Below, one piece after another: positions 1 through 64,000 of a DNA stretch of 64,000 nucleotides. The notes under the pieces are model-generated. The model searched no databases and was not told the DNA's origin. It saw only the letters and a program-made list of their open reading frames with translations. The stretch covers positions 1 through 64,000 of the forward strand of contig JANXBN010000004.1 in NCBI GenBank assembly GCA_025060635.1, in the 5' to 3' direction. This DNA is from Candidatus Kryptonium sp. (GTDB lineage: Bacteria; Bacteroidota; Ignavibacteria; Kryptoniales; Kryptoniaceae). Both the position numbers and the translations under genes were made by a program. The first letter of the stretch is position 1. Each line of letters begins with the position of its first letter.

Positions 1-291
1 ATATTGGGATGGTTCCGTAAATGCAAACGAAGCAAATCTTATGTCTGCGCGAGCGATAGGTTTAAACGAACCGAAATATCCGTTTCTATCATTAACTTCG
101 TAAAATCTTTGACCATCGCAAGTTAATATGCGAATATTGCCGGATGGGTCATATTTTACTCTGCTGCGGTACTCAAGTAAATTGCGAGTCTGGGTATAGG
201 ACTCAGGAACAGAGTGATATTGGATAATTTGAGAATAGAGAATAACTGGGATTAAAAAAAAGAATGAGTATGTAAGCATCCTTTTAATCAT
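1..291 (-). CDS. Exported protein of unknown function, N-terminal part
   Basis: This is an open reading frame on the minus strand that starts with ATG at 291 and runs off the left edge without a stop, giving 97 residues. The first 20 or so residues form a signal peptide (MIKRMLTYSFFFLIPVILYS, then Q), with the small-residue/SQ ending seen in many exported proteins of this window. The mature part is polar and contains SRVKYDPSGNIRILTCDGQ and a single Cys. I do not recognise a family. It is divergent from the exopolysaccharide operon, and the two share a 160-bp intergenic region that holds a CRP-like palindrome. The function cannot be inferred from the visible part. Confidence 0.75.
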   Translation of the reverse strand, partial: MIKRMLTYSFFFLIPVILYSQIIQYHSVPESYTQTRNLLEYRSRVKYDPSGNIRILTCDGQRFYEVNDRNGYFGSFKPIARADIRFASFAFTEPSQY

Positions 292-357
292 GATCGCATA
301 CCTCGTTTATTTTGGTTTTTAATCCGCTTTAAATTTAATCAATTTCAATAAATTTTC

Positions 358-377
358 TTTGTGAGCTACATCACAAA
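358..377. promoter_or_regulatory. CRP/FNR-family operator-like palindrome
   Basis: The sequence is TTTGTGA, six bases (gctaca), then TCACAAA. It is a perfect inverted repeat with 7-bp arms, and its core is identical to the consensus TGTGA-N6-TCACA of CRP-type regulators. It lies 66 bp before the ATG of the leftward gene and 74 bp before the start of the rightward operon, so it could serve either. That a CRP/FNR-family protein binds it is inference. No such regulator is encoded in the window. Confidence 0.6.
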
Positions 378-451
378 TGAAATTCGCTAAGTTCCCAATG
401 CTAAATGTTAAACAAACCCTTTAATCGCTTTACATCTTTTGAAATTAAAAT

Positions 452-802
452 TTGAAAAATCTATGTCAGTTTTTTAAATTTGAAAAAAATAAACTTCTCA
501 ACACAGTGGACTATATTGAACAAAATGAATGGGAAGATCTAGGTAGGAAGTTTATTGAGATAGCTGAAAAGAAAATAAATGACATGAAAAAAGCACTTAG
601 CGAGAAAAACTTTTCTTTGATTCAAATTTACTCGCATCAGCTTAAGGGTAGTGGTTCTTCCTTTGGGTTTGATGAAATAACTGAGATTTCAGCGCAAATA
701 GAGCAAAAATGCGTTAATAACTCGCCTGATGAGATAGAAAAATTGATTGATCAACTTTGTGTGATTGTTGAATTTTATAAATCAAAAATTCGTAGAGAAT
801 GA
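452..802 (+). CDS. Hpt-domain phosphotransfer protein
   Basis: This is a 116-residue soluble protein with one histidine phosphotransfer domain. The motif SHQLKGSGSSFG around residues 61-72 holds the phosphorylatable His62 followed by LKGS, which is diagnostic of Hpt domains. The flanking sequence is helical, as expected for a four-helix bundle. It starts at TTG 452 with no good ribosome-binding site; an in-frame GTG at 509 would still leave the Hpt core intact. It is the first gene of the exopolysaccharide operon, and its stop overlaps the next start (ATGA). It probably passes phosphate between the receiver of a hybrid kinase (such as 14811-16901) and a lone receiver (9627-9998). That pairing is inference. 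Confidence 0.8.
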   Translation: MKNLCQFFKFEKNKLLNTVDYIEQNEWEDLGRKFIEIAEKKINDMKKALSEKNFSLIQIYSHQLKGSGSSFGFDEITEISAQIEQKCVNNSPDEIEKLIDQLCVIVEFYKSKIRRE

Positions 803-1572
803 TAATATTCGCTTTGCTTTCTGTTTTTTTCTCTCTTTTTTCTCAACCCCAAATTGAAAATGTCAAAAATTACGCTGTTTGTTATTCAAAAATTTCATTT
901 GATGAGGCAAAAAACTTTGAACTTTTAATCCTTGATCCCGACCATTATACGATGGATGAAGTGGCGGAGTTGAGAAAATCTGGAGCAATTTTAATAGCAT
1001 ATCTTAACATAGCTGAGTTTGAAACTTACCGAAACTATTCTATCCCTGATTCTTTAATAATTGGTAGGAACCCAATTTGGGAAGATCATTTCTATGTGAA
1101 CATTTCATCTGAGATATGGCAAAATTTAATTTTTAATGAAATCATTCCGAAAATTATATCAAAAGGATTTGATGGATTTTTTCTTGATATGATAGATATT
1201 GTCCAAATTTTCCCGCACTTTAAAGATGATGTAATAAGTATTGCTAAATTCATAAGAGCCCAGAATGAAGGGAAAATTATAATAGCAAATAATGGATGGG
1301 ATTTGCTTGATACATTGAAAAGTTATGTAAATGGATTTTTGATAGAAGGACTTTTTACGAGATACGATTTCCAAAAGAAAAGATATTTCGTTCGGTTTGA
1401 AAAGGAATACAAGGACAAGGTTAAAATTTTGAAATCCTTAGGGAGAAAGGTTTTCACGCTTGATTTCTTGCCAGAAAAAGATAGTAGAAGAAAGTTCGTT
1501 AAGAACCTTTCACGACATTATGGATTTACACCATATGTGTCAACAATAGAACTAAATAAAATCTACAAATGA
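799..1572 (+). CDS. Exported GH114-family glycoside hydrolase (PelA hydrolase-like)
   Basis: This 257-residue protein has an N-terminal signal peptide (residues 1-16, ending LFSQ) and a TIM-barrel-like domain resembling the GH114 endo-alpha-1,4-polygalactosaminidase family. The run KGFDGFFLDMID near residues 122-133, with Asp125 and Asp130 at the end of a strand, matches the conserved GFDGxFLD motif. A later IEGLF segment may supply the second acidic residue. Hydrolases of this fold form the N-terminal half of PelA in Pel exopolysaccharide systems. Here it is a stand-alone gene beside PelF- and PelG-like genes, so a role in trimming or processing the polymer in the periplasm is likely. Its ATG overlaps the previous stop, and its own stop overlaps the next ATG. 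Confidence 0.8.
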   Translation: MIIFALLSVFFSLFSQPQIENVKNYAVCYSKISFDEAKNFELLILDPDHYTMDEVAELRKSGAILIAYLNIAEFETYRNYSIPDSLIIGRNPIWEDHFYVNISSEIWQNLIFNEIIPKIISKGFDGFFLDMIDIVQIFPHFKDDVISIAKFIRAQNEGKIIIANNGWDLLDTLKSYVNGFLIEGLFTRYDFQKKRYFVRFEKEYKDKVKILKSLGRKVFTLDFLPEKDSRRKFVKNLSRHYGFTPYVSTIELNKIYK

Positions 1573-1976
1573 ATCTGCAGATAAGGGAGAAATTAGGGGC
1601 CGAGAAAATTTCCGAGTTAAGAACGAGGTTAAAAAATTTTTTAATATCAAATGGGGTTGAATCTGAAATCGCTGATGATGTTGAGCTCGTGATAAGTGAA
1701 ATGCTGACAAATGTTTATAAACATTCGTACAAAGAAAACGATGGTGATGTTATAATAAAGGTTTACCTTGATAGTGAAAAACTTGAAATTTCAATAAGGG
1801 ATTTCGGTATAAAATTTTCACCAGAGAGCGTGAAAGAACCTGATCCAGATGCTCTTGCGGATCACGGTTATGGACTGTATATCGCAAGTTACATCATGGA
1901 TAAAATTGAATATATTCTTTCTCATGAGGTTGGAACTGAGGTAATTTTAACAAAGTATCTAAAAAGAAATGCCTGA
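1569..1976 (+). CDS. RsbW-like serine/threonine kinase (anti-sigma factor type ATPase)
   Basis: This 135-residue protein is a single GHKL/HATPase domain. The N-box is EMLTNVYKHSY (Glu44, Asn48), the G1 box is RDFG (Asp78, Gly80) and the G2 box is HGYGLYIA (Gly100, Gly102). The small size and lack of a histidine-kinase dimerisation domain match the RsbW/SpoIIAB class, which phosphorylates a serine on a STAS-domain partner and binds a sigma factor or other client. A matching phosphatase (8158-9618) and STAS protein (9998-12091) lie in the same operon. No sigma factor gene is nearby, so the client may be something else. Translation is coupled on both sides by overlapping start and stop codons. 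Confidence 0.88.
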   Translation: MNLQIREKLGAEKISELRTRLKNFLISNGVESEIADDVELVISEMLTNVYKHSYKENDGDVIIKVYLDSEKLEISIRDFGIKFSPESVKEPDPDALADHGYGLYIASYIMDKIEYILSHEVGTEVILTKYLKRNA

Positions 1977-3192
1977 TGTGTGTTTAATACTTGAAGGAAC
2001 TTATCCATATGTTTCTGGTGGTGTCTCTAAATGGACGCATGCACTTATCAGTAATTTAAAACACATTGATTTTGCAATCGTTCATCTTTTCGCTGATGAG
2101 AGAAAAGAGGCGAAATTTAAAATACCAGACAATGTAAGTAGTATAGTTGAAATAGATATAAGAAATGGAGTTGGATATAAATTTAATTTTTACGATTTAC
2201 TTGATATTGTGCCTGAAGCCAAGGTTTATCATAGCTTATCAACTGGGTTTGCTGGACTTTTAGGGTTACAGCTTAAGTCCGCGAGGAAAAAACCTCTGAT
2301 CCTAACCGAACATGGTTTGTATTGGAAAGAGCTTGAATTTGGAGTTGATGAGGTTGAATGTGGTTTTAAAATTTTCAAAAATTCAACAGATAAGGAAAGA
2401 GCCTGCGTTGAAAGAAGAAGATATCTACAAATTTTCAAAAGCATAGCTAAAATGTGCTATCTTGAATCGGATGTAGTGACCACAGTTTGTAAATATAACC
2501 TTGAACAGCAAATAGAACTGCTCGGTGATAAATTGTCCGAAGATCTGCTTAAAAAATTTTTCATAATTGAAAACTTCGTTGAAGATGATTTTTTTGATGT
2601 TTCTGTTAAACCGGAAAAAAGAGATAGGGTCGTCAGCTTTATTGGTAGGGTTGTGTCAATTAAAGATGTGAAGACATTTATAAAAGCAATGCCATTGATC
2701 CTTGAAAATGTGTGTGATGTTAAGTTTTTAATCATTGGAGATTTAACGCAAGATGTTGAATATGTTAATGAATGTTTAGAACTTGTTGAAAAGCTTGATC
2801 TCGGTGGTAAGGTTTCTTTCATCGGTGAAGCACAAGTTATTGACTATCTTAAGATAAGCGATGTTCTCGTTTTGCCAAGCGTGAGTGAAGGACAACCATT
2901 TGTCGTTCTTGAAGCAATGGCTTCGGGAATCCCTGTAGTTGCAACTCCCGTTGGCGGAGTTCCTGAACTTATTTATGAAAGTGGTTTTGAATGTGGTCTT
3001 TTATTTAAAGTTGGTGACTATTATGATCTCGCACGAAGTGTAATTAGAATTTTAAACGACAAAATGTTATGGGGAAAACTATCCGAAAATGGGGTGAGAA
3101 AAGCTAAAAGATTTACATTGCAAAAATTTATTGAAAGATATGAAGAAATTTATACCATATTTTTGAAGCCCGAAAGCATTGGGATGAGCTAA
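1969..3192 (+). CDS. GT4-family glycosyltransferase, short PelF-like paralogue
   Basis: This is a 407-residue cytoplasmic GT-B glycosyltransferase. The N-terminal EGTYPYVSGGVSKW motif is shared with the PelF-type protein encoded next. The C-terminal donor-site motif SEGQPFVVLEAMASG (about residues 304-318) contains the E-x7-E pair of GT4 enzymes, followed by a PVGGVPELI segment. It is about 100 residues shorter than PelF (about 507 residues), mainly because it lacks the long insert in the N-terminal half. It overlaps the preceding ATPase gene by 8 bp. It probably transfers a UDP-activated sugar onto the same polymer as its neighbour, but the exact sugar cannot be read from the sequence. Confidence 0.85.
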   Translation: MPDVCLILEGTYPYVSGGVSKWTHALISNLKHIDFAIVHLFADERKEAKFKIPDNVSSIVEIDIRNGVGYKFNFYDLLDIVPEAKVYHSLSTGFAGLLGLQLKSARKKPLILTEHGLYWKELEFGVDEVECGFKIFKNSTDKERACVERRRYLQIFKSIAKMCYLESDVVTTVCKYNLEQQIELLGDKLSEDLLKKFFIIENFVEDDFFDVSVKPEKRDRVVSFIGRVVSIKDVKTFIKAMPLILENVCDVKFLIIGDLTQDVEYVNECLELVEKLDLGGKVSFIGEAQVIDYLKISDVLVLPSVSEGQPFVVLEAMASGIPVVATPVGGVPELIYESGFECGLLFKVGDYYDLARSVIRILNDKMLWGKLSENGVRKAKRFTLQKFIERYEEIYTIFLKPESIGMS

Positions 3193-3235
3193 AAAATATA
3201 TTTTGTCAAAACATAAATTTTGTGAGCGAGGACGA

Positions 3236-4768
3236 ATGAAACGACTCTCAATTCTCTTTGAAACCGAAGGAACTTATCCTTTTGTCGGCGGGGGGGTAAG
3301 CACCTGGGCTGATATATTGGTGAATAATTTGAGAGATTTTGATTTCTATATCTATGCTGTAACTGGAATGCCATATGTTGAGTATAAATATAAACTTCCG
3401 CAGAATGTGAAGCTTGTTCGTCAAATTCCGTTGTGGGGTTCTGAAGAGCCTTTTGAAGATATATTTTTTGAAATCCCATTCTCAAGTATTTATATAAGAA
3501 AAACCAAAGTCAACGAAAGGGTTGTTCTGCGCAAGTTTATCCCGATATTTGTTGAATTTCTTTCTTCGCTTATGAATCCTTTTTCCGATCCGGAAGAATG
3601 TGCGGGTTATATATGGTTAATGCACAGGTATTTTAGCGAATATGATTATAAGCAAACTTTTAGAAGTTTTGTCGTATGGCAGGAGTTTAAGAGGTTCGTT
3701 GTTTTAAGTTATTTTAAAGATAATCCATTTCTTCGGGAGGATGAAATACCAACAGTTTATGACTTAACTCTTACAATGAGGTGGCTTTATCATTATTTGA
3801 TGCCTTTATATGTTGATGTTCCAGAGGTTGATTTAAGCCATGCGACAGCTGCTGGTTTCTGCGGGCTGCCGAGCATCGTTGCGAAGATGCGAGATGGAAC
3901 TCCACTTGTTGTAACTGATCACGGTGTTTTCGCAAGGGAAAGATATATAGGGATCGGGAGCGAAAAAAATCTAAGTTTCTTTGCGAAAAAATTTTTGATA
4001 AACCTTTCTATACTCGTTTCAAAAATGCTCTATAAACTTGCCGATAAAGTTCTGCCTGTATCTAGGTTCAATATAACTTGGGAAAAAATTTTCGGAGTTG
4101 ATGTTGAGAAGATAAATGTAATTTATAACGGTGTTGATCCTGAAGTTTTTAAACCGAAACCGAAACCAGAAAAAACAAAAAGGTTTCCAACCGTGGTTGC
4201 TGCTGCAAGAATTATGCCTCTTAAGGATATTGAGACAATGATAAAAGCCAGCGCTATCGTAAGAGAAAAAATTCCAGATGTTAAGTTTATTGTTTATGGT
4301 TCTACTGATGTTGATCCTGTTTATACGAGAAAATGTCAACTTTTGATAAGGGATCTAAAGCTTGAAAATACATTTATACTTGCAGGGCATCATCCTAAAC
4401 CAAGTGAGGTTTATAACGAAGGTGATATTTCAGTCCTATCAAGCATATCTGAGGGATTTCCATACGCTGTGATTGAGTCAATGGCTTGTGCAAGGCCAGT
4501 GGTTGCAACTGATGTTGGTGGTGTAAGAGAAGCACTTGAAGGATTTGGCATAGTAGTAAAACCTCGCGATCCAAGAGCTTTAGCTGAAGGGATAATTAAA
4601 CTTTTAACTGACCATGAGCTTCGGGAAACTCTCGGGAGAAGAGCAAGAGAAGAAGTGCTCGCAAAGTATAGAATTGATTTAAACATTGATTCATATAGAA
4701 GAGTTTATAATGAACTTGCGCAATCAAAAAGCCTACAGTATGAGAGAAAATCTGTTGCAGCATACTGA
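3236..4768 (+). CDS. pelF: PelF-like GT4 glycosyltransferase
   Basis: This 510-residue cytoplasmic glycosyltransferase is close in length to known PelF. The N-terminal FETEGTYPFVGGGVSTW (residues 8-24) and the downstream VTDHGVFARERY (around residue 227) are typical PelF signatures. ISEGFPYAVIESMAC (around residue 403) carries the E-x7-E donor motif. PelF polymerises an N-acetylhexosamine polymer in the cytoplasm from UDP-sugars. The ATG at 3236 is preferred over an upstream TTG at 3203 because it follows a purine-rich GCGAGGACGA. The gene follows a second, shorter GT4 paralogue and overlaps the PelG-like gene. The family assignment is good; the monomer in this organism is unknown. Confidence 0.88.
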   Translation: MKRLSILFETEGTYPFVGGGVSTWADILVNNLRDFDFYIYAVTGMPYVEYKYKLPQNVKLVRQIPLWGSEEPFEDIFFEIPFSSIYIRKTKVNERVVLRKFIPIFVEFLSSLMNPFSDPEECAGYIWLMHRYFSEYDYKQTFRSFVVWQEFKRFVVLSYFKDNPFLREDEIPTVYDLTLTMRWLYHYLMPLYVDVPEVDLSHATAAGFCGLPSIVAKMRDGTPLVVTDHGVFARERYIGIGSEKNLSFFAKKFLINLSILVSKMLYKLADKVLPVSRFNITWEKIFGVDVEKINVIYNGVDPEVFKPKPKPEKTKRFPTVVAAARIMPLKDIETMIKASAIVREKIPDVKFIVYGSTDVDPVYTRKCQLLIRDLKLENTFILAGHHPKPSEVYNEGDISVLSSISEGFPYAVIESMACARPVVATDVGGVREALEGFGIVVKPRDPRALAEGIIKLLTDHELRETLGRRAREEVLAKYRIDLNIDSYRRVYNELAQSKSLQYERKSVAAY

Positions 4769-6374
4769 AAGAAAAGTTGGAGATATTAATTTTACGAAAA
4801 AAATTGAAAAGGTTGCAGATGAAGTTATTGAAAAAATCGGCAATCCTGTAGATGTCCTTCAAGTCGCAGCAGTGATTGAAAGTTTGGGTTATAGGCATGC
4901 GGATTGCATGGCTGAGTTTGGAAAGGAAAATATATTTGAGTTGAGCAAAGATGTTTATAAGATCTGTAAGTTGAAGCTAAGAACCGATAAAAAAGCGAAA
5001 CTAAAAAGAGAATCTTTTTTATTTGTTAGGAAAATTTGGAGATTTGTAAAGTATTACTTTTCGGGACTTGCGTTGGGTTTCCCGATAGCAACACAAATTG
5101 GATTCATTGTTTTTACTGGTTATTCTCTTTGGGCTTGGGTAAGGTTTACAGAACTGCAAGCTACAATCGTTGCTTTCGGAACTATTTTAAGTTTTCTTAC
5201 AACTGGTGGATTCACGCAAGTTATGGGTAGGGAGGTAACATATTATCTAAGTATGGAAAATAAAAGAACAGCGCGTGAAATAGCACTTCAACTTTTTAAC
5301 TATGGATTTGTCTTTACCATCGCGGTTGCTTTTGTTGTATTTGTAGTAAATCTTATTTTTGAACTCTTCCCAAGTAAGTATATTTATCTAATTCTCGCGT
5401 ATTATTTTTTGCTTTCTATTTTATGGCTTTCAACGAGCATGATTTATGCTGCAAAGCGAAAGGTTTCAATCACTGTTATTCTATCAATCGGGACAATTCT
5501 CGTTATTTGGCTTCATAAATTTAATGGTTTTTCAATACATTTTTCTCATCTTGTTGGTTTGATCGTCGCCGATGTTTTGATGTATCTATGGGCGAGATAT
5601 ATTTTCAGATTAAAAAAGGAAGAAAAAACGATTGAATATATTCCTTTGAAGGTGAAGCGTCCGTCTGTGCTAACATATGTCAATAGCCCATTTTTTAAGT
5701 TCGGATTTTTTTATTTCCTGTTGCTCTTTCTTGATAGAATTATCTCATGGACTGCCTATTCAAAAGGAAAATTTTACTTTTTCTGGTTCAGGACTCCTTA
5801 TGAACTTGGTATGGATTGGGCTTTGCTTTCTTTTGGATTAACTCTTGCTGTACTTGAATATGCTGTAAATGATTTTTCTGAATCCTTGATCCCAGTTCAA
5901 AAGAAATTTCCGTCGTATAAAATTAGATCTCACAATTTATGGTATCTTGATTTTTACTTTATCAAACTTGCCTTTCTTATTTTGTTTGGAGTGGTAAGTA
6001 TAATTGTTGTTTATCTTGTCGTAATGCGATTTGGTGAAATTTTTCAACATATAAAAGAGGTTCGTGAATTCTTTGCAAGTCCCGTAACATTCAAAGTTTA
6101 CTACTTCGCTTCAGTTTCATATCTTCTTCTTGCCATTGGTTTAATGAATAATTTATTTTTCTTTACTTTATGGAAGCCAAATTTTGGACTTGATTCAATA
6201 AGAGTTGCAATCGTTATTGACCTTATCGTTGGCGTTTTAGCAAGTAGATTGATAAGCTGGGAATATGGAGTTCTTGGTTTTCTGGCTGGTTCTTTTACAT
6301 TTGCAATGCTATCAACTTATAAGATGTTTAAATTTATTCGCACATTTGATTATCAATACTATTCAGCATTTTAG
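4710..6374 (+). CDS. pelG: PelG-like polysaccharide flippase with N-terminal extension
   Basis: This is an integral membrane protein of about 554 residues with about 12 predicted helices and a soluble N-terminal region of about 110 residues. The membrane part (from LALGFPIATQIGFIVF, near residue 117) resembles PelG, the MATE-like inner-membrane transporter that works with PelF. Pseudomonas PelG has about 456 residues and no such extension. The extension contains GNPVDVLQVAAVIESLGYR and looks like a small helical domain. The start is uncertain: an upstream TTG at 4686, ATG 4710 and ATG 4740 are in frame, none with a strong ribosome-binding site. The gene overlaps the end of pelF, which supports translational coupling and a shared complex. 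Confidence 0.8.
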   Translation: MNLRNQKAYSMRENLLQHTERKVGDINFTKKIEKVADEVIEKIGNPVDVLQVAAVIESLGYRHADCMAEFGKENIFELSKDVYKICKLKLRTDKKAKLKRESFLFVRKIWRFVKYYFSGLALGFPIATQIGFIVFTGYSLWAWVRFTELQATIVAFGTILSFLTTGGFTQVMGREVTYYLSMENKRTAREIALQLFNYGFVFTIAVAFVVFVVNLIFELFPSKYIYLILAYYFLLSILWLSTSMIYAAKRKVSITVILSIGTILVIWLHKFNGFSIHFSHLVGLIVADVLMYLWARYIFRLKKEEKTIEYIPLKVKRPSVLTYVNSPFFKFGFFYFLLLFLDRIISWTAYSKGKFYFFWFRTPYELGMDWALLSFGLTLAVLEYAVNDFSESLIPVQKKFPSYKIRSHNLWYLDFYFIKLAFLILFGVVSIIVVYLVVMRFGEIFQHIKEVREFFASPVTFKVYYFASVSYLLLAIGLMNNLFFFTLWKPNFGLDSIRVAIVIDLIVGVLASRLISWEYGVLGFLAGSFTFAMLSTYKMFKFIRTFDYQYYSAF

Positions 6375-6376
6375 AA

Positions 6377-8161
6377 ATGTTTGACGCTATAACCTACATA
6401 CTTAAGCTTTACATCGGACTTGCTATTATCTCATATCTCACATTTAGATTAAGGTTTTGGAGCGAATGCGAAGGTCTAATGTGCTTAGGTAAATCTTTGT
6501 ATCAATTTCTATCTATCTTGCTTGTAATTTTATTTGTTTCAGTTAATTTGAGAGCGTTTGATGTTTTTTTGGTGATCACGGTTTTCCTTTTAATTGTAGG
6601 TGTTGATTATTTGGTTGCGAGAAGAAAAAAAGAGGCAAGATTTAACTTTGCCAAGATCAAGATCAATCAAAAAATATATGATTTTGTTGATGGGGTTGTA
6701 AAACTTGAACTAAAGAGCAAAAGTTTGAGAATAAGTATATGGCATTTCGTCTATATTTTGGTTTTTCTCCTTGGTTTGTTCTTATGGGTGAGACCATCCG
6801 TTTATAATCAATCACTTTTCTCAATCGTTCAACATTCTCATCTAGTTAAAATCACATCAATTCTTACGAATGACTATAGGGCAGGATTAAGTGATTTTGG
6901 GATGAATTCTCTTTGTGCTTTTTTTTCTTCCATCTTCGGTGTGAATCAATATATGGTTTTACATTTGTTTGGGGCGTTTAATTTCGGCTTGTTGTTCTTG
7001 GGAATCTCTTTGTTGGCATACAAGTTAAGCAAAGATTTTATCTCCGTTGTCTTAAGTGTTTCTTTATTTGTTTTTCTTTTTCCAATTGTGAACTTTGTAT
7101 CAAATCCTGTTGAGGGAAGTTCTTTTTTATTTGGTCTTGCTTGGTCGCTTATCGTGGTTGTTTTTTGGAGCGAAGTTAGCTTAGTTCAAAAATTTATAGG
7201 TTTGGGGGTTTCATTTCTAATTGATGTTTTTGTAGGTTTTGCGAGCGTGGTTTTAATTACTATGGCTGAGATCGTGAAGAAATCTTACGAAAATTTTAAA
7301 GCGAATAGAAAAAAGGGAATACAATTTGCTCTAATCGCAATTTTAATTCTCCTATCCTTCTTTTTGCTTGAAAATTATTTCAGTGTGAATCCGGAACTTG
7401 GCTTAAAAGTTTACTCTTTCCTTTCAAATTCAGAAGTAGTTGCATATCCATCGGGTTTTATAAACATTTTAATTTTTTTAGTTTTTCTTGCTTTGATCGT
7501 TGAATTTATTTCTAAAACAGGGGAAGGTCGCAGCACATTCAGTGTCTTTTATGGAATTTTTATCGGTCTTTTGTTAATTTTTACATTGATGATTGAGAAA
7601 GGTTTTTTGAATTTTGCTCCGTTTGAACTTTTTTATCCATTTGTTCTTGTAAACTCATTTATATGGATATCTTACATTATCAGTAGGTTTTTAGGGCGCC
7701 GAAGGATTTATTATAGCGTTGTTGTTTTATGTATAGTTGCACTTTTAATTTTAAATGGATTTCTTCACGGTGGATTTAAATTTAATGGTTCAATTGAACC
7801 AGAGGAGATCGTTGAGGTCGTTCGGGAGATTCAGAGCGAATCTGTTCCTTTTTCCTTTGCTGTGGTTTCGCATTATGGAACAAGGGCAATGATTGAAAAT
7901 TATGCGTGGTTTATGGATTGGGATTATTTTTTGAAAAGTTATATTTTAATTAATGAACCGAAGAAAATTTATGATGTTGTCTATGTCATTGTGCCAAAGC
8001 AGGATTCAATCGGAAAAATTTCTCCGTTTTTCTTGCCAAGCGTTGAAAATTTAAGTGCGGTTCTTGATTCCGTTTGTTTAAATTACAGATACGCAACTGC
8101 GCAACTTTATTTTGACGGGCGTGATATTAAGGTTTATAAATTAACGAAATTAAAAGAGTGA
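6377..8161 (+). CDS. Polytopic membrane protein of the exopolysaccharide locus
   Basis: This 594-residue protein has about 13 hydrophobic helices through residue 475 and a C-terminal soluble tail of about 120 residues that begins near EPEEIVEVVREIQSE. The layout (many helices, then a soluble domain) resembles GT-C type or polymerase/ligase-like membrane enzymes. I do not recognise a specific family and see no PelD or PelE signature. It starts 2 bp after the PelG-like gene and its stop overlaps the next GTG start, so it belongs to the same transcript. A role in polymer assembly or export across the inner membrane is inferred from context only. Confidence 0.7.
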   Translation: MFDAITYILKLYIGLAIISYLTFRLRFWSECEGLMCLGKSLYQFLSILLVILFVSVNLRAFDVFLVITVFLLIVGVDYLVARRKKEARFNFAKIKINQKIYDFVDGVVKLELKSKSLRISIWHFVYILVFLLGLFLWVRPSVYNQSLFSIVQHSHLVKITSILTNDYRAGLSDFGMNSLCAFFSSIFGVNQYMVLHLFGAFNFGLLFLGISLLAYKLSKDFISVVLSVSLFVFLFPIVNFVSNPVEGSSFLFGLAWSLIVVVFWSEVSLVQKFIGLGVSFLIDVFVGFASVVLITMAEIVKKSYENFKANRKKGIQFALIAILILLSFFLLENYFSVNPELGLKVYSFLSNSEVVAYPSGFINILIFLVFLALIVEFISKTGEGRSTFSVFYGIFIGLLLIFTLMIEKGFLNFAPFELFYPFVLVNSFIWISYIISRFLGRRRIYYSVVVLCIVALLILNGFLHGGFKFNGSIEPEEIVEVVREIQSESVPFSFAVVSHYGTRAMIENYAWFMDWDYFLKSYILINEPKKIYDVVYVIVPKQDSIGKISPFFLPSVENLSAVLDSVCLNYRYATAQLYFDGRDIKVYKLTKLKE

Positions 8162-9618
8162 TAGAGCGAATAATAAAAACATATACCGAAAAATTCTCGC
8201 AATTTTCAAATTCGGAATTTGCTGTTGTTGACAGAAATGGAAAATTGATAGCAAAGACGAAAAATTATGAGCATTCTGAAAAAAGCATTTGCGTTGAGCT
8301 TAATTCAAACTATGGAACAATGTATCTTTACATAAAACCAAGTCCTGGGGTTGAAAATCAGATTGGACTTTTAAAATTTTTATATACTGAGCTTTTAAAC
8401 TACGAGAGTTATATAGAGAATCTTGTTGAGGAGCTTGCGCAAAGGCAAGAGGAACTTGGTATTGTATATGATATAATAGCGAAGGCAAGTTTAGTTTTTG
8501 ATGAAGCTGAGATCGCAAAAATAATCATGAATAGGATAAATTCATTGATCTCTCCGAGGACCTGTATTATTGGGATTTTTGAAGAAGATGTTTTAAATCA
8601 AAAGTATGTTAGCGGTGAAATTTCTAATGAGATAAAACATGAATCTGCCAGGATGATTGAAAGGGCGATTAAAAGTAGAAATTTTGTGATTTCAACGGTT
8701 CAGACCGAGGGAGCGATGCGTGGTTTGCTTTCCGTGCCGATATTTTCTGGAGATAATGCAATTGGCGGTATATTTGTGTGTGATAAAGGTAGAAATTTTG
8801 ATACGACCGAGGCGAAACTTCTTCTCACGCTTGGAAATTATGCTGGTATAATTTTTTACAGAAATAGGCTCATTGAAGAAATAAAGCGAGCTGAAGCTTT
8901 AAAACAGGAAATTGAAATTGCAAAGAGAATACAGGAAAACTTGCTTCCAAAGCAAATTCCACATTTTGAAGGTCTTGAGGTTTCTACATTCATAAAGCCG
9001 AGCTCAAGCGTTGGTGGCGATTATTATGACTTTATTTTTAACAAAGATAGAAAAGCGTTTTTAATTGCGGATGTCTCAGGGCATGGAATTGGAGCTGCGC
9101 TTCTTCTCGCTAGTTTGAGAAGTGTGGTAAAGCTAATGTATGAGATAACACCTGATATATCTGAACTTTTGAAAGCAATAAACCGGGTAATTTATAGGGA
9201 TACTTTTGAAATCGGTATGTATTCAACTCTTTTTATTTGTGAGTACAACGAAGATGCTTTCATATATGCAAATGCTGGACATATACCGCCGATCTTTTTC
9301 AAGCAGAGCACTGGCGAAATTTTTGAACTAAAAATACATGGCTCGCCTGTTGGGCTATTTGAGGATGAAGATTACAAATTTGATGAGATAAATCTTTCAA
9401 AAGGAGATATTCTTATTGTTTTTACCGATGGTGTGACGGATATGCGCGATTCAAATGGTGAATTTTTCGGGCTCGACAGGTTGAAGATGATTATTTTTGA
9501 AAATCGTAGTAAAAGTGCCCTTGAAATATGTAACTCAATAATTGATGAGTTAATGAAATTTAAGGGTGATGCCGAACAAAGAGATGATATAACTTTGCTT
9601 GTTGCAAAGAAAATTTAA
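8158..9618 (+). CDS. RsbU-like PP2C phosphatase with GAF sensor domain
   Basis: This 486-residue soluble protein has an N-terminal region, a coiled-coil segment near 85-105 (YIENLVEELAQRQEELG), a GAF domain at about 105-235 and a SpoIIE/PP2C phosphatase domain at about 245-486. The phosphatase metal sites are intact: GGDYYDF (about 285-291), ADVSGHGIGAALL (about 303), FTDGVTD (about 421) and RDDITLLV (about 475). Such enzymes dephosphorylate the phosphoserine of a STAS antagonist and switch the RsbW-type kinase to it. Both partners are in this operon. The GTG start overlaps the previous stop. The GAF domain is probably the signal input, ligand unknown. Confidence 0.9.
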   Translation: MIERIIKTYTEKFSQFSNSEFAVVDRNGKLIAKTKNYEHSEKSICVELNSNYGTMYLYIKPSPGVENQIGLLKFLYTELLNYESYIENLVEELAQRQEELGIVYDIIAKASLVFDEAEIAKIIMNRINSLISPRTCIIGIFEEDVLNQKYVSGEISNEIKHESARMIERAIKSRNFVISTVQTEGAMRGLLSVPIFSGDNAIGGIFVCDKGRNFDTTEAKLLLTLGNYAGIIFYRNRLIEEIKRAEALKQEIEIAKRIQENLLPKQIPHFEGLEVSTFIKPSSSVGGDYYDFIFNKDRKAFLIADVSGHGIGAALLLASLRSVVKLMYEITPDISELLKAINRVIYRDTFEIGMYSTLFICEYNEDAFIYANAGHIPPIFFKQSTGEIFELKIHGSPVGLFEDEDYKFDEINLSKGDILIVFTDGVTDMRDSNGEFFGLDRLKMIIFENRSKSALEICNSIIDELMKFKGDAEQRDDITLLVAKKI

Positions 9619-9626
9619 AATTAAAT

Positions 9627-9998
9627 ATGGCGAAAAAAATTTTAATAGTTGATGATGATATAACAATTCAGCGTCTTATTGAGTTTGTTTTGAGAAAGTT
9701 TAATGTTGATGTTTTAATAGCCAGTGGCGGTGATGAGGCGATTGATATCGCAAGGAGTGAAAAACCAGATTTGATTTTTCTTGATGTCATGATGCCTGGG
9801 AAGAGTGGGATTGAGGTTTGTCGCGAAATAAGAAAAGATCCCGAACTAAAAAATTCTTACATTGTCATGCTTACCGCCAAAGGCGAGGAAGCTGAGATAA
9901 AAGATATGTTTGATTCTGGAGCTAATGAATATGTTCCAAAACCATTTAGTCCATCAGGTATAGCTGAAATAGTTAGAAAAGTAATTAACAAAGAGTGA
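9627..9998 (+). CDS. Stand-alone response regulator receiver
   Basis: This 123-residue protein is a single CheY-like receiver domain with no output domain. The acidic pocket VDDD (residues 8-11), phospho-acceptor Asp53 in IFLDVMMPG, Thr83 in MLTAKG and Lys105 in PKPFSP are all present, so phosphorylation should be normal. It sits between the PP2C phosphatase and the GAF/HD-GYP/STAS gene, and the next start overlaps its stop. It is a plausible phosphate partner of the Hpt protein at the head of the operon and may relay a two-component signal into the partner-switching module. The link is inferred from position. Confidence 0.9.
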   Translation: MAKKILIVDDDITIQRLIEFVLRKFNVDVLIASGGDEAIDIARSEKPDLIFLDVMMPGKSGIEVCREIRKDPELKNSYIVMLTAKGEEAEIKDMFDSGANEYVPKPFSPSGIAEIVRKVINKE

Positions 9999-12091
9999 TG
10001 ATCGAAAAAATAACTGGGAGAGTAAAAGGTCCGCAGCAGAAAATTTATCGCCTTGTTGTTGATACGAAAAATCTAATGGATGTATGGAGAGAATTTGGTG
10101 GATTTGAATTTTTTGAAAAGACATCTGAAGAAGGGTTTAAATTTATCTTTGATATTTTTGAGAGCGTGGTCAAGAGCCCAGCATATTATATTTATACCTT
10201 TTCCGAAGCAAGCAAGAGTTTAATCCTTGAAAACATGCGATTGAGGAAGGAAAGAATGGAACAGCTTGGTGAAGAGGTCATTGAATCCTTAGAAGAGCCG
10301 GAACTGAAAATGGTTTTCAGAGATGATTATAAAAACTTCGGTTTTGTGCTGATATGGGCTGGGAGATTTCTTAACATTCCACTTTGTCTTTCAGGAAAAT
10401 ACATAGGGAATCTGTTTAGTGGTCCACATGAACCAGAGCCAATAAGCAAGGAGGTTTCAATTTGGTTTAAAAACTTTTCGTCTGCATGTGCCGTTGCGCT
10501 TAAACAGATGAAATTCGGTGAAGAAACACGCTCAAGGATTCGCTTGCTTGAATCACAGGTTCAAGTAAGCAAGAGAATGCTCGGATCAACGCTTGAGATA
10601 AATAAATTCATTGAGCTTTTACTTGAGTTAGCTATAACTGCAACCGGAAGTGACGCTGGATTTATCGCTATGTGGGATGACAAAGTCAAAGAAATGAGGA
10701 TAAGAGCAAGCAAAAATCTCTCTACCGAGTTTATTAATTCGCTTGATCTTACGCCAGGTGCAGGTCTTTTTGAATGGATTGGAAGCGGAGAGGAGATGAT
10801 AGTTCGGGATTTTGAGTTTCTGTTGAAATTCAAAGTGAATTCAATTATTGGTGTTCCGCTCGTTGAAGATAATAAACTTCTGGGGATCTTTGCCCTCGTT
10901 AATTTCAAAAAAATGAAACAGTTTGAAGAATTTAGCATAAAAATTCTTTCAACTTTTGTTGAGCAGATAAAAGTTGTAATCCATAATGTTGATTTGTTTA
11001 ATCAATTTACAGAGCGTTATCTCAAAACGCTCATTGCCCTTGCAGAAGCTTATGATATGAGGAGTGAATATACAGCTGGTCATTCAAATAGAGTCGCAAA
11101 CCTTGCGGTAGAGATAGGTAAAAAACTTGGGCTTGATGCTGAAAAACTTCGTGATCTTAAAATTGCAGGTTTAATTCATGATGTCGGAATGTGTGGAGTT
11201 GTTGAAATAAGTGAAGGTTATCAAGCAGATTACAACCATCCGATAATCGGCGCAAGCATGGTTGAAGTTCTGCCGATTTCTTTGGACATAATTGAGGGGA
11301 TAAGGACGCATCAGGAGTGGTATGATGGGTGGGGATTTCCCCAAGGTTTAAAAGGTGAAGAGATCCCACTTTTTGGCAGAATTTTAGGATTATGTGAATT
11401 TTTTGTTGAGATGTCTTCAAATTCAAAACTTCGCAGAGCGATGTCTTATAATCAAATTGAAAACGAAATTAAACAAAGATCGGGATCGCAGTTTGATCCG
11501 AAAATAGTTTTTGCTTTTCTTGATGTTATGAAGGAAAAAAGAGATAAAGCAGGCACAGGATGGATTGAGGAGTGTTGGAGGTTTAAAGGTGAACCTAAAG
11601 ATGTATGTTCAAGATGCCCAGTTTATGAAAGCAATTTTAAACGATGCTGGCAATCACCTGAAATTATGTGTAGGTTCCATGGCGATTATTCGTGTGAAAA
11701 CTGCTTTATTTTTCTTGAATGGATTGAAAGAATCAAAACAAAAAAAATGGATAGAAAAATGGAATACACAGTCAGCGATAAAAACAATTATGTTATTGTT
11801 AAGCTCAAAGGTGAACTTGATGTCGCAAGCTCAATTTATGTAAGAGAAGTTTTCAAAAATTTGCTTGATAAAGGAAAGGTGAACATAATCATTGATTTTT
11901 CTGATGTCACTTTTATTGATAGCTCTGGGCTTGGAATAATTGTGGTTGCGTATCGGAGCGTTAAGGAAAAAGGAGGAACGATAAAGTTTGCTAATGTAAG
12001 TCAGCGAATAAAGAAGTTGTTTGAAATCACAAAAACAGAAAAACATTTTGAATTTTATAACACGGTTGAAGATGCGGAAAGGTCTTTTTAA
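9998..12091 (+). CDS. GAF / degenerate HD-GYP / Cys-cluster / STAS regulator
   Basis: This protein has about 697 residues. In order it shows an N-terminal region of about 190 residues (possibly GAF-like), a GAF domain (about 195-345), an HD-GYP domain (about 350-485), a Cys-rich segment (about 525-570, ECW...CSRCP...RCW...CRF...CENC, seven Cys) and a STAS domain (about 590-697). The STAS motif FIDSSGLG (around 640) keeps the serine that an RsbW-type kinase would phosphorylate. The HD pair (AGHSNRVA, LIHDVGM) is present. The HHE and GYP signatures read HQE and GFP, and the last acidic motif is altered (LCEFFVEM), so cyclic-di-GMP hydrolysis is doubtful. ATG 9998 is chosen; an in-frame GTG lies one codon upstream. 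It probably couples a sensed signal to exopolysaccharide control. Confidence 0.85.
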   Translation: MIEKITGRVKGPQQKIYRLVVDTKNLMDVWREFGGFEFFEKTSEEGFKFIFDIFESVVKSPAYYIYTFSEASKSLILENMRLRKERMEQLGEEVIESLEEPELKMVFRDDYKNFGFVLIWAGRFLNIPLCLSGKYIGNLFSGPHEPEPISKEVSIWFKNFSSACAVALKQMKFGEETRSRIRLLESQVQVSKRMLGSTLEINKFIELLLELAITATGSDAGFIAMWDDKVKEMRIRASKNLSTEFINSLDLTPGAGLFEWIGSGEEMIVRDFEFLLKFKVNSIIGVPLVEDNKLLGIFALVNFKKMKQFEEFSIKILSTFVEQIKVVIHNVDLFNQFTERYLKTLIALAEAYDMRSEYTAGHSNRVANLAVEIGKKLGLDAEKLRDLKIAGLIHDVGMCGVVEISEGYQADYNHPIIGASMVEVLPISLDIIEGIRTHQEWYDGWGFPQGLKGEEIPLFGRILGLCEFFVEMSSNSKLRRAMSYNQIENEIKQRSGSQFDPKIVFAFLDVMKEKRDKAGTGWIEECWRFKGEPKDVCSRCPVYESNFKRCWQSPEIMCRFHGDYSCENCFIFLEWIERIKTKKMDRKMEYTVSDKNNYVIVKLKGELDVASSIYVREVFKNLLDKGKVNIIIDFSDVTFIDSSGLGIIVVAYRSVKEKGGTIKFANVSQRIKKLFEITKTEKHFEFYNTVEDAERSF

Positions 12092-13892
12092 AGTGGCTTG
12101 CTTATTTCTTTTTTTTCTGTTTGCTTCATGTGGAAGTAAAAGGGAAAACTTTGTCTTTTCAATAGGTGAGCCTGAGAAAATTCTTCTTATTTATGATTCT
12201 TCTGACTCATATGCATATGATTGCACTGAAAATGCCAGATGGGCTTTTAGATATGCGAAGATAGCTTATGATGAATTTGATCTTTCAGATTATCCAAATA
12301 CTAAAATTGAAAACTTACAGAATTACTATGCCATAGTTTCTGCAACTGAATTTATAAACAAGCTTTCAAAGGAAGATTGCGATAAAATAAAAAATTTTGT
12401 TGCTTTGGGTGGAGGACTTGCTGTTATATATCGTGGGTATAATGATTATTTATCAGATCTCTTTAGGGTTGAGCCACGCGATAGAAAAAGCTTATTCTTG
12501 AAATCCGGTAATTCGGGGTTTATCTTTAATGTGAATTTGTTGCCAATGCTTGAAAATACCATTATTCCTGATTCTATCATTATGAATCTTTCAATGTTTG
12601 ACTTTGTTCATTATGGTTCAAAAAACATCATTGCCACAACTTCAGCGAAAATACCTGCGGTTTGGTTAGTAAGATATGGCCGAGGAAAGGTGATTTACTG
12701 GAATACCTCGCTTTTATCAAATAGATTGTTTCGTGGTTTTATAACTCAATCAATTGCTTCTGTTTCTGATAAATTTGTTCAACCATTTCCAAACTTTGCA
12801 ATCATCTTCATTGATAATTTTCCGGCCGCTGTGCCAAATTCAAGAAAGAAGATTATATGGGAAGAGTTTAAAATGACAATGGCAGAATATCATTTTTTCG
12901 TTTTTTATCCAGATATGTTGAAACTTCAAGATGAGTTCGGTTTAAAATATACAGCAGGTCTCGTTTTCAATTATGGGGCTGATACTAAACCTCCATTTCA
13001 TTTAACAGAGTGGAAAATTGGAAAAGTAGAGGTTTTAGGGAAAGAAATTGAAGTTTCAAAATCAATCGCGAGACAATTTAAATTGAAAAATGAACTTGGA
13101 TTCCTTGGATATAATCATTTTTCGCTTTTGATAGAGGAGTGGAAAAGTATTGAAAATATGAAAAAGGCGCTGGAATTTGCTCAAAATAAATGGATTGAGG
13201 AAGGGTTAGGAGAGCTACCTGTGACATATATCCCTCCGACGAATTGGATTGACTCAATCGGTGTCCAAGCAATTGCACAGAGTTTTCCGTCAATAAAAGT
13301 TATAGCAGGACTATATTCTGGGTATTTTGATGTTGGACAATCCAGGGAATTTGGACCTGAACCTTGGAATGAGAAACTTTACTGTATTCCAAGGGTATCG
13401 GCTGGATTTTTCATTGATGATTATGTAAAGGCGCTTATTTTAAGCGAGATCGGGATGCTTGGCGTCTGGACTCATTTCGTTCATCCTGATGATATCATTT
13501 ATACTCCTGATGAAGTTGAAAACCCAGAGCTTGTGAGAAATTGGTTTTATCTTCCGTGGCGTGGTAAGAATAACGAAGGGCTTTATTATAAGTTTAGAGA
13601 TTGGCTGAAAAGTTTCACTAAAAATTATCCATACATTAGATTTATGACAAGCAAAGAAGCGTACTATGAAATGCGAAGATTTGACGATTTGAAGATTGAA
13701 TATGAGTTTAATCCCAATGAAATAAAAATAAAGACAAATCAAAAAAACATTTTCATCAATGTCCAAATTAACAACTTTTACCAAAAGATTGAGGCAATAA
13801 ACGCAGAGATCATTCATTCAACCAAAACTGCATTTACAAATTTGATAATTTTGAAAACATTAAGCGAAACGGTATCTTTGAAAATGCAGTGA
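12072..13892 (+). CDS. DUF2194 lipoprotein, probable Pel polysaccharide deacetylase
   Basis: This 606-residue lipoprotein has a signal ending LFASC, with Cys20 in the lipobox. The rest resembles the DUF2194 family, which has a carbohydrate-esterase-4-like fold and is found in pel-type clusters. A THFVHPDD segment near residue 466 could supply metal-binding His residues, and GYNHFSL lies upstream. A flavodoxin/glutamine-amidotransferase-like region (about residues 30-230) precedes it. It would be anchored in an envelope membrane facing the periplasm and could deacetylate the polymer, the job of the C-terminal half of PelA. ATG 12072 is chosen because it gives the lipobox signal; it overlaps the preceding gene by 20 bp. 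The catalytic role is inferred. Confidence 0.8.
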   Translation: MRKGLFKVACLFLFFLFASCGSKRENFVFSIGEPEKILLIYDSSDSYAYDCTENARWAFRYAKIAYDEFDLSDYPNTKIENLQNYYAIVSATEFINKLSKEDCDKIKNFVALGGGLAVIYRGYNDYLSDLFRVEPRDRKSLFLKSGNSGFIFNVNLLPMLENTIIPDSIIMNLSMFDFVHYGSKNIIATTSAKIPAVWLVRYGRGKVIYWNTSLLSNRLFRGFITQSIASVSDKFVQPFPNFAIIFIDNFPAAVPNSRKKIIWEEFKMTMAEYHFFVFYPDMLKLQDEFGLKYTAGLVFNYGADTKPPFHLTEWKIGKVEVLGKEIEVSKSIARQFKLKNELGFLGYNHFSLLIEEWKSIENMKKALEFAQNKWIEEGLGELPVTYIPPTNWIDSIGVQAIAQSFPSIKVIAGLYSGYFDVGQSREFGPEPWNEKLYCIPRVSAGFFIDDYVKALILSEIGMLGVWTHFVHPDDIIYTPDEVENPELVRNWFYLPWRGKNNEGLYYKFRDWLKSFTKNYPYIRFMTSKEAYYEMRRFDDLKIEYEFNPNEIKIKTNQKNIFINVQINNFYQKIEAINAEIIHSTKTAFTNLIILKTLSETVSLKMQ

Positions 13893-13935
13893 TAAATCTT
13901 TAACAAAAAATAAATGAAACAAAAAGATTCTGAAA

Positions 13936-14829
13936 ATGAGGACCTTTTTTGAAGATTTGAAAAATCTACTTTTCCATCTTCGTTTCAAGGTTTCTTTTGC
14001 ATTGTTACCTGTTTTTCTTTGGGGCTATGCACTGGCGGAAATGGAAATAACTAAAAGTTTTATCATCGGAGCCATTATATTACATTTGCTAATTTATCCG
14101 GCAAGCAATGGTATTTACGCATATTTTGACGAAAGAAAAGGTGTGATCTACGGATTGAGAAATATTAGTCCTGCATCAATTCTTACCCTTGTCGTTTCAA
14201 TTATTTTACTTATCGTTGGGGTTTATTTTAGTTTAAAAGTCAATATCACATTTTTCTCAATCGTCGTTGCTTTTATAGCCCTTTTCCTACTCTTTTCGTT
14301 ACCATTAACCGGGATAAAAAAGCGACCGTTATATGCTGTTCTTTTTCTTGGTTTAACATACGGTTTACTTGGATTTTTAGCTGGGTGGGTTTCTGCTAAA
14401 GATTTAAGCGAGTTATTAGAACCATTTTATCTAATCGGAGCAATTTCTTCAGCTGGGTTTGTCGCTGGATTTTATACACTTTCACTTGTATACAGAATTT
14501 CGGAGGATTCAAACCCAACGGGTAGATTTTTTATAGAAAAACTTGGATCAGCTGGTGTTTTCAAGTATGTTAAAGTAATTCTTCCAATTTCAGCGATTGC
14601 TGGGACAGTCGTAGTAGCTGGAAAATTTACGCTGTATGAGTTAATCGGAGCTATAGTTTACTTCCTCATTCTTTTTCTAGTGATAGACAGATTTGAGAAG
14701 AATTTCTATCTTCAAAAGGAAGCACAGAATTATAAGACGATAATAGGAATTAACTTAACAAATTCAACTATTCTTTCAGTTTATCTTCTCTTTAGAATAC
14801 TTGCAACGCATTATTTTCTAATTGATTGA
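13936..14829 (+). CDS. UbiA-family prenyltransferase-like membrane protein
   Basis: This 297-residue protein has about eight transmembrane helices and the general plan of UbiA-type prenyltransferases. The first loop has PASNGIYAYFDERKG (about residues 55-69), a variant of the NDxxDxxxD prenyl-diphosphate site. The second loop has YRISEDSNPTGR (about 190-201), also divergent. Both acidic sites are less rich in Asp than in typical members, so the substrate may differ or activity may be reduced. It starts 43 bp after the exopolysaccharide operon and may be cotranscribed. Its 3' end overlaps the convergent hybrid kinase gene by 19 bp. Confidence 0.7.
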   Translation: MRTFFEDLKNLLFHLRFKVSFALLPVFLWGYALAEMEITKSFIIGAIILHLLIYPASNGIYAYFDERKGVIYGLRNISPASILTLVVSIILLIVGVYFSLKVNITFFSIVVAFIALFLLFSLPLTGIKKRPLYAVLFLGLTYGLLGFLAGWVSAKDLSELLEPFYLIGAISSAGFVAGFYTLSLVYRISEDSNPTGRFFIEKLGSAGVFKYVKVILPISAIAGTVVVAGKFTLYELIGAIVYFLILFLVIDRFEKNFYLQKEAQNYKTIIGINLTNSTILSVYLLFRILATHYFLID

Positions 14830-16901
14830 ATTGCGGTGTTGACGACGAGCAAGAGTTCGTCAAGGTCAAATGGTTTAGTGATAATGTAGTCAGCTCCTCG
14901 TTTTTTAGCTTCATCTTCCGGAACATCAATTCCCCATCCAGTTAGTATAATCACAGGGATTTTGCTATTTTTTTGCTTTGTTGCCTTTGAGATTTCCCAT
15001 CCGTTTACATCTGGAAGAGCAAGGTCAGTTATTACTAAATCAAAATTTTCCATACGAACATATTCCATAGCTTTTTTTCCGTTCTCAGCTGATAAAGTTT
15101 TATAGCCGAGGTTTGAGAAGACATCTTTTAGAAGGTAGAGCACGGATTCATCATCGTCAACTATAAGGACAGTTAATTTAAGAGAGTTCTCTTTTAGTTC
15201 GCTTTTTTGAATAATTTCGGATACTTTTTGCTTGCTTGCTGGAAGGACAATTGTAAATTTAGAGCCTTTCCCAAGCTCACTTTCAACAAAAATTTCTCCA
15301 TTGTGACTTCTTATAATTTCATATGCGATTGAGAGGCCAAGCCCTGTTCCGTGTTCACCTTTTGTCGTATAAAATGGCTCAAAAATTTTCGTTACAGTTT
15401 CAGCATCCATTCCGATACCGGTGTCAGAAATATATATCGCTACTTTTTCTTCATTTATATTGTAAATTCCAAGGGTTAACTTTCCGCCGGAAGGCATTGC
15501 TTCAATTGCGTTTATAATTATGTTAACGAGGGCTTCTCTCAATTCCGAACCGTTGGTAATCGCCATTAATCTATCTTCTTGAAAATCTTTAATAATTTCA
15601 TATTTTACTCCCTTTAGTTCCGCTTCATCTTTCCATTTGGATTTTGTTATTTCAAGGGCATCTTCAATTACATTTGCGACATCAAGAGGGACGAGCGTTA
15701 CATGAGTTCTCGGTTTTGAAAACTCACGAAGTCGCGATATGATTTTACCAGCATCTTGTCCTGCTTTTTCAATAAACTCAATATCTCTCAAAAGTTCTTT
15801 ATTTGTAACTTTAGTTTTGAGAAGTTGAGCTCTACCAAGAATCGCGCTTAAGAGATTGCTTAAATTATGAGCGATTCCCCCAGCAAGTTGTCCCAATGTT
15901 CTCATTTTTTCTGTTAAAATTAGCTGTTGGTGGACTTTCTTTAGCTCTTCATATGCTTGGCGCAATGATTTTTCTGACTCTTGAAGTTCTAAAAAATATC
16001 TCACTCTTTCAATTGCAACGGCAGATTGGTTTGCTATATGCTCAAGGAGTGGTATGTAGTTCTCAATTTCGCTTTGTTCCTTTATCTGAACGGTCATAAC
16101 CCCGAAAATTTTGCCTCTGGAAAGCATCGGAGCGCTGAGTAGATATCCTTCCTGTTCGGATTCCCCAATGAAAAGATTAAAAGGTGGTGGGATATCTTTG
16201 CCAGAGTATTTTAAATATGTCGTCTTTTTTTCATAAATCAGGGTCTCCCAAATTGGGTGAGATCGGACATTAAATCTATAATTCGGATAAGAGATCATTA
16301 CCTTTCGCCCGTGAATTGAATAAACATGAGCTAACCCTTTCAATTGTTCTGTCATTTCGTCATAGATATCAATAAAAAATCCTTCAACTGGGATCAATTG
16401 TATGATATGATCATATATTGCTTTGGCGATCTCATCAATTGTTAAGGCAGAAGAAAGTTCGGAACTAAAGCTATGAAGAATTTTAAATTCATTTAAACTC
16501 CTTTGAAGTTTTTCTTCGGTTAATTTTTTATCCGTTATATCGTGCATCACTCCTTGAATATACTTCACTTCCCCCTTCTCATCTTTTACAGCCGTCCAAT
16601 AAATGCTTACCCATCTTATAGTTCCATCTTTTTTAATTATTCTGAACTCTGAAACTCTTGGTGGTTCGCCTGTTTTGAAGGCCTGATAATTTGTTTTAAG
16701 AAGACGCCAATAATCAGATGGGTAAACGAGGTTTTTTGCTCTAACTTGACCATTTAGAAATTCTTCAACTGTGTAGCCAGTGATGTGATAGCAAGAGGGA
16801 GTTATGTAAATGAAGTTATAATCAGAATCAACCGCGAAAACAACATCACTCAAAGCTTCAAGAATTGATTGCCCGAAGGATGTTAACTTTTCATTGCTCA
16901 T
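14811..16901 (-). CDS. Hybrid sensor histidine kinase (PAS-GAF-HisKA-HATPase-REC)
   Basis: This 696-residue soluble kinase has a PAS domain (about 10-130, with a PAC tail ending YIQGVMHDITDKK), a GAF domain (about 150-310), a HisKA domain with GGIAHNLSNLLS (phospho-His near 344), a HATPase domain (INAIEAM N-box, DTGIGMD, GTGLGLSIAYEI) and a C-terminal receiver (about 578-696) with VDDDE, acceptor Asp in VITDLALPD and Lys in TKPFD. No membrane segment is seen, so it senses a cytoplasmic signal. The attached receiver implies a phosphorelay needing an Hpt protein, and one lies at 452-802. It is monocistronic and convergent with the UbiA-like gene. Confidence 0.92.
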   Translation of the reverse strand: MSNEKLTSFGQSILEALSDVVFAVDSDYNFIYITPSCYHITGYTVEEFLNGQVRAKNLVYPSDYWRLLKTNYQAFKTGEPPRVSEFRIIKKDGTIRWVSIYWTAVKDEKGEVKYIQGVMHDITDKKLTEEKLQRSLNEFKILHSFSSELSSALTIDEIAKAIYDHIIQLIPVEGFFIDIYDEMTEQLKGLAHVYSIHGRKVMISYPNYRFNVRSHPIWETLIYEKKTTYLKYSGKDIPPPFNLFIGESEQEGYLLSAPMLSRGKIFGVMTVQIKEQSEIENYIPLLEHIANQSAVAIERVRYFLELQESEKSLRQAYEELKKVHQQLILTEKMRTLGQLAGGIAHNLSNLLSAILGRAQLLKTKVTNKELLRDIEFIEKAGQDAGKIISRLREFSKPRTHVTLVPLDVANVIEDALEITKSKWKDEAELKGVKYEIIKDFQEDRLMAITNGSELREALVNIIINAIEAMPSGGKLTLGIYNINEEKVAIYISDTGIGMDAETVTKIFEPFYTTKGEHGTGLGLSIAYEIIRSHNGEIFVESELGKGSKFTIVLPASKQKVSEIIQKSELKENSLKLTVLIVDDDESVLYLLKDVFSNLGYKTLSAENGKKAMEYVRMENFDLVITDLALPDVNGWEISKATKQKNSKIPVIILTGWGIDVPEDEAKKRGADYIITKPFDLDELLLVVNTAIQSIRK

Positions 16902-17044
16902 AGTGTTGCGGGTTTTAATTTTACAGCTTCAATTTACAAAATTATCGCTGAGTTATCAAGTTTTGTTTGTAATAATGCATTTTTGCGCTCACTGGGATAT
17001 CTTTCAAATTTTCGGTTGTTAAAAGCTTAATGGAATCAATATAT

Positions 17045-17073
17045 TTGAAAAACTGCTTAATTTTTCGTATTTT
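17045..17073 (+). promoter_or_regulatory. Candidate sigma-70 promoter of hrcA operon
   Basis: TTGAAA (17045-17050) and TATTTT (17068-17073) are separated by exactly 17 bp and lie about 55 bp before the hrcA start. A ribosome-binding site GGAGGTGAG (17115-17123) follows. I find no CIRCE inverted repeat (TTAGCACTC-N9-GAGTGCTAA) in this region. Confidence 0.5.
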
Positions 17074-17128
17074 TTAATACAAAAATTGAACCTCAAAGTC
17101 AATTCTGGTTGCTTGGAGGTGAGATCAT

Positions 17129-18178
17129 ATGGCAGGTAGAGAACTGACACCTCGTGAGAAAACTATTTTGAATTATGTGGTTCGTGAGTTCATAATGACC
17201 GCAAATCCAGTTGGCTCAAGGTATCTTGTAAAAAAATATAATCTTGATATTAGTCCTGCAACCGTTAGAAATGTCATGGCTGACCTTGAAGAGCTTGGAT
17301 ATCTGTGGCATCCACATGCGTCTGCTGGAAGAATACCGACCGATAAAGGATATAGGTTTTATGTTGACAATCTTCTTGAGGTAAAGGATTTAAATCCTGA
17401 TGAAAAGGAAGCAATAAAGAGTGTGGTAAAGGATAAAAGTGAACTTGAAGAAATCTTGAGAGATATTTCAAAGCTGATAGGGAAAATCTCAAAACAATTA
17501 AGCATCGCATCAACACCTCAGATAAATGATGCGATTTTAACAAAACTTGACATTATCAGTGTATCTGAAATGAAATTGCTCGTAGTTATAACAATACAAT
17601 CTGGACTTGTGCGAACTATAATCCTTGAAGTTTCAAGCGAGGTATCAAGAGATAAACTTGATTTCGTTAAAGCTGTTTTGAATGAACGTCTTTCTGGTCT
17701 GACATTAAAACAAGTAAGAGAAACATTTGCAGAGAGAGTTCAAGATATTGAGGAATCCTATAAGGGTATCATAAATGTCTTCATTCGTTCAGCCGAGAAG
17801 TTGTTTTATGATTTTTATGATGTTGATAAAATTCACATTGGTGGTGTTCCAGATATACTTGAGCATCCGGAGTTCAGCGATCCTGAAAAAGTTCGTAACA
17901 TAATGGAGCTTGTTGAAAACGAGGATGAGATAATTCAAATTTTCCAGGTTTTAAAAGCACAGGCGGGTGAGAAGCTTGAAACGGATAAAGTTGTTATTTC
18001 AATCGGTGAAGAGAATCCAGAAAGTAGGTTGAAAGATTACACTTTAATTGCATCGGAATATAAAACCGCTGGAGTTTCTGGTGTAATTGGTTTGATTGGT
18101 CCAAAACGAATGAATTATGGTAGAATGATCTCAATTGTCAACTATACTCGTGAGGTTTTATCAGAAGTTTTGCATTAA
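17129..18178 (+). CDS. hrcA: Heat-inducible transcription repressor HrcA
   Basis: This 349-residue protein matches HrcA throughout. The N-terminal winged helix contains LTPREKTILNYVVREFIMTANPVGS and SPATVRNVMADLEELGYL, and the conserved HPHASAGRIPTDKGYR segment follows (about residues 60-76). HrcA represses chaperone operons by binding CIRCE and is tuned by GroEL. A strong GGAGGTGAG ribosome-binding site precedes the ATG. It heads an operon with grpE and dnaJ. No CIRCE element is visible upstream, so autoregulation through it is not supported here. Its targets may lie elsewhere in the genome. Confidence 0.96.
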   Translation: MAGRELTPREKTILNYVVREFIMTANPVGSRYLVKKYNLDISPATVRNVMADLEELGYLWHPHASAGRIPTDKGYRFYVDNLLEVKDLNPDEKEAIKSVVKDKSELEEILRDISKLIGKISKQLSIASTPQINDAILTKLDIISVSEMKLLVVITIQSGLVRTIILEVSSEVSRDKLDFVKAVLNERLSGLTLKQVRETFAERVQDIEESYKGIINVFIRSAEKLFYDFYDVDKIHIGGVPDILEHPEFSDPEKVRNIMELVENEDEIIQIFQVLKAQAGEKLETDKVVISIGEENPESRLKDYTLIASEYKTAGVSGVIGLIGPKRMNYGRMISIVNYTREVLSEVLH

Positions 18179-18204
18179 TTAAAAACAAAATTTTCTATTT
18201 AGAA

Positions 18205-18879
18205 ATGACTGAGAACGAAAAAGTTAGGAATACAAGTGCTGACGAAGAGATGAAATCTGTTGAACAATCTGCTTCGGAAGCAAAGACGGACGAAAGTTCA
18301 AACTCCACTGTTGGAACTGAAACTTTAGATGAATTAACCTTGCTTAAAATTGAAAACGAAAACCTGAGAAAAGAGATTGATGAATATAAAGATAGGCTTT
18401 TAAGAAGAGTAGCCGAGTTTGAGAACTATAAAAAACGGCTTGAGGCTGATTTTGCAAATTCTGTAAAGTATGCAAACGAAAAACTCCTGCTTGAGATTTT
18501 ACCTATCGTTGATGATCTTGAGCGATCACTTTCAAGCGGAAAAGAGAAACCAGATTTTGACTCATTTTATCAAGGTGTTAAGATGATTTATACAAAATTG
18601 TTGAAAGTGCTTGAGCTTCATGGGGTTAAACCATTTGAATCCATTGGAAAACCTTTTGATGTTTATTATCACGAGGCATTGTTAAGAATCCCGAGAAATG
18701 ATGTGCCCCCAAATACAGTGATTGATGAAGTTGAACGTGGTTATATGTATTACGATAAAGTGTTGCGCCATGCGAAAGTTATTGTTTCAAGCCCTGTAGA
18801 AGATTCGGAGAAGAAAGAAGGAAACGAAAAAGATAGTGGACTTAAAACCGATTTCAGCGACGATCACAGAGAAATTTAA
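18205..18879 (+). CDS. grpE: Nucleotide exchange factor GrpE
   Basis: This 224-residue protein has an acidic, low-complexity N-terminus, a long coiled coil (about residues 48-95, including KDRLLRRVAEFENYKKRLE) and the C-terminal GrpE beta domain with VKMIYTKLLKVLELHGVKPFESIGKPFDVYYHEALLR. GrpE releases ADP from DnaK and acts as a thermosensor of the chaperone cycle. It lies 26 bp after hrcA and 19 bp before dnaJ. dnaK is not in the window, so the chaperone itself is encoded elsewhere. Confidence 0.96.
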   Translation: MTENEKVRNTSADEEMKSVEQSASEAKTDESSNSTVGTETLDELTLLKIENENLRKEIDEYKDRLLRRVAEFENYKKRLEADFANSVKYANEKLLLEILPIVDDLERSLSSGKEKPDFDSFYQGVKMIYTKLLKVLELHGVKPFESIGKPFDVYYHEALLRIPRNDVPPNTVIDEVERGYMYYDKVLRHAKVIVSSPVEDSEKKEGNEKDSGLKTDFSDDHREI

Positions 18880-18898
18880 AATTTGTAATTTATCATAG

Positions 18899-20020
18899 AT
18901 GCCAAAGAAAGATTATTATGAAATACTTGGGGTTTCCAGGAACGCAACTCAAGAGGAGATAAAGCGAGCTTATAGAAAGCTCGCAATGGAATATCATCCA
19001 GACCGAAATCCAGGAAATAAAGAAGCCGAAGAGAAGTTTAAGGAAATAACAGAAGCTTATCAAATTTTGAGCGATCCTGAGAAACGCAAAAGATATGATA
19101 TGTATGGTCATTCTGGAATAAGTGAAAGCGATTATATACATTTTACAGATGTTCACGATATATTTGATGTTTTTAGAGATATTTTTGATTCGTTTAGTGG
19201 TGGATTTTTTGATGATTTTTGGGGAACGAGGACTCGCACGCAAAGAACTCAAAGGGGAATCCCTGGGTCTGATAGGAAATTGAAGTTAAAGTTAACACTT
19301 GATGAAATTGCTACAGGCACTAAGAAGAAGATAAAAATTAAACATTTCAAAACATGTGAAGCTTGCGGTGGAACTGGCGCAAAATCAAGGAGTGGATATA
19401 CTACATGTCCCGTTTGTAACGGTTCTGGTGAGGTGAAACAAGTTCGCCGTTCATTTTTCGGACAGATGGTTACGATTACGACATGTTCAAATTGTGGAGG
19501 AGAGGGGAAAGTAATAAAAGAGCCTTGCAATGTTTGCGGCGGTGAAGGAAGAGTTTACGGTGAAAGTGTGATTGATATTGATATACCAGCTGGGGTAAGA
19601 GAAAAAAATTATTTAACACTTCGTGGTTATGGAGATGCTGGAATAAGAGGTGGAACACCAGGCGATTTGATAATTATAATTGAAGAAGAACCACATCCGC
19701 TTTTCACAAGGAAAGGTAATGATATTTATTACACGCTTTTGATAAGTTTCCCAGAGGCAGTGCTTGGAACCGAGGTTGATATACCATATATAAATGGAAG
19801 TTTGAAAGTTAAAATTGAACCTGGAACACCTTCAGGGAAAGAGATAAGACTGAAGGGCAAAGGGTTGCCATCTGTTGATGGAAATTCAAGAGGCGACTTT
19901 GTTGTTAGAATTGAAATATGGGTGCCTAATAAGGTCACCGCATCTGAAAAAGAACTTTTGCAAAAACTTTTGAAAGAAGGACAAAATATAAAACCGAATG
20001 TTGAAAAGAAAGTAAGTTGA
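18899..20020 (+). CDS. dnaJ: Chaperone protein DnaJ
   Basis: This 373-residue type I J-protein has a J domain (about residues 4-68) with HPD at 33-35, a G/F-like linker rich in Phe and Asp, and a zinc region (about 150-215) with four CxxCxGxG-type repeats ([32 protein letters not shown]). The C-terminal substrate-binding domains follow. It stimulates the DnaK ATPase and delivers unfolded proteins. The linker is unusually poor in Gly compared with standard DnaJ. It is the last gene of hrcA-grpE-dnaJ. Confidence 0.96.
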
Positions 20021-20123
20021 TCGCTGGATTTAAATCGTATTAGGGGGTATTATTTTAATTCGCTGAGTAGAGAAATAAATTTGTGGGAATTTTTAAAATC
20101 ACCTTGAAATTTTAAAAAAACGC

Positions 20124-20152
20124 TTGACAAACAATTTTGGATTTATTATATT
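20124..20152 (+). promoter_or_regulatory. Near-consensus sigma-70 promoter
   Basis: A perfect TTGACA (20124-20129), a 17-bp spacer and TATATT (20147-20152) predict transcription from about 20159. It is 185-195 bp before the next gene and only about 42 bp upstream of a strong terminator hairpin, so its product would be short. Confidence 0.65.
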
Positions 20153-20158
20153 TTGGTT

Positions 20159-20233
20159 GAGGCTTAATCATCCCCCGTTTCCTTTCCCGCCGGGATCGCT
20201 GGCGTGTGTCCCCGAGCGCCAGCGGTCTTTTTT
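20159..20233 (+). ncRNA. Candidate small RNA, about 75 nt
   Basis: This stretch runs from the predicted start point of the promoter at 20124-20152 to the T-run after the hairpin at 20194-20227. It contains no plausible open reading frame. A pyrimidine-rich 5' part (ATCCCCCGTTTCCTTTCCCG) is followed by the GC-rich terminator stem, much more GC-rich than its surroundings. It lies in the 327-bp gap between dnaJ and the amidohydrolase gene. I do not recognise a known RNA family. The alternative is that the hairpin simply ends the hrcA-grpE-dnaJ transcript. Confidence 0.4.
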
Positions 20234-20238
20234 ATTTT
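20194..20238 (+). terminator. Strong rho-independent terminator
   Basis: GATCGCTGGCG (20194-20204) pairs with CGCCAGCGGTC (20217-20227) in an 11-bp stem with one G-U pair and a 12-base loop, followed by TTTTTTATTTT. The rest of this 327-bp gap holds a promoter before the hairpin and one after it. Confidence 0.85.
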
Positions 20239-20285
20239 AAGCTAAAATTTGTGAAGTTTAGAATTTTCCTACCTTTGATAGCAAG

Positions 20286-20314
20286 TTGAAAAGAATGGGG
20301 AATTTTGCTATTTT
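20286..20314 (+). promoter_or_regulatory. Candidate promoter of the amidohydrolase gene
   Basis: TTGAAA (20286-20291), 17 bp, TATTTT (20309-20314). The start codon at 20348 follows within 35 bp, after a GGAG ribosome-binding site. This is downstream of the terminator, so the gene would have its own transcript. Confidence 0.45.
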
Positions 20315-20347
20315 TAAATTGCAAAAAAATTCACCTCGGAGACCGGA

Positions 20348-21310
20348 ATGACTGAAAAGTTTGAAATTTGGGACGCTCATGTGCATTTTTTTTCGTTTAA
20401 TTTTTTTAAAACCTTGATAAAAATTAAAGGTGGGGAAGCAAGATTAAATGATGAATTTGCTATTCTCAAAGAAAGATACGGCATTGAAACGCCACCTGTA
20501 AGCCCAGTTCAACTTGCAAGAAGATGGATTGAAGAGATGGGAAAGTATGGTATCTCAAAAATTGTTCTCTTTGCAAGCATCCCAGAAGATGCACTTTCGG
20601 TATCTACTGCCTTAGCTGCTTTTCCAGATAAGTTTATCGGTTTTTTTACTTTAAATCCGCTATCAGAGAATGTTGATTTAGAGATAAAACGCGCCGTTGA
20701 AAACATGGGTATGAAAGGAATTCTACTATTTCCCGCACTTTACCATATCCATGTTAATGATGAATTACTTGAAAGAGTTTACATCATCGCGGAGGAATAT
20801 CGTTTGGTTATTTTCACACATTTTGGAATTTTAAAAATGCCAGTTCGTGAAGCTATAGGTTTACGAGATCAAATAGATATATCTTATGCTAATCCAACGG
20901 ATCTTCACAGAGTGGCGGTAAGACATCCAGATATTAGCTTTATAATTCCTCACTTTGGTGCTGGCTATTTTCAGGAACTTCTAATGCTTGGTGTGCAATG
21001 TAAAAATGTTTATGTTGATACATCAGGTTCAAATTCATGGATAAGAATTCTACCATATAAAATTGATCTCAAAACTGTATTCGCAAAGACCATTGATATC
21101 TTTGGAGTTGATAGAATTATATTCGGGACGGATAGTGGAGTTTTCCCACGAGGTTATAGGGTTGACATATTGAATCAGCAGTTGGAGATACTCAATGATC
21201 TTGGTTTATCAGATTCAGAAACTCAAAAAATTTTATCTGGAAATCTCAAGCGTTTACTTGGCTTCGTTGAAGAAAAGTTTGATTCGGTGAAAACGGAACA
21301 AAATTTTTAA
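20348..21310 (+). CDS. Amidohydrolase-family (TIM-barrel) metal-dependent hydrolase
   Basis: This 320-residue cytoplasmic protein belongs to the amidohydrolase_2 type. The strand-1 motif DAHVHF (His11, His13) and later FTHFGI, FIIPHFGAGYFQE and IIFGTDSG supply the His, His and Asp metal ligands in the usual order. Members include decarboxylases and lactonases, so the reaction cannot be named. It starts after a GGAG ribosome-binding site and has its own candidate promoter. It is followed by a His-rich exported protein and a TonB receptor on the same strand, with no clear functional link. Confidence 0.82.
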   Translation: MTEKFEIWDAHVHFFSFNFFKTLIKIKGGEARLNDEFAILKERYGIETPPVSPVQLARRWIEEMGKYGISKIVLFASIPEDALSVSTALAAFPDKFIGFFTLNPLSENVDLEIKRAVENMGMKGILLFPALYHIHVNDELLERVYIIAEEYRLVIFTHFGILKMPVREAIGLRDQIDISYANPTDLHRVAVRHPDISFIIPHFGAGYFQELLMLGVQCKNVYVDTSGSNSWIRILPYKIDLKTVFAKTIDIFGVDRIIFGTDSGVFPRGYRVDILNQQLEILNDLGLSDSETQKILSGNLKRLLGFVEEKFDSVKTEQNF

Positions 21311-21355
21311 TCTCATTGTTACTTAATTGTGAAAAATAAGCAATTGATTTAAAGA

Positions 21356-21682
21356 TTGAGGCAACGGAAGTTATACATACTGTTAACTTTGTTGATTTAT
21401 CTTGTTGGAATTGTATACGCTGGTTTTAATTTTCATCTGCATTTTAATCCAGAAGCAAAGCAGATAAACGAGCACAACTGCTCAAACCATGAATATCACC
21501 ATGATTTAAGTGCTGAGTTTGCTTGTTTCGTTTCACATTCAAATTCATTTTATATTTTCGTAAGCGAGCATAAATTAACTTTATTAACTTCGCTATCGCA
21601 ATCATTTATTCTTGAGGATTTAGTTCTACTCAAGTCGTTGTCGTTTCTTACCATATCAAAACGTGCCCCGCCCATTTTCTAA
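21356..21682 (+). CDS. Small exported His-rich protein
   Basis: This 108-residue protein starts at TTG. An N-terminal hydrophobic segment (about residues 5-22) acts as a signal or anchor. The next 40 residues hold FHLHFNP and HNCSNHEYHHD, with eight His and one Cys, and the C-terminus ends RAPPIF. Small proteins of this build, with a final R-A/G-P-P motif, often precede TonB receptors for metals or metal complexes. It lies directly before such a receptor (21760), which has its own His-rich loop. A metal-binding or sensing role is inferred. I do not recognise a named family. Confidence 0.6.
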   Translation: MRQRKLYILLTLLIYLVGIVYAGFNFHLHFNPEAKQINEHNCSNHEYHHDLSAEFACFVSHSNSFYIFVSEHKLTLLTSLSQSFILEDLVLLKSLSFLTISKRAPPIF

Positions 21683-21759
21683 TTTCCTGCGCTAATTTTT
21701 GAGTTTTTTACCTTATCTTTGTTTTTAAAATTTTTTTAAAACTAAAGCATAATAGTGCC

Positions 21760-23961
21760 ATGAGAACGATTTTCGTCTTTCTGTTAATTTTTGGGTTTTA
21801 TACCGATCTATTTACACAAGGAAAAATAAGCGGAAAAGTTGTGGATAAATCAAGTGGCGAACCATTGCCAGCAGCGGACATTCATTTAGTAGAATTGAAA
21901 AGAGGAACAATTACGAAAAGCGATGGAACCTTTATCATTGATAATGTCCCCGAGGGTAGATATACAATTGAGGTAAGCTACATTGGCTATAAAAAGTTTC
22001 GTCAAATTATTGACATTAAAAATGGAAAAGATGTTGAATTTAAAATTGAGCTTGAGCAAACAGTTATATCGCTTCCAAGTGTTGTTGTGACGGGGACTAT
22101 GTATGAAAAAAGTGTCTTTGAGATACATCAACCTGTTGCAGTGCTTGATGAAGATAAGATTGGTTTGAGATTAAGTGATAACATAGCGAAAACGCTTTCA
22201 TATGAGCCTGGGGTAAATCTTGAATATAATGGTTTCGTCGGTAGACCAGTGATCCGTGGATTAACTGGAACGAGAATTCTCATACTTGACAATGGAATTA
22301 GAATTGGTGATGCTTCTGATTTAACACCTGATCATGCGATTTCCTTTGAGCCAAGTGGAATAGAAAGAATAGAAATAATTCGCGGTCCGGTGAGTTTGTT
22401 TTACGGTGTTAATTCTGTTGGTGGGGTAATAAATATAATCTCTGAGGATATCCCAAGGACGGTGCATGATAAGTTAAGAGGTTCATTGAGATTATTTGGT
22501 TCAAGTGTGAATACAGCTTTAGCTGGATCAGGGGCATTTGATTATGGGATTAAAAATTTTTCGTTAAGAGGTGAATTTGGATATAGAAAAAGTGGAGAGA
22601 TAAAAACTCCGAAAATGAAACTTGAAAATACGAATGCAAACAATCTAACATCTTCGCTCGGATTGGCATATCACACAAAAGATATTAGCGTTGGCTTTGG
22701 ATTCAGAAACTTCAGCGGTGAATATGGTATACCAATAGTTCACGATGAACATCACGAAGACGAGGAACATCATCACCATCATCCAAAATTTGAAATTGTT
22801 AGAAACAAATTCACATTTAAAACTGATCTCGCACCGAAAATAGAAAAAATTCAAGGGATTGAATTAATTGCGAATTATACCAGCTACGATCACAAGGAAA
22901 TTGAAGAGCATCACGATGAGATTGCGACTCGCATAAAAATAGGGACGACAAATGTTGATTTGAAAGTAAGGCATGATAAAGTTGGTATTTTTTCGGGAAT
23001 GATTGGCGCAAGTTTTATGCACCAAAATTATAATACTGTTGGGGAAGAAAAATTTTTCGCTGACGCAACGCTTTATCTTGGTTCATTGATTATGTATGAG
23101 GAATTTGAGATTAACAAATTCGCTTTACGAGCTGGTTTAAGATATGATTTTGCACAGGTTAAGTCAAAGAAGTTTGAGAACTTGCCAGCTTATGATAAAA
23201 GGTTTAACGCTTTTTCAAGCTCGGCTGGGCTTGTTTATAAACTTTCGGAGCCATTGGCTTTGTCATTTAATTTCTCACGCGGTTTTAGGATACCTGCTCT
23301 TCAGGAGCTTTTCGCATATGGCCCTCATCTCGGGACTATGAGCTTTGAAGTTGGAAATCCGAATTTGAAAATAGAGACATCAAACGAATTTAATCTCTCA
23401 CTTAGATTGCTTACGGAAAAGGCAAACTTTGAGGTTTCAAGTTTTGTAAACTACATTGATAACTACATTTATCCGAAAGCAACAGGTGAAGTTGATACAG
23501 TTTCTGATTTACCTATTTACAAGTATTCATCAACGAATTCTATTTTGCGCGGATTTGAGATGAAATTTGAATACGAGATGTTCAAAAACCTTAACACTTC
23601 GTTACTTGTTGATTATGTTGAAGGTAGAAAGAGAGATGTAAAAGAATATCTGCCTTTGATCCCTCCGTTGAGAGCAATTGCCAATGTTGAATATAGAACT
23701 GGAAAGTATAATTTTGGATTTGAGATCAAAGCTGTTTCATCTCAAAATAAACTTGCACCGGGAGAAACTAAAACTCCTGGCTACGCGATTTTGAATTTAC
23801 ATTTTGGATTGAGGTTAGCTTCTATGGGTCTTGCGCATGAGATAAATCTAAATGTTGAAAATGTAACGAATAAAACTTACTACGATCACCTATCAAGAAT
23901 TAAAAACCGCGTTCCAATGCCTGGTAGAAATATAGTCTTGGTTTATCATCTTTTGTTTTAA
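21760..23961 (+). CDS. TonB-dependent outer-membrane receptor with His-rich loop
   Basis: This 733-residue protein has a signal peptide (ending LFTQ), a CarboxypepD_reg-like domain (about 23-105, GKISGKVVDKSSGEPLPAADIHL), a plug domain (about 115-225, RPVIRGLTGTRILILDNGIRI, VNSVGGVINI) and a 22-strand-type barrel to the C-terminus (KNRVPMPGRNIVLVYHLLF). A loop near residues 327-344 (HDEHHEDEEHHHHHH-like, with nine or more His) resembles the His-rich loops of zinc receptors such as ZnuD. Import of zinc or another divalent metal is inferred. It is preceded by a His-rich small protein and followed by a strong terminator. Confidence 0.88.
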   Translation: MRTIFVFLLIFGFYTDLFTQGKISGKVVDKSSGEPLPAADIHLVELKRGTITKSDGTFIIDNVPEGRYTIEVSYIGYKKFRQIIDIKNGKDVEFKIELEQTVISLPSVVVTGTMYEKSVFEIHQPVAVLDEDKIGLRLSDNIAKTLSYEPGVNLEYNGFVGRPVIRGLTGTRILILDNGIRIGDASDLTPDHAISFEPSGIERIEIIRGPVSLFYGVNSVGGVINIISEDIPRTVHDKLRGSLRLFGSSVNTALAGSGAFDYGIKNFSLRGEFGYRKSGEIKTPKMKLENTNANNLTSSLGLAYHTKDISVGFGFRNFSGEYGIPIVHDEHHEDEEHHHHHPKFEIVRNKFTFKTDLAPKIEKIQGIELIANYTSYDHKEIEEHHDEIATRIKIGTTNVDLKVRHDKVGIFSGMIGASFMHQNYNTVGEEKFFADATLYLGSLIMYEEFEINKFALRAGLRYDFAQVKSKKFENLPAYDKRFNAFSSSAGLVYKLSEPLALSFNFSRGFRIPALQELFAYGPHLGTMSFEVGNPNLKIETSNEFNLSLRLLTEKANFEVSSFVNYIDNYIYPKATGEVDTVSDLPIYKYSSTNSILRGFEMKFEYEMFKNLNTSLLVDYVEGRKRDVKEYLPLIPPLRAIANVEYRTGKYNFGFEIKAVSSQNKLAPGETKTPGYAILNLHFGLRLASMGLAHEINLNVENVTNKTYYDHLSRIKNRVPMPGRNIVLVYHLLF

Positions 23962-23981
23962 TCATTTTTAACTTTTCGGGG

Positions 23982-24012
23982 AAGCGGGCTCTTGCCCGCT
24001 TTCTGTTTTTTA
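23982..24012 (+). terminator. Rho-independent terminator after the TonB receptor
   Basis: AAGCGGGC (23982-23989), loop TCTT, GCCCGCTT (23994-24001), then TCTGTTTTTT. This is a perfect 8-bp GC-rich stem with a T-run. It ends the receptor transcript. Confidence 0.9.
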
Positions 24013-24043
24013 GTTAAATTTAATCAAAAAAGCTCCGGAAAAT

Positions 24044-24433
24044 ATGGCTCAAAAATTCGCAACCGCTATTAATTGCATGGACGGAAGAACTCAAATTCCA
24101 GTAACTGAATGGCTCAAGGAAAATTACAAAGTTGATTATGTTGATATGATAACAGAACCAGGACCAGATGGTGTGTTATCAAAAAACATTGATAATCAGA
24201 TTATAGAATCGTTAAGAAGAAAAGCAGAGATCTCGGCTTATAAGCACAATTCAAAAATCATTGTGATAGCAGGACATCACGATTGCGCAGGAAATCCAGT
24301 TGATAAAGATACTCACATAAATCAAATCAAACTCTCCGTCCAAACAATCAAATCCTGGGGCTTACCTTTTGAAAAAGTTATAGGATTGTGGGTTAATGAA
24401 AACTGGGAGATTGAAAAGGTAATAGAGATATAA
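24044..24433 (+). CDS. Carbonic-anhydrase-like protein (Pro_CA_2 type)
   Basis: This 129-residue protein resembles a shortened beta-carbonic anhydrase. CMDGRTQ (Cys11, Asp13, Arg15) and GHHDCAGN (His78 or His79, Cys81) correspond to the zinc ligands Cys, His and Cys and the Asp-Arg pair of beta-class enzymes. Typical beta enzymes have about 200 residues. The small size fits the putative carbonic anhydrase family Pro_CA_2, whose activity is not well established. It is a single gene between a terminator and a DUF5916 gene. Confidence 0.75.
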   Translation: MAQKFATAINCMDGRTQIPVTEWLKENYKVDYVDMITEPGPDGVLSKNIDNQIIESLRRKAEISAYKHNSKIIVIAGHHDCAGNPVDKDTHINQIKLSVQTIKSWGLPFEKVIGLWVNENWEIEKVIEI

Positions 24434-24507
24434 AAATTTTGTAACTTTCCGCCTGTTCCCGCCGTATTAATCTATTGATCTTTAATTAAAAAAATTACGG
24501 TGCGACA

Positions 24508-26718
24508 GTGAGCAGAATACTACTCGCTTTTTTGCTTACCCTTGCCCAACTTGTGAATTCACAAAACGAATTCATATTAAGGGCTATTAAAATTGATGGC
24601 GAGATCAAAATTGATGGGAAACTTGACGAGAAGTTTTGGGAGCAGGCGGAAAGAGTTGATTTAAAATATGAAATCCAGATCACAGATAATGAACCATCTG
24701 CTCAAAAGACAATTGCAATGGCTCTTTACGATAGCGAAAATCTTTATTTCGGTTTTATTTGTTATGATTCAAATCCAAGCGAAATAAGAGCACATATAAC
24801 CGACAGGGATAGAATATGGGAAGATGATTTTGTTATTTTGATAATTGATACATACGGAGATAATCAAAATGCGTATGAATTTGCTGTTAACCCTTATGGG
24901 ATTCAAGGTGATGCAATGCGCGTTGGAAATTCAGAAAACATAACTTTTGATTTTGTGTGGCACTCTGCCGGAACAATTGTTGATTCTGGATGGACGGTTG
25001 AAATCGCAATTCCATTTAAAAGTTTAAGGTTTCCGAGGGAGAAACAGGAATGGAATATATTAATTGGAAGAAATTATCCACGCAAGAGTAGATTTATTTT
25101 CTCTTGGACCCCGGTTGATAAAAACAATCCTTGTCTCCTTTGTCAAGGTGGCAGGTTAGTAGGCATTGAGGGAATAACTTCATCAAAGTTCGTTGAGTTT
25201 TTACCTTATGTGATGGGTTATCAATCTGGCTTTATCAGAGATTACAATGATCCATCGCTTGGGTTTAAAAATGAAAAGGTAAAGGCAAGAGCTGGAGCAG
25301 GACTTAAACTTTCACCAAATCCAGAACTAACGATTGAGGGTGTTTTAAATCCTGACTTCAGTCAAGTTGAATCCGATGCTTATCAAATAAGCGTGAATAC
25401 CACCTTTGCTCTTTACTACCCTGAGAAAAGACCATTTTTCCTTGAAGGAGCAGAGATTTTTCAAACTCCTTTAAGAGTGTTTTATTCAAGAATGATAAAT
25501 AAACCCATCTTTGCGTTTAAACTAAAGCAAAAGTCAAACGGTGTAACAATTGCTTATTTGTCTTCGCTTGATGAGAAAACACCTTTTATAATTCCTGGTG
25601 AAGAGAGAAGTTCAACTGTTCCAACTGGATTAAAATCGTTCGTAAATGTCGGAAGATTAAGATATGATTTTGGGGAGCAATCTTATGCGGGTTTGCTTTT
25701 TACGGCAAGAAATTTGACGGGTTCTTATAATTATGTCGGCGGAGTTGATTGGAATTATTTTTTCTGGAAAAATTATTATTTCAAAGGTCAAATTCTTTAC
25801 AATATCACAAGGGAAGTAAATAATCCCAACCTTTTCTCAAGCGGAAGAAAATTTGGAAACACGAATTATGATGCCGGATTCAACGGCGAGAGATATTTTG
25901 GAAATCTCGTATATTTAGAATTTTTGAGGAGCACAAAACATCATTCGCTTGAAATTTCATATCGTGATATTTCGCCAACTTTTCAACCTCATCTTGGGTT
26001 TATCACAGCAAATAATATAAGGCAAGTGGAAATAGAAAATCAGTTCACATTTTATCCGAAAAACTCAATTATTGATATTGCTTTCGTGTTCATTGAAGGC
26101 GGACTTAAATTTAATTACTTTGGAACAAGAAAGGAAAATTGGATATTATTTGGGTTCGGTGGTCAACTTAAAAGTCAAACGAATGTGTTTGTGGGATTTC
26201 TTCCCGTAAATGACGAAATTTTTGGGGGTCGCAAATTTGAAAGGATTCACAGGGTTTTTGTGAATGTTTATTCTGTTCCGTATAAGTTTTTAACGATATC
26301 GTTGAATGGTGAATATGGTCGTAAAATTTATCGCACCATTGATCCGAAACTTGGGTTCGGTTGGGACTTAAATGTTTCTCTTAAACTTAAACCAACCGAA
26401 AAAATTGAAATTTCAGCGTGGTATGCACAAGCGAAATTGAGGGATGAGAAAACAAATGAATTGTTTTATTATGGATATGTCACAGGTCTTGTCGGAATTT
26501 ATCAGTTTAATCCAAACTTGTTTTTAAGGTTGATAACTCAATATGATTCTTTCAGTGGTTCAATTCAAGCTTTCCCGCTGTTAAGCTTTAAATTGAATCC
26601 GTTTACGATTTTTTATATCGGTTCAACTGTTAATATGCTTGATTTCGGAGGGATTTATGGTGTTAAGCAGACGAGCAGGGAGTTTTTCTTGAAAATACAG
26701 TATCTATTTAGGAATTAA
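24508..26718 (+). CDS. DUF5916 outer-membrane protein with CBM9-like N-terminus
   Basis: This 736-residue exported protein starts at GTG, giving a signal peptide (ending LVNSQ). The N-terminal domain (about 20-210) has the family-9 carbohydrate-binding-like pattern KIDGKLDEKFWEQA, LYFGFICYDSNP and WEDDFVILIIDTYGDNQNAYEFAVNPYG. The remainder (from about 215) is rich in alternating aromatic strands, ends in an aromatic residue region (FFLKIQYLFRN) and contains YPEKRPFFLEGAEIF, typical of DUF5916. The family is common in Bacteroidota and relatives. Its substrate is unknown. It converges with the galactokinase-like gene and overlaps it by 4 bp. Confidence 0.85.
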   Translation: MSRILLAFLLTLAQLVNSQNEFILRAIKIDGEIKIDGKLDEKFWEQAERVDLKYEIQITDNEPSAQKTIAMALYDSENLYFGFICYDSNPSEIRAHITDRDRIWEDDFVILIIDTYGDNQNAYEFAVNPYGIQGDAMRVGNSENITFDFVWHSAGTIVDSGWTVEIAIPFKSLRFPREKQEWNILIGRNYPRKSRFIFSWTPVDKNNPCLLCQGGRLVGIEGITSSKFVEFLPYVMGYQSGFIRDYNDPSLGFKNEKVKARAGAGLKLSPNPELTIEGVLNPDFSQVESDAYQISVNTTFALYYPEKRPFFLEGAEIFQTPLRVFYSRMINKPIFAFKLKQKSNGVTIAYLSSLDEKTPFIIPGEERSSTVPTGLKSFVNVGRLRYDFGEQSYAGLLFTARNLTGSYNYVGGVDWNYFFWKNYYFKGQILYNITREVNNPNLFSSGRKFGNTNYDAGFNGERYFGNLVYLEFLRSTKHHSLEISYRDISPTFQPHLGFITANNIRQVEIENQFTFYPKNSIIDIAFVFIEGGLKFNYFGTRKENWILFGFGGQLKSQTNVFVGFLPVNDEIFGGRKFERIHRVFVNVYSVPYKFLTISLNGEYGRKIYRTIDPKLGFGWDLNVSLKLKPTEKIEISAWYAQAKLRDEKTNELFYYGYVTGLVGIYQFNPNLFLRLITQYDSFSGSIQAFPLLSFKLNPFTIFYIGSTVNMLDFGGIYGVKQTSREFFLKIQYLFRN

Positions 26719-27857
26719 TATCTTGAGCTAACTTCAACGCCGTTTTCGGGCGAGGTCACATAGATTTTCAATTTTCTCCCAAAAAGTTTTAAAAATTCTT
26801 CGGATATAATTCTTATCGCCTCGCCTGTTTTTTCTTTCAAACTTATCACAACTGCTCCCGAGCCGGTTCCGAAAAGCTTTGCTCCTACGACTCCATCAAT
26901 TGTTGCAGATATATCAACTATTGCGTCAATCTCTGGGGTGCTGAAATCATAATCGTTTCTTAAACTCAAATGAGAGTCAAACATTAATTTCCCGACAAGC
27001 GATAGATTGTGTCGCCTTAACGCAATGACGAAGTTTAATGTGCGTTCATTTTCCCCAACAATGTATCGTATCCTGTTCATTGAATTTTTCTCAATGAAAC
27101 CTGAGTATTTTTTCAATTCATCAAATGTGAGAGAGCGAATGGAGTTAATTTGTGGGTTTAAGCTTGATATTACATCAAGTGCATCCTTGCATTCTTTTGC
27201 TTTTTTCATAAATTCAGATATTGCGTTCTCATTTCTTTTCCCAGTGTCTATGATTAAAATTTTAAGTCCTTTTGATATAGGGGCATACTCGTGCTTGAAG
27301 GTTCTGCAATCAATTAAAATACCAGTATCGTTAAGTGCGAACGCGGATGCCATGAAGTCATAGATATTTTCGTAAGATTCAGTTAAAAATTTCCCAACTT
27401 TTTCGCACATATGAAGTAAATCAATATCATCAATTTGAATGTTCTGGATATGTCTAACTCCAAATGACAAAGCAACAATAGTTGAAGATATATCTCCGAT
27501 ATCTGAATTTTGTGGAATGTCGGTTGCTATGCATATGTTAAGTCCAGAAATATCATAACCACTATCAATGAAAGATTTTAAAACCACTTTTATTGGGGTT
27601 ATCCATTCGTTTTTTTCAATTTTGTCAAGTGATTTTTTTGAGAAGATTTCAATTGCAAATCTCCGATCGGAATAGACAACGAACTTTTCATCGGTTCTTG
27701 AGGATAAACTTACATATGTCCTACGATTTACTGCTACGGAGAAGAGGAAACCGGCCCCGTGGTATGTATGCTCCCCCATAAGGTTTATTCTTCCAGGTGC
27801 GGAGCTAACAACTTCTGGCTTTTCGTAAAAGATTGAGTTATGGAGTGAATCAATCAT
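26715..27857 (-). CDS. Divergent galactokinase-like GHMP kinase
   Basis: This 380-residue protein has the GalK/GHMP layout. APGRINLMGEHTYHGAG (residues 20-36) corresponds to the galactokinase signature APGRVNLIGEHTDYNGG, but the Asp that contacts the sugar is Tyr and the end differs. The phosphate loop, usually PxGxGLSSSAA, reads IPQNSDIGDISSTI, losing most glycines. The segment with the catalytic Asp (IYDFMASAFA...ILIDCRTF) is kept, and a GTGSGAVVISL motif lies near the C-terminus. It may phosphorylate a sugar other than galactose or be inactive. It is the last gene of the TPR-unknown-obg operon, 6 bp after obg. Confidence 0.78.
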   Translation of the reverse strand: MIDSLHNSIFYEKPEVVSSAPGRINLMGEHTYHGAGFLFSVAVNRRTYVSLSSRTDEKFVVYSDRRFAIEIFSKKSLDKIEKNEWITPIKVVLKSFIDSGYDISGLNICIATDIPQNSDIGDISSTIVALSFGVRHIQNIQIDDIDLLHMCEKVGKFLTESYENIYDFMASAFALNDTGILIDCRTFKHEYAPISKGLKILIIDTGKRNENAISEFMKKAKECKDALDVISSLNPQINSIRSLTFDELKKYSGFIEKNSMNRIRYIVGENERTLNFVIALRRHNLSLVGKLMFDSHLSLRNDYDFSTPEIDAIVDISATIDGVVGAKLFGTGSGAVVISLKEKTGEAIRIISEEFLKLFGRKLKIYVTSPENGVEVSSRY

Positions 27858-27863
27858 TTTTAA

Positions 27864-30015
<2,152 letters not shown>

Positions 30016-30031
30016 TTTTGCACCAGATTTT

Positions 30032-33000
30032 TTATTGTTTCAAAAGTGATCTTACGCGCTCAATTTCTTTTTGTGCGCCCGCCTTGAAAATCGGATCAAT
30101 CCCCGGTCTATCAATAATTTGTTGATACATATTGATAGCTTGATCATATTTTCTCATTTTTTCATATGATTGACCAGCCATATAAAACGCATTTGCTGTC
30201 CAGTCAATTTTCGTTTTCTTCGTGACGAGATATGGGACTTTTAAAAATTCAAGTATCGCCTGCTCGTAATCCCCTTTGTAGTATAGTGCTTCGCCAATAT
30301 AGTAGTGAAGTTCTGCTTCAAGGTTTTTGTCCGCTTCTTCAAGAAGCTTTTGAAAATACGACAAAGCAAGATCGTAATTACCAAGCATTTGATACATCAC
30401 ACCGATTTTTATTCTCTTGTCCATTACATCGTCCGCGTTTGGAAACTTTTCAATATATTTCCTTGCAAGTTCTATGGCAAGCTCATAATATCCAAGTTCT
30501 TCATAGCATGCAAGCAGGTTGCTCATGGCGGATTGCAAAACTTGGGGTTTTACGGCATTATCAACAACAAATCTATAGTAAATTGTTGCGGAATCGTATT
30601 TCTCAAGTTTGAAATATATGTTTCCAAGTGATAAATTGACTCTCAACCTTGTGTCTATATCCAACGGTTTCCTGTTAAGTTCAAGCATTATTTTAGTTGC
30701 AGATTCAATGTTTCCGTTATATTCTTCAATTTTTGCGAGCCAATACTGTGCAAGGTGTGCGAAGTTTGAGTTGGGGTAATTTTTTATGACCTCGTCAAAA
30801 GTTTTTTTCGCGTTTCCAAAATTTCTGTTTCTAAAGTAATAACCACCTAATTCAATCTGAAACTCCGCAAGATAATTTTTTATATCAAACTTTGAAAATG
30901 TTTGTTTAAACAAGTTAATGGACTTGTTTGCGTTATCAATATCGTTCATCCTAAAATAGCAAATTATAATCCTTGATTGAATTTTAATTTTATCGTTTTC
31001 GTTATCTGCGTTTTTAAGGGCGTCATTATATTTCTTGAGGGCATCTTCATATTTCTCCTCGTCAAAAAGCAAATCCGCTGATTCAAGTAAAGTTTTTCGT
31101 CCAAGAGAAGCATTAAATTTCCCAACCTTTTCAAGATAGTAAACTGCTTTCTCATTTAATCCTTCGGTTTTGTAGATATTTCCGAGAGCGTAGTAAGCTT
31201 CGCCAGCTAAAGGCAACATCGCTTGAAGCGTTATGCCTGGTGTTGGTTTTGGTGTTGAAATATAAAGTTTATAGTATTTCTTCGCATTTGTAAAGTCTCC
31301 AATCTTATGATATGCGGATGCGATTTTAAATAAAACTTCAGGTTTCCTTTCAAATTCGGGATATTCAGTGATAGAGATGTAGTTTTTGTATTCGCTTATT
31401 GATTTTAGATAATCGCTGGTCTCAAAGTAAACATCGGCGATTTTTAATTTAACATCTTTTGCGATGTCGGTATAAAAATAATTTTTTTCAATTTCGCGTA
31501 GGACATTTATTGCTTCGGCATAGTTCTTTAATTCCTTGTAAATTTGTGCGCGCAGGTCAAGAGCCCTTGCGTCGTAGGGAGATGGGGAATATCTTTGAAT
31601 CAAAAGGTTTATATCTGACAGGGATTTTTGCTTTTCACCTGTTTTATAATATGCATAAGCTCTCTTGTAAAGAACTTCGGGGATTTGGTTCTGGTTGAAT
31701 CTGTTGAAATTGTCAGAGGAAATTTTTATAATCTCATTCCAATTTTGATTTGCAAAGTGAAAGTTTAATATCTCAATGATGAAGAAAGTATAAAATCGTG
31801 AGTTTTGATATTTGTTTTTGAAGTCCTCCGCAATTTTCTTTTTTTCTTCTTGATTTGAGTTGTAAGTTAAAACTTTATACAAGTAAAGAATGGCGGTGTC
31901 AGCTTTTTCTGGTTCAATTTGGGGTTTAAAGTTCAAGAATTTTTGAATTATGCTTACGGCCGAGTCAGTTTTTATCTTGTTTTCCAAAAATAGATTATAC
32001 GCACAATTTGCGACTTGATAGTTTATGTACCACATAACCTTGGGCTCAAAATTTCCTGCGGACAACGCAAGGTTGTAGTATTTGAGGGCATTTGAGTAAT
32101 CTTTCAATTTGAAATTGTAAAGGTCAGCAAGTTTAAGCAGTGTTTCATTTTTAGGCTTATTATTCAAGATATCACCAATAATTTCTGCGATTGATGCTAT
32201 GTGTTCCGATTGATCGGTTATTTGAAATCTTTTTAGCATTTCAATTTTGTTCAATGCATCGTCGTATAATTCAGATGAGCTATAGTTTTTGATCAAAGTT
32301 TCAAAGCTTGAAATTGCATCGGTTGCGTCGCCAAGCTTCATATAACAAAGCCCGATGTGATATATTGCTTCATCTGCATATCTATTTTGTGGGAAACGAT
32401 TTAGAAGGTCTGTGTAATAGAAAATTGCTCTTTTGTAATCGTTAAGTTTCTCTTCATAGAGCAAAGCAAGTTGGAAAATGACATATGGTGTTGATGTGCT
32501 TGTGGGGAATAGCTCAATGTGTTTTTTATAGAATTCAACGGCTTTAGCGAATTCACCAATCCGAGCAAAATTGGTTGCAAGATTGAGCAATGCGGTTGAT
32601 TTTCTGACTGATGTTGTGTCGGAATTTATAACCTTGATATAAAATTCGTTTGCTTTTTGATAATTCAAAATTTTGTCAAATGCAATTGCGATGTTGAAAT
32701 AAAATTCGGGATTCGTCTCAGATTCGGATAAGTTATTAAGAAGTTCAGTGTAGTGTTTTATTGCGTTTTGATAATCAGCGATGTTGAAGTAGTAATTAGC
32801 AAGCTGGAGTGTGATTTTTTGTTTTAAGTTTCGTATTTCCTCGGTAATGTTTGCATTTGAAATTATAGATTGGGCTTTGAGCATGTAATTTATTGCGTTT
32901 TCATATTCACCAAATTCAGATTGAATTTTCCCAAGTTCAAAATGCGCTGAAGCTGTTATCTCAGGGTTAAGTCCGCTTTGCGATGTGATTTGAAGAAGCT

Positions 33001-33697
33001 GTCTTTCAGCTTCTTCGCTTTTTCCAAGTTCAGAGTTAATTTTAGCAATGTTTAAAAGTGCTTTAAATTTTAGGTTTTTATCCTCAACCTCGTTTGAAAT
33101 TTTTCGGTATTCAATTAGTGCTTTTTCATAGTTTCCTTCTTTAGTTAGAATTTCCGCCAGTTTAAATCTTGCTAAGTGAAAATGCTCACTTTCGGGATAT
33201 TCTTGTATAAGTGCAAGCAAAACTTTTTTTGTGTTTTGTAAATCATTTGCCAGTTCAAAGTATTTCGCCGATTCTACAAGTGCTTTTGATGCTAATTGAC
33301 TTTTGGGATAGAAAAGTTTTATCCTCTCAAATGCCGAACCTGCTTCTTTGTATTTTTTCAATTCAATAAAACATTCAGCAGATTTCCAGAGTGCTTCGGG
33401 TGCTTTTGGATGAGATGGTTTTGATAAAGCAAAGTCCTGAAGAATAGTTTGGGCATCCTCAAATTTTCGTAATTTGAAATATGACATCCCAAGGTAAAAC
33501 TGTGCTTCAGGCGTTTGAGGGCTATTTGGATATGTGTCAATGAATTTTTTCAATTGTGAAATAGCGAGATCATAAAAACCTTCATTATAAAGATTTATTG
33601 CGAGCTTAAATTCAGCGTTTTCTTTCGTATCTTGAGAAAGTACTAAAGAAAAAACGAAGATTGACACCAGGGCTAAAAATAGAATTTTCCGCATCAC
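30032..33697 (-). CDS. Large exported tetratricopeptide-repeat protein
   Basis: This 1221-residue protein has a signal peptide (about 21 residues, ending LVLSQ), and the rest is almost entirely TPR repeats of about 34-40 residues. Typical units include NAEFKLAINLYNEGFYDLAISQLKKF, APEALWKSAECFIELKKYKEA and AEAQFYLGMSYFKLRKFEDA, the BamD/YbgF-like style with P-x-S-x-x-x-P between helices. It should be periplasmic or outer-membrane bound and act as a scaffold. At well over twenty repeats it is much longer than BamD or CpoB. It heads the leftward operon with the unknown protein, obg and the galactokinase-like gene. Confidence 0.88.
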   Translation of the reverse strand: MMRKILFLALVSIFVFSLVLSQDTKENAEFKLAINLYNEGFYDLAISQLKKFIDTYPNSPQTPEAQFYLGMSYFKLRKFEDAQTILQDFALSKPSHPKAPEALWKSAECFIELKKYKEAGSAFERIKLFYPKSQLASKALVESAKYFELANDLQNTKKVLLALIQEYPESEHFHLARFKLAEILTKEGNYEKALIEYRKISNEVEDKNLKFKALLNIAKINSELGKSEEAERQLLQITSQSGLNPEITASAHFELGKIQSEFGEYENAINYMLKAQSIISNANITEEIRNLKQKITLQLANYYFNIADYQNAIKHYTELLNNLSESETNPEFYFNIAIAFDKILNYQKANEFYIKVINSDTTSVRKSTALLNLATNFARIGEFAKAVEFYKKHIELFPTSTSTPYVIFQLALLYEEKLNDYKRAIFYYTDLLNRFPQNRYADEAIYHIGLCYMKLGDATDAISSFETLIKNYSSSELYDDALNKIEMLKRFQITDQSEHIASIAEIIGDILNNKPKNETLLKLADLYNFKLKDYSNALKYYNLALSAGNFEPKVMWYINYQVANCAYNLFLENKIKTDSAVSIIQKFLNFKPQIEPEKADTAILYLYKVLTYNSNQEEKKKIAEDFKNKYQNSRFYTFFIIEILNFHFANQNWNEIIKISSDNFNRFNQNQIPEVLYKRAYAYYKTGEKQKSLSDINLLIQRYSPSPYDARALDLRAQIYKELKNYAEAINVLREIEKNYFYTDIAKDVKLKIADVYFETSDYLKSISEYKNYISITEYPEFERKPEVLFKIASAYHKIGDFTNAKKYYKLYISTPKPTPGITLQAMLPLAGEAYYALGNIYKTEGLNEKAVYYLEKVGKFNASLGRKTLLESADLLFDEEKYEDALKKYNDALKNADNENDKIKIQSRIIICYFRMNDIDNANKSINLFKQTFSKFDIKNYLAEFQIELGGYYFRNRNFGNAKKTFDEVIKNYPNSNFAHLAQYWLAKIEEYNGNIESATKIMLELNRKPLDIDTRLRVNLSLGNIYFKLEKYDSATIYYRFVVDNAVKPQVLQSAMSNLLACYEELGYYELAIELARKYIEKFPNADDVMDKRIKIGVMYQMLGNYDLALSYFQKLLEEADKNLEAELHYYIGEALYYKGDYEQAILEFLKVPYLVTKKTKIDWTANAFYMAGQSYEKMRKYDQAINMYQQIIDRPGIDPIFKAGAQKEIERVRSLLKQ

Positions 33698-34006
33698 AGT
33701 TTGAGTTTATTTTGATTTTCTGAAAAAATTTAACATTTATTTGAGTTTTAAGCAAAACATATCCGAGGTTTTAGTTTTCTTTTCACCATTGAGTAGAGGG
33801 GAGATTGTGAGGAATGGGATATAATATCAAAAAATAGATATGGGCGTGTCATTTTTTTGTAATATTTTTCTTCCAAGTAGCAATTTTGCCACATTAGCCG
33901 AGAAAAAGCGGGCTTTTTTCTTACTAAAAATCAATAAATTTTTAAAAAAAGTTTGGCATAGTGATTGAGGAATTTTTTTGAAAACAATTAATAGAGAAAA
34001 TTGCAA
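33698..34006. other. Intergenic region, 309 bp
   Basis: This gap separates the leftward TPR operon from the rightward receiver gene. It has a TATAAT at 33820-33825 without a matching -35, and a weak AAAAAG-CGGG-CTTTTT hairpin at 33903-33919. I see no gene or RNA. It should contain divergent promoters. Confidence 0.5.
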
Positions 34007-34372
34007 ATGAAAAAGATTTTGGTTGTTGACGCAGACGAATCAATGAGGAACTTGCTTATTAAGTTTCTCGCTCGCGAAGGTTTTGATGTTTCCGTTGCTG
34101 TGTCTGGAAAAGAAATGACCGAGAGAATGTCCCAAGATAAATATGATATCGTCATAATTGACGAGAACATATACAAGCAGGATCAGCTTGATATAAAGAT
34201 GTTGGTTAATAAGCTGATGCCGAAGGCGAAAATAATTTATATTGCGCCGTTTTATGCTTTGAGCGAATTTCTTGAAGTTGAAGATGAGCGAGTCATAAGA
34301 TGTGGTCAGAAACTTTTCAGAATATCAGAACTGAAAAGCTTGATAAATGAGTTTAAAAGTTTATCAACTTGA
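34007..34372 (+). CDS. Atypical receiver-domain protein
   Basis: This 121-residue protein has the size and N-terminal pattern of a response regulator receiver (KILVVDADESMRNLLIKFLAREGFDV). An Asp follows a strand at the usual acceptor site (IVIIDENI, near residue 51). The acidic pocket is DAD rather than DDD or EDD. The usual Thr/Ser is replaced in IIYIAPFYAL, and the usual KP motif reads QKLF. Phosphorylation may be altered or lost. ATG 34007 is preferred over TTG 34001. It is directly upstream of the cytochrome operon and separated by a small hairpin, so it might regulate it. That is inference. Confidence 0.72.
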   Translation: MKKILVVDADESMRNLLIKFLAREGFDVSVAVSGKEMTERMSQDKYDIVIIDENIYKQDQLDIKMLVNKLMPKAKIIYIAPFYALSEFLEVEDERVIRCGQKLFRISELKSLINEFKSLST

Positions 34373-34379
34373 AACTAAC

Positions 34380-34402
34380 TCGGGAGTGTGCACTCCTTTT
34401 AA
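34380..34402 (+). terminator. Short hairpin before the cytochrome operon
   Basis: GGAGT, loop GTGC, ACTCC, followed by TTTT. The stem is only 5 bp, so it is a weak terminator or attenuator between the receiver gene and the first cytochrome gene. Confidence 0.4.
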
Positions 34403-34423
34403 TAATAAATCAGTTAAGCACTT

Positions 34424-36829
34424 ATGATAAGAAAAATTTTAATATTTGTAATTTTAATTTCAACCTTTTCGTTCAGATTATCTGCGCAGACAAATGCCGA
34501 TTGTTTCTCTTGCCATGATGATAAAACCTTAACCATGGAAAAGAATGGCAAAGTTATATCCCTCTATGTTGATCCCAAAAAGTTTGAGGCTTCGGTTCAT
34601 GGTTCATTAAGTTGCGTTGATTGTCATGAGAATTTCAATCCTGAGGAGATTCCGCACAAGGAAAAGATAGAACCTGTAAATTGTTCTTCCTGTCATTTAG
34701 ATGCTGTTAAGGGATTTGAGTTAAGCAAACATTCAAAGAAGATCAACTGCGCTTCTTGCCACGGAGATGCTCATGAGTTGGTCAAAACATCAAAAGTTAA
34801 TTTTGTAAGCAGATGTTCGGCATGTCATACAAAGGAATTTCAAGATTACAAGGTGAGCGTACATTTTAGCTCTAAGGGAGGATCTGATTGCATCTCTTGT
34901 CATGGATATCACGCAATAAAAATTGCCTCATCAGATGTTTGTATTAAATGTCATAGTGATAAAAGAATTGTTCAGGAGCATCAGGAGTTTGTTTTGAAAT
35001 ATAGAGAGAGCATCCATGCAAAATATATAAATTGTTCTGATTGTCATACAGGGCATAAAATTTTGAAGGCAAGTGATCCAAATTCAACTGTTGCGAGGGC
35101 AAACATCGGAAAAACATGTGAGAAATGTCATGAACAGATAGCGAGAAATTATTTTGAATCAGACCACGGTAAAGCTTTTATAAGTGGCTTTGAAAGCGCT
35201 CCATCTTGTACAGATTGCCATGGTGAGCATGACATAATGAGGGTTACAAGTGCGGAGTCAAAGATAAGTAGAGCAAATGAGGTAGGGGTTTGCCTGAAGT
35301 GCCATCTTGATAATCCCGAGGTAAGGAAAAGAATGACGCATGTTCCATCTTTTATAGCCTCGTATGAGAATAGCATTCACGGAAGATTGTTCCACGCTGG
35401 TAATCATGAAGCAGCTGTTTGTAGTGATTGTCATGGTGCACACGAAATGATGAAGGTAAGCAATCCAAGCTCAAAAGTTTATAAGCTTAATATATCTTCA
35501 ACTTGTGGTAAATGTCATCAGGAAATATCAAAAGATTTTAATGAAAGTATACATGGCGTTGCCCTTTCAAAGGGTAATTTTGATTCCCCGACTTGCACTG
35601 ATTGTCATGGGGAACATTTGATCCTTGAGCCAAATGATCCACGCTCGCCAGTTGCTCCACGAAATGTCGCACTTCAGCTTTGTTCAAAATGTCACGCATC
35701 TGTAAAGCTATCTGAAAAGTATGGACTTCCTGCTGATAAGTTTAAAACATTTACGGATAGTTATCATGGTTTAAATGTTCGTCTCGGAAATGTTGAAGCG
35801 GCAAATTGTGCAAGCTGTCATGGGGTTCACGATATTTTACCTTCTTCTGATCCGCGGTCACGGGTTCATAAGGCAAATCTTGTAAATACATGTGGACAGT
35901 GTCATCCCGGAGCCAATGAAAACTTTGTGAAAGGGAAAGTTCATGTAACGGTTGCAAGCTCGGATGAAAAAATTATTTATTGGGTATCAACAATTTATAT
36001 AGTTTTAATAGTATCAATCGTCGGCTCAATGTTCATTCATAACCTGCTTGATTGGATAAGGAAGACAATAGATAAGTATAAGCAAAAACATTCAGGATTA
36101 TTTTATTCAACAGATGAATCTCGGAGAAAGACGAATCTTTATTTAAGGATGACGCTTGAGGAAAGAATACAGCATTTTGTTCTCCTCGTGAGTTTCTTCA
36201 CTCTTGTGATAACTGGATTTATGCTTGCTTTCCCAGATGCTTGGTGGGTTATAGCTATAAGAAACATAGTAGGTGGCGAAGCGGTTTTCAAATATAGAGG
36301 ATTAATTCATAGAATTGCAGCTGTTTTGCTCGTTCTTGATTCAATTTATCATCTTTATTACATTATCTTCACCAAGAGAGGACGTGAGTTTATCAAGGAC
36401 ATAATGTTCAAAACGCAAGACATAAAAGATATGATTCAAGTTTTAAAATACAATCTTGGGCTTTCAAAGGAAAAACCGAAGTTCGGGAGGTTTAACTATA
36501 TTGAAAAGAGCGAATATTGGGCTTTAATTTGGGGAACCGTAGTAATGACTGTAACTGGTATTGTTCTATGGTTTGAAAATCATTTCATGGGATGGTTTTC
36601 AAAGACATTTGTTGATGTATGCAACACAATTCATTACTTTGAAGCGTGGCTTGCGTTTCTTGCGATAATTGTCTGGCATATTTACTATGTCGTCTTCAAT
36701 CCCGATGTTTATCCTATGAACTTTGCTTGGATCACCGGTTATTTAACCGAGGAAGAAATGGAAAAAGAACATCCGCTTGAACTTGAAAAAATAAAACTCC
36801 AAGAAATTAAAAAAGGGGAACTTGTATGA
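34424..36829 (+). CDS. 17-haem cytochrome c fused to b561-type cytochrome b
   Basis: This 801-residue protein has a signal peptide (ending RLSAQ), then a periplasmic part to about residue 510 with 17 CXXCH motifs. Repeats of about 65 residues (SIHG...CxDCHGxH...DPxS...TCxKCH) hold two haems each. About five transmembrane helices follow. His residues in RIQHFVLL, LIHRIA, IYHLYY and VWHIYYV are placed like the b-haem ligands of cytochrome b561/Ni-Fe hydrogenase b subunits. The plan resembles Geobacter CbcL (about nine c haems plus a b module) but with more haems. It would oxidise quinol and pass electrons to periplasmic cytochromes, or do the reverse. It is the first gene of a tight operon. Confidence 0.92.
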   Translation: MIRKILIFVILISTFSFRLSAQTNADCFSCHDDKTLTMEKNGKVISLYVDPKKFEASVHGSLSCVDCHENFNPEEIPHKEKIEPVNCSSCHLDAVKGFELSKHSKKINCASCHGDAHELVKTSKVNFVSRCSACHTKEFQDYKVSVHFSSKGGSDCISCHGYHAIKIASSDVCIKCHSDKRIVQEHQEFVLKYRESIHAKYINCSDCHTGHKILKASDPNSTVARANIGKTCEKCHEQIARNYFESDHGKAFISGFESAPSCTDCHGEHDIMRVTSAESKISRANEVGVCLKCHLDNPEVRKRMTHVPSFIASYENSIHGRLFHAGNHEAAVCSDCHGAHEMMKVSNPSSKVYKLNISSTCGKCHQEISKDFNESIHGVALSKGNFDSPTCTDCHGEHLILEPNDPRSPVAPRNVALQLCSKCHASVKLSEKYGLPADKFKTFTDSYHGLNVRLGNVEAANCASCHGVHDILPSSDPRSRVHKANLVNTCGQCHPGANENFVKGKVHVTVASSDEKIIYWVSTIYIVLIVSIVGSMFIHNLLDWIRKTIDKYKQKHSGLFYSTDESRRKTNLYLRMTLEERIQHFVLLVSFFTLVITGFMLAFPDAWWVIAIRNIVGGEAVFKYRGLIHRIAAVLLVLDSIYHLYYIIFTKRGREFIKDIMFKTQDIKDMIQVLKYNLGLSKEKPKFGRFNYIEKSEYWALIWGTVVMTVTGIVLWFENHFMGWFSKTFVDVCNTIHYFEAWLAFLAIIVWHIYYVVFNPDVYPMNFAWITGYLTEEEMEKEHPLELEKIKLQEIKKGELV

Positions 36830-37083
36830 GCTGTGAAGAAAAAGAAATTAAAAACATAATGATTGAGATTTTGAAAGTTGCAATTGAAAGGGAAAAAGAT
36901 TCTTTTGATTATTACTATTCGGCTTCATTAAAAGCATGCGAGCCAAGAGTTCAAAAGTTTTTGCTTGAACTTGCAGAGATGGAAAAGGAACATCGCAGAT
37001 TGCTTGAAGAAAAATTAAAGGAGCTTGAATCCGAGGTTTCAGTCCTTGATGGAATAAGGTCAAGTTTTGAATATTATGAATAA
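36826..37083 (+). CDS. Half-size ferritin/rubrerythrin-like protein
   Basis: This 85-residue cytoplasmic protein is two helices with the pattern of one half of a ferritin-like four-helix bundle. Glu residues at 21-23 (AIEREKDSFDYYYSAS) and the ExxH motif EMEKEHRRL (Glu53, His56) are placed like rubrerythrin di-iron ligands. A dimer could build one di-iron site. There is no rubredoxin domain or signal peptide. It sits inside the cytochrome operon, with its ATG overlapping the previous stop, which is unusual for a soluble iron or peroxide protein. It may protect against peroxide or sense iron. The role is inferred. Confidence 0.72.
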   Translation: MSCEEKEIKNIMIEILKVAIEREKDSFDYYYSASLKACEPRVQKFLLELAEMEKEHRRLLEEKLKELESEVSVLDGIRSSFEYYE

Positions 37084-37097
37084 AATATGGAGTTGAA

Positions 37098-37787
37098 ATG
37101 AGGCAGGAGAAAGGAATTTTGCGTTTCTCTCTGTCGTGGAGAATTCAGCATTTCCTTTTGATGGTAAGCGTAGTGCTTTTGATAATAACTGGTTTTGCCT
37201 TAAGGTATCATGATACCTGGTTTGGAAAATTTTTGATATTCATTGAGGGAGGTTTTGAAGCGAGGGGAACTTTGCATAGGGTTTCAGCAGTGCTTCTTTT
37301 TATTACAGCAATTTATCATTTGATTTATATCCTTTTTACGAGCGAAGGACGAAGGGAATTTAGAGAACTGTTGCCGAGGAAAAAGGATTTTGCTGATTTC
37401 CTTGAAAGTGTAAAATATGACATTGGGAAAAATGAGAATCCACCGATGTATGGTAGATATTCTTATAAAGAGAAAATTCAATACTGGGCTTTCTTTATCT
37501 TTGTTGTGCTGATGATACTAAGTGGGTTTGTTTTATGGTTTCATAATTATCTTTTTGGGGTTTTACCGAAGTGGTTTTTTGACCTTTCGCAGGCATTACA
37601 TAGTGCGACTGCGACGCTTATAATAACTTTTCTTGTGCTGTGGCATCTTTATCTTGTTCACTTTTCACCTGGTAATTTTCCAATGAATGCTTCTTTCTGG
37701 CATGGCTATGTTTCAGAAGATTGGCTCAAGGAAAATCATTATCTTGAATATCTTGAGATAAAAAATAAGGAAAGTGGAAAGACATGA
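37098..37787 (+). CDS. b561-type cytochrome b membrane subunit
   Basis: This 229-residue protein has about four to five transmembrane helices. His18 (RIQHFLL), His60 (TLHRVS), His74 (IYHLIYI) and a His near residue 190 (VLWHLYLVHF) match b-haem ligands of the cytochrome b561/formate-dehydrogenase gamma family. It aligns with the C-terminal part of 34424-36829 and with 38828-39709. It has no c-haem motif. Its stop overlaps the start of the nine-haem cytochrome (ATGA), which it probably serves as the quinol-oxidising membrane partner. Confidence 0.85.
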   Translation: MRQEKGILRFSLSWRIQHFLLMVSVVLLIITGFALRYHDTWFGKFLIFIEGGFEARGTLHRVSAVLLFITAIYHLIYILFTSEGRREFRELLPRKKDFADFLESVKYDIGKNENPPMYGRYSYKEKIQYWAFFIFVVLMILSGFVLWFHNYLFGVLPKWFFDLSQALHSATATLIITFLVLWHLYLVHFSPGNFPMNASFWHGYVSEDWLKENHYLEYLEIKNKESGKT

Positions 37788-38824
37788 AAAAGTTTTGGTT
37801 GTTGACAGTTTTTGTTCTCTTCTTTGTTGAATTTTCAATTTCACAGATCAAGAATGAGCGATGTTTCATTTGCCACGGTGTGAAAAATTTTGGAATTGTT
37901 GAGCGTGGGGAATTTAAATCGCTTTATGTTTCAAAAGAAGATTATGAAACCTCGGTTCATGGTAAATTTGCCTGTGTTTCCTGTCATGTTGATGTCCGCG
38001 TTATACCGCATTTAACAAAGCCTCAGAAGATCCACTGCTTGCAATGTCACTTTGAAGGTAATGTCGTTGGAGCTCCAGTTACAGCGAAACCTGAAAAATA
38101 TAAAGAAAGTATACACGGAAGAGCACTTGCAAAAGGTAAAAATGCTCCAGATTGTAAGGATTGTCATACAGTTCATTATGTCAAAAAGCCGGAAGATCCA
38201 AATTCAAGCGTTTTTAAAACAAATGTCCCAGAACTCTGCGGAAGATGTCATCAAATCGCAAAAGAGGAGTACTATAACTCAATTCATTGGGCTGGAATTC
38301 AAAAGGGTGAATTAGCTGCAGCAGTTTGCACAGATTGTCATCGTGAGCATGATATCTTGCCTCCGGAAGACCCGAGATCAAGCTTAAATCCTAAAAATGT
38401 CGTTGCGACATGTGATAAGTGTCATTCCGATGTAAAATTAATGAAAAGGGTTGGTGTTCCTGTTAAGAATCCAGAAGCATATAAAGAAAACTTTCACGGC
38501 ATAGCGTTGAAGTTTGGAGTTGTAAGAGCTGCTAATTGTGCTTCATGTCATGAATATCATAATGTTTTACCATCGCGAGATCCGAGATCCCCAATTCATC
38601 CAGCAAATCTTGCAAAAACTTGTGGAAAGTGTCATCCGAGGGCGAATGAAAATGTTGCGAAAGGGAAATTTCATGTTTTGCCTGGGGAGAAGGATTCAGG
38701 AATTGTTTATTATGTTTATACATTCTTTAAGTGGTTCACAGTAATTGTGTTGGCGGGGCTTTTTACGCACATAATACTTGATTTGATCGGACATATAAGA
38801 AGGAAAAGAAAAAAGAGCGAATAA
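37784..38824 (+). CDS. Nine-haem cytochrome c with C-terminal membrane anchor
   Basis: This 346-residue protein has a signal peptide (ending SISQ), nine CXXCH motifs (CFICH, CVSCH, CLQCH, CKDCH, CGRCH, CTDCH, CDKCH, CASCH, CGKCH) and one C-terminal helix followed by a basic tail (HIRRKRKKSE). It is clearly paralogous to the last part of the 17-haem protein: both have ANCASCH...LPS.DPRS..H.ANL..TCG.CHP.ANEN near the anchor. It should be held in the inner membrane, facing the periplasm. With the cytochrome b encoded before and after it, it forms a split version of the fused module in 34424-36829. Confidence 0.92.
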   Translation: MKKFWLLTVFVLFFVEFSISQIKNERCFICHGVKNFGIVERGEFKSLYVSKEDYETSVHGKFACVSCHVDVRVIPHLTKPQKIHCLQCHFEGNVVGAPVTAKPEKYKESIHGRALAKGKNAPDCKDCHTVHYVKKPEDPNSSVFKTNVPELCGRCHQIAKEEYYNSIHWAGIQKGELAAAVCTDCHREHDILPPEDPRSSLNPKNVVATCDKCHSDVKLMKRVGVPVKNPEAYKENFHGIALKFGVVRAANCASCHEYHNVLPSRDPRSPIHPANLAKTCGKCHPRANENVAKGKFHVLPGEKDSGIVYYVYTFFKWFTVIVLAGLFTHIILDLIGHIRRKRKKSE

Positions 38825-38827
38825 ACC

Positions 38828-39709
38828 ATGGATGTGAGAAAGGAAGCTGAAAAATTGATCAATGAAGTTGAAAAGGAAAAAGGCATCACGCTTGACGATG
38901 AATTCAAAGAAAAATTGAAAGATGAGATTGCGGAAAAGATAAAAGTTGAAATTGAACGAAAGAAGAGAGAAGAAGAGAAGAAAACTAAATCTGCTAAAGA
39001 AGAAGAGGAATACTTTATTCGTTTTAGCTTGAATATTCGGCTTCAGCATTTGACACTTGCTATCGGTGTCCTATTGCTGATAATAACAGGACTACCTGTT
39101 AAATTTCATGAGTCAAAATGGGCTGAGCTATTCTTTAATTTAATAGGCGGAATACAGGTATCAAGATTTCTCCATAGAGTTGGTGCGGTTTTACTTATAT
39201 TTGTCTCAATTTGGCATACGATTTATATTGCGTTTACAAAAGAAGGAAGGAACGAGTTCAAAGAACTTCTACCTCGGAAAAAGGACTTTCTTGATTTCTG
39301 GCAAAATATAAAATACATGCTTGGAAAGACGAACGAGAGACCTAAGTATGGAAGATACTCATACATTGAAAAATTTGATTACTGGGCTGTTTATTGGGGA
39401 ATGGTTATAATGGTTGTGTCTGGTTTGATTTTGTGGTTTCATAATTTCTTCCTTGCAATTTTTCCCAAATTTGTCTTTGATATAGCAAAGGAAGCTCATT
39501 CAGATGAAGCTATGTTAGCAACTCTTGCGATTGTAGTGTGGCACTGGTATAATGCTCATTTTAATCCGCACATTTTCCCGTTTAATCCAACGATATTCAC
39601 GGGAAAAATTTCAAAAGAGAGAATGATACGAGAACATCCACTGGAATATGAGAAAATTATGCGAGAGAAACTTATGAAGGAGGAAAAGTCAGATGAAAAG
39701 CAAGCGTAA
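38828..39709 (+). CDS. Cytochrome b (b561 type) with charged N-terminal extension
   Basis: This 293-residue protein begins with about 62 highly charged residues predicted as a cytoplasmic coiled coil (EKLINEVEKEKGITLDDEF...KVEIERKKREEEKK). A b561-like membrane part with at least four helices follows, with His in RLQHLTL, FLHRVGA, IWHTIYI and VVWHWYNAHF at the haem-ligand places. It is the closest relative of 37098-37787 in the window. It follows the nine-haem gene by 3 bp and overlaps the next gene by 17 bp. The extension is absent from its two paralogues here and may dock a cytoplasmic partner. Confidence 0.85.
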   Translation: MDVRKEAEKLINEVEKEKGITLDDEFKEKLKDEIAEKIKVEIERKKREEEKKTKSAKEEEEYFIRFSLNIRLQHLTLAIGVLLLIITGLPVKFHESKWAELFFNLIGGIQVSRFLHRVGAVLLIFVSIWHTIYIAFTKEGRNEFKELLPRKKDFLDFWQNIKYMLGKTNERPKYGRYSYIEKFDYWAVYWGMVIMVVSGLILWFHNFFLAIFPKFVFDIAKEAHSDEAMLATLAIVVWHWYNAHFNPHIFPFNPTIFTGKISKERMIREHPLEYEKIMREKLMKEEKSDEKQA

Positions 39710-41681
39710 GATAATAATCTTAACTTTATCTATACTTTTCCTTGGTTATCTTTTCTTCCTGTTTTTAAGAACTTCGGATGATCCGGAATACTGCGGTTCA
39801 TGTCATTTTATGAAACCTTATTATGAGAACTGGTTAACTTCAACGCATAATCAGGTAAATTGCATAACCTGCCATTATGGACCTGGTGTTGGAAATTATC
39901 TTAAAGGTAAAGTTAGATTGCTATCTGAAATAGCAAGATATTATCTTGGTGTTTACAATTATGAGATCACTTCAAAAGTGAGCAATGAATCTTGCATTGA
40001 ATGCCATAAAGAGAAAGATTTTGCAGATAAAGAGATATTTTTTGTAAATGGAAAAGTTAAATTTTCACACGCAAAGCATTTAAATGAAGAAAAAGTCGGT
40101 TTTAAGCTGCAATGTCAAACATGCCATTCTGAACTTGTCCAGGGTCGTCACGAGGCGGTTTCTCCCAAAATTTGCGTTCTTTGCCATTTCCCAGGCGGTG
40201 AAGTTATGAAAGGGTTGCCTATCTCTAATTGTGCTAACTGTCATGGTCCACCAAAAGATGATATAATGATATGGGGAGTTCCGTTTAATCATTCTGAATA
40301 TATAAAAAACAACATTGATTGTTCAACTTGTCATCTCCATGTTACGGTTGGACGCGGTGATGTAAGATTGGAGAGATGCGCATCTTGCCATGTTAATGTA
40401 ACAGAAATAACGCTTAGATCAAAGGAGATGCATCAAATTCATGTAACTAATGAGAAAATTAACTGTTCTAAATGCCATGAAGAGGTAAAGCATGGCAAAG
40501 TTGAAGTTTTTGAGGTTTTTTCACCCACATGCCAGGAGTGCCATGGGAATAAGCATTCAGTCCAAGAGAGAATTTATTCAGGAAGTGGTGGTAAAGGTGT
40601 AGCGGTTTTGCCGGATCCGATGTTTCTTGCGGGGGTTTCTTGCAGAGGTTGCCATGAAGTTAAACTTGTTAAAGCCCATAATGAAGTAAGCTTTGAGCTG
40701 CCTGAGTTTAACCCAAGTTCGTGCAGTGATTGCCATGGGAAGGGATATGATAGACTTGTTCAACAATGGCAAGAAATTGTTAAAGGCAGAATTTCTAAAC
40801 TTGAAAATGAAATTGAAATCGCTGGACTTTTGAAAAGAGCTGGACTTAAAAAGTTCAATGATGAAAATGTTAATGCTAATTTTGAGATCGTAAAAAAAGA
40901 CGGAAGTTATGGCGCTCATAATATAAGGTATGTAAACTTGCTTCTTGATGTTATTGAGAAGGAGCTTAAAATATGGGATAAGAAACCAGATATTGAAGTT
41001 GTTTATAAAAATAACTCAAGATGTCTTGATTGTCACTTCGGGGTTGAGAATTTAAACAGTACATATAAAGGTAAAAATTTCCCACACGGAGCACATCTTT
41101 TTAAACTTAATTGCGTTAATTGTCATACTGGTAGTGAACCTTCACAGGCAGGGCATGGTAAGATATTGGACTTTGTGAATGATTGTAATAGTTGTCATCA
41201 TAAAAATCTGGCGGTGTCTTCAAACAAGAGTGAATCTAATTGTGAAAGTTGCCATTCCAAGCAAGCTGATTTTTATCGCGGTAAGTTTTTAACTGATTCT
41301 GAAGATTTTATGTATCAGGCGGGAATATCATGTCAAGATTGTCATTCTGGAGACAAAAATTTACCTACGAGGCCAAGCGCTGAAATTTGCGGTGCTTGCC
41401 ACGAACAAAGCTATGTGGATGATTTTGTTGGAAAGCAAAAGCAACTTAGAGAATTAATTGCGAAGTGGAATGGTTTAACCCCAGAAATGATTAGAACTTT
41501 GAAGGCGAGCAACAGCAAAGAAGACATAGCGAAATTTGATGAGATTAGAAAAATGATCCGAGAGTTTGAAAATGAGGGATCCTTTGGAGCTCATAATTTG
41601 CAATTTATTGATGAATTAAGTCAAAAAATTGAAAGGTTCATTGGAAAATTTGAATTTGTGGAAAGACGAAGTTTGAAATAA
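39693..41681 (+). CDS. 18-haem NapC/NirT-anchored cytochrome c
   Basis: This 662-residue protein has an N-terminal membrane anchor (residues 7-26) followed by a NapC/NirT-like start (YCGSCHFMKPYYENWLTSTH). There are 18 CXXCH motifs. Haems 1-12 are followed by a helical segment with GSYGAHNIRYVNLLL, and haems 13-18 by a second with GSFGAHNLQFIDEL, so the protein looks like two units each closed by a GxHN helix bundle. NapC/NirT proteins oxidise menaquinol at the inner membrane and feed periplasmic reductases. A second 18-haem paralogue lies 6 bp downstream. I do not know a close characterised homologue. Confidence 0.9.
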   Translation: MKSKRKIIILTLSILFLGYLFFLFLRTSDDPEYCGSCHFMKPYYENWLTSTHNQVNCITCHYGPGVGNYLKGKVRLLSEIARYYLGVYNYEITSKVSNESCIECHKEKDFADKEIFFVNGKVKFSHAKHLNEEKVGFKLQCQTCHSELVQGRHEAVSPKICVLCHFPGGEVMKGLPISNCANCHGPPKDDIMIWGVPFNHSEYIKNNIDCSTCHLHVTVGRGDVRLERCASCHVNVTEITLRSKEMHQIHVTNEKINCSKCHEEVKHGKVEVFEVFSPTCQECHGNKHSVQERIYSGSGGKGVAVLPDPMFLAGVSCRGCHEVKLVKAHNEVSFELPEFNPSSCSDCHGKGYDRLVQQWQEIVKGRISKLENEIEIAGLLKRAGLKKFNDENVNANFEIVKKDGSYGAHNIRYVNLLLDVIEKELKIWDKKPDIEVVYKNNSRCLDCHFGVENLNSTYKGKNFPHGAHLFKLNCVNCHTGSEPSQAGHGKILDFVNDCNSCHHKNLAVSSNKSESNCESCHSKQADFYRGKFLTDSEDFMYQAGISCQDCHSGDKNLPTRPSAEICGACHEQSYVDDFVGKQKQLRELIAKWNGLTPEMIRTLKASNSKEDIAKFDEIRKMIREFENEGSFGAHNLQFIDELSQKIERFIGKFEFVERRSLK

Positions 41682-41687
41682 ACAACC

Positions 41688-43640
41688 ATGACTACAGCAA
41701 GGAAAAATAAGATATTCTTAAAGTTTGGCGTAGGAATCCTCATAGCTTTGTTTGTTTTGGCTTTTTCTGCCGAATTTACATCTCGTCCATCGTTTTGCCC
41801 AACTTGTCATTATATGGAGCCATTTTATGAAAGCTGGAAAACATCTACGCATAAAGATGTGACATGTGTGAAGTGCCATTTCCCGCCAGGATTTGCTGGC
41901 ACAGTGAGAGGCAAAGTTGAAGGGCTTGTTCAACTTGTAAATTATTTCGCTCGTTCATATACAAAAAGGAAACCTTGGGCAGAAATTTCGGATGAATCAT
42001 GTCTGCAAAGTGGATGTCATGACACACGATTATTGAAAGGAAAAGTGGTTTATAAGGGCGTCGTTTTTGATCATGTTCCTCATCTTGAGGAGATGAGGCG
42101 AGGAAAGAAGTTAAGATGCACAAGCTGTCATTCGCAGATTGTTCAAGGTGAGCACATAACAGTTACTGAAACAACCTGCTTTCTTTGTCATTTTAAGAGA
42201 GATGGAGATATTGAGCTAGTGCTTTATAAAAAGTTATCAAATTGTCAAACTTGTCATCACTGGGAGCTGATCTCAAAAAATGAAATGGCTAAATATAGAT
42301 TTGATCATTCTGAAGTTGTCAAGAGAAAAATTGAATGTGTCCATTGCCATACTAACACAATAGTTGGAGATGGATTCGTTCCAAGGGAAAATTGTTATGC
42401 TTGTCATTTTGACCATGCACGTTTAAGCCAATATGAAAATACAACGCTTCTTCACAGAGTTCATATTACGGAACACAAAATTGAATGTATTCAATGTCAT
42501 CTGACAATTCAGCATAAAGTCAATAAAACAATCTCCGATGAGAAATTGGATTGCGGTTCATGTCATATAAATGAACACACAACTCAAACGCTTCTTTTTG
42601 CTGGAAAAGATATCAATGGCCTAAATGGAGAACCAGATCCTATGTTTGAAGCTGGATTAAGTTGTGCAAGTTGTCATACTTTTCATAATGATGTGACAGA
42701 TAAAGGGAAAACAAGGAGTTCTCATTTGAAATCTTGTGAAACATGTCACGAGAAAGGTTATACAAAGCTTTTTGCGTTATGGAAGGAATCTATCGCTGAA
42801 AAAATATATAAGTTGAAACAGCAAATTCATATCGTTGATTCGCTTGTGAAAAATGTATCAAGAGCAAGAGAATATGTTGAGAAAGCAAGAAACGCAGTTT
42901 TTATAGTTGAATCAGGCAAGGCGGTTCACAATATAAAATATTCAGATCAAATAATTATCAGCGGGTATAGATATCTCGTTGAGGCTTTGAAAATCGCGAA
43001 GATAAATTATGATGTCTCGGATTTCTTTGTTTCCTCAAAAGTTCCCAAAGAATGTGCAAATTGCCATGCAGGGATTGAGAGTATAACTAATCCTATTTAT
43101 AGCACTTTATTTTCGCATTCAACTCATGTCCAGAAAAGAGACATCAAATGTGGTGTTTGTCATTCAAATGTGAGAAAGCATGGCGAGTTAATTTTGACAA
43201 AAGATAAATGTAATTCTTGCCATCACCAAAATTTAACAGCTGAAGGTTGTAAAACATGTCACCAAGTAGAAAACGAAATTTATATTGGAGCTTTTATGGG
43301 GAAGAATATACCTGATGTAATGCATCAAGCTGGCGTTGAATGTGCTGATTGTCATGTTTTGAATAACAAAGTTCTAAAACCTGATGAGAAAGCGTGTCTT
43401 AACTGTCATGAATCTGGTTATGATGATATGGCTGTTGATTGGAAAAACGATGTGAAAAAATTTGTTGAAGAGATTAAAGCCTTGAGCTTAAGGTATTTTG
43501 AAAAAGACAAGGATGAAATTTTAAAAATAGTCAATCAACTTGAGCGACACGGAGCCGGTGGATTGCACAACTATAGCTTGACTATTGAAGTGCTTAATGA
43601 TTTGAAAAGAAAGATGAGTGTATCCATAGGAAAAAGGTAG
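41688..43640 (+). CDS. 18-haem NapC/NirT-anchored cytochrome c, paralogue with CX4CH site
   Basis: This 650-residue protein is a paralogue of the preceding gene. It has a membrane anchor (residues 12-28), CPTCHYMEPFYESWKTSTH, and 18 haem sites in the same order. Seventeen are CXXCH. The third is CLQSGCH (CX4CH), where the paralogue has CIECH. The GxHN segments are weaker (GKAVHNIKY, GAGGLHNYS). CX4CH sites can bind haem c but often need a special lyase or give an unusual environment. It probably works in the same inner-membrane quinol-to-periplasm step as its neighbour, perhaps at a different potential. Confidence 0.9.
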   Translation: MTTARKNKIFLKFGVGILIALFVLAFSAEFTSRPSFCPTCHYMEPFYESWKTSTHKDVTCVKCHFPPGFAGTVRGKVEGLVQLVNYFARSYTKRKPWAEISDESCLQSGCHDTRLLKGKVVYKGVVFDHVPHLEEMRRGKKLRCTSCHSQIVQGEHITVTETTCFLCHFKRDGDIELVLYKKLSNCQTCHHWELISKNEMAKYRFDHSEVVKRKIECVHCHTNTIVGDGFVPRENCYACHFDHARLSQYENTTLLHRVHITEHKIECIQCHLTIQHKVNKTISDEKLDCGSCHINEHTTQTLLFAGKDINGLNGEPDPMFEAGLSCASCHTFHNDVTDKGKTRSSHLKSCETCHEKGYTKLFALWKESIAEKIYKLKQQIHIVDSLVKNVSRAREYVEKARNAVFIVESGKAVHNIKYSDQIIISGYRYLVEALKIAKINYDVSDFFVSSKVPKECANCHAGIESITNPIYSTLFSHSTHVQKRDIKCGVCHSNVRKHGELILTKDKCNSCHHQNLTAEGCKTCHQVENEIYIGAFMGKNIPDVMHQAGVECADCHVLNNKVLKPDEKACLNCHESGYDDMAVDWKNDVKKFVEEIKALSLRYFEKDKDEILKIVNQLERHGAGGLHNYSLTIEVLNDLKRKMSVSIGKR

Positions 43641-43642
43641 AG

Positions 43643-43671
43643 TTGATATTTTGATTTGCCTTTGTTAAAAT
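43643..43671 (+). promoter_or_regulatory. Candidate sigma-70 promoter inside the cytochrome region
   Basis: TTGATA (43643-43648), 17 bp, TAAAAT (43666-43671). It begins 3 bp after the stop of the 18-haem gene and sits 35 bp before the tetrahaem gene, which has a GGAGGAG ribosome-binding site. The second half of the locus therefore may be transcribed separately. Confidence 0.55.
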
Positions 43672-43705
43672 AAATACACAACAAAAATTAACATATGGAG
43701 GAGAA

Positions 43706-44260
43706 ATGAAAAAATACTTAATCAGTCTGCTTATACTTCCATTCGTTTTTAACTATCTATTTTCTCAAGGGGCTCCAAAATTCAAATATGTTGGCGTTTC
43801 TGTTTGTGCTCCTTGCCACAGGGGTGAGAAGAAAGGTAAGATGTTTGAAATCTGGCAAGCAAGTAAACATGCCAAAGCTTATGAAACTTTAAAGACTGAA
43901 CAATCAAAAAAGATCGCGCAACAAAAGGGGATTAAAGTTCCTCCACATGAAGCACCTGAGTGCTTGAAGTGTCATGTCACTGGTTATGGTGCACCGAAAG
44001 AGGCATTTTTGGAGAGGTTTAAAATTGAAGATGGTGTTCAATGTGAAGCTTGTCATGGACCTGGTTCAGAGTATAAAGCTTTGAAAATAATGCAAAGCAG
44101 AGAAGAATCAATAAAGAATGGACTTATTTTGGTGCTGGTTGCTGATGGAAGCGCTGAAAAGCAATGTAGAACATGTCACAATGAGGAAAGCCCAACATTC
44201 AAAGGATTTAATTTCAAAGAAGCATGGGCTCAAATAGCACATCCATTGCCAAAGCAATAA
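43706..44260 (+). CDS. Tetrahaem cytochrome c554-like protein
   Basis: This 184-residue periplasmic protein has a signal peptide (ending YLFSQ) and four CXXCH motifs (CAPCH near 34, CLKCH, CEACHGPGS and CRTCH). The spacing and the motifs YVGVSVCAPCHRGEKKG, IWQASKHAKAYETL and GVQCEACHGPGSEY are typical of the cytochrome c554 family. Such proteins carry electrons between periplasmic partners. A GGAGGAG ribosome-binding site and its own promoter precede it, and a terminator hairpin follows. It probably bridges inner-membrane cytochromes and the outer-membrane part of the system. Confidence 0.9.
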   Translation: MKKYLISLLILPFVFNYLFSQGAPKFKYVGVSVCAPCHRGEKKGKMFEIWQASKHAKAYETLKTEQSKKIAQQKGIKVPPHEAPECLKCHVTGYGAPKEAFLERFKIEDGVQCEACHGPGSEYKALKIMQSREESIKNGLILVLVADGSAEKQCRTCHNEESPTFKGFNFKEAWAQIAHPLPKQ

Positions 44261-44286
44261 AAGTTCAATTTGTAAATAATTTACAA

Positions 44287-44316
44287 GGCATACCCTCATA
44301 AGGGTATGCTTGTTTT
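44287..44316 (+). terminator. Rho-independent terminator after the tetrahaem gene
   Basis: GCATACCCT (44288-44296), loop CATA, AGGGTATGC (44301-44309), then TTGTTTT. The stem is a perfect 9 bp. It separates the tetrahaem transcript from the Rieske gene. Confidence 0.85.
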
Positions 44317-44354
44317 GATGATTAATTCAAAAACAGTAAAAAAAATTAAAGATT

Positions 44355-44765
44355 ATGATAAGATCAAGACGCAAATTTTTAGAGGGTATCGTTAAACTTG
44401 GGATCATTGGTGCTTTCTATTCGTTCTTTAAAATCTTCGTCCCTGGAACATTGAAATCCCAGGAGAAACCCATAAAAATTGGAAAAGTGGATGAATTTAA
44501 ACCAGATACTGGAAAAATAATTAGAATTGATAAGAAACCTGTGCTTCTCCTTCGTCTTGAAAATGGTGAGTTCAGGGCGTTTTCGGGCTTTTGCACGCAT
44601 AAGAACTGTATAGTCCAATATCGTAGCGATATGAAAGCGATATGGTGTGCTTGTCATAAAGGTAAATTTGATCTTGAAGGTAAAAACATAGAAGGACCGC
44701 CACCAAGACCACTTGACAGGTTTAGAGTTATCATAGAAAAAGGCGAGGTTTATATAGCAATGTAA
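44355..44765 (+). CDS. Tat-exported Rieske iron-sulfur protein
   Basis: This 136-residue protein has a twin-arginine signal (RSRRKFLEG) and one hydrophobic segment (about 12-30). The 2Fe-2S site is complete: CTHKNC (Cys80, His82, Cys85) and CACHKGKFD (Cys98, Cys100, His101), so the disulfide pair of classical Rieske proteins is present. A GPPPRPLDRF motif follows, as usual. It would be held on the periplasmic face of the inner membrane. No bc1-type cytochrome b is in the window; the three cytochrome b genes here are the b561 type. It may accept electrons from one of them or from the multihaem proteins. Confidence 0.9.
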   Translation: MIRSRRKFLEGIVKLGIIGAFYSFFKIFVPGTLKSQEKPIKIGKVDEFKPDTGKIIRIDKKPVLLLRLENGEFRAFSGFCTHKNCIVQYRSDMKAIWCACHKGKFDLEGKNIEGPPPRPLDRFRVIIEKGEVYIAM

Positions 44766-44814
44766 ATTAAATTTCATCGTAGTTCTTTGCTTTAAAATTA
44801 AAAATCAATCAAAG

Positions 44815-46080
44815 ATGAAAATACTAATTTTTCTTCTCATACCAGCGATCTTATTCTCGCAAAATCTGAATCTTCGCCTTACGACAACCGCTTACATGTG
44901 GCAAAGATATGAAACGCCAGAAGCTAAAACGAATCATCTCAGAGCATTCCAACTTGCACAGTTAACACTAAGCAAAGGCAACATTTCACTGCATTCTTTT
45001 GTGAATCTTTCCAATGATTTTAGAGAAAGGCAAACCGATGATCCTGCGTTGAGATTTTATAATTTTTATCTAAACTGGCGAAATATATTCAACCGATTCA
45101 ACCTTAAACTTGGTAGATTTGCTGTTTATTCAGGGGTTGGAGTTGGAACAATTGATGGAGCTTATGTCAATGCAAAGATAACGAAATTTTTGAGCGCAAA
45201 TGTTTACGGTGGGTTCCTGATGCCACAGAACCAGAAATTTTCACTTAACGATGATCCCCGAAATAATCATATGTTCGGAGGGCAACTAAAACTTTCCTTA
45301 GGTTCATTAAACGCATCTTTAAGTTACTTTAACCAGCATCGTAAACCTAAAACTTATGAAGCATTGCGCGCGGATAGCCTTGGTGATGTCTTCGTTCAGG
45401 AAATAAACTTGACCTCCTCACAATATCAGATAGTCAGCGGTGATCTAAATTATGAATTCTCAATTTTTGAGGTTTATTCACGAATTGATTACGACATTAA
45501 TAATGTTAAAATTTCAAGGGGCGAAGTTTCAGCGGGCGTTAATTTGTTTAATAAATTAAAATTAAGCGCTAGCTATGATTACCGCGATCCGAGGATCCCA
45601 GTGAATTCAATTTTTGCTGTTTTTAATTATGGGGTAACAAAAGAGATTGAAGTGGGAATACACTATAGAATCTCACATCTTCTCAGAATTTACACTGGTT
45701 TCTCAAATGTTAATTATGTTGATGACAAATCTCAAAGAATTATTGCTGGATTTGATGCGGGATATGCTTCCATTAATTTTGCGAAACGGCTCGGCTATGC
45801 TGGTGAACTTGATGGTGTTTCTGCACAAGTTTATTATCCGATGTTTAATAACAAATTTATACCGAATGCAACTTTAAGTTACGCTTCTTACAAACTCTGG
45901 GAAGGTGGCGAGAAGAACAAGAATCTTGTTGTGGGACTTGGTGCAAATGTTAAGTTAAATAACGCAATTTCTTTTGACATTCAATCGCACTATATCCAGA
46001 ACCGAATTTACAAATCTGATTTCAGAATTTTCTTCAAGTTCAATTACTGGTTGTTTACAAACATCGGTCTTATCAAATGA
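44815..46080 (+). CDS. Outer-membrane beta-barrel, probable porin of a porin-cytochrome conduit
   Basis: This 421-residue protein has a signal peptide (ending ILFSQ). The rest is alternating hydrophobic/polar beta strands rich in Tyr, Asn and Phe (NLNLRLTTTAYMWQRYETPEAKT at the start, IFFKFNYWLFTNIGLIK at the end). It has no haem motif. It is flanked by the tetrahaem/Rieske genes and by two multihaem cytochrome genes (14 and 8 haems). That is the layout of porin-cytochrome conduits such as MtrAB or OmaB-OmbB, but it is smaller than MtrB (about 700 residues) and I cannot recognise its family. The barrel is well supported; the conduit role is inferred. Confidence 0.8.
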   Translation: MKILIFLLIPAILFSQNLNLRLTTTAYMWQRYETPEAKTNHLRAFQLAQLTLSKGNISLHSFVNLSNDFRERQTDDPALRFYNFYLNWRNIFNRFNLKLGRFAVYSGVGVGTIDGAYVNAKITKFLSANVYGGFLMPQNQKFSLNDDPRNNHMFGGQLKLSLGSLNASLSYFNQHRKPKTYEALRADSLGDVFVQEINLTSSQYQIVSGDLNYEFSIFEVYSRIDYDINNVKISRGEVSAGVNLFNKLKLSASYDYRDPRIPVNSIFAVFNYGVTKEIEVGIHYRISHLLRIYTGFSNVNYVDDKSQRIIAGFDAGYASINFAKRLGYAGELDGVSAQVYYPMFNNKFIPNATLSYASYKLWEGGEKNKNLVVGLGANVKLNNAISFDIQSHYIQNRIYKSDFRIFFKFNYWLFTNIGLIK

Positions 46081-46100
46081 AAATTAACTTGGTTTAAGAA

Positions 46101-47318
46101 ATGAAAATTTGGAAGCTTTTAACTTTTTATGTCTTATCAATTTTGCTGATCCCGCTTTCTTTCGTTTTTGTCGCTTTTTCGGATTCAAAGACATCCGAGC
46201 GGGAGGAATTTTATGGAGACAATGTGAAACAATGGATGAATGTTAAGTTTTCTCATAAATTTCACGCAGAAAATGTAGGTTCCGAATGTACTGATTGCCA
46301 TGCTGACGCTTTAACAAGTGAGAAGGCATCCGATTTTCTCCTTCCTAAACAGGAAACTTGTTTCAATTGTCATGATCAGGAATCAACGCCTTGTGAATAT
46401 TGTCACACTGATACTAAGAACATGGTCCCATATGAAGCGCCTGTGAGAAAAATTATATTCTCTCATAAGTTTCACATTGAAAATCAAAAGTTAAATTGTC
46501 TTGATTGTCACGCTGGGGCTGATAAAGTTGACTACGCAACACCTGAGCATCTACCAAGTATGGAAAACTGCTTCACTTGTCATAATAATCGCACAGCAAC
46601 GAACGAATGCGAATCATGTCATATAGAAACGGTTACGCTCTTGCCAGCAAGCCATAAGGTTGTTGATTTTGCATCTGAGCATAAGAAATTTGTTCGTGCG
46701 GGTGGAGCTGAAAACAATTGTATTACTTGCCATACTGATGATTTCTGTCAACAGTGTCATGATGGTGTTAATCTTGTAAGAGTTCAACTCACGGGTGGAG
46801 ATTCCAATATACCATTTACACCGCAAAGTTCAGGTAAACAATCGCTGGTTTTACAAAGAGTGCATGATTTGAATTATCGTTATACGCATGGAATTGATGC
46901 GAAAACTAAAGAAAAAGATTGTTATGTTTGTCATGATCGTCAAACATTTTGCGGTGGTTGCCATGCTCCAAATGGTAATATAGCTTTAAGTCAAGTTAAG
47001 CCTGAATGGCACAGCGGTAATGATTTTACAACAATTGGGGTTGGCACAGGTGGAGGAAGACACGCAAAGCTTGCAAAGCGAGATATTGAGATGTGTATGA
47101 GTTGCCATGATACAGAGGGTGCTGATCCAACTTGCATAATGTGTCATGTTGATAGAAATCCTGGGCTTGGTAACGACCCCAAAACCCATCCGAAAAATTA
47201 TATGAGAGATGTGAATGGTGACTGGCATACCAACGATGGCTCGGTGTGTTATAGCTGTCATATTAATACAAGGAAATCTGGATTTGGTTTCTGTGGTTAT
47301 TGTCACGGAGCAAAATAA
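46101..47318 (+). CDS. 14-haem periplasmic cytochrome c (cytochrome c3/c7-like repeats)
   Basis: This 405-residue protein has a hydrophobic N-terminus (signal or anchor) and 14 CXXCH motifs. The first six form two copies of a three-haem unit, FSHKFHxEN...CxDCH...CFxCH...CExCH, resembling cytochrome c7/c3. The later part has CITCH, CQQCH, CYVCH, CGGCH, CMSCH, CIMCH, CYSCH and CGYCH. With the adjacent beta-barrel it could be the periplasmic cytochrome that inserts in the pore. It has no lipobox. The 20-bp gap to the barrel gene and 19-bp gap to the next cytochrome gene suggest one transcript. Confidence 0.92.
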   Translation: MKIWKLLTFYVLSILLIPLSFVFVAFSDSKTSEREEFYGDNVKQWMNVKFSHKFHAENVGSECTDCHADALTSEKASDFLLPKQETCFNCHDQESTPCEYCHTDTKNMVPYEAPVRKIIFSHKFHIENQKLNCLDCHAGADKVDYATPEHLPSMENCFTCHNNRTATNECESCHIETVTLLPASHKVVDFASEHKKFVRAGGAENNCITCHTDDFCQQCHDGVNLVRVQLTGGDSNIPFTPQSSGKQSLVLQRVHDLNYRYTHGIDAKTKEKDCYVCHDRQTFCGGCHAPNGNIALSQVKPEWHSGNDFTTIGVGTGGGRHAKLAKRDIEMCMSCHDTEGADPTCIMCHVDRNPGLGNDPKTHPKNYMRDVNGDWHTNDGSVCYSCHINTRKSGFGFCGYCHGAK

Positions 47319-47337
47319 AAATAAAATTTAGCGAAAA

Positions 47338-48498
47338 ATGAAAGCAAGAGTTTTAATTCTGTTCGCGCTCATCTCAATAATCTTTTTATCGTGTAGCCAG
47401 CTAAAAGAGGATGTACTAACACCACCAGTTTCAGCAAAATTAACATACAAGGACGACATAAAAAAAATACTTGATGAAAGTTGTGTAAGATGTCATAATG
47501 TGAATTCTCAAGATTTTGATCTTTCAACATATTTTGGAATAGTTCAGAGCGGAATTGCTATTCCTGGAGATCCAACAAGTAAAATAATCCTTGTTACTCA
47601 GCCGGGCGGAAGCAAAAGACAATTTCTTGGGGACGATGCACCTGCAAAAGCGGAAAAAATTAGAAAATGGGTTGTTGAAGATAGCATCGCATATGGAACC
47701 ATAAAAATACATCCGTCTGACTGGGTTCAAGTCACAAGCCCAAATTCACATGGAAAATTTTTAAGAAGCATTCGTTGGGACTTTGATAATTGTAAGCAAT
47801 GCCATGGAAGCAATTACACAGGTGGGGTAAGTAAGTCATCTTGCTATACCTGTCATAACACTCCCGCTGGACCTGAGGCTTGCAATACATGCCATGGAAA
47901 TCTTCAAAATTCTGCACCACCAAGGGATTTAAATAATAATTTCTCTGCTTCTGCGCGCGGTGTCGGCGCACATCAGGTTCATTTAAAAGGTGGGCAAATT
48001 TCTTCTGGATATGATTGTGTTGAGTGTCATATACAAGTAACCTCTCTAAGAACCCCAGGGCATCTTGATAATACACCTTATGCTGAAATAGTTTTCAATG
48101 ATAGCGCTCTTGCAAAGAATAGAACACCAATTGGAATTGGTGAATACCTTGTTCCAAATCCAGTTTATTCTTTTGATAATTTAACTTGCTCAAATACATA
48201 TTGTCACGGTTATTTTAGAAATGGAAATTTGAACAACGCTCCAAAATGGAATGTCGTTGATGGTACTCAAGCAAGATGTGGAACTTGTCATGGATTACCA
48301 CCGGGTGGGACGCATCCAAGGGTTTCAGCAACATCGTGTGCTACCGCTTGTCATAATGATGTGGTGGAACTTCAAGCTGGTCAACTTCGCATAAAAGATA
48401 AGACAAAGCATGTAAACGGGAAGTTAAGCTTATATGGATATGAGTTGGAATTTACTGAAAAAGAAATAAGAAAAATTTCCGCTTTGAATTTGAAATAG
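47338..48498 (+). CDS. Eight-haem lipoprotein cytochrome c with CX4CH and CX3CH sites
   Basis: This 386-residue lipoprotein has a signal ending IIFLSC (Cys near 19). The N-terminal part has the cytochrome pattern ILDESCVRCHN...FLGDDAP. There are six CXXCH sites (CVRCH, CKQCH, CYTCH, CNTCH, CVECH, CGTCH), one CX4CH (CSNTYCHG, near 286) and one CX3CH (CATACHN). The CX4CH-then-CXXCH pair (CSNTYCH...CGTCHGLPPGGTH) matches the Geobacter-type motif family GSu_C4xC__C2xCH. Lipid attachment and position after the barrel gene suggest an outer-membrane, possibly surface, terminal cytochrome. It is the last gene of the locus. Confidence 0.9.
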   Translation: MKARVLILFALISIIFLSCSQLKEDVLTPPVSAKLTYKDDIKKILDESCVRCHNVNSQDFDLSTYFGIVQSGIAIPGDPTSKIILVTQPGGSKRQFLGDDAPAKAEKIRKWVVEDSIAYGTIKIHPSDWVQVTSPNSHGKFLRSIRWDFDNCKQCHGSNYTGGVSKSSCYTCHNTPAGPEACNTCHGNLQNSAPPRDLNNNFSASARGVGAHQVHLKGGQISSGYDCVECHIQVTSLRTPGHLDNTPYAEIVFNDSALAKNRTPIGIGEYLVPNPVYSFDNLTCSNTYCHGYFRNGNLNNAPKWNVVDGTQARCGTCHGLPPGGTHPRVSATSCATACHNDVVELQAGQLRIKDKTKHVNGKLSLYGYELEFTEKEIRKISALNLK

Positions 48499-48568
48499 GC
48501 AAGCGATGGAGTAATTTTTGCCCTCCGATTTGTTTTTATTATAAAAAAACGATATGCAAAGGCGGAGG
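48498..48568 (+). promoter_or_regulatory. Alternative hairpins at the start of the queuosine-precursor transporter gene
   Basis: GGCAA (48498-48502) can pair with TTGCC (48518-48522). CCCTCCG (48521-48527) can pair with CGGAGGG (48562-48568), which lies in codons 3-5 of the gene. The two helices share bases 48521-48522, so they cannot both form. The second would bury the start codon region. This layout is like an attenuator or riboswitch; it does not fit the preQ1-I consensus that I know. Confidence 0.35.
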
Positions 48569-49237
48569 GTATATAAGTACTATGACCTTGTGATGGCTTC
48601 TTTTGTCACCGTTTTATTATGTGCAAATATAATTGGGGCAGAGAAAGTAGTTAACATATATGGCTTTTCTTTTGGCGCTGGTGTGTTGTTCTTTCCGATA
48701 AGCTATATTTTTAACGATATTTTAACCGAGGTTTATGGATACTCACGCTCCAGAAAGGTTATATGGGCAGGATTTGGTGCTTTGATTTTCGCTTCAATTA
48801 TGAGCTGGTTTGTTCGTAAACTTCCACCTGATCCAAGCTGGCCTTATCAGGAGGCATATGATATTGTGTTCGGGCAAACACCGAGAATCGCAATCGCATC
48901 AATAGTAGCATTTTGGGCTGGGGAATTTACAAATTCATTCGTGCTTGCCAAAATGAAACTCTTAACAAGGGGAAGGTTTCTATGGACGAGGACAATCGGT
49001 TCAACAATTGCTGGAGAAGCAGTTGATTCGCTTATTTTCTATCCAGTTGCGTTTTATGGGTTTTGGACAAATGAACTTCTAATTAAAGTCATGATAACAA
49101 ACTACGCAATTAAAGTCGGATGGGAAGCTTTAATTACCCCAATCACTTATAAAATTGTCAATTTCTTGAAAAAAGCAGAAAATGAAGATTATTACGACTG
49201 GAACACAGATTTCAATCCGTTTAAGGTGGAAGTTTAA
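48554..49237 (+). CDS. yhhQ: Queuosine precursor transporter (YhhQ family)
   Basis: This 227-residue membrane protein has six or so helices and matches the VUT/YhhQ family: LLCANIIGAEKVVNIYGFSFGAGVLFFPISYIFNDILTEVYGY near the start, and TRTIGSTIAGEAVDSLIFYPVAFYG later. Such proteins import preQ0/preQ1 or queuine for tRNA modification. The start at ATG 48554 lacks a clear ribosome-binding site and sits inside a possible hairpin. It follows the cytochrome locus by 55 bp, but no functional link is seen. The family call is strong; the precise substrate is not. Confidence 0.9.
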   Translation: MQRRRVYKYYDLVMASFVTVLLCANIIGAEKVVNIYGFSFGAGVLFFPISYIFNDILTEVYGYSRSRKVIWAGFGALIFASIMSWFVRKLPPDPSWPYQEAYDIVFGQTPRIAIASIVAFWAGEFTNSFVLAKMKLLTRGRFLWTRTIGSTIAGEAVDSLIFYPVAFYGFWTNELLIKVMITNYAIKVGWEALITPITYKIVNFLKKAENEDYYDWNTDFNPFKVEV

Positions 49238-49329
49238 ACTTCTATGGTCTGCTTGAAAAGTTATCCATTCAAAGTTGATAACAACGGCTATTTATCTGGG
49301 ATAATTTAGAAACAAAGATATGAACGACA

Positions 49330-50019
49330 ATGAGAAAGTTAAATATCGTCTTGGCATTTTTTATATTCTTGAAAATTCTATCGGCTCAAACACACACTGA
49401 AATAGATAGCTCCATTGCCCCTGCGGATACAGTTGGATTTTTATTAGATGATGATATAACGCAACCTGTGGAAGTTGATACAAATGCTAAAATAACGCTT
49501 GGAAAAATTTTGCTTGGAGCAAGCGCAACAATAGGGATTCCTTTAACAACGGGATTTGTCCTGTTAAGTTTGTTTCCTCCTTCATTTGTAATCGTTGAGA
49601 AGAATGGAAATTATCATAATGGAGTTGCTTTTGAGATTGCGCTTGGATACGGTGATTCAACAAGGTTCAGATTCTCAAAAAGAAGATTGATCTTTCATTA
49701 TTCATATCTTGGCAAGTTAAAAAATAGGGTTATGATTTCATTAAATCAAGATGTTCTGCTCAAAAGATTTGGGCGTGCTGGAATTTTTGGTGCCGGATTT
49801 TCAATTGGGATTTTTGGATGGACAAACTTTATCGGCACAAATGCAACTGGGATTGAAGTTTCAGCTTGGGTTGGTAACGCGATGAATGTTAGGTATATCT
49901 TTTTATTTCCACAACATCATCTTTTTATCAAATATAGGAGAGGACTTGATTTAAAATCGGGAAACAAGATAAATGAAGTTAACATCGGCTTTTCAAGTTC
50001 AATTACGCTGAGGAGATAA
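49330..50019 (+). CDS. Exported protein of unknown function
   Basis: This 229-residue protein has a signal peptide (ending ILSAQ), an acidic linker (residues 25-50), one strong hydrophobic segment (about 57-82, GKILLGASATIGIPLTTGFVLLSLF) and a C-terminal half with beta-like strands ending EVNIGFSSSITLRR. It resembles small outer-membrane or membrane-anchored barrel proteins, but I do not recognise a family. It is a lone gene, convergent with the efflux operon on the other strand, whose last gene ends 5 bp away. Confidence 0.65.
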   Translation: MRKLNIVLAFFIFLKILSAQTHTEIDSSIAPADTVGFLLDDDITQPVEVDTNAKITLGKILLGASATIGIPLTTGFVLLSLFPPSFVIVEKNGNYHNGVAFEIALGYGDSTRFRFSKRRLIFHYSYLGKLKNRVMISLNQDVLLKRFGRAGIFGAGFSIGIFGWTNFIGTNATGIEVSAWVGNAMNVRYIFLFPQHHLFIKYRRGLDLKSGNKINEVNIGFSSSITLRR

Positions 50020-50023
50020 TGTT

Positions 50024-51280
50024 TTACTCGTATCTTAACGATTCAACAGGATCAACGCTCGCAGCTTTCCATGCTGGATAAACGCCGAAAACTATTCCAA
50101 CAATTGAACAAATAACAAACCCAAGCACGACCCAATCATATGGTATTATCGGTGTAGTTTTCAAGATAAGAGCAAGGATATTGCCACCTATAACACCGAG
50201 TATTATACCAATTACTCCACCGAATTGACTTAAAGCTATGGCTTCAAGCAAAAATTGTGTAAGTATGTTTCTTTTCGTTGCACCAACTGCTTTCCTTATG
50301 CCTATTTCACGAGTTCTTTCGGTAACGGAAACAAGCATTATGTTCATTATTCCAACGCCAGCTGCGATAAGAGCTATCATGCTTACAACAAGAGCTCCAA
50401 CTCTAATGGCGAAAGTTAAATCGTTAAATTGTTTTATTAATGTTTCATTTGAAAGAATTTCAAAATCGTTTTCAGCACCGGGTGGAACTTTCCGAATGGA
50501 TCTTAAAAGCGCCGTCACTTGTTCAACTGTTTCATCATATAACTCTTGGCTTCTTGCTTTGACAAGTATATTTAAACTTCGCTCTTTCCCATAAAGATTT
50601 AAAAAAGTTGTTAGTGGAATTACAACAAAGTTATCAGCTTGACCTCCAAATAATCCGCCCATTTCTTTAATTACACCTATCACAGTAAATTCATAACCAT
50701 CAATTTTAACTTTTTTTCCAATTGGATCAGTGTTTGGAAAAAGTTTTTTTGCGACATTTGCACCAAGGACGGTAACGAATCTTGAAAACTCCAAATCATC
50801 TTCAAACAAAGGTCTTCCTTCCTGAATCGTCCAATTATTTGTTATAAAACCTTCGGGCATCTGACCTTGGACATAGATGTTTGGATTTGTTCTGACATCG
50901 CCGTATTGAACTATTTTGGGACCAGTCCAGCTTTCAATTGCAACAGCTTCTGGGAGAGTTGCGTTTCTGGCAACATAAAGTGCTTGTTCGTAGGTTATAT
51001 CTTTTCTATTTCTATACTTTATCCAATTTGAACGACCTATGGCAACCGCTGGAAATTTTTGAATTTGAAAAGTATTTGCACCAAGGAAACTTAATGAGCT
51101 TTCAACGCTTTTTTGTAAAACTCTTATACCCGTCATAACAACGATTATTGAGAAGACACCGACAATTATACCAAGCAAAGTTAAAAATGATCTCAATTTA
51201 TTTGCTCTTATAGAGTCCCAAACCATATTTAAACTTTCAAGCATCTCAAACCAAAAAACTTTCCAAGCGCTTTTAGCCAT
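50024..51280 (-). CDS. MacB-type ABC transporter permease, second paralogue
   Basis: This 418-residue permease has one N-terminal helix (about 25-50), a periplasmic MacB_PCD domain (about 55-280) and three C-terminal helices with a FtsX domain (GVGIMNIMLVSVTERTREIGIRKAVGATKRNILTQFLLEA). The C-terminal ...SVDPVESLRYE is typical. It has no ATPase domain, unlike MacB itself. A second permease (51300-52523) is 19 bp upstream, followed by the ATPase and the adaptor. The pair may work as a heterodimer with one ATPase. The substrate is unknown. Confidence 0.93.
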   Translation of the reverse strand: MAKSAWKVFWFEMLESLNMVWDSIRANKLRSFLTLLGIIVGVFSIIVVMTGIRVLQKSVESSLSFLGANTFQIQKFPAVAIGRSNWIKYRNRKDITYEQALYVARNATLPEAVAIESWTGPKIVQYGDVRTNPNIYVQGQMPEGFITNNWTIQEGRPLFEDDLEFSRFVTVLGANVAKKLFPNTDPIGKKVKIDGYEFTVIGVIKEMGGLFGGQADNFVVIPLTTFLNLYGKERSLNILVKARSQELYDETVEQVTALLRSIRKVPPGAENDFEILSNETLIKQFNDLTFAIRVGALVVSMIALIAAGVGIMNIMLVSVTERTREIGIRKAVGATKRNILTQFLLEAIALSQFGGVIGIILGVIGGNILALILKTTPIIPYDWVVLGFVICSIVGIVFGVYPAWKAASVDPVESLRYE

Positions 51281-51299
51281 TTTTCAATTTGTCTTTTGT

Positions 51300-52523
51300 T
51301 TATTCATATCTTAAAGATTCAACTGGATCAACCTTTGAAGCCCTGTATGCAGGTATAAATCCCGAAATAATTCCAACCATTATTGAAATAAAAATTGACA
51401 GCAAAGCAACCCACAAAGGTAATGTGGTCGGTAATATTTGATCAACAACGAAGCCAAGTATGACGGCGAAAATTAAGCCAATGATTCCACCGATTGAGCT
51501 TATCAAAGTTGCTTCAATTAAAAATTGCATCAAGATAGATTTTTGAGTTGCGCCAACTGCTTTTCTAATTCCAATCTCTTTTGTCCTTTCCTTAACAGAA
51601 ACAAACATTATATTCATTATCCCGATGCCGCCTACAATAAGTGAAAGCACAGTTATACCAATTCCAACAGTTCCGATTACCCCAATCGTTTGATTATATG
51701 CGTTTAATAGAAGCTCTTGCCTGTTGATTGAAAAATCATCTTCCTGCCATGGCTTAAGTTTTCTTACAGCTCGCATTATTCCTCTTAATTCTTCAATTGC
51801 TTCTTCAATTTCATCCATACTTCTTACTTTCACTGTAATCGTTGCGCCTCTTCGCCAAGGAAACATCTTTATAAATTGACCAATGGGGATATAAACTCTA
51901 TCATCAAGTGATTCAAGTCCTAAAAATTTACCTTGTTTTTCAAGAACTCCAACAACTCTGAAGGTTTTTCCAGCAATCTTCATTTCTCTTCCAATGGGAT
52001 TGATATTACCAAACAATTTTTCGGCAATTTCAGCACCTATCACGCAAACAGGTCTTTCTGCTTTCACTTCAACCTCGCTCATAAATCTTCCATTTTCAAC
52101 CGAGATGCCAGCGGTATAGATATACTCGTCCGTAGTTCCGATTATATATATGTTTTCCATTGAGTTGCTTCCATACCTAATAGTTGCATTTGCAAAGACA
52201 GTCGGAGCTACCGCAACTGCATAGGTTGAACGGTCTTTGATATCTTTTGCATAGCTTATTTGAATTTCGCGACGGTTTCTATATTTCCACCAATCTTCAC
52301 CAGCAAACCAAGCCCATTTTTGAATATATAAAACATCTGCGCCTATGGAAGATATGCTTGAGCGAAATGCTTTCTCAAGCCCCTCAATTGTCATATTCAT
52401 CAGCGTGACCGAAACAATTCCAATTACAACTCCAAGTGTCGTAAGCGCAGAGCGAAGTTTATGTGCTAAAATTGATTGAATTGCTATTTTAAAGCTTTCT
52501 TGTAGTTGAAGTATGAACTTCAT
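51300..52523 (-). CDS. MacB-type ABC transporter permease, first paralogue
   Basis: This 407-residue protein has the same plan as its downstream neighbour: one N-terminal helix, a MacB_PCD periplasmic domain and three C-terminal helices with IGGIGIMNIMFVSVKERTKEIGIRKAVGATQKSIL and ...KVDPVESLRYE at the end. It begins 25 bp after the ATPase gene. The two permeases differ throughout, so this is an old duplication rather than a recent repeat. It is likely part of one MacAB-like tripartite exporter. Confidence 0.93.
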   Translation of the reverse strand: MKFILQLQESFKIAIQSILAHKLRSALTTLGVVIGIVSVTLMNMTIEGLEKAFRSSISSIGADVLYIQKWAWFAGEDWWKYRNRREIQISYAKDIKDRSTYAVAVAPTVFANATIRYGSNSMENIYIIGTTDEYIYTAGISVENGRFMSEVEVKAERPVCVIGAEIAEKLFGNINPIGREMKIAGKTFRVVGVLEKQGKFLGLESLDDRVYIPIGQFIKMFPWRRGATITVKVRSMDEIEEAIEELRGIMRAVRKLKPWQEDDFSINRQELLLNAYNQTIGVIGTVGIGITVLSLIVGGIGIMNIMFVSVKERTKEIGIRKAVGATQKSILMQFLIEATLISSIGGIIGLIFAVILGFVVDQILPTTLPLWVALLSIFISIMVGIISGFIPAYRASKVDPVESLRYE

Positions 52524-52548
52524 TGTCGTTCAAATTTTAGTTAAAATC

Positions 52549-53256
52549 TCATCTTTTTTGAGCAATGATTCTGTCGGTAACTTTTTCATCGCTTTCAATC
52601 ATTCCATCTCTGATTCTAATAATTCTGTGTGCGTGTCTTGCGACATCAGCTTCGTGTGTAACGATAATTATTGTGTTTCCTTTTGAATGAAGTTCATCAA
52701 ATAATGCAAGAATTTCGGCACCTGTTTTTGTGTCAAGATTTCCAGTTGGCTCATCTGCGAGAATTATTGAAGGTTTGTTCACAAGCGCGCGAGCGATCGC
52801 AACTCTTTGCCTTTGACCACCAGATAATTCGTTTGGTTTATGATGTAGTCTATCACCAAGCCCAACTTGTTCAAGCGCCTCGCGCGCAAGTTTTTTTCTT
52901 AAATCTCCTGGGACACCAGCATAAATCAATGGTAATTCAACATTGTGCAGTGCGTCGGCTCTCGGTAAAAGATTGAATGTTTGGAAAACAAATCCGATCT
53001 CTTTATTCCTTATCCTTGCAAGCTCATTGTCATCAAGCTCGCTCACATTTACACCGTTCAAAAAATATCTTCCAGATGTTGGAGTATCAAGACAACCAAT
53101 GATGTTCATAAGCGTTGATTTCCCAGAGCCAGACGGTCCCATTATTGCGACATATTCTCCTTTTTCTATTTCAAGATTTATCCCTCTTAAGGCATGGACT
53201 TTTTCTGCTCCCAGATCGTAAATTTTTACGACATTTTCAAGTTTGATTAATGGCAT
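52549..53256 (-). CDS. ABC transporter ATP-binding protein (MacB/LolD type)
   Basis: This protein of about 235 residues is a complete ATPase: Walker [11 protein letters not shown]-loop [10 protein letters not shown], signature [15 protein letters not shown], Walker [13 protein letters not shown] and H-loop IVTHEA. It belongs to the MacB/LolD/FtsE group that powers mechanotransmission exporters. ATG 53256 is preferred over 53262 because a GGAG lies 6 bp before it, while it abuts the upstream ATG. It lies between the adaptor gene (53269) and the first permease. Confidence 0.95.
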
Positions 53257-53268
53257 TTTCATCTCCGT

Positions 53269-54537
53269 TTATGATTTTGTTTTTGTCCTTTCCTTTTGAA
53301 CTCTTACTTTAACTCCGTCTTCAAGCTCGCGATTTATAGCTCTAAAGCTTCCGACGACGATTTCCTCACCACCCTTTAATCCTTCAATGATTTCAACATA
53401 CATTTCTCCGCTTATCCCTCTTTTGACTGGAACCATTTTTGCGGTGCCATTTTGAACGATAAACACAACTTCAACCATATCCTCCTTGTCAATTTTTTTC
53501 TCACCCGATTCAGGTGAAGGATTATTAGATGGATTATTTTTCTTCAATGATCTCACCGTGACTGCTTGAATTGGAACGGCAATGACATCATATTTTTTCT
53601 CCGTTTCAATATCTGCTGTGACCGACATCCCTGGACGAAGTTGGATATCTTTATCAAGTATTCTAATTTTAACTTCAAAGTTTACCACCTCTTCTTGTGT
53701 TCCCAAACCTCTTGTTTTCGCTGCGTTTGATATCTCATAAACAACCCCTTTAAGCTTCCTTTCGGGAAAAGCATCAACAGAAAGTATCGCCGTATCGCCA
53801 ATTGAAACATGGACGACATCAACTTCGCTTATATCAACTCTCGCCTCCATTTTTGAAAGGTCAGCGACAACCATTATCACAGTTCCGGCCATTTGACTTG
53901 TGCCGACAACTCTTTCTCCAACTTCAGCGTTGATTTGAGTTATAATTCCATCAATTGGGGAATAAATCACAGTTTTTGCGAGGTCCTCTTCAGCTTGTCT
54001 TAAAGATGCCCTTGCTTGTTCAACTGTGGATAAAGCTGAAGTATATTGTGCTTTTGAGATATTATAACTTGTGCGTATGTTTTCGTATTCGGCATCTGAA
54101 ATTAATTTTTTGCTATAGAGTTCTTCTGCTCTTTTGAATTCTGATTCCGTTTTTGAAAGATTTGCTTTTGCGATTTCAAGTTGCGCAAGTGCCGACTTTA
54201 AATTTGCTTCCATTGCTTCCTTGCGCGCGATGTAAAAGTCAGATTTAATTTTGACAAGCAATTGTCCTTTTCTTACATTTTGACCGACCTTGACGGGCAT
54301 TTCAACGATTTCACCACTTACTTCTGCGCTTATTTTAACTTCAACCTCTGGATGTATCTTTCCTGTTCCAGTAACGATTTGCGTTATATTTCTTCTCTCA
54401 ACTTTTTCGGTTTGAACAGCTACGACCTTTTCTCTGCCACCACTTAAAATAGCAACGATTACAGAAGCTGCAATTAGGAGCACAATTACGGCGAGAACGA
54501 TAATTTTTCTTTTCTTTTGTTTATCGTTTTTGGCCAT
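53269..54537 (-). CDS. Periplasmic adaptor (membrane fusion) protein, MacA/HlyD type
   Basis: This 422-residue protein has one N-terminal helix (about 11-30), a lipoyl/barrel-sandwich half (about 60-95, SAEVSGEIVEMPVKVGQNVRKGQLLVKI), a long coiled-coil hairpin (about 96-185, AQLEIAKANLSKTESEFKRAEELYSKKLIS), the second lipoyl half (YSPIDGIITQINAEVGERVVGTS) and beta-barrel domains. A polar insert near 335-355 is present. It bridges inner-membrane permeases to a TolC channel. It follows the outer-membrane channel gene and precedes the ATPase. Confidence 0.93.
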   Translation of the reverse strand: MAKNDKQKKRKIIVLAVIVLLIAASVIVAILSGGREKVVAVQTEKVERRNITQIVTGTGKIHPEVEVKISAEVSGEIVEMPVKVGQNVRKGQLLVKIKSDFYIARKEAMEANLKSALAQLEIAKANLSKTESEFKRAEELYSKKLISDAEYENIRTSYNISKAQYTSALSTVEQARASLRQAEEDLAKTVIYSPIDGIITQINAEVGERVVGTSQMAGTVIMVVADLSKMEARVDISEVDVVHVSIGDTAILSVDAFPERKLKGVVYEISNAAKTRGLGTQEEVVNFEVKIRILDKDIQLRPGMSVTADIETEKKYDVIAVPIQAVTVRSLKKNNPSNNPSPESGEKKIDKEDMVEVVFIVQNGTAKMVPVKRGISGEMYVEIIEGLKGGEEIVVGSFRAINRELEDGVKVRVQKERTKTKS

Positions 54538-54596
54538 CTTTTAAAATAGGTTTTTTATTTTAAAATTACGCAAAACAGATATAATTTGTTGCAAAT

Positions 54597-55931
54597 TTAT
54601 TCAATGTCAAGTTCTCCAAGTGCGTATTGAAGCTGGACTTTCGCTATGATGTAGCTGTAGATTGCATTAACTCTTGCGCTGACAGCAGATGTGTAATTTG
54701 CCGTTGCTACCAAAAGATCAAGTAATGTTCCAGCTCCAATGTTATATTTCTCCTCCGCGGTCTTCAAATCAAGCTCTGCGGATCTAACTTGTCGCTCTGC
54801 TACTTCAATTTGCTTCATAGCTGATTCAAGATCAAGTGATGCTTTTTTTACATCTGCTGTGATTTGCCTTTTTGCTTGCTCTACTTGAACTTCAGCGTTT
54901 TTGACATTTATCTTTGCTTGTTGCACTTGCGTCTGAAGTTGCAACCTATCAAATATAGGAAAACTTATACTTATTCCCCAACCCATTGAACGATTCTTCA
55001 TTAGCGTTGATAATTCATTACTGCTTAAGTTATAACTCGCCGAAGCGGAAATAGTTGGCATATATCCAGACATGGCAACCGTGACACCTGACTTTGCAGA
55101 ATTTAAACTTGCAATTGCGCTTTTATAATCTGGTCTTGTATCAATTGCCTTTGAAATCATAAAATCAAGACTTTTAACTTGTTCTCTAATTGCGCTAAAT
55201 TCGGTCGTGTCAATTTCCATTGATATTGAAGGATCATCAAATTCATACTCATCAGATGGAATTAATCCTAAATAAACAAGAAGATCCGCTTTGGCTTTGT
55301 CATAATCAGCTTGTGCTCTTATCAGAGCAAGTTCGTCGTTTCCAACTTGGACTTCTTGTCTATAAACATCAGCAAGCGAGACAGAACCGACGCGATTTGC
55401 CTCAAGTATTCGTTCAAGCTGTCTTTGGCTTCGTTTAAGATTATCTTGAGCAACTTTAAGAAGTTGCTTATTTCGCAAAACATTTAAATAAAGTTGATAA
55501 GTTTGGAATATAACAGATTGTCTTGCTCTTTTGTAATTATAATCAGCTGAAAGGTAATTTGATTTTGCTCTGTTTAGCGAGGCAAAGTTAGCAAAGCCGT
55601 TGAAAAGCAATATGCTTGTGCTTGCAGTTGTTGAAAAAGAGTTCAAAGTTTGTGAAGTTCTAAATGGGACAGTCCCAAGCCCCGGGATAAATGTTAAGTC
55701 AGATTCTCTTCTGGTTCTGTTCCAGTTTCCAGATAGGTTCAAGTTTGGCAGGAAAACCCCATATGCTTGCGTGACGCTTGCAGATTGAGATTGAGCTGTG
55801 TATTCTGCTTGTTTTATGGTTGTGTTGTTGTCAAGTGCAATTTTAATGCATTCGGAAAGGGTCAATACTTTCTTCGTCTGTCCAAAGGCAATACCAGAGA
55901 TGATAACCAGCGTTAAAATTATATTTTTCAT
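54597..55931 (-). CDS. TolC-family outer-membrane efflux protein
   Basis: This 444-residue protein has a signal peptide (ending IAFGQ) and two repeats of the TolC/OEP coiled-coil pattern (LTLSECIKIALDNNTTIKQAEYTAQSQ; SAIASLNSAKSGVTVAMSGYMPTISASASY), ending with AEEKYNIGAGTLLDLLVATANYTSA. It forms the trimeric outer-membrane tunnel of the MacAB-like exporter. It is the first gene of the leftward operon TolC-MacA-ATPase-permease-permease. Confidence 0.93.
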   Translation of the reverse strand: MKNIILTLVIISGIAFGQTKKVLTLSECIKIALDNNTTIKQAEYTAQSQSASVTQAYGVFLPNLNLSGNWNRTRRESDLTFIPGLGTVPFRTSQTLNSFSTTASTSILLFNGFANFASLNRAKSNYLSADYNYKRARQSVIFQTYQLYLNVLRNKQLLKVAQDNLKRSQRQLERILEANRVGSVSLADVYRQEVQVGNDELALIRAQADYDKAKADLLVYLGLIPSDEYEFDDPSISMEIDTTEFSAIREQVKSLDFMISKAIDTRPDYKSAIASLNSAKSGVTVAMSGYMPTISASASYNLSSNELSTLMKNRSMGWGISISFPIFDRLQLQTQVQQAKINVKNAEVQVEQAKRQITADVKKASLDLESAMKQIEVAERQVRSAELDLKTAEEKYNIGAGTLLDLLVATANYTSAVSARVNAIYSYIIAKVQLQYALGELDIE

Positions 55932-55980
55932 TTTTTCTTTCTGAAATTTTGTTTTGAAAATAGTAATTAAAAATTATCAA

Positions 55981-56019
55981 CCCATCCCTTCGCCCTTTGA
56001 AGGGGGCAAAAGGGATGGG
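55981..56019 (-). terminator. Long GC-rich hairpin between two leftward operons
   Basis: CCCATCCCTT (55981-55990) pairs with AAGGGATGGG (56010-56019), and GCCC (55992-55995) with GGGC (56004-56007) inside it. On the minus strand the stem is followed by TTGATAATTTTT. It could end the transcript of the 56125-56808 gene. A second imperfect C-rich/G-rich hairpin lies at about 56036-56067. Confidence 0.6.
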
Positions 56020-56124
56020 CTATCAATTTCATGGTCACCCACACCCATAAATTTGGTGGGGGCTAAAAATTAATTCACTCTGTTAGACGAAATTTATAAA
56101 ATGCAGTTTCACTTTAAACTACAA

Positions 56125-56808
56125 TCATTTTCTTCTATACCCACCTCCGCCTCCACCAACAGATACTCTAAAATAAAAACCATTTATTCCTTGCCTAACG
56201 CTTTCTTGGAGTTCTACCTCACCTCCTGTTTTCCAACTTCCGACAGCAGGTGAAAAGACATATCCTGTTCTTATGCCCACGATAAAATAACCAAATCTTC
56301 CAAATTTCAAATTCAATCCACCAGAAATGTCAATCATAAACATAGAATTGCTTGCGTCAAAGCTTTTTGGGTTTGCGATCGCTTCATTAAAAGATCGCTC
56401 TCTTTTATCAATAAGTTTTAAATTTAACCCGCCACCTCCAATTCCAATCATTGGATAAACTTGCAAATTTTTTCTTTCATAAACGATATACCCGACATTA
56501 AAAAATCCGCCTCCGCCCGAGAGAAACGAACGATAATTTCTCTTATCTTGTTTTTGTGCCATTAAAGCGAAACCTTCACCACCGATTAGGATTTTGTTGA
56601 AAGCAAATCCTCCTGCACCTCCTACAGTTAAGAAATTACTTTTAAACTGCGCGTAATCGTTAGTTTTAAGTGCTTGGTTTATTTCATCAAGATTTAAAAA
56701 GTTAACACCAACTGTGAAATATCCATATCCATCGAAGAAGCGAGCTTGTGAGTTTGCTATTGAGAGAACGAAAATAAAAGTTGCAACTACTGATGATATT
56801 CTGCTCAT
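56125..56808 (-). CDS. Exported outer-membrane-like protein, Gly-rich
   Basis: This 227-residue protein starts at ATG 56808, preceded by an AAGGAGGTAA ribosome-binding site, giving a signal peptide (ending IANSQ). An upstream in-frame start at 56847 lacks these features. The mature protein has beta-like strands and many Gly (GGAGGFAF, SGGGGFF, GIGGGGLNLK) and ends with a six-Gly run before YRRK. It resembles small outer-membrane barrels, but I do not recognise a family. It lies downstream of a winged-helix regulator gene and probably in the same operon. Confidence 0.7.
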   Translation of the reverse strand: MSRISSVVATFIFVLSIANSQARFFDGYGYFTVGVNFLNLDEINQALKTNDYAQFKSNFLTVGGAGGFAFNKILIGGEGFALMAQKQDKRNYRSFLSGGGGFFNVGYIVYERKNLQVYPMIGIGGGGLNLKLIDKRERSFNEAIANPKSFDASNSMFMIDISGGLNLKFGRFGYFIVGIRTGYVFSPAVGSWKTGGEVELQESVRQGINGFYFRVSVGGGGGGYRRK

Positions 56809-56833
56809 TTTTACCTCCTTTTTGTTTTTAAAA

Positions 56834-57130
56834 TTATTTGGCTTCAAAAATCTTTTTCAACGCCCTGATGTAGTTTTCAAAGGCTTTTCTGCCTTTTGTT
56901 GTAAGTGATATATATGTCTTTGGTCTTTTGCCATCAAATGTTTTTCTAATCTTCACATATCTAACTTCCTCGAGCTTTGCGAGATGGGACGATAGGTTCC
57001 CATCAGAAAGATTAAGTAAATCTCTCAAATTTATAAATTCAATTTCTTCGTTTTCATTCAGAGCGTAAAGAGAAACCATTATTTTCGTTCTCGTTGGTTG
57101 ATGGATTATTTCATCAAGTTCTGCTTTCAT
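56834..57130 (-). CDS. Winged-helix transcriptional regulator (HTH_34 type)
   Basis: This 98-residue protein is a single winged helix with HQPTRTKIMVSLYALNENEEIEFINLRDLLNLSDGNLSSHLAKLEEVRYVKIRKTFDGKRPKTYISLTTKGRKAF. The recognition-helix segment GNLSSHLAKLEE and the wing are typical of the HTH_34/ArsR-MarR-like group. It overlaps the 3' end of an upstream membrane-protein gene by 17 bp and is followed by an exported protein. A perfect 21-bp palindrome upstream of the operon is the likely operator. Repression or activation cannot be told. Confidence 0.88.
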   Translation of the reverse strand: MKAELDEIIHQPTRTKIMVSLYALNENEEIEFINLRDLLNLSDGNLSSHLAKLEEVRYVKIRKTFDGKRPKTYISLTTKGRKAFENYIRALKKIFEAK

Positions 57131-57731
57131 TTTTCACGGACCATTTCTTATTGATGTAAATTCCTCCGCCAACAAATGAAAATAAGCTTAACAAAGCCAT
57201 TGCGATGTTGAAAAATTCTTTTAAAAATAGAACACAAAACAATGATGCGATTGAAGTTCCAATCCCGATTATCGCCAATTCTTTCCCGAGAAAAATTCCC
57301 ATCAGAACATATCCTAACATCGCGAAGTTAAGTAAGAAAAGTGAAACTTGAATGCCTTGTAGTGAAATTCCGGTGATCTTGAAGATGCCCAATAGGATAA
57401 GTGCATAAATGAGAAGTGAAGACCAAGATAACACGATGTATGCCCCTTCAGGAAAATATCCACTTGTCCCTTGTTTAATTCGTTTAATTGTTATAATCAC
57501 AGTTCCAGTTATTCCAATTACTATAAGAGTAAGCCAAATTAGAACGACATTTTCATACATAGACATATTGTTAAAAATTTCGGTAGCAGTATATCCAAGA
57601 AACATCACAAGACCCCACAAAATTGAATAATCCCCCGTTCTTTGTTTTGCCAAGGCTATTTTCACTTTTCTGAAGCTTTCAGCGATCTCCGTTAAGGATT
57701 CCTGAACTGAGAAATCAGCTTTTCTTTCCAT
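57114..57731 (-). CDS. Membrane protein co-encoded with a winged-helix regulator
   Basis: This 205-residue protein starts at ATG 57731 (an upstream TTG at 57761 is in frame but overlaps the palindrome and has no ribosome-binding site). About 40 soluble residues, FSVQESLTEIAESFRKVKIALAKQRTGDYSILWGL, lead into six hydrophobic helices. Small regulators of the HTH_34 type are often paired with such a protein. The function of the pair is not known to me; a membrane sensor or partner of the regulator is possible. Confidence 0.7.
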   Translation of the reverse strand: MERKADFSVQESLTEIAESFRKVKIALAKQRTGDYSILWGLVMFLGYTATEIFNNMSMYENVVLIWLTLIVIGITGTVIITIKRIKQGTSGYFPEGAYIVLSWSSLLIYALILLGIFKITGISLQGIQVSLFLLNFAMLGYVLMGIFLGKELAIIGIGTSIASLFCVLFLKEFFNIAMALLSLFSFVGGGIYINKKWSVKNESRT

Positions 57732-57762
57732 TTTTTCTTCTGTTTTTGTTTTGTTTCGCAAA

Positions 57763-57783
57763 TTACTTTGTATTACAAAGTAA
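57763..57783. promoter_or_regulatory. Perfect 21-bp palindrome, candidate operator
   Basis: TTACTTTGTA, one central T, then TACAAAGTAA: two 10-bp arms with no mismatch. It lies 32 bp before the ATG at 57731 and upstream of the membrane-protein/winged-helix operon. It is a good candidate binding site for the 98-residue winged-helix protein, which would then control its own operon. The protein-DNA match is inference. Confidence 0.6.
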
Positions 57784-57880
57784 ATATAACAAATTCAGGA
57801 TTAAAATTCAAGCGACATCGTATTGCACTTTGGTGCAATCTATGCTTGAGTGAAAACCCTCTGGAAATCGGTTATGTTGT

Positions 57881-57909
57881 TTGACAAATAGAAGAAATTT
57901 AAATAAATT
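57881..57909 (+). promoter_or_regulatory. Sigma-70-type promoter of the FlgT/LPP20-like gene cluster
   Basis: A perfect TTGACA (57881-57886), a 17-bp spacer and TAAATT (57904-57909) predict a start near 57916. A GGAGG ribosome-binding site (57944-57948) and ATG 57957 follow. Confidence 0.65.
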
Positions 57910-57956
57910 TAGTCGTAGGTAAGAACGCAACAAAAACAATTTTGGAGGGTAGGGTG

Positions 57957-59609
57957 ATGAGAAAGGTTTTTGTTGTAATTTTAATCTTTGTAATAACAGC
58001 GGGGTTAATAGCACAGGATTTAAAATATGAAAGAAAATCAATTTCATATGCGAATGTCGTGATCGTATCGGATCCCTCTATAAAAGTTGAGTCAAAAGAA
58101 CAAGAATATATTATCAAGAAGTTTCGCGAATATATTGAGATGCCGAGATTTGATTATAATCCAATTCCTGTTGAACTTCTTGAGGATTTCAGAACAGAGA
58201 TTGAAGCGCGGGGCTCGGCAGTTTCGCTTGATGAAGTCGTTGAGATTCTAAAACAAAAGTTTGTGCCGAAAATCATTGAGATTCTTGACATTGAAAAGGA
58301 AATCAGAGCACAAAATTTATTAACAGAAGAGCAAAGGAATAGATTTATCACCACAAAAGCGAAAGCTTTGGGGATAACTGCTGAACAAGCGATGAAAATT
58401 ATGAACTCTGCTTTTATATATGTCCCAGTGATTAGCAAATATAATGTAATTGTTGACAATGTGAATGGAATTCACACAACTGAGTTAAACGCTGGGGCTA
58501 TCTGGTATAGAGTTGTCTATAAAGAAAACGGAGAAGGTGATTTAACTCTCGTTGTCAAAAAGGAAACAAGAGGTATTGGCGTAGCTAGGATAGGTAAAGA
58601 GTTTAAACATGAAAATGAAAGAGTTGATCATAAACATTATGCATTTAGAACTGCTGTTGTATCTCTTGCCAGAGATCTTCAAGTTGCAACGAGGGATATC
58701 CCAGAATTTCGGCTTGGAGCACAAGTTATAGAAGTTTATCCAAATGCTGTAAGTTTTCCAATGGGCAAAAGAGAAGGGCTTAAAATTGATGATGGCTTTG
58801 ACCTTGTTGAATTACAGGAGAATCCGAACGGTAGCATTGTTCAGAAAAAAGTTGGTTTTGTCAGAGTTGTTAAGGTTGCGGATAATGTTTCAAATCCAAG
58901 GGTCTTTTCAAGAGCTCAAATCATAATTGGCAGTGGAATTGAATCTGGTGTTTATGTTTCAGAAAGACCAAGGTTGCCAGTGGATATTTATGTAAAAGTG
59001 GGTAACAATCCATTTACACTTACTTGGATAGATTTTTTCGCTGGGAAAGAATTTACGGGCGAGATGAACGGTTATTCAATCCACGGCGAGTTAGTTTATA
59101 ATATCGGTAGAAATGTGAATATATCGCAACTTTGGGTCGGAGCTGGGATCTTTATCGGAGGTGGAGACGCAGAAAATCTCAAGGGAATAAAAGATATTTT
59201 TATGAACTTAGGATATGATAAGCCAAATGTGAGCATTTGGGGATTAAATGGAATTTTAATTAAAAAATTTTATCTCTTTAGAAGGTTTTCTGTTTTAGGT
59301 AGGGCGGAGCTAATTTTTGAGAATATAACTTTTTCAAAAGATGATGTGGAACTTAAACATTCTGGATTTGGATTAGGGATTGGATTTGGGGTTGAGTATG
59401 TGACAACCCCAGATTTGAATCTTGGTTTAAACTTGGGGTATAGGATTTTCTCTGAAAGCGAAGAATGGAGCTCGGGATTAACGACGAGTCTGATTTCAGG
59501 TTTAGCAGGAAATCATTCTGGAACTGTGTTTTCACTTTACTTGAATTATTCGCTTCCTAAACTCGGCTTTGATCCAATTGCAGCTATAAAAGGCGGGCTT
59601 GGTTGGTAA
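57957..59609 (+). CDS. Exported protein with FlgT-C-like domain and beta-rich C-terminus
   Basis: This 550-residue protein has a signal peptide (MRKVFVV...LIAQ) and starts at ATG 57957, 9 bp after GGAGG; an upstream TTG would lie across that site. Its first half is helical. The segment FRLGAQVIEVYPNAVSFPMGKREGLKIDDGFDLVEL...KKVGFVRVVKV (about residues 255-310) resembles the beta domain of FlgT-C type proteins (VxxVxxxxxxxxGxxxGxxxGDxF). From about 350 on it has beta-strand repeats ending in Trp, like an outer-membrane barrel. It heads a run of exported genes to the window edge. The exact family is not clear. Confidence 0.7.
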   Translation: MRKVFVVILIFVITAGLIAQDLKYERKSISYANVVIVSDPSIKVESKEQEYIIKKFREYIEMPRFDYNPIPVELLEDFRTEIEARGSAVSLDEVVEILKQKFVPKIIEILDIEKEIRAQNLLTEEQRNRFITTKAKALGITAEQAMKIMNSAFIYVPVISKYNVIVDNVNGIHTTELNAGAIWYRVVYKENGEGDLTLVVKKETRGIGVARIGKEFKHENERVDHKHYAFRTAVVSLARDLQVATRDIPEFRLGAQVIEVYPNAVSFPMGKREGLKIDDGFDLVELQENPNGSIVQKKVGFVRVVKVADNVSNPRVFSRAQIIIGSGIESGVYVSERPRLPVDIYVKVGNNPFTLTWIDFFAGKEFTGEMNGYSIHGELVYNIGRNVNISQLWVGAGIFIGGGDAENLKGIKDIFMNLGYDKPNVSIWGLNGILIKKFYLFRRFSVLGRAELIFENITFSKDDVELKHSGFGLGIGFGVEYVTTPDLNLGLNLGYRIFSESEEWSSGLTTSLISGLAGNHSGTVFSLYLNYSLPKLGFDPIAAIKGGLGW

Positions 59610-59686
59610 GATGTGATTTTAAACACAATTTTGAAATCATCTTTAAGTTAATTTTTCCGAGGAAAAATTAAAATAGAAATCTAACA

Positions 59687-60919
59687 ATGAAAAAGTTAAT
59701 TTATGTGTTTCTGATTTTCGCTTTTGGCATTGTATCTTACGCTCAAAAAAATCTTCCTGTCTCAAGGGAGGCGACATTTATTGAAAGTTATTCTCCGTCT
59801 GAAGTAACTATAAGAGCATCGGGAATTGGGAAAGATAATAAACAGGCGGAACTTGATGGGAGAAGAGCTGCGGTTTGGTATGTTTTGCTTGGAGCAACTG
59901 ACCCCATTTTACAAACGCCTGAGGAGAGAAAAGCATTTGAGGGAATTCAAGATGAGATATTTGATGCTAAAAACATCTCAAAATATATCTCCTTTGAGAC
60001 AACTGAATATGAGGCACGCGTTAAACTTGCGGATGGAAGGGTAAAAATCACGAAGTATTATCGCGTGAATAAAAAACTTCTCACGGATGATCTTGTGGCA
60101 AAAAATATCATTAAACCAAAAGAGGAAATTACTGAAGCAATCGGTCTGCCATTTATAATGGTTGTTCCAGAAGCACCCAAGGGTGTTAGCCCAGTTGATC
60201 TATTGCGTTCCGATAGATTATTGAAAAAAGGAGCGGAGGTAATTGAATCTTATCTTACCGCAAGAAAATATGATGTTCAAGTTCCAGAACAAATGGAAAC
60301 GCTAAGTGAACTTGCTCAAGCTCAGGCAGGTTTGAAAGGGATTGAGGAAGATTATGCATATCAACTTGCGCTCGCAATTGGAAGTGATGTTTATATAACT
60401 TATAATGTGAAAGTTGAAAGAAGATATATCGGTAGCACGGAATATAGAAAAGCTGTTGTCGCAGCAAGGGCTTATGAGACAACAACTGCGAGATTACTTG
60501 GAACTGAAACTGGTTACAGTGGCGAATACGCCGTTCCAGAGGAAGCAGTTGTTGAGGAAGCGATGAATGACGCAATTGATAAAGTGTTAAGCAGAATCAT
60601 GGCATATTGGAAGGATGACTTAACAAGGGGTTTACAATTTAAGATTCTTTTCAGAATCACTGGAAATTTTGATGAAGACACGCATGATGAAATCCTTATG
60701 AGCACTGAAACAGCGCTAAGAAAATTATGCAACAGAATAAAGCAAAATGTCGTAACAGATCAAACTATGGATTACATTGTTTGGGTTGATCCAAAGAAAT
60801 ATAATTCTCCTCTTGCCTTATTTAGGGATATAAGAAGACAAATTGAAAGCGTTGTTCCCGTTAAGGTTAAAAGAATCAATGCAAATAGAAAGCTTTTAAT
60901 CCTTGAGATAACCGAGTAA
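59687..60919 (+). CDS. Exported protein of the FlgT/LPP20-like cluster
   Basis: This 410-residue protein has a signal peptide (ending VSYAQ). After it comes a sequence like the LPP20/FlgT-N pattern (ATFIESYSPSEVTIRASGIGKDNKQAELDGRRAAVWYVLL), then a helical and mixed part with GLPFIMVVPEAPKG (about 153-166), and a final domain with DYIVWVDPKKYNSPLALFRDIRRQIES. It may belong to a DUF6175-like group, but I am not certain. It follows the FlgT-C-like gene and precedes two LPP20 proteins with gaps of 78 and 21 bp, probably as one transcript. Confidence 0.65.
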   Translation: MKKLIYVFLIFAFGIVSYAQKNLPVSREATFIESYSPSEVTIRASGIGKDNKQAELDGRRAAVWYVLLGATDPILQTPEERKAFEGIQDEIFDAKNISKYISFETTEYEARVKLADGRVKITKYYRVNKKLLTDDLVAKNIIKPKEEITEAIGLPFIMVVPEAPKGVSPVDLLRSDRLLKKGAEVIESYLTARKYDVQVPEQMETLSELAQAQAGLKGIEEDYAYQLALAIGSDVYITYNVKVERRYIGSTEYRKAVVAARAYETTTARLLGTETGYSGEYAVPEEAVVEEAMNDAIDKVLSRIMAYWKDDLTRGLQFKILFRITGNFDEDTHDEILMSTETALRKLCNRIKQNVVTDQTMDYIVWVDPKKYNSPLALFRDIRRQIESVVPVKVKRINANRKLLILEITE

Positions 60920-60940
60920 AATAAAACAGGTATTCAAACA

Positions 60941-62284
60941 ATGAAATGGTTTTTGATAATAACTTTGTTTTCGGCTTATGCGTTTTCTCAGCCGAATTGG
61001 TATAAAACACAAACACATCCAAAGTATCCGAAAGAGTTCTATATCCTTGGGATCGGTGCAGCTGTCGGAGAGGACCTGAGAGAGACGGCAAAACAAAACG
61101 CAATCGCAGATGTCGCATCTCAAATAAGAGTTCAAGTTCAATCTGAAATTACAAGCTTGGAAAAAGAAAGAATTATAAACAAGGAATCAGATTACTATTC
61201 AGAGTTTCAGCAAAAATCAAAAACGGTAATTGATGAAATTTTAACTGGCTGTGAAGTGGTTGAGATGAATTACGACAGGAAGACGAAAACTTGGTATGCT
61301 CTTGCCGTTCTTGATAAGCAAAAGTATTTAGCATCACTTGAAGATGAAATTGATAATGCCTGGATTCAAATAAGAAAATTATATAACGATGCGAATTCAT
61401 TTAAGAATGCTGGTAAAGTTTTACAGGCAATTCAAAATTTAAAAGATGCGCAGCAGAAGATTTACGATATTTATTCAAAACAAGTTCTTTACAATGCCCT
61501 CTCAAGAATTCCATACAAGCCAGATATTGAGCTAACAGCTGGAGGGATTGAATCAGAGATAAGAGACTTAATTTCAAAAATAAAGATAGAAAAGGTTTCA
61601 GGCGATAATCAAGTAGGAAAAGTAGGTGAAGAGCTGTCAGAGCCACTCGTTGTTAGAGTATTTTATCAAGGTGATGTTTCAGTTCCAATCGCTAATGCAA
61701 ATGTTGTCTTTAGCTATAAAACAGGTGAAGTGATAGAGAGGACAACAACGGACGAGCAAGGGATTGCAAGTGCTAGAGTAATCGCAATGGGAAAGAGGGC
61801 AAATACTGTTGTAGCAAGTTTTTCAATCCCTGGGATCCCGAGCGAATATGCGAGGGTACTGTCGCAGGTCAAAACCGAGTTTGCTTACACAGTGGGCACT
61901 GGAATGGCACCGGGGGTTACTGTTTCACTAAAGGGTGCGAAGGAGGATAAGTTGATATTTGATGTGATGAAAAGATTAACACAAGCCATAGAGAAAAATG
62001 GTTATAGAGTTGAGGACGAAGCGAGATTTGTAATTGGTGGTGATATCAGTTCAAGGGTTGTTTCATCTGTTCAAGGTGTTGGGGGAATGCTTTATACTGT
62101 TGAGGCGGAATTAAACTTGTTTTTGAAAGATTTGGAAAGTGGTCAAATAGTTGGAAGTATGAGCGTTAAATCAAGAGCGGTTGGGAAAAGTGAAAAGGAT
62201 GCTTATGAAAGAGCTTTGAGAGGCATGAAATTTTCAAATAAAGATCTCGTTGAAATGTTATCAAATGCGAAAATTGAAGATTAA
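60941..62284 (+). CDS. LPP20-family exported protein
   Basis: This 447-residue protein has a signal peptide (ending YAFSQ), then a LPP20-like domain: PNWYKTQTHPKYPKEFYILGIGAAVGEDLRETAKQNAIADVASQIRVQV, ending with TWYALAVLDKQKYL (about residues 18-130). Helices follow, then a domain that looks like a secreted Ig-like fold (about 235-315, VRVFYQGDVSVPIANANVVFSYKTGEVIERTTTDEQGIASARV) and a C-terminal alpha/beta domain. LPP20 domains are known from an outer-membrane lipoprotein of Helicobacter and from FlgT. The function here is unknown. There is no lipobox. Confidence 0.8.
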   Translation: MKWFLIITLFSAYAFSQPNWYKTQTHPKYPKEFYILGIGAAVGEDLRETAKQNAIADVASQIRVQVQSEITSLEKERIINKESDYYSEFQQKSKTVIDEILTGCEVVEMNYDRKTKTWYALAVLDKQKYLASLEDEIDNAWIQIRKLYNDANSFKNAGKVLQAIQNLKDAQQKIYDIYSKQVLYNALSRIPYKPDIELTAGGIESEIRDLISKIKIEKVSGDNQVGKVGEELSEPLVVRVFYQGDVSVPIANANVVFSYKTGEVIERTTTDEQGIASARVIAMGKRANTVVASFSIPGIPSEYARVLSQVKTEFAYTVGTGMAPGVTVSLKGAKEDKLIFDVMKRLTQAIEKNGYRVEDEARFVIGGDISSRVVSSVQGVGGMLYTVEAELNLFLKDLESGQIVGSMSVKSRAVGKSEKDAYERALRGMKFSNKDLVEMLSNAKIED

Positions 62285-62316
62285 AACTTAAAAACAAATT
62301 AAAGGAGGGAAGTAAT

Positions 62317-62895
62317 ATGCGCTATATTTTATCATCACTTTTGATTTTTGCAGTGTTAATTCTAATTTCGGGCTGTGGTGGACCAAAGGAACGCGTTGCA
62401 GTTCCAGAAGCAACAGCTCCAGCTTGGGTTAATACTCCACCGACAGCGGTGGATGCGATTTATGCTGTCGGCGCAGCAAATGTTGGTGCAAATCCGGTTC
62501 TTGCAAGAAACAAAGCTGCTGATGCCGCAAGACAAGAACTTGGCAGAATAATTCAAGTAAAAGTTAAAAGCTTGCTTGATAATTTCATGCAAGAGCATCA
62601 GGAATTTGTAAACAATCAGGGAACTATAACATCTGAAGAATTTACGAGAAGCGTTAGCAGATCTGTAAGCCAGGCGACTTTGGCTGGATCTCAGATTGTA
62701 GAGTTTTATTATGACAAGGATAATAAAATTTATTATGCTCTTGCGGTTTTGAGAAAGAATGACATCGTAAATGAAATAATGCGCACGATGAACGAAGCTC
62801 AACGCCAGAAGAAAACAGCATTTGTTGAAATGAAAGCAGATGAAGCTCTTAAACTTCTTGACAAGGAACTTGAAAAGTGGGATTTGAGCAAGTGA
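62317..62895 (+). CDS. LPP20-family lipoprotein
   Basis: This 192-residue lipoprotein has a signal ending LISGC (Cys20) and a compact LPP20 domain: APAWVNTPPTAVDAIYAVGAANVGANPVLARNKAADAARQELGRII, then KIYYALAVLRKNDIVNEIM. A strong GGAGG ribosome-binding site (62304-62308) lies 8 bp before its ATG. It would be anchored in the outer membrane, facing the periplasm. It ends with a rho-independent terminator and follows a longer LPP20 protein by 32 bp. Confidence 0.85.
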   Translation: MRYILSSLLIFAVLILISGCGGPKERVAVPEATAPAWVNTPPTAVDAIYAVGAANVGANPVLARNKAADAARQELGRIIQVKVKSLLDNFMQEHQEFVNNQGTITSEEFTRSVSRSVSQATLAGSQIVEFYYDKDNKIYYALAVLRKNDIVNEIMRTMNEAQRQKKTAFVEMKADEALKLLDKELEKWDLSK

Positions 62896-62912
62896 TTTTG
62901 GCTTGCTTGTGT

Positions 62913-62942
62913 AAGGGTCGGGTTTATGTCCCGACCCTTTTT
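62913..62942 (+). terminator. Rho-independent terminator
   Basis: AAGGGTCGGG (62913-62922), loop TTTATGT, CCCGACCCTT (62930-62939), then TTTT. It ends the FlgT/LPP20-like transcript. Confidence 0.9.
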
Positions 62943-63071
62943 AGTTATTTGACAAAAAACTTTTTATCCTGCCTTTAGAATTTTGCGATTTTAAAACTTG
63001 TTTTGCTTTAACTTTTGAATTTTGACAAGATTGAGATAAATTAAAGAAAAAATGTTGATGGCAGTAAAGTA

Positions 63072-63443
63072 ATGAATGAACTTTATCGGCTTGTTTTGAT
63101 AGGGCTTGGTTTTATCTTCGTTGGGCTTGGTATACTTGGGGCTTTTTTGCCAATTCTTCCGACGACCCCTTTCTTGCTTTTAGCTGCCGCATGTTTTGCC
63201 CGAAGCTCAAAAAAATTTTACAACTGGCTGTTAAACCATAAAATTTTTGGCTCTTATATAAGGAATTATCGTGAACAAAGAGGAATTACACTGCGAGGCA
63301 AGATATTATCTCTTTCAATTATGTGGCTCGTTATGGGATATACAGCGTTTTTCGCTGTTTCAAATATATTCGTCAGTATAATAATAATTTTGATCGGTCT
63401 CGGAGTCACAAAACATATACTTTCATTAAAAACGATAAAATGA
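63072..63443 (+). CDS. DUF454 (YbaN-family) inner-membrane protein
   Basis: This 123-residue protein has three hydrophobic helices and the family pattern LIGLGFIFVGLGILGAFLPILPTTPFLLLAAACFARSSKKFYNWLLNHKIFGSYIRNYREQRGI, which matches YbaN/DUF454 closely. The function of the family is unknown. Its stop overlaps the start of the next gene (ATGA), linking it to the LPP20-type cluster. Confidence 0.92.
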   Translation: MNELYRLVLIGLGFIFVGLGILGAFLPILPTTPFLLLAAACFARSSKKFYNWLLNHKIFGSYIRNYREQRGITLRGKILSLSIMWLVMGYTAFFAVSNIFVSIIIILIGLGVTKHILSLKTIK

Positions 63444-64000
63444 AAAATCTCGCTTTTACACTTTCAATTTTTTTAACATCTACACTTTTATCACAACAAC
63501 CTACTTGGCTTTCCCTTCTTCCACAATCAAAGGATTATTTATACGCTGTTGGAGCTTCCTCTCCGTATTTTTATCCTGAGACAACCAAATCCAAAGCAAT
63601 TGAAGACGCAATTCTTGAGCTCGCCCGAACAATTGAGGTTGGAGTAAAAGTAAGGCAAATTAATTGGTTTGAAGATACAGGGAGTTTATTTTCTGGGCTT
63701 TCTCACTTCGCAGAAGAGTATGAAGAGGAGATTGATTCCGGGCTTGTTAACTTGATTAAAGCAAATTATGAATTTGTTTCTCAATGGCAGGATCCAAAAT
63801 CAAGAATTTTATATGTTTTGCTTCGTGTTCCAGTTAAAGCAATTACATCTGATACAATGTATTCAATTCCTGAAGAGTTTATTTTTGATCCTGCGCTCGT
63901 GGGGTTGAGTGCTTCGTCCGCAAGGCAACCGAGATGGGTTAATAAAATCCCTGTTTCAGATGTTGCCATTTACGCTGTCGGTGCATCTGATAGATACTTT
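63440..64000 (+). CDS. LPP20-like exported protein, N-terminal part
   Basis: The reading frame is open to the right edge (187 residues visible). A signal peptide (MKNLAFTLSIFLTSTLLSQ) is followed by PTWLSLLPQSKDYLYAVGASSPYFYPETTKSKAIEDAILELARTI, an LPP20-like domain. After about 150 residues a second copy starts: RQPRWVNKIPVSDVAIYAVGASDRYF. The protein thus has at least two tandem domains. It is translationally coupled to the DUF454 gene and extends the cluster of LPP20-type proteins beyond the window. Confidence 0.78.
   Translation, partial: MKNLAFTLSIFLTSTLLSQQPTWLSLLPQSKDYLYAVGASSPYFYPETTKSKAIEDAILELARTIEVGVKVRQINWFEDTGSLFSGLSHFAEEYEEEIDSGLVNLIKANYEFVSQWQDPKSRILYVLLRVPVKAITSDTMYSIPEEFIFDPALVGLSASSARQPRWVNKIPVSDVAIYAVGASDRYF

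Follow-up and report, generated by a model that had tools for sequence, protein, structure and literature searches.

What signal governs a protein in which a degenerate HD-GYP domain is joined to a cysteine-rich segment and a STAS domain, and what might such a protein control? The question is raised by a gene in the window, the 64,000-nucleotide stretch of DNA analysed here from Candidatus Kryptonium sp., a hot-spring bacterium. We put at about 55% the probability that the encoded protein is the STAS antagonist of a partner switch within a Pel-like exopolysaccharide operon, with a scaffold HD-GYP and a cysteine input, a function and mechanism that we infer from sequence, synteny and models. 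A second-messenger enzyme domain appears here to outlive its own messenger, and the exopolysaccharide operon seems to have passed from c-di-GMP control to control by protein phosphorylation, perhaps with redox or sulfur sensing. The components of the switch are soluble and small enough for direct testing.

Domain organization and conservation of the fusion protein

The fusion protein is encoded in one frame that runs from 9995 (GTG) or 9998 (ATG) to 12091 on the forward strand; translation from the GTG, which is counted as residue 1 throughout, gives 698 amino acids. Its parts are listed in Table 1 with those of the surrounding genes. The N-terminal part drew no Pfam or PDB match, and the predicted model, in which pLDDT is mostly below 50 over this part, suggests a probable second GAF at low confidence, from the order of helices and strands alone. 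Neither the N-terminus nor the cysteine segment was resolved as a structure in the model. The HD-GYP part matches HD_5 (PF13487) over residues 352-504 (3.6e-25; 89.1 bits against a cut-off of 27.2). Pfam, TIGR00377 and the cysteine positions all support the reading of the first-pass annotation that a degenerate HD-GYP, a seven-cysteine segment and a STAS domain are united in one protein. No HD-GYP/STAS fusion is described in the titles and abstract openings of the two papers in the library searched that name both terms. Streptomyces RmdB was rejected as a precedent, being in excerpts of its description a GGDEF-EAL protein with no STAS fusion (PMC13232838).

Table 1. Position and supporting evidence of the fusion protein, its parts and the neighbouring genes in the window.
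Feature	Position	Strand	Evidence or remark
Hpt phosphotransfer protein	452..802	+	PF01627 42.2 bits, cut-off 24.6
GH114-type glycoside hydrolase	799..1572	+	PF03537 69.5 bits, cut-off 27
RsbW-like serine kinase (HATPase_c_2)	1569..1976	+	PF13581 83.2 bits
PelF-type glycosyltransferase	1969..3192	+	NF038011 253.1 bits, cut-off 100
PelF-type glycosyltransferase, second copy (start codon uncertain)	3203..4768	+	NF038011 165.8 bits, cut-off 100
PelG-like exporter (weak; start codon uncertain)	4686..6374	+	PF16933 18.6 bits, cut-off 29
594-aa hydrophobic protein	6377..8161	+	no family match
GAF-SpoIIE (PP2C-type) serine phosphatase	8158..9618	+	PF07228 2.7e-45; acidic motifs conserved in orthologues
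Stand-alone receiver domain	9627..9998	+	PF00072 4.6e-28
Fusion protein: GAF-like, GAF, pseudo-HD-GYP, seven-Cys segment, STAS	9998..12091	+	single frame
Fusion, N-terminal part, probable GAF-like fold	9998..10564	+	helix-strand order in model, low confidence
Fusion, GAF domain, residues 201-330	10595..10984	+	PF13185 (GAF_2), 2e-10
Fusion, degenerate HD-GYP, residues 345-505	11027..11509	+	PF13487, Foldseek, lost residues
Fusion, seven-Cys segment C527-C570, CW..C..CP..CW..C..C..C	11573..11704	+	
Fusion, STAS domain	11771..12088	+	Pfam STAS residues 596-694, 4.4e-22
DUF2194 protein	12021..13892	+	PF09960 3.6e-71
297-aa hydrophobic protein, end of conserved row	13936..14829	+	synteny; no Pfam match
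PAS-GAF hybrid histidine kinase with receiver, convergent to operon	14811..16901	-	Pfam; synteny

The fusion protein was found in six of 61 genomes (its own and 60 relatives; E 1e-20), all from one genus; G001 is without a match, but its contig stops inside the PelG gene. The orthologues belong to records named Chrysopegis and Thermokryptus, plus one Kryptonia MAG, and the six distinct sequences, obtained with duplicate rows set aside, include the window's own copy. The HD-GYP motif changes and all seven cysteines are invariant across them, and every part of the fusion protein is under strong purifying selection. Nonsynonymous differences in the HD-GYP part (0.048-0.113 per site) are far below synonymous ones (0.54-0.74, near saturation), indicating that the domain is maintained for a function and is not decaying. 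Across the phylum the STAS domain found matches in 225 of 296 genomes; besides the window's own, the listed matches that extend well into the cysteine segment contain stop codons. Viral contigs searched with the full fusion protein, the cysteine profile and the STAS alignment yielded no useful lead.

The STAS domain and its operon

The STAS part belongs to the anti-sigma antagonists of TIGR00377 (78.9 bits against a cut-off of 53.45), and among solved structures it is best matched by RsbV and SpoIIAA; Foldseek gives an rmsd of 1.5-2.0 to SpoIIAA and RsbV chains from kinase complexes. Ser643 (11921-11923) lies in a DSSG loop, aligns with the serine in the DST loop of RsbV and is invariant in the orthologues; from these alignments it is the probable phospho-acceptor. 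Score and loop serine together identify the domain as an antagonist, and the proposed tie to partner switching gains from the presence of the whole partner kit in the same operon, where a serine kinase and a PP2C-type phosphatase are encoded alongside. The closest NCBIfam models to the kinase are those of RsbW, all under cut-off, and the motifs of kinase, phosphatase and receiver are intact in the orthologues. Three small kinases of RsbW type exceed the family cut-off in this genome, which has four STAS domains, so that this kinase is paired with this antagonist solely by gene order. A second pair of RsbW-like kinase and STAS domain, beside a SpoIIE-type protein, lies on the same contig (G000:C4 78443-79205).

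The genes from 452 to 14829 all share a strand, and several of them overlap by a few nucleotides. Their order is kept in the four relatives in which the whole stretch is present (G002, G003, G004 and G006), except that no Hpt was found in G006. The cluster probably makes an exopolysaccharide, that is, a sticky sugar coat. Its Pel character is carried by PelF, for which two genes exceed the NF038011 cut-off; the PelG candidate stays below its own, and no PelD match was seen among the cluster proteins scanned. The listed TTG start of the DUF2194 gene falls within the fusion gene, the true start being probably near 12073. The 594-residue protein is among the fastest-changing members of the conserved row, at 43-57% identity compared with 85-88% for the second PelF. 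A scan for promoters and terminators gave no excess over shuffles. A phosphorelay feeding the switch could be built from the Hpt protein, the lone receiver and the convergent hybrid kinase.

The seven-cysteine segment

The segment between the HD-GYP and STAS domains, described by the first-pass annotation as a possible metal or redox site, has its cysteines at 527, 538, 541, 551, 559, 567 and 570, seven within 44 residues. Their conservation in orthologues had been set beforehand as one point on which the proposal could fail, and with all seven invariant in six orthologues the segment is a real conserved module. It has no convincing match in Pfam or NCBIfam, and its profile found no strong match outside the orthologues in 391 genomes of the class. 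Weak matches occur in 53 of these genomes, 47 of them outside the orthologues, and most of the 47 are probably due to chance. Two of nine weak-match loci examined proved to be the tails of MerR-type regulators, and a third such tail, which initially came up as a two_CW match below threshold, is encoded in the same genome as the fusion protein.

A profile built from the three tails scores 25.4 bits against the window segment, a value reached by none of 5,000 shuffles. When the orthologue profile is instead run against the tails, that of the own genome reaches 9.2 bits (8 of 5,000 shuffles as high), and the remaining two reach 22.2 and 20.2 bits (none of 2,000 shuffles as high). The window segment displays the CW, KG, CP, CW, C and CxxC elements of the tails in the same order, and shares these columns with two of the three, the third having KK for KG. 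Each MerR-type gene stands beside sulfur-redox genes. The neighbours comprise a type III sulfide-quinone reductase, over cut-off, in G013; PhsA-like, FeS and NrfD-like proteins in G382, which are below the NCBIfam cut-offs, with NrfD over that of Pfam; and DsrE2, DsrK-like genes and a multihaem cytochrome in the window's own genome. The association, three of three within a single bacterial class, suggests a redox or reactive-sulfur input for the cysteine segment, so that of the earlier proposal the conserved module stands firmly and the sensing role as a suggestion drawn from the MerR tails. The own-genome row (L181 293-3454; G000:C3 about 150.3-153.5 kb), in which the tailed regulator is accompanied by DsrE2, a membrane protein, a DsrK-like protein and the multihaem cytochrome, is a possible sulfur-redox operon in its own right.

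The strongest competing explanation leaves the STAS switch as proposed and assigns the seven cysteines to a merely structural zinc site that senses nothing. Cysteine pairs with CxxC spacing, which are typical of zinc sites, are present, folded domains flank the segment on both sides, and the best PDB match to the cysteine profile is a RING finger protein, at a non-significant E of 0.14. Against this, the same module occurs on MerR-type regulators beside sulfur-redox genes in all three cases seen, and seven cysteines, an odd number, fit plain zinc knuckles poorly. We regard a purely structural site as improbable, though deserving of serious attention, and prefer a sensing role for the segment.

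Plasmids searched with the cysteine segment and the MerR sequences revealed no second tail family among the matches listed. The two_CW_domain family (NF045718; cut-off 35 bits) was rejected: despite the same order of CW and cysteine elements the segment scores no match, our own profile of eight members did no better than shuffles, and HHalign was not significant. Members of that family occur in 15 of the 391 class genomes at E 0.01, 10 of them above the cut-off, and are separate small proteins where read.

The degenerate HD-GYP domain

In overall fold and profile the domain is an HD-GYP, its model matching 4mcw (E 1.4e-15), 9rbz and 4r8z in Foldseek searches, but HDxGK, HHE, GYP and the aspartate metal ligand are not present. 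HQE (residues 439-441) in place of HHE, GFP (447-449) in place of GYP and the LCE..VE change (LCEFFVE, 466-472) are all as first reported, and are fixed in the six orthologues. Further losses are HDVGM for HDxGK, Arg477 and Tyr479 of the RxYR (RPYR) motif, and a nine-residue deletion in the KPG loop, where residues 399 to 414 span 16 positions compared with 25 in 43 of 46 comparison domains. The latter are 46 of 62 HD-GYP loci from viral contigs, 16 short, near-duplicate or low-scoring ones having been omitted. Lys399 is replaced by Met (K in 44/46) and His440 by Gln (H in 42/46), both frequencies being inflated because the recruiting patterns contained HHE or HDxGK. Counts for the remaining positions, which like the loop lay outside those patterns, are not inflated: Tyr448 is replaced by Phe (Y in 44/46), Asp468 by Glu (D in 43/46, N in 3/46), Arg477 by Ser (R in 43/46) and Tyr479 by Leu (Y in 43/46). 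The combination found in the window occurs in none of the 46 domains. Retained are His363, His395, Asp396, His415, His439, Glu441 and Pro449, and the conservation of His395 and Asp396, the hallmark metal positions, with three other histidines may allow some metal binding.

As GFP is also the motif in the solved structure of the PA4781 domain, this change alone is a weak argument for inactivity. The suggested loss of c-di-GMP hydrolysis is nevertheless likely in view of K399M, H440Q, D468E, R477S, Y479L and the loop deletion, and from these replacements the HD-GYP part is very likely inactive as an enzyme. The top NCBIfam match of the domain was NosR, at 108.7 bits against a cut-off of 400, and membership was rejected; the NosR family provides another precedent for a degenerate HD-GYP in excerpts of PMC12570481.

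An inactive HD-GYP may still bind its nucleotide. DvhD, as portrayed in excerpts of PMC13090378, lacks catalytic residues yet is a tight c-di-GMP receptor, so catalytic loss alone leaves a sensor role possible, which is the role that the first-pass annotation had considered. Of the eight canonical-site contacts compared from that account (Tyr523, Leu577, Lys582, Tyr621, Met646, Arg650, Tyr652 and Glu668), two are kept in the window, as Tyr359 and Met473, and one, Tyr621, corresponds to Phe448, with loss of the hydroxyl. The other five are lost: Arg650, Tyr652 and Glu668 are Ser477, Leu479 and Ser496, while Leu577 and Lys582 fall in the deleted loop. Tyr359 itself is Phe in two of the six orthologues. 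In the same excerpts the R650A and Y652A/R653A mutants of DvhD showed weakened stabilization by c-di-GMP.

The gene content of the genus points the same way. No PilZ and no EAL domain was detected in its seven genomes, in searches whose controls were positive in well-known genomes, and a GGDEF protein, one per genome, was found in five of the seven. The GGDEF signature is absent from all four copies read (own genome and three relatives), the own-genome protein having DENLI at the expected GGEEF position in an alignment to the PDB. In three of four genomes searched HD_5 matched the fusion gene only, and in the fourth it had no match. The lost DvhD contacts, the lack of PilZ and EAL domains and the single degenerate GGDEF protein make c-di-GMP an unlikely input; the HD-GYP part is, from its residues, probably not a c-di-GMP sensor, and the genus as a whole seems to lack the usual messenger. 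With its HD-GYP part apparently inactive and the messenger seemingly absent, the switch probably answers to another signal, perhaps redox or sulfur state. The sole GGDEF protein of the window's genome (L065; G000:C2 304755-305210) has two GAF domains and, by eye, membrane helices, and represents another remnant of c-di-GMP signalling in the genus.

That the pseudo-HD-GYP is a cyclic-dinucleotide receptor, for c-di-GMP or cGAMP, that gates the STAS domain thus seems distinctly unlikely: the DvhD precedent and the retention of Met473, Arg480 and, in the window, Tyr359 favour it, but the missing contacts include Arg650 and Tyr652, both among the residues mutated in the weakened DvhD variants, and the genomes of the genus examined are without an intact cyclase, EAL or PilZ. 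Slightly less credible again is a surviving phosphohydrolase, which might use a different substrate or metal: although six residues persist (His363, His395, Asp396, His415, His439 and Glu441) and PA4781 shares the Tyr-to-Phe change in GYP, the usual lysine and two metal-ligand positions are gone (K399M, H440Q, D468E), to which R477S, Y479L and the loop deletion are added, a combination foreign to the comparison set.

Proposed mechanism and relation to known systems

In the preferred reading, a STAS antagonist with scaffold HD-GYP and cysteine input, the RsbW-like kinase would phosphorylate Ser643 and the SpoIIE phosphatase would strip the phosphate. The unphosphorylated STAS domain would bind the kinase or another partner, and thereby switch on or off either the making of the polymer or the genes for it. 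Input to the phosphatase, or to the fusion protein, may come from the hybrid kinase, Hpt and receiver. The HD-GYP part, which would not hydrolyse c-di-GMP and would probably not bind it, may act as a dimeric scaffold that passes signals between the GAF parts and the STAS domain, and the seven-cysteine segment beside the latter would most likely gate it by sensing redox state, reactive sulfur or metal. A more tentative, evolutionary extension, which may well prove wrong, is that the lineage lost c-di-GMP signalling and kept an orphan HD-GYP as a non-catalytic scaffold, rewired through a redox or reactive-sulfur cysteine module to a STAS antagonist that controls a Pel-like operon elsewhere responsive to c-di-GMP.

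The closest analogue is the syp polysaccharide locus of Vibrio fischeri, which in excerpts of PMC4517449 likewise combines a STAS antagonist (SypA), a serine kinase, a phosphatase and phosphorelay control, and in which unphosphorylated SypA promotes biofilm formation. By this analogy, the likely job of the window's system is the phosphorylation-controlled switching of polysaccharide production. SypA, however, is a lone STAS domain, whereas that of the window bears GAF, HD-GYP and cysteine parts, and SypE unites receiver, kinase and phosphatase, which are separate proteins here. The antagonists BgrV, HsbA and SiaC, in excerpts of PMC8457831, also tie partner switching to biofilm or polysaccharide, as proposed here, but control a live diguanylate cyclase, of which no intact example was found in the window's genus. 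DvhD from Desulfovibrio vulgaris is similar in that an HD-GYP without metal ligands controls surface attachment; according to excerpts of PMC13090378 it is a membrane PAS/HD-GYP protein without STAS and has the c-di-GMP contacts that the window has mostly lost. The RsbV/RsbW/RsbU and SpoIIAA/SpoIIAB/SpoIIE systems have in common with the window the STAS fold, the DSSG loop, an RsbW-like kinase and a SpoIIE phosphatase, although only the window's antagonist is multi-domain. PelD, a component of the Pel operon with membrane helices, combines a GAF domain with a degenerate GGDEF that has a c-di-GMP site. Both PelD and the fusion protein thus join GAF to a degenerate c-di-GMP domain within a Pel or Pel-like operon, the domain in PelD being a GGDEF.

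What the first reader, a model, noticed from the sequence alone, without database searches (positions are those of the whole stretch)
34424..39709. Fused and split versions of one b/c cytochrome module side by side
34424-36829 is a single protein with a 17-haem domain and cytochrome b. 37784-38824 (nine haems) is homologous to its C-terminal periplasmic part including the anchor, and 37098-37787 and 38828-39709 are homologous to its cytochrome b part. The locus therefore holds a fusion and its unfused counterpart, pointing to duplication with fusion or fission and to separate functions for each.
Basis: seen in the sequence. Interest (0 to 1): 0.62.

Follow-up and report, generated by a model that had tools for sequence, protein, structure and literature searches.

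The report
Fused and split electron-exit cytochromes together
[quoted passage not shown] trees show the sets are old relatives brought side by side, not a recent local copy of one another.

Summary
FUS (34424-36829) has 17 c-haem motifs plus a di-haem cytochrome b. C9 (37784-38824) aligns with it haem for haem, lacking eight internal haems. B1 (37098-37787) and B2 (38828-39709) match its b domain, and all four b-haem histidines are kept.

The inferred local duplication is wrong. FUS, B1 and B2 b-domains form three separate, well-supported clades. B1 and B2 each group with counterparts in Zixibacteria, Methylomirabilota and Desulfobacterota MAGs. One clade of the three within the genus or order is rejected (p-AU 1.6e-43, 8e-74).

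Elsewhere the split genes lie in a recurring cassette, FUS-C11-B1-C9-B2-N in Desulfobacterota. There B1 follows its own 11-17-haem partner (C11), which is missing here. In the window B1-C9-B2-N18 sits inside an older FUS-N17-c554 unit that occurs without it in Calditrichota.

FUS fits the CbcL/MtrH/MtoC family of menaquinol:cytochrome c oxidoreductases. The best reading is two separable quinone-cytochrome units sharing one putative porin-cytochrome exit. Function is inferred, not shown. I call it a new variant of a known kind: the family is known, but I found no description of the cross-phylum cassette in the open-access papers searched.

The parts
34424..36829 (+). FUS: 801 aa, 17 CXXCH, anchor helix (~520-538) and C-terminal four-helix di-haem cytochrome b (PF01292; His584/629/737/752)
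36826..37083 (+). 85-aa rubrerythrin-like protein (PF02915), start overlaps the FUS stop; found in all 5 congeners whose locus was read; lies where C11-C17 lies in other phyla; role unknown
37098..37787 (+). B1: stand-alone di-haem cytochrome b; its usual c partner is missing here; lacks the Glu conserved next to a b-haem ligand in FUS and B2
37784..38824 (+). C9: nine-haem periplasmic cytochrome c with C-terminal membrane anchor, homologous to FUS 1-556 minus eight internal haems
38828..39709 (+). B2: stand-alone di-haem cytochrome b with a charged N-terminal extension of about 60 aa; partner of C9
39693..41681 (+). N18: 18-haem cytochrome with NapC/NrfH-like N-terminal anchor; travels with B1-C9-B2
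41688..43640 (+). N17: 17-haem cytochrome with NapC/NrfH-type anchor; partner of FUS in Calditrichota and relatives
43706..44260 (+). four-haem cytochrome c554-type protein, candidate periplasmic carrier
44815..46080 (+). 421-aa putative outer-membrane barrel of the exit conduit (no Pfam match; placed by conserved gene order)
46101..47318 (+). m14: 14-haem cytochrome beside the barrel gene
47338..48498 (+). m6: 6-8-haem cytochrome with a CX4CH-type motif (PF09698), possible surface partner

Best explanation
The region holds two related but separable quinone:cytochrome c oxidoreductase units of the CbcL superfamily, placed ahead of one putative porin-cytochrome exit conduit. Unit A is FUS with N17. 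Unit B is B1-C9-B2 with N18. Shown by sequence: unit B lies nested inside unit A's older order (FUS-N17-c554), both arrangements are ancient, and unit B is an optional cassette found in several phyla with its own c partner for B1 (C11-C17), which is missing here. Inferred: menaquinol is oxidised at the di-haem b domains, electrons pass to the periplasmic c domains and then to the NapC-anchored giant cytochromes, the c554-type carrier and the barrel/m14/m6 set. The two units would serve different redox conditions, as ImcH, CbcL and CbcBA do in Geobacter sulfurreducens. B1 and B2 probably both work with C9 here.
For: Four well-supported b-domain clades, FUS 100/98, B1 100/94, B2 98/91, D 100/100, reproduced after adding Desulfobacterota; an independent tree of the c part separates FUS, C9 and most B1-partner proteins in the same way. 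Unit A without unit B: FUS-N17-c554 in Calditrichota L070; the N17 tree groups window N17 with Calditrichota, as the FUS tree does. Unit B without FUS nearby: Zixibacteria loci L261, L262, L264. Cassettes in Desulfobacterota, Zixibacteria and Methylomirabilota. All b-haem ligands invariant. Genes overlap or abut from FUS to N17. dN/dS of FUS, B1, C9 and B2 is far below 1, though dS is near saturation. The FUS+c554+barrel+m14+m6 order recurs across the class. CbcL-type function and split CbcBA: PMC6295460, PMC9129911, PMC12307469.
Against: No expression, purification or mutant data exist for any gene here. Electron direction cannot be read from sequence; the CbcL/MtrH/MtoC family occurs in Fe(III) reducers and Fe(II) oxidisers (PMC6295460). 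Tight packing and repeated co-occurrence of unit B with FUS would fit one complex equally well. B1 has no separate c partner here. The barrel gene has no Pfam match.
Confidence: 0.55

Rival explanations
1. Local origin, the first reader's view: one b/c module was duplicated in this lineage and one copy was fused or split.
For: Adjacency and 40-45% identity.
Against: One clade of FUS+B1+B2 rejected for the genus (p-AU 1.6e-43) and the order (8e-74); each member groups with other phyla.
Confidence: 0.02
2. One obligate multi-b complex: FUS, B1, C9, B2 and a NapC-anchored giant cytochrome are subunits of a single inner-membrane enzyme with three quinone-reactive b domains.
For: Overlapping genes; FUS-C11-B1-C9-B2-N16 repeated in most of the Desulfobacterota loci that carry B2; 29 loci hold FUS together with B2 (18 of them with B1 as well), against 13 that hold B2 without FUS, several of them cut by contig ends (the counts include some duplicate records of one genome).
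Against: Each unit occurs without the other; in the window the units are nested and each has its own N protein.
Confidence: 0.27
3. The units run inwards: electrons from outside (Fe(II), a mineral, or a partner cell) reduce menaquinone. This overlaps with the best explanation in anatomy and differs in direction.
For: Homologues are found in Fe(II) oxidisers (PMC6295460), and CbcBA is proposed to run in reverse in Seep-SRB2 (PMC10553843).
Against: Nothing in the window favours this direction; reports on Ignavibacteria EET favour reduction of external acceptors (PMC7399161).
Confidence: 0.2
4. B1 is a relic left after loss of its c partner.
For: C11-C17 is present beside B1 in Zixibacteria, Methylomirabilota and Desulfobacterota and absent here; B1 has lost the Glu kept in FUS and B2.
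Against: All four ligand His are kept in 14/14; identity within the genus 86%, like C9; dN/dS 0.04-0.07. The Glu is also absent from most B1 proteins that still have a partner.
Confidence: 0.08

Closest known systems
CbcL/MtrH/MtoC family (G. sulfurreducens CbcL; MtrH; MtoC)
   Same: One protein with N-terminal multihaem c domain and C-terminal FdnI/HydC-like di-haem b domain; family range 3-23 haems and 416-1034 aa, mostly six predicted membrane segments (PMC6295460); FUS has 17 haems, 801 aa and six hydrophobic segments including the signal peptide.
   Different: CbcL has nine haems. FUS sits beside a second, split module and a NapC-anchored 17-haem protein. No direct sequence comparison with G. 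sulfurreducens CbcL was possible here.
CbcBA / Cbc5 (CbcEDCBA) of Geobacter
   Same: Separate b-type cytochrome and multihaem c proteins in one cluster, a menaquinol:cytochrome c oxidoreductase for very low potential (PMC11434368, PMC12307469).
   Different: Cbc5 has one b subunit; the cassette here has two stand-alone b proteins beside the fused one. Orthology not tested.
Mco of ANME archaea
   Same: Stand-alone hydrogenase-type cytochrome b next to a 7-11-haem c protein (PMC9012536).
   Different: Archaeal, VhtC-related b, methanophenazine, single b and c.
Porin-cytochrome (Pcc) clusters, including Ignavibacterium album
   Same: Outer-membrane barrel gene next to multihaem c genes, with inner-membrane cytochromes nearby (PMC4245776).
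   Different: Homology of the 44815-46080 barrel to known Pcc porins was not shown (no Pfam match).
E. coli FdnI (formate dehydrogenase-N gamma, PDB 1KQF)
   Same: All four b-haem ligand positions align.
   Different: No formate dehydrogenase subunits here; the c domain takes their place.

Membership tests
CbcL/MtrH/MtoC (FUS) | N-terminal domain with 3-23 CX2CH motifs | tested here: met
   17 motifs
CbcL/MtrH/MtoC (FUS) | C-terminal FdnI/HydC-like di-haem cytochrome b with conserved His | tested here: met
   PF01292 62.9 bits over cut-off 30.1; His584/629/737/752 align to FdnI ligands and are invariant
CbcL/MtrH/MtoC (FUS) | about six hydrophobic segments, 416-1034 aa | tested here: met
   six segments including the signal peptide, 801 aa
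CbcL/MtrH/MtoC (FUS) | sequence relation to characterised CbcL of G. sulfurreducens | not tested
   no named Geobacter sequence was available in the searches used
CbcL/MtrH/MtoC (FUS) | menaquinol oxidation and low-potential extracellular respiration | not testable with these tools
   needs mutants or purified protein
CbcBA / Cbc5 (B1-C9-B2) | separate b-type and multihaem c subunits in one operon | tested here: met
CbcBA / Cbc5 (B1-C9-B2) | subunit make-up of three c, one b and one membrane protein (CbcEDCBA) | tested here: not met
   window has two stand-alone b and C9 plus N18/N17; not filed as a member
CbcBA / Cbc5 (B1-C9-B2) | orthology of B1 or B2 to CbcB | not tested
   no CbcB sequence at hand
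NapC/NrfH-anchored multihaem cytochromes (N17, N18) | NapC/NrfH-type N-terminal domain | tested here: met
   PF03264 37.5 bits for N17 (cut-off 24.1); N18 only 23.5, just below it; TIGR03153 matches below cut-off. So met for N17, borderline for N18.
Pcc porin-cytochrome conduit | barrel gene with periplasmic and surface multihaem c genes | tested here: inconclusive
   conserved barrel-m14-m6 order across the class, but the barrel has no family match

The most novel reading that the evidence does not exclude
FUS-C11-B1-C9-B2-N is an undescribed inner-membrane enzyme with three quinone-reactive di-haem b domains and tens of c haems, shared by Desulfobacterota, Zixibacteria, Methylomirabilota and (reduced) this Bacteroidota order, and able to split or join electron streams between quinone and two cytochrome chains.
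Probability: 0.2. Interest if true: 0.78.

Novelty: new variant of a known kind. Interest (0 to 1): 0.5.

Why it matters
[quoted passage not shown] This locus gives a natural comparison of a fused and a split form of one module in one cell, and the cross-phylum cassette marks a candidate respiratory unit in lineages known mostly from metagenomes. It also shows that adjacency plus 40% identity does not mean local duplication.

Tried and rejected
(1) Recent fission of a C9-B2 fusion: C9 stops with TAA at 38822 and B2 starts in the same frame six bases on, and one search showed a 646-aa open frame. Other searches gave 351 and 294 aa; in G001 C9 and B2 overlap by 4 nt, so in other frames; the shared frame is a coincidence. 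(2) C9/FUS similarity as a CXXCH artefact: rejected by masking. (3) Recent transfer of unit B between the window's family and its sister family: the distance ratio (between families / within genus) is 2.7-3.3 for B1, C9 and B2, against 3.1 for c554 and 3.2 for FUS, so no sign of it; loss in part of the sister family fits better. Other flanking genes scatter (barrel 5.1, N18 2.2), so this is a rough check. (4) Calditrichota as donor of unit B: 0 of 40 genomes reach E 1e-60. (5) Rooting on the genome's other cytochrome b (L150): its frames gave no match to the group profiles; trees are rooted on the D clade (midpoint). (6) Which form is older: with that root the ancestor of FUS, B1 and B2 comes out split (P fused 0.01-0.05) and FUS as one fusion, with about nine switches in all; this rests on one deep root and is tentative. 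(7) Structure prediction was not run; monomer models would not decide subunit partnership.

Full report
What is there. The window (64 kb, 36% GC) lies in a draft genome whose named relatives are Ignavibacteria-type Bacteroidota MAGs (identical domain sequences link unnamed relatives to named contigs). From 34424 the strand carries FUS, a small rubrerythrin-like ORF, B1, C9, B2, N18, N17, a c554-type protein, a Rieske protein, a putative outer-membrane barrel, a 14-haem and a 6-8-haem cytochrome. Genes from FUS to N17 overlap or are at most 14 bases apart.

C9 matches FUS at both ends and lacks eight haems from its middle; all nine haem motifs align; with motifs masked the score is 360 against 31 for shuffles. 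B1 and B2 match the FUS b domain at 40-42%. The four His positions that bind the b haems of E. coli FdnI are conserved in every FUS, B1, B2 and D sequence examined (register; which FdnI residues are ligands is from my own knowledge of 1KQF). A Glu three residues after one ligand is present in 40/40 FUS and 18/18 B2 but in none of 14 B1; one Desulfobacterota B1 has it.

Origin. A careful tree of 82 b domains gives four clades: FUS 100/98, B1 100/94, B2 98/91 and D (partner of a 19-haem protein in Ignavibacteria and others) 100/100; FUS and B1 are sisters at 99/91. A single clade of the genus's FUS, B1 and B2 is rejected (p-AU 1.6e-43), as is one of the order (8e-74). Weaker results: B1 and B2 of the order as one clade, p 0.037; FUS of the two sister families as one clade, p 0.042. 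The c-domain tree separates FUS, C9 and the B1 partner in a similar way, with D as the outer group; the C9 group is one side of a branch except that one very long row attaches to it.

Distribution. B2 orthologues (E <= 1e-64) occur in 22 of 132 genomes of the Zixibacteria phylum, 2 of 95 of the Methylomirabilota phylum and 14 of 395 of the phylum holding a Syntrophaceae genome, called Desulfobacterota here (in one search the 14 reach E 1e-70), and in 0 of 40 Calditrichota at E 1e-60. Layouts read from DNA: FUS-C16/17-B1-C9-B2 or C11-C8-B2-N13-FUS in Zixibacteria, FUS-C11-B1-C9-B2-N13 in Methylomirabilota, FUS-C11-B1-C9-B2-N16 in Desulfobacterota. In the window's order the C11-C17 partner of B1 is absent. 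Within single loci, B1/B2 and D were never found together.

Nesting. Calditrichota L070 has FUS(17)-N17-c554, and its FUS and N17 are the nearest outside relatives of the window's. N18 is shared only with sister-family genomes that also have B1-C9-B2. So unit B (B1-C9-B2-N18) sits inside unit A (FUS-N17-c554). Sister-family genomes without unit B have FUS followed directly by c554. Distance ratios fit presence of unit B in the ancestor of both families and later loss. Some lateral exchange of unit A with Calditrichota is likely, direction unknown.

How it works. FUS fits the CbcL/MtrH/MtoC family (PMC6295460). CbcL of G. sulfurreducens joins nine c haems to a di-haem b domain and passes electrons to PpcA (PMC9129911). 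In that species ImcH, CbcL and CbcBA work at different potentials (PMC12307469). I infer the same logic here, with two units feeding one putative barrel/m14/m6 exit. Shown: homology, haem ligands, gene order, separate ancestry, low dN/dS. Inferred: quinone reaction, electron direction, partnership of B1 with C9, role of the barrel.

Limits. Many loci are MAG contigs that end within the cassette. GC-rich ORFs are extended by the simple gene caller, so B1 and B2 lengths in Methylomirabilota and some Desulfobacterota are upper bounds. The literature search covered open-access papers only.

Noticed in passing
window 44355-44815: A cytochrome b6-type protein and an 11-haem cytochrome lie between the Rieske gene and the barrel gene in four congeners (L035-L038) but are missing here; only 49 bases separate them. 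The left-over Rieske evolves faster than its neighbours (dN 0.31-0.35)..
   Followed up: partly
window 36826-37083: An 85-aa rubrerythrin-like ORF overlapping the FUS stop, present in all five congeners read and not seen in the sister family; a similar ORF occurs in L056 (10618-10866)..
   Followed up: partly
L053 5419-8171; L119 5662-7794: The FUS orthologue itself is split into c and b genes in G034 and in a Syntrophaceae MAG, two independent cases.
   Followed up: partly
L087, L091, L093, L098, L099, L105 versus L047, L051, L081: The 19-haem D module next to FUS is fused to its cytochrome b in some genomes and separate in others, so fusion and fission are frequent in this superfamily.
   Followed up: partly
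L070 4064-8562; window 34424-36829 and 41688-43640: FUS and N17 of the window's genus are closest to a Calditrichota MAG, suggesting lateral exchange of this pair.
   Followed up: partly
window 48554-49237: Putative vitamin uptake transporter (PF02592) just after the cytochrome cluster, probably its end.
   Followed up: no
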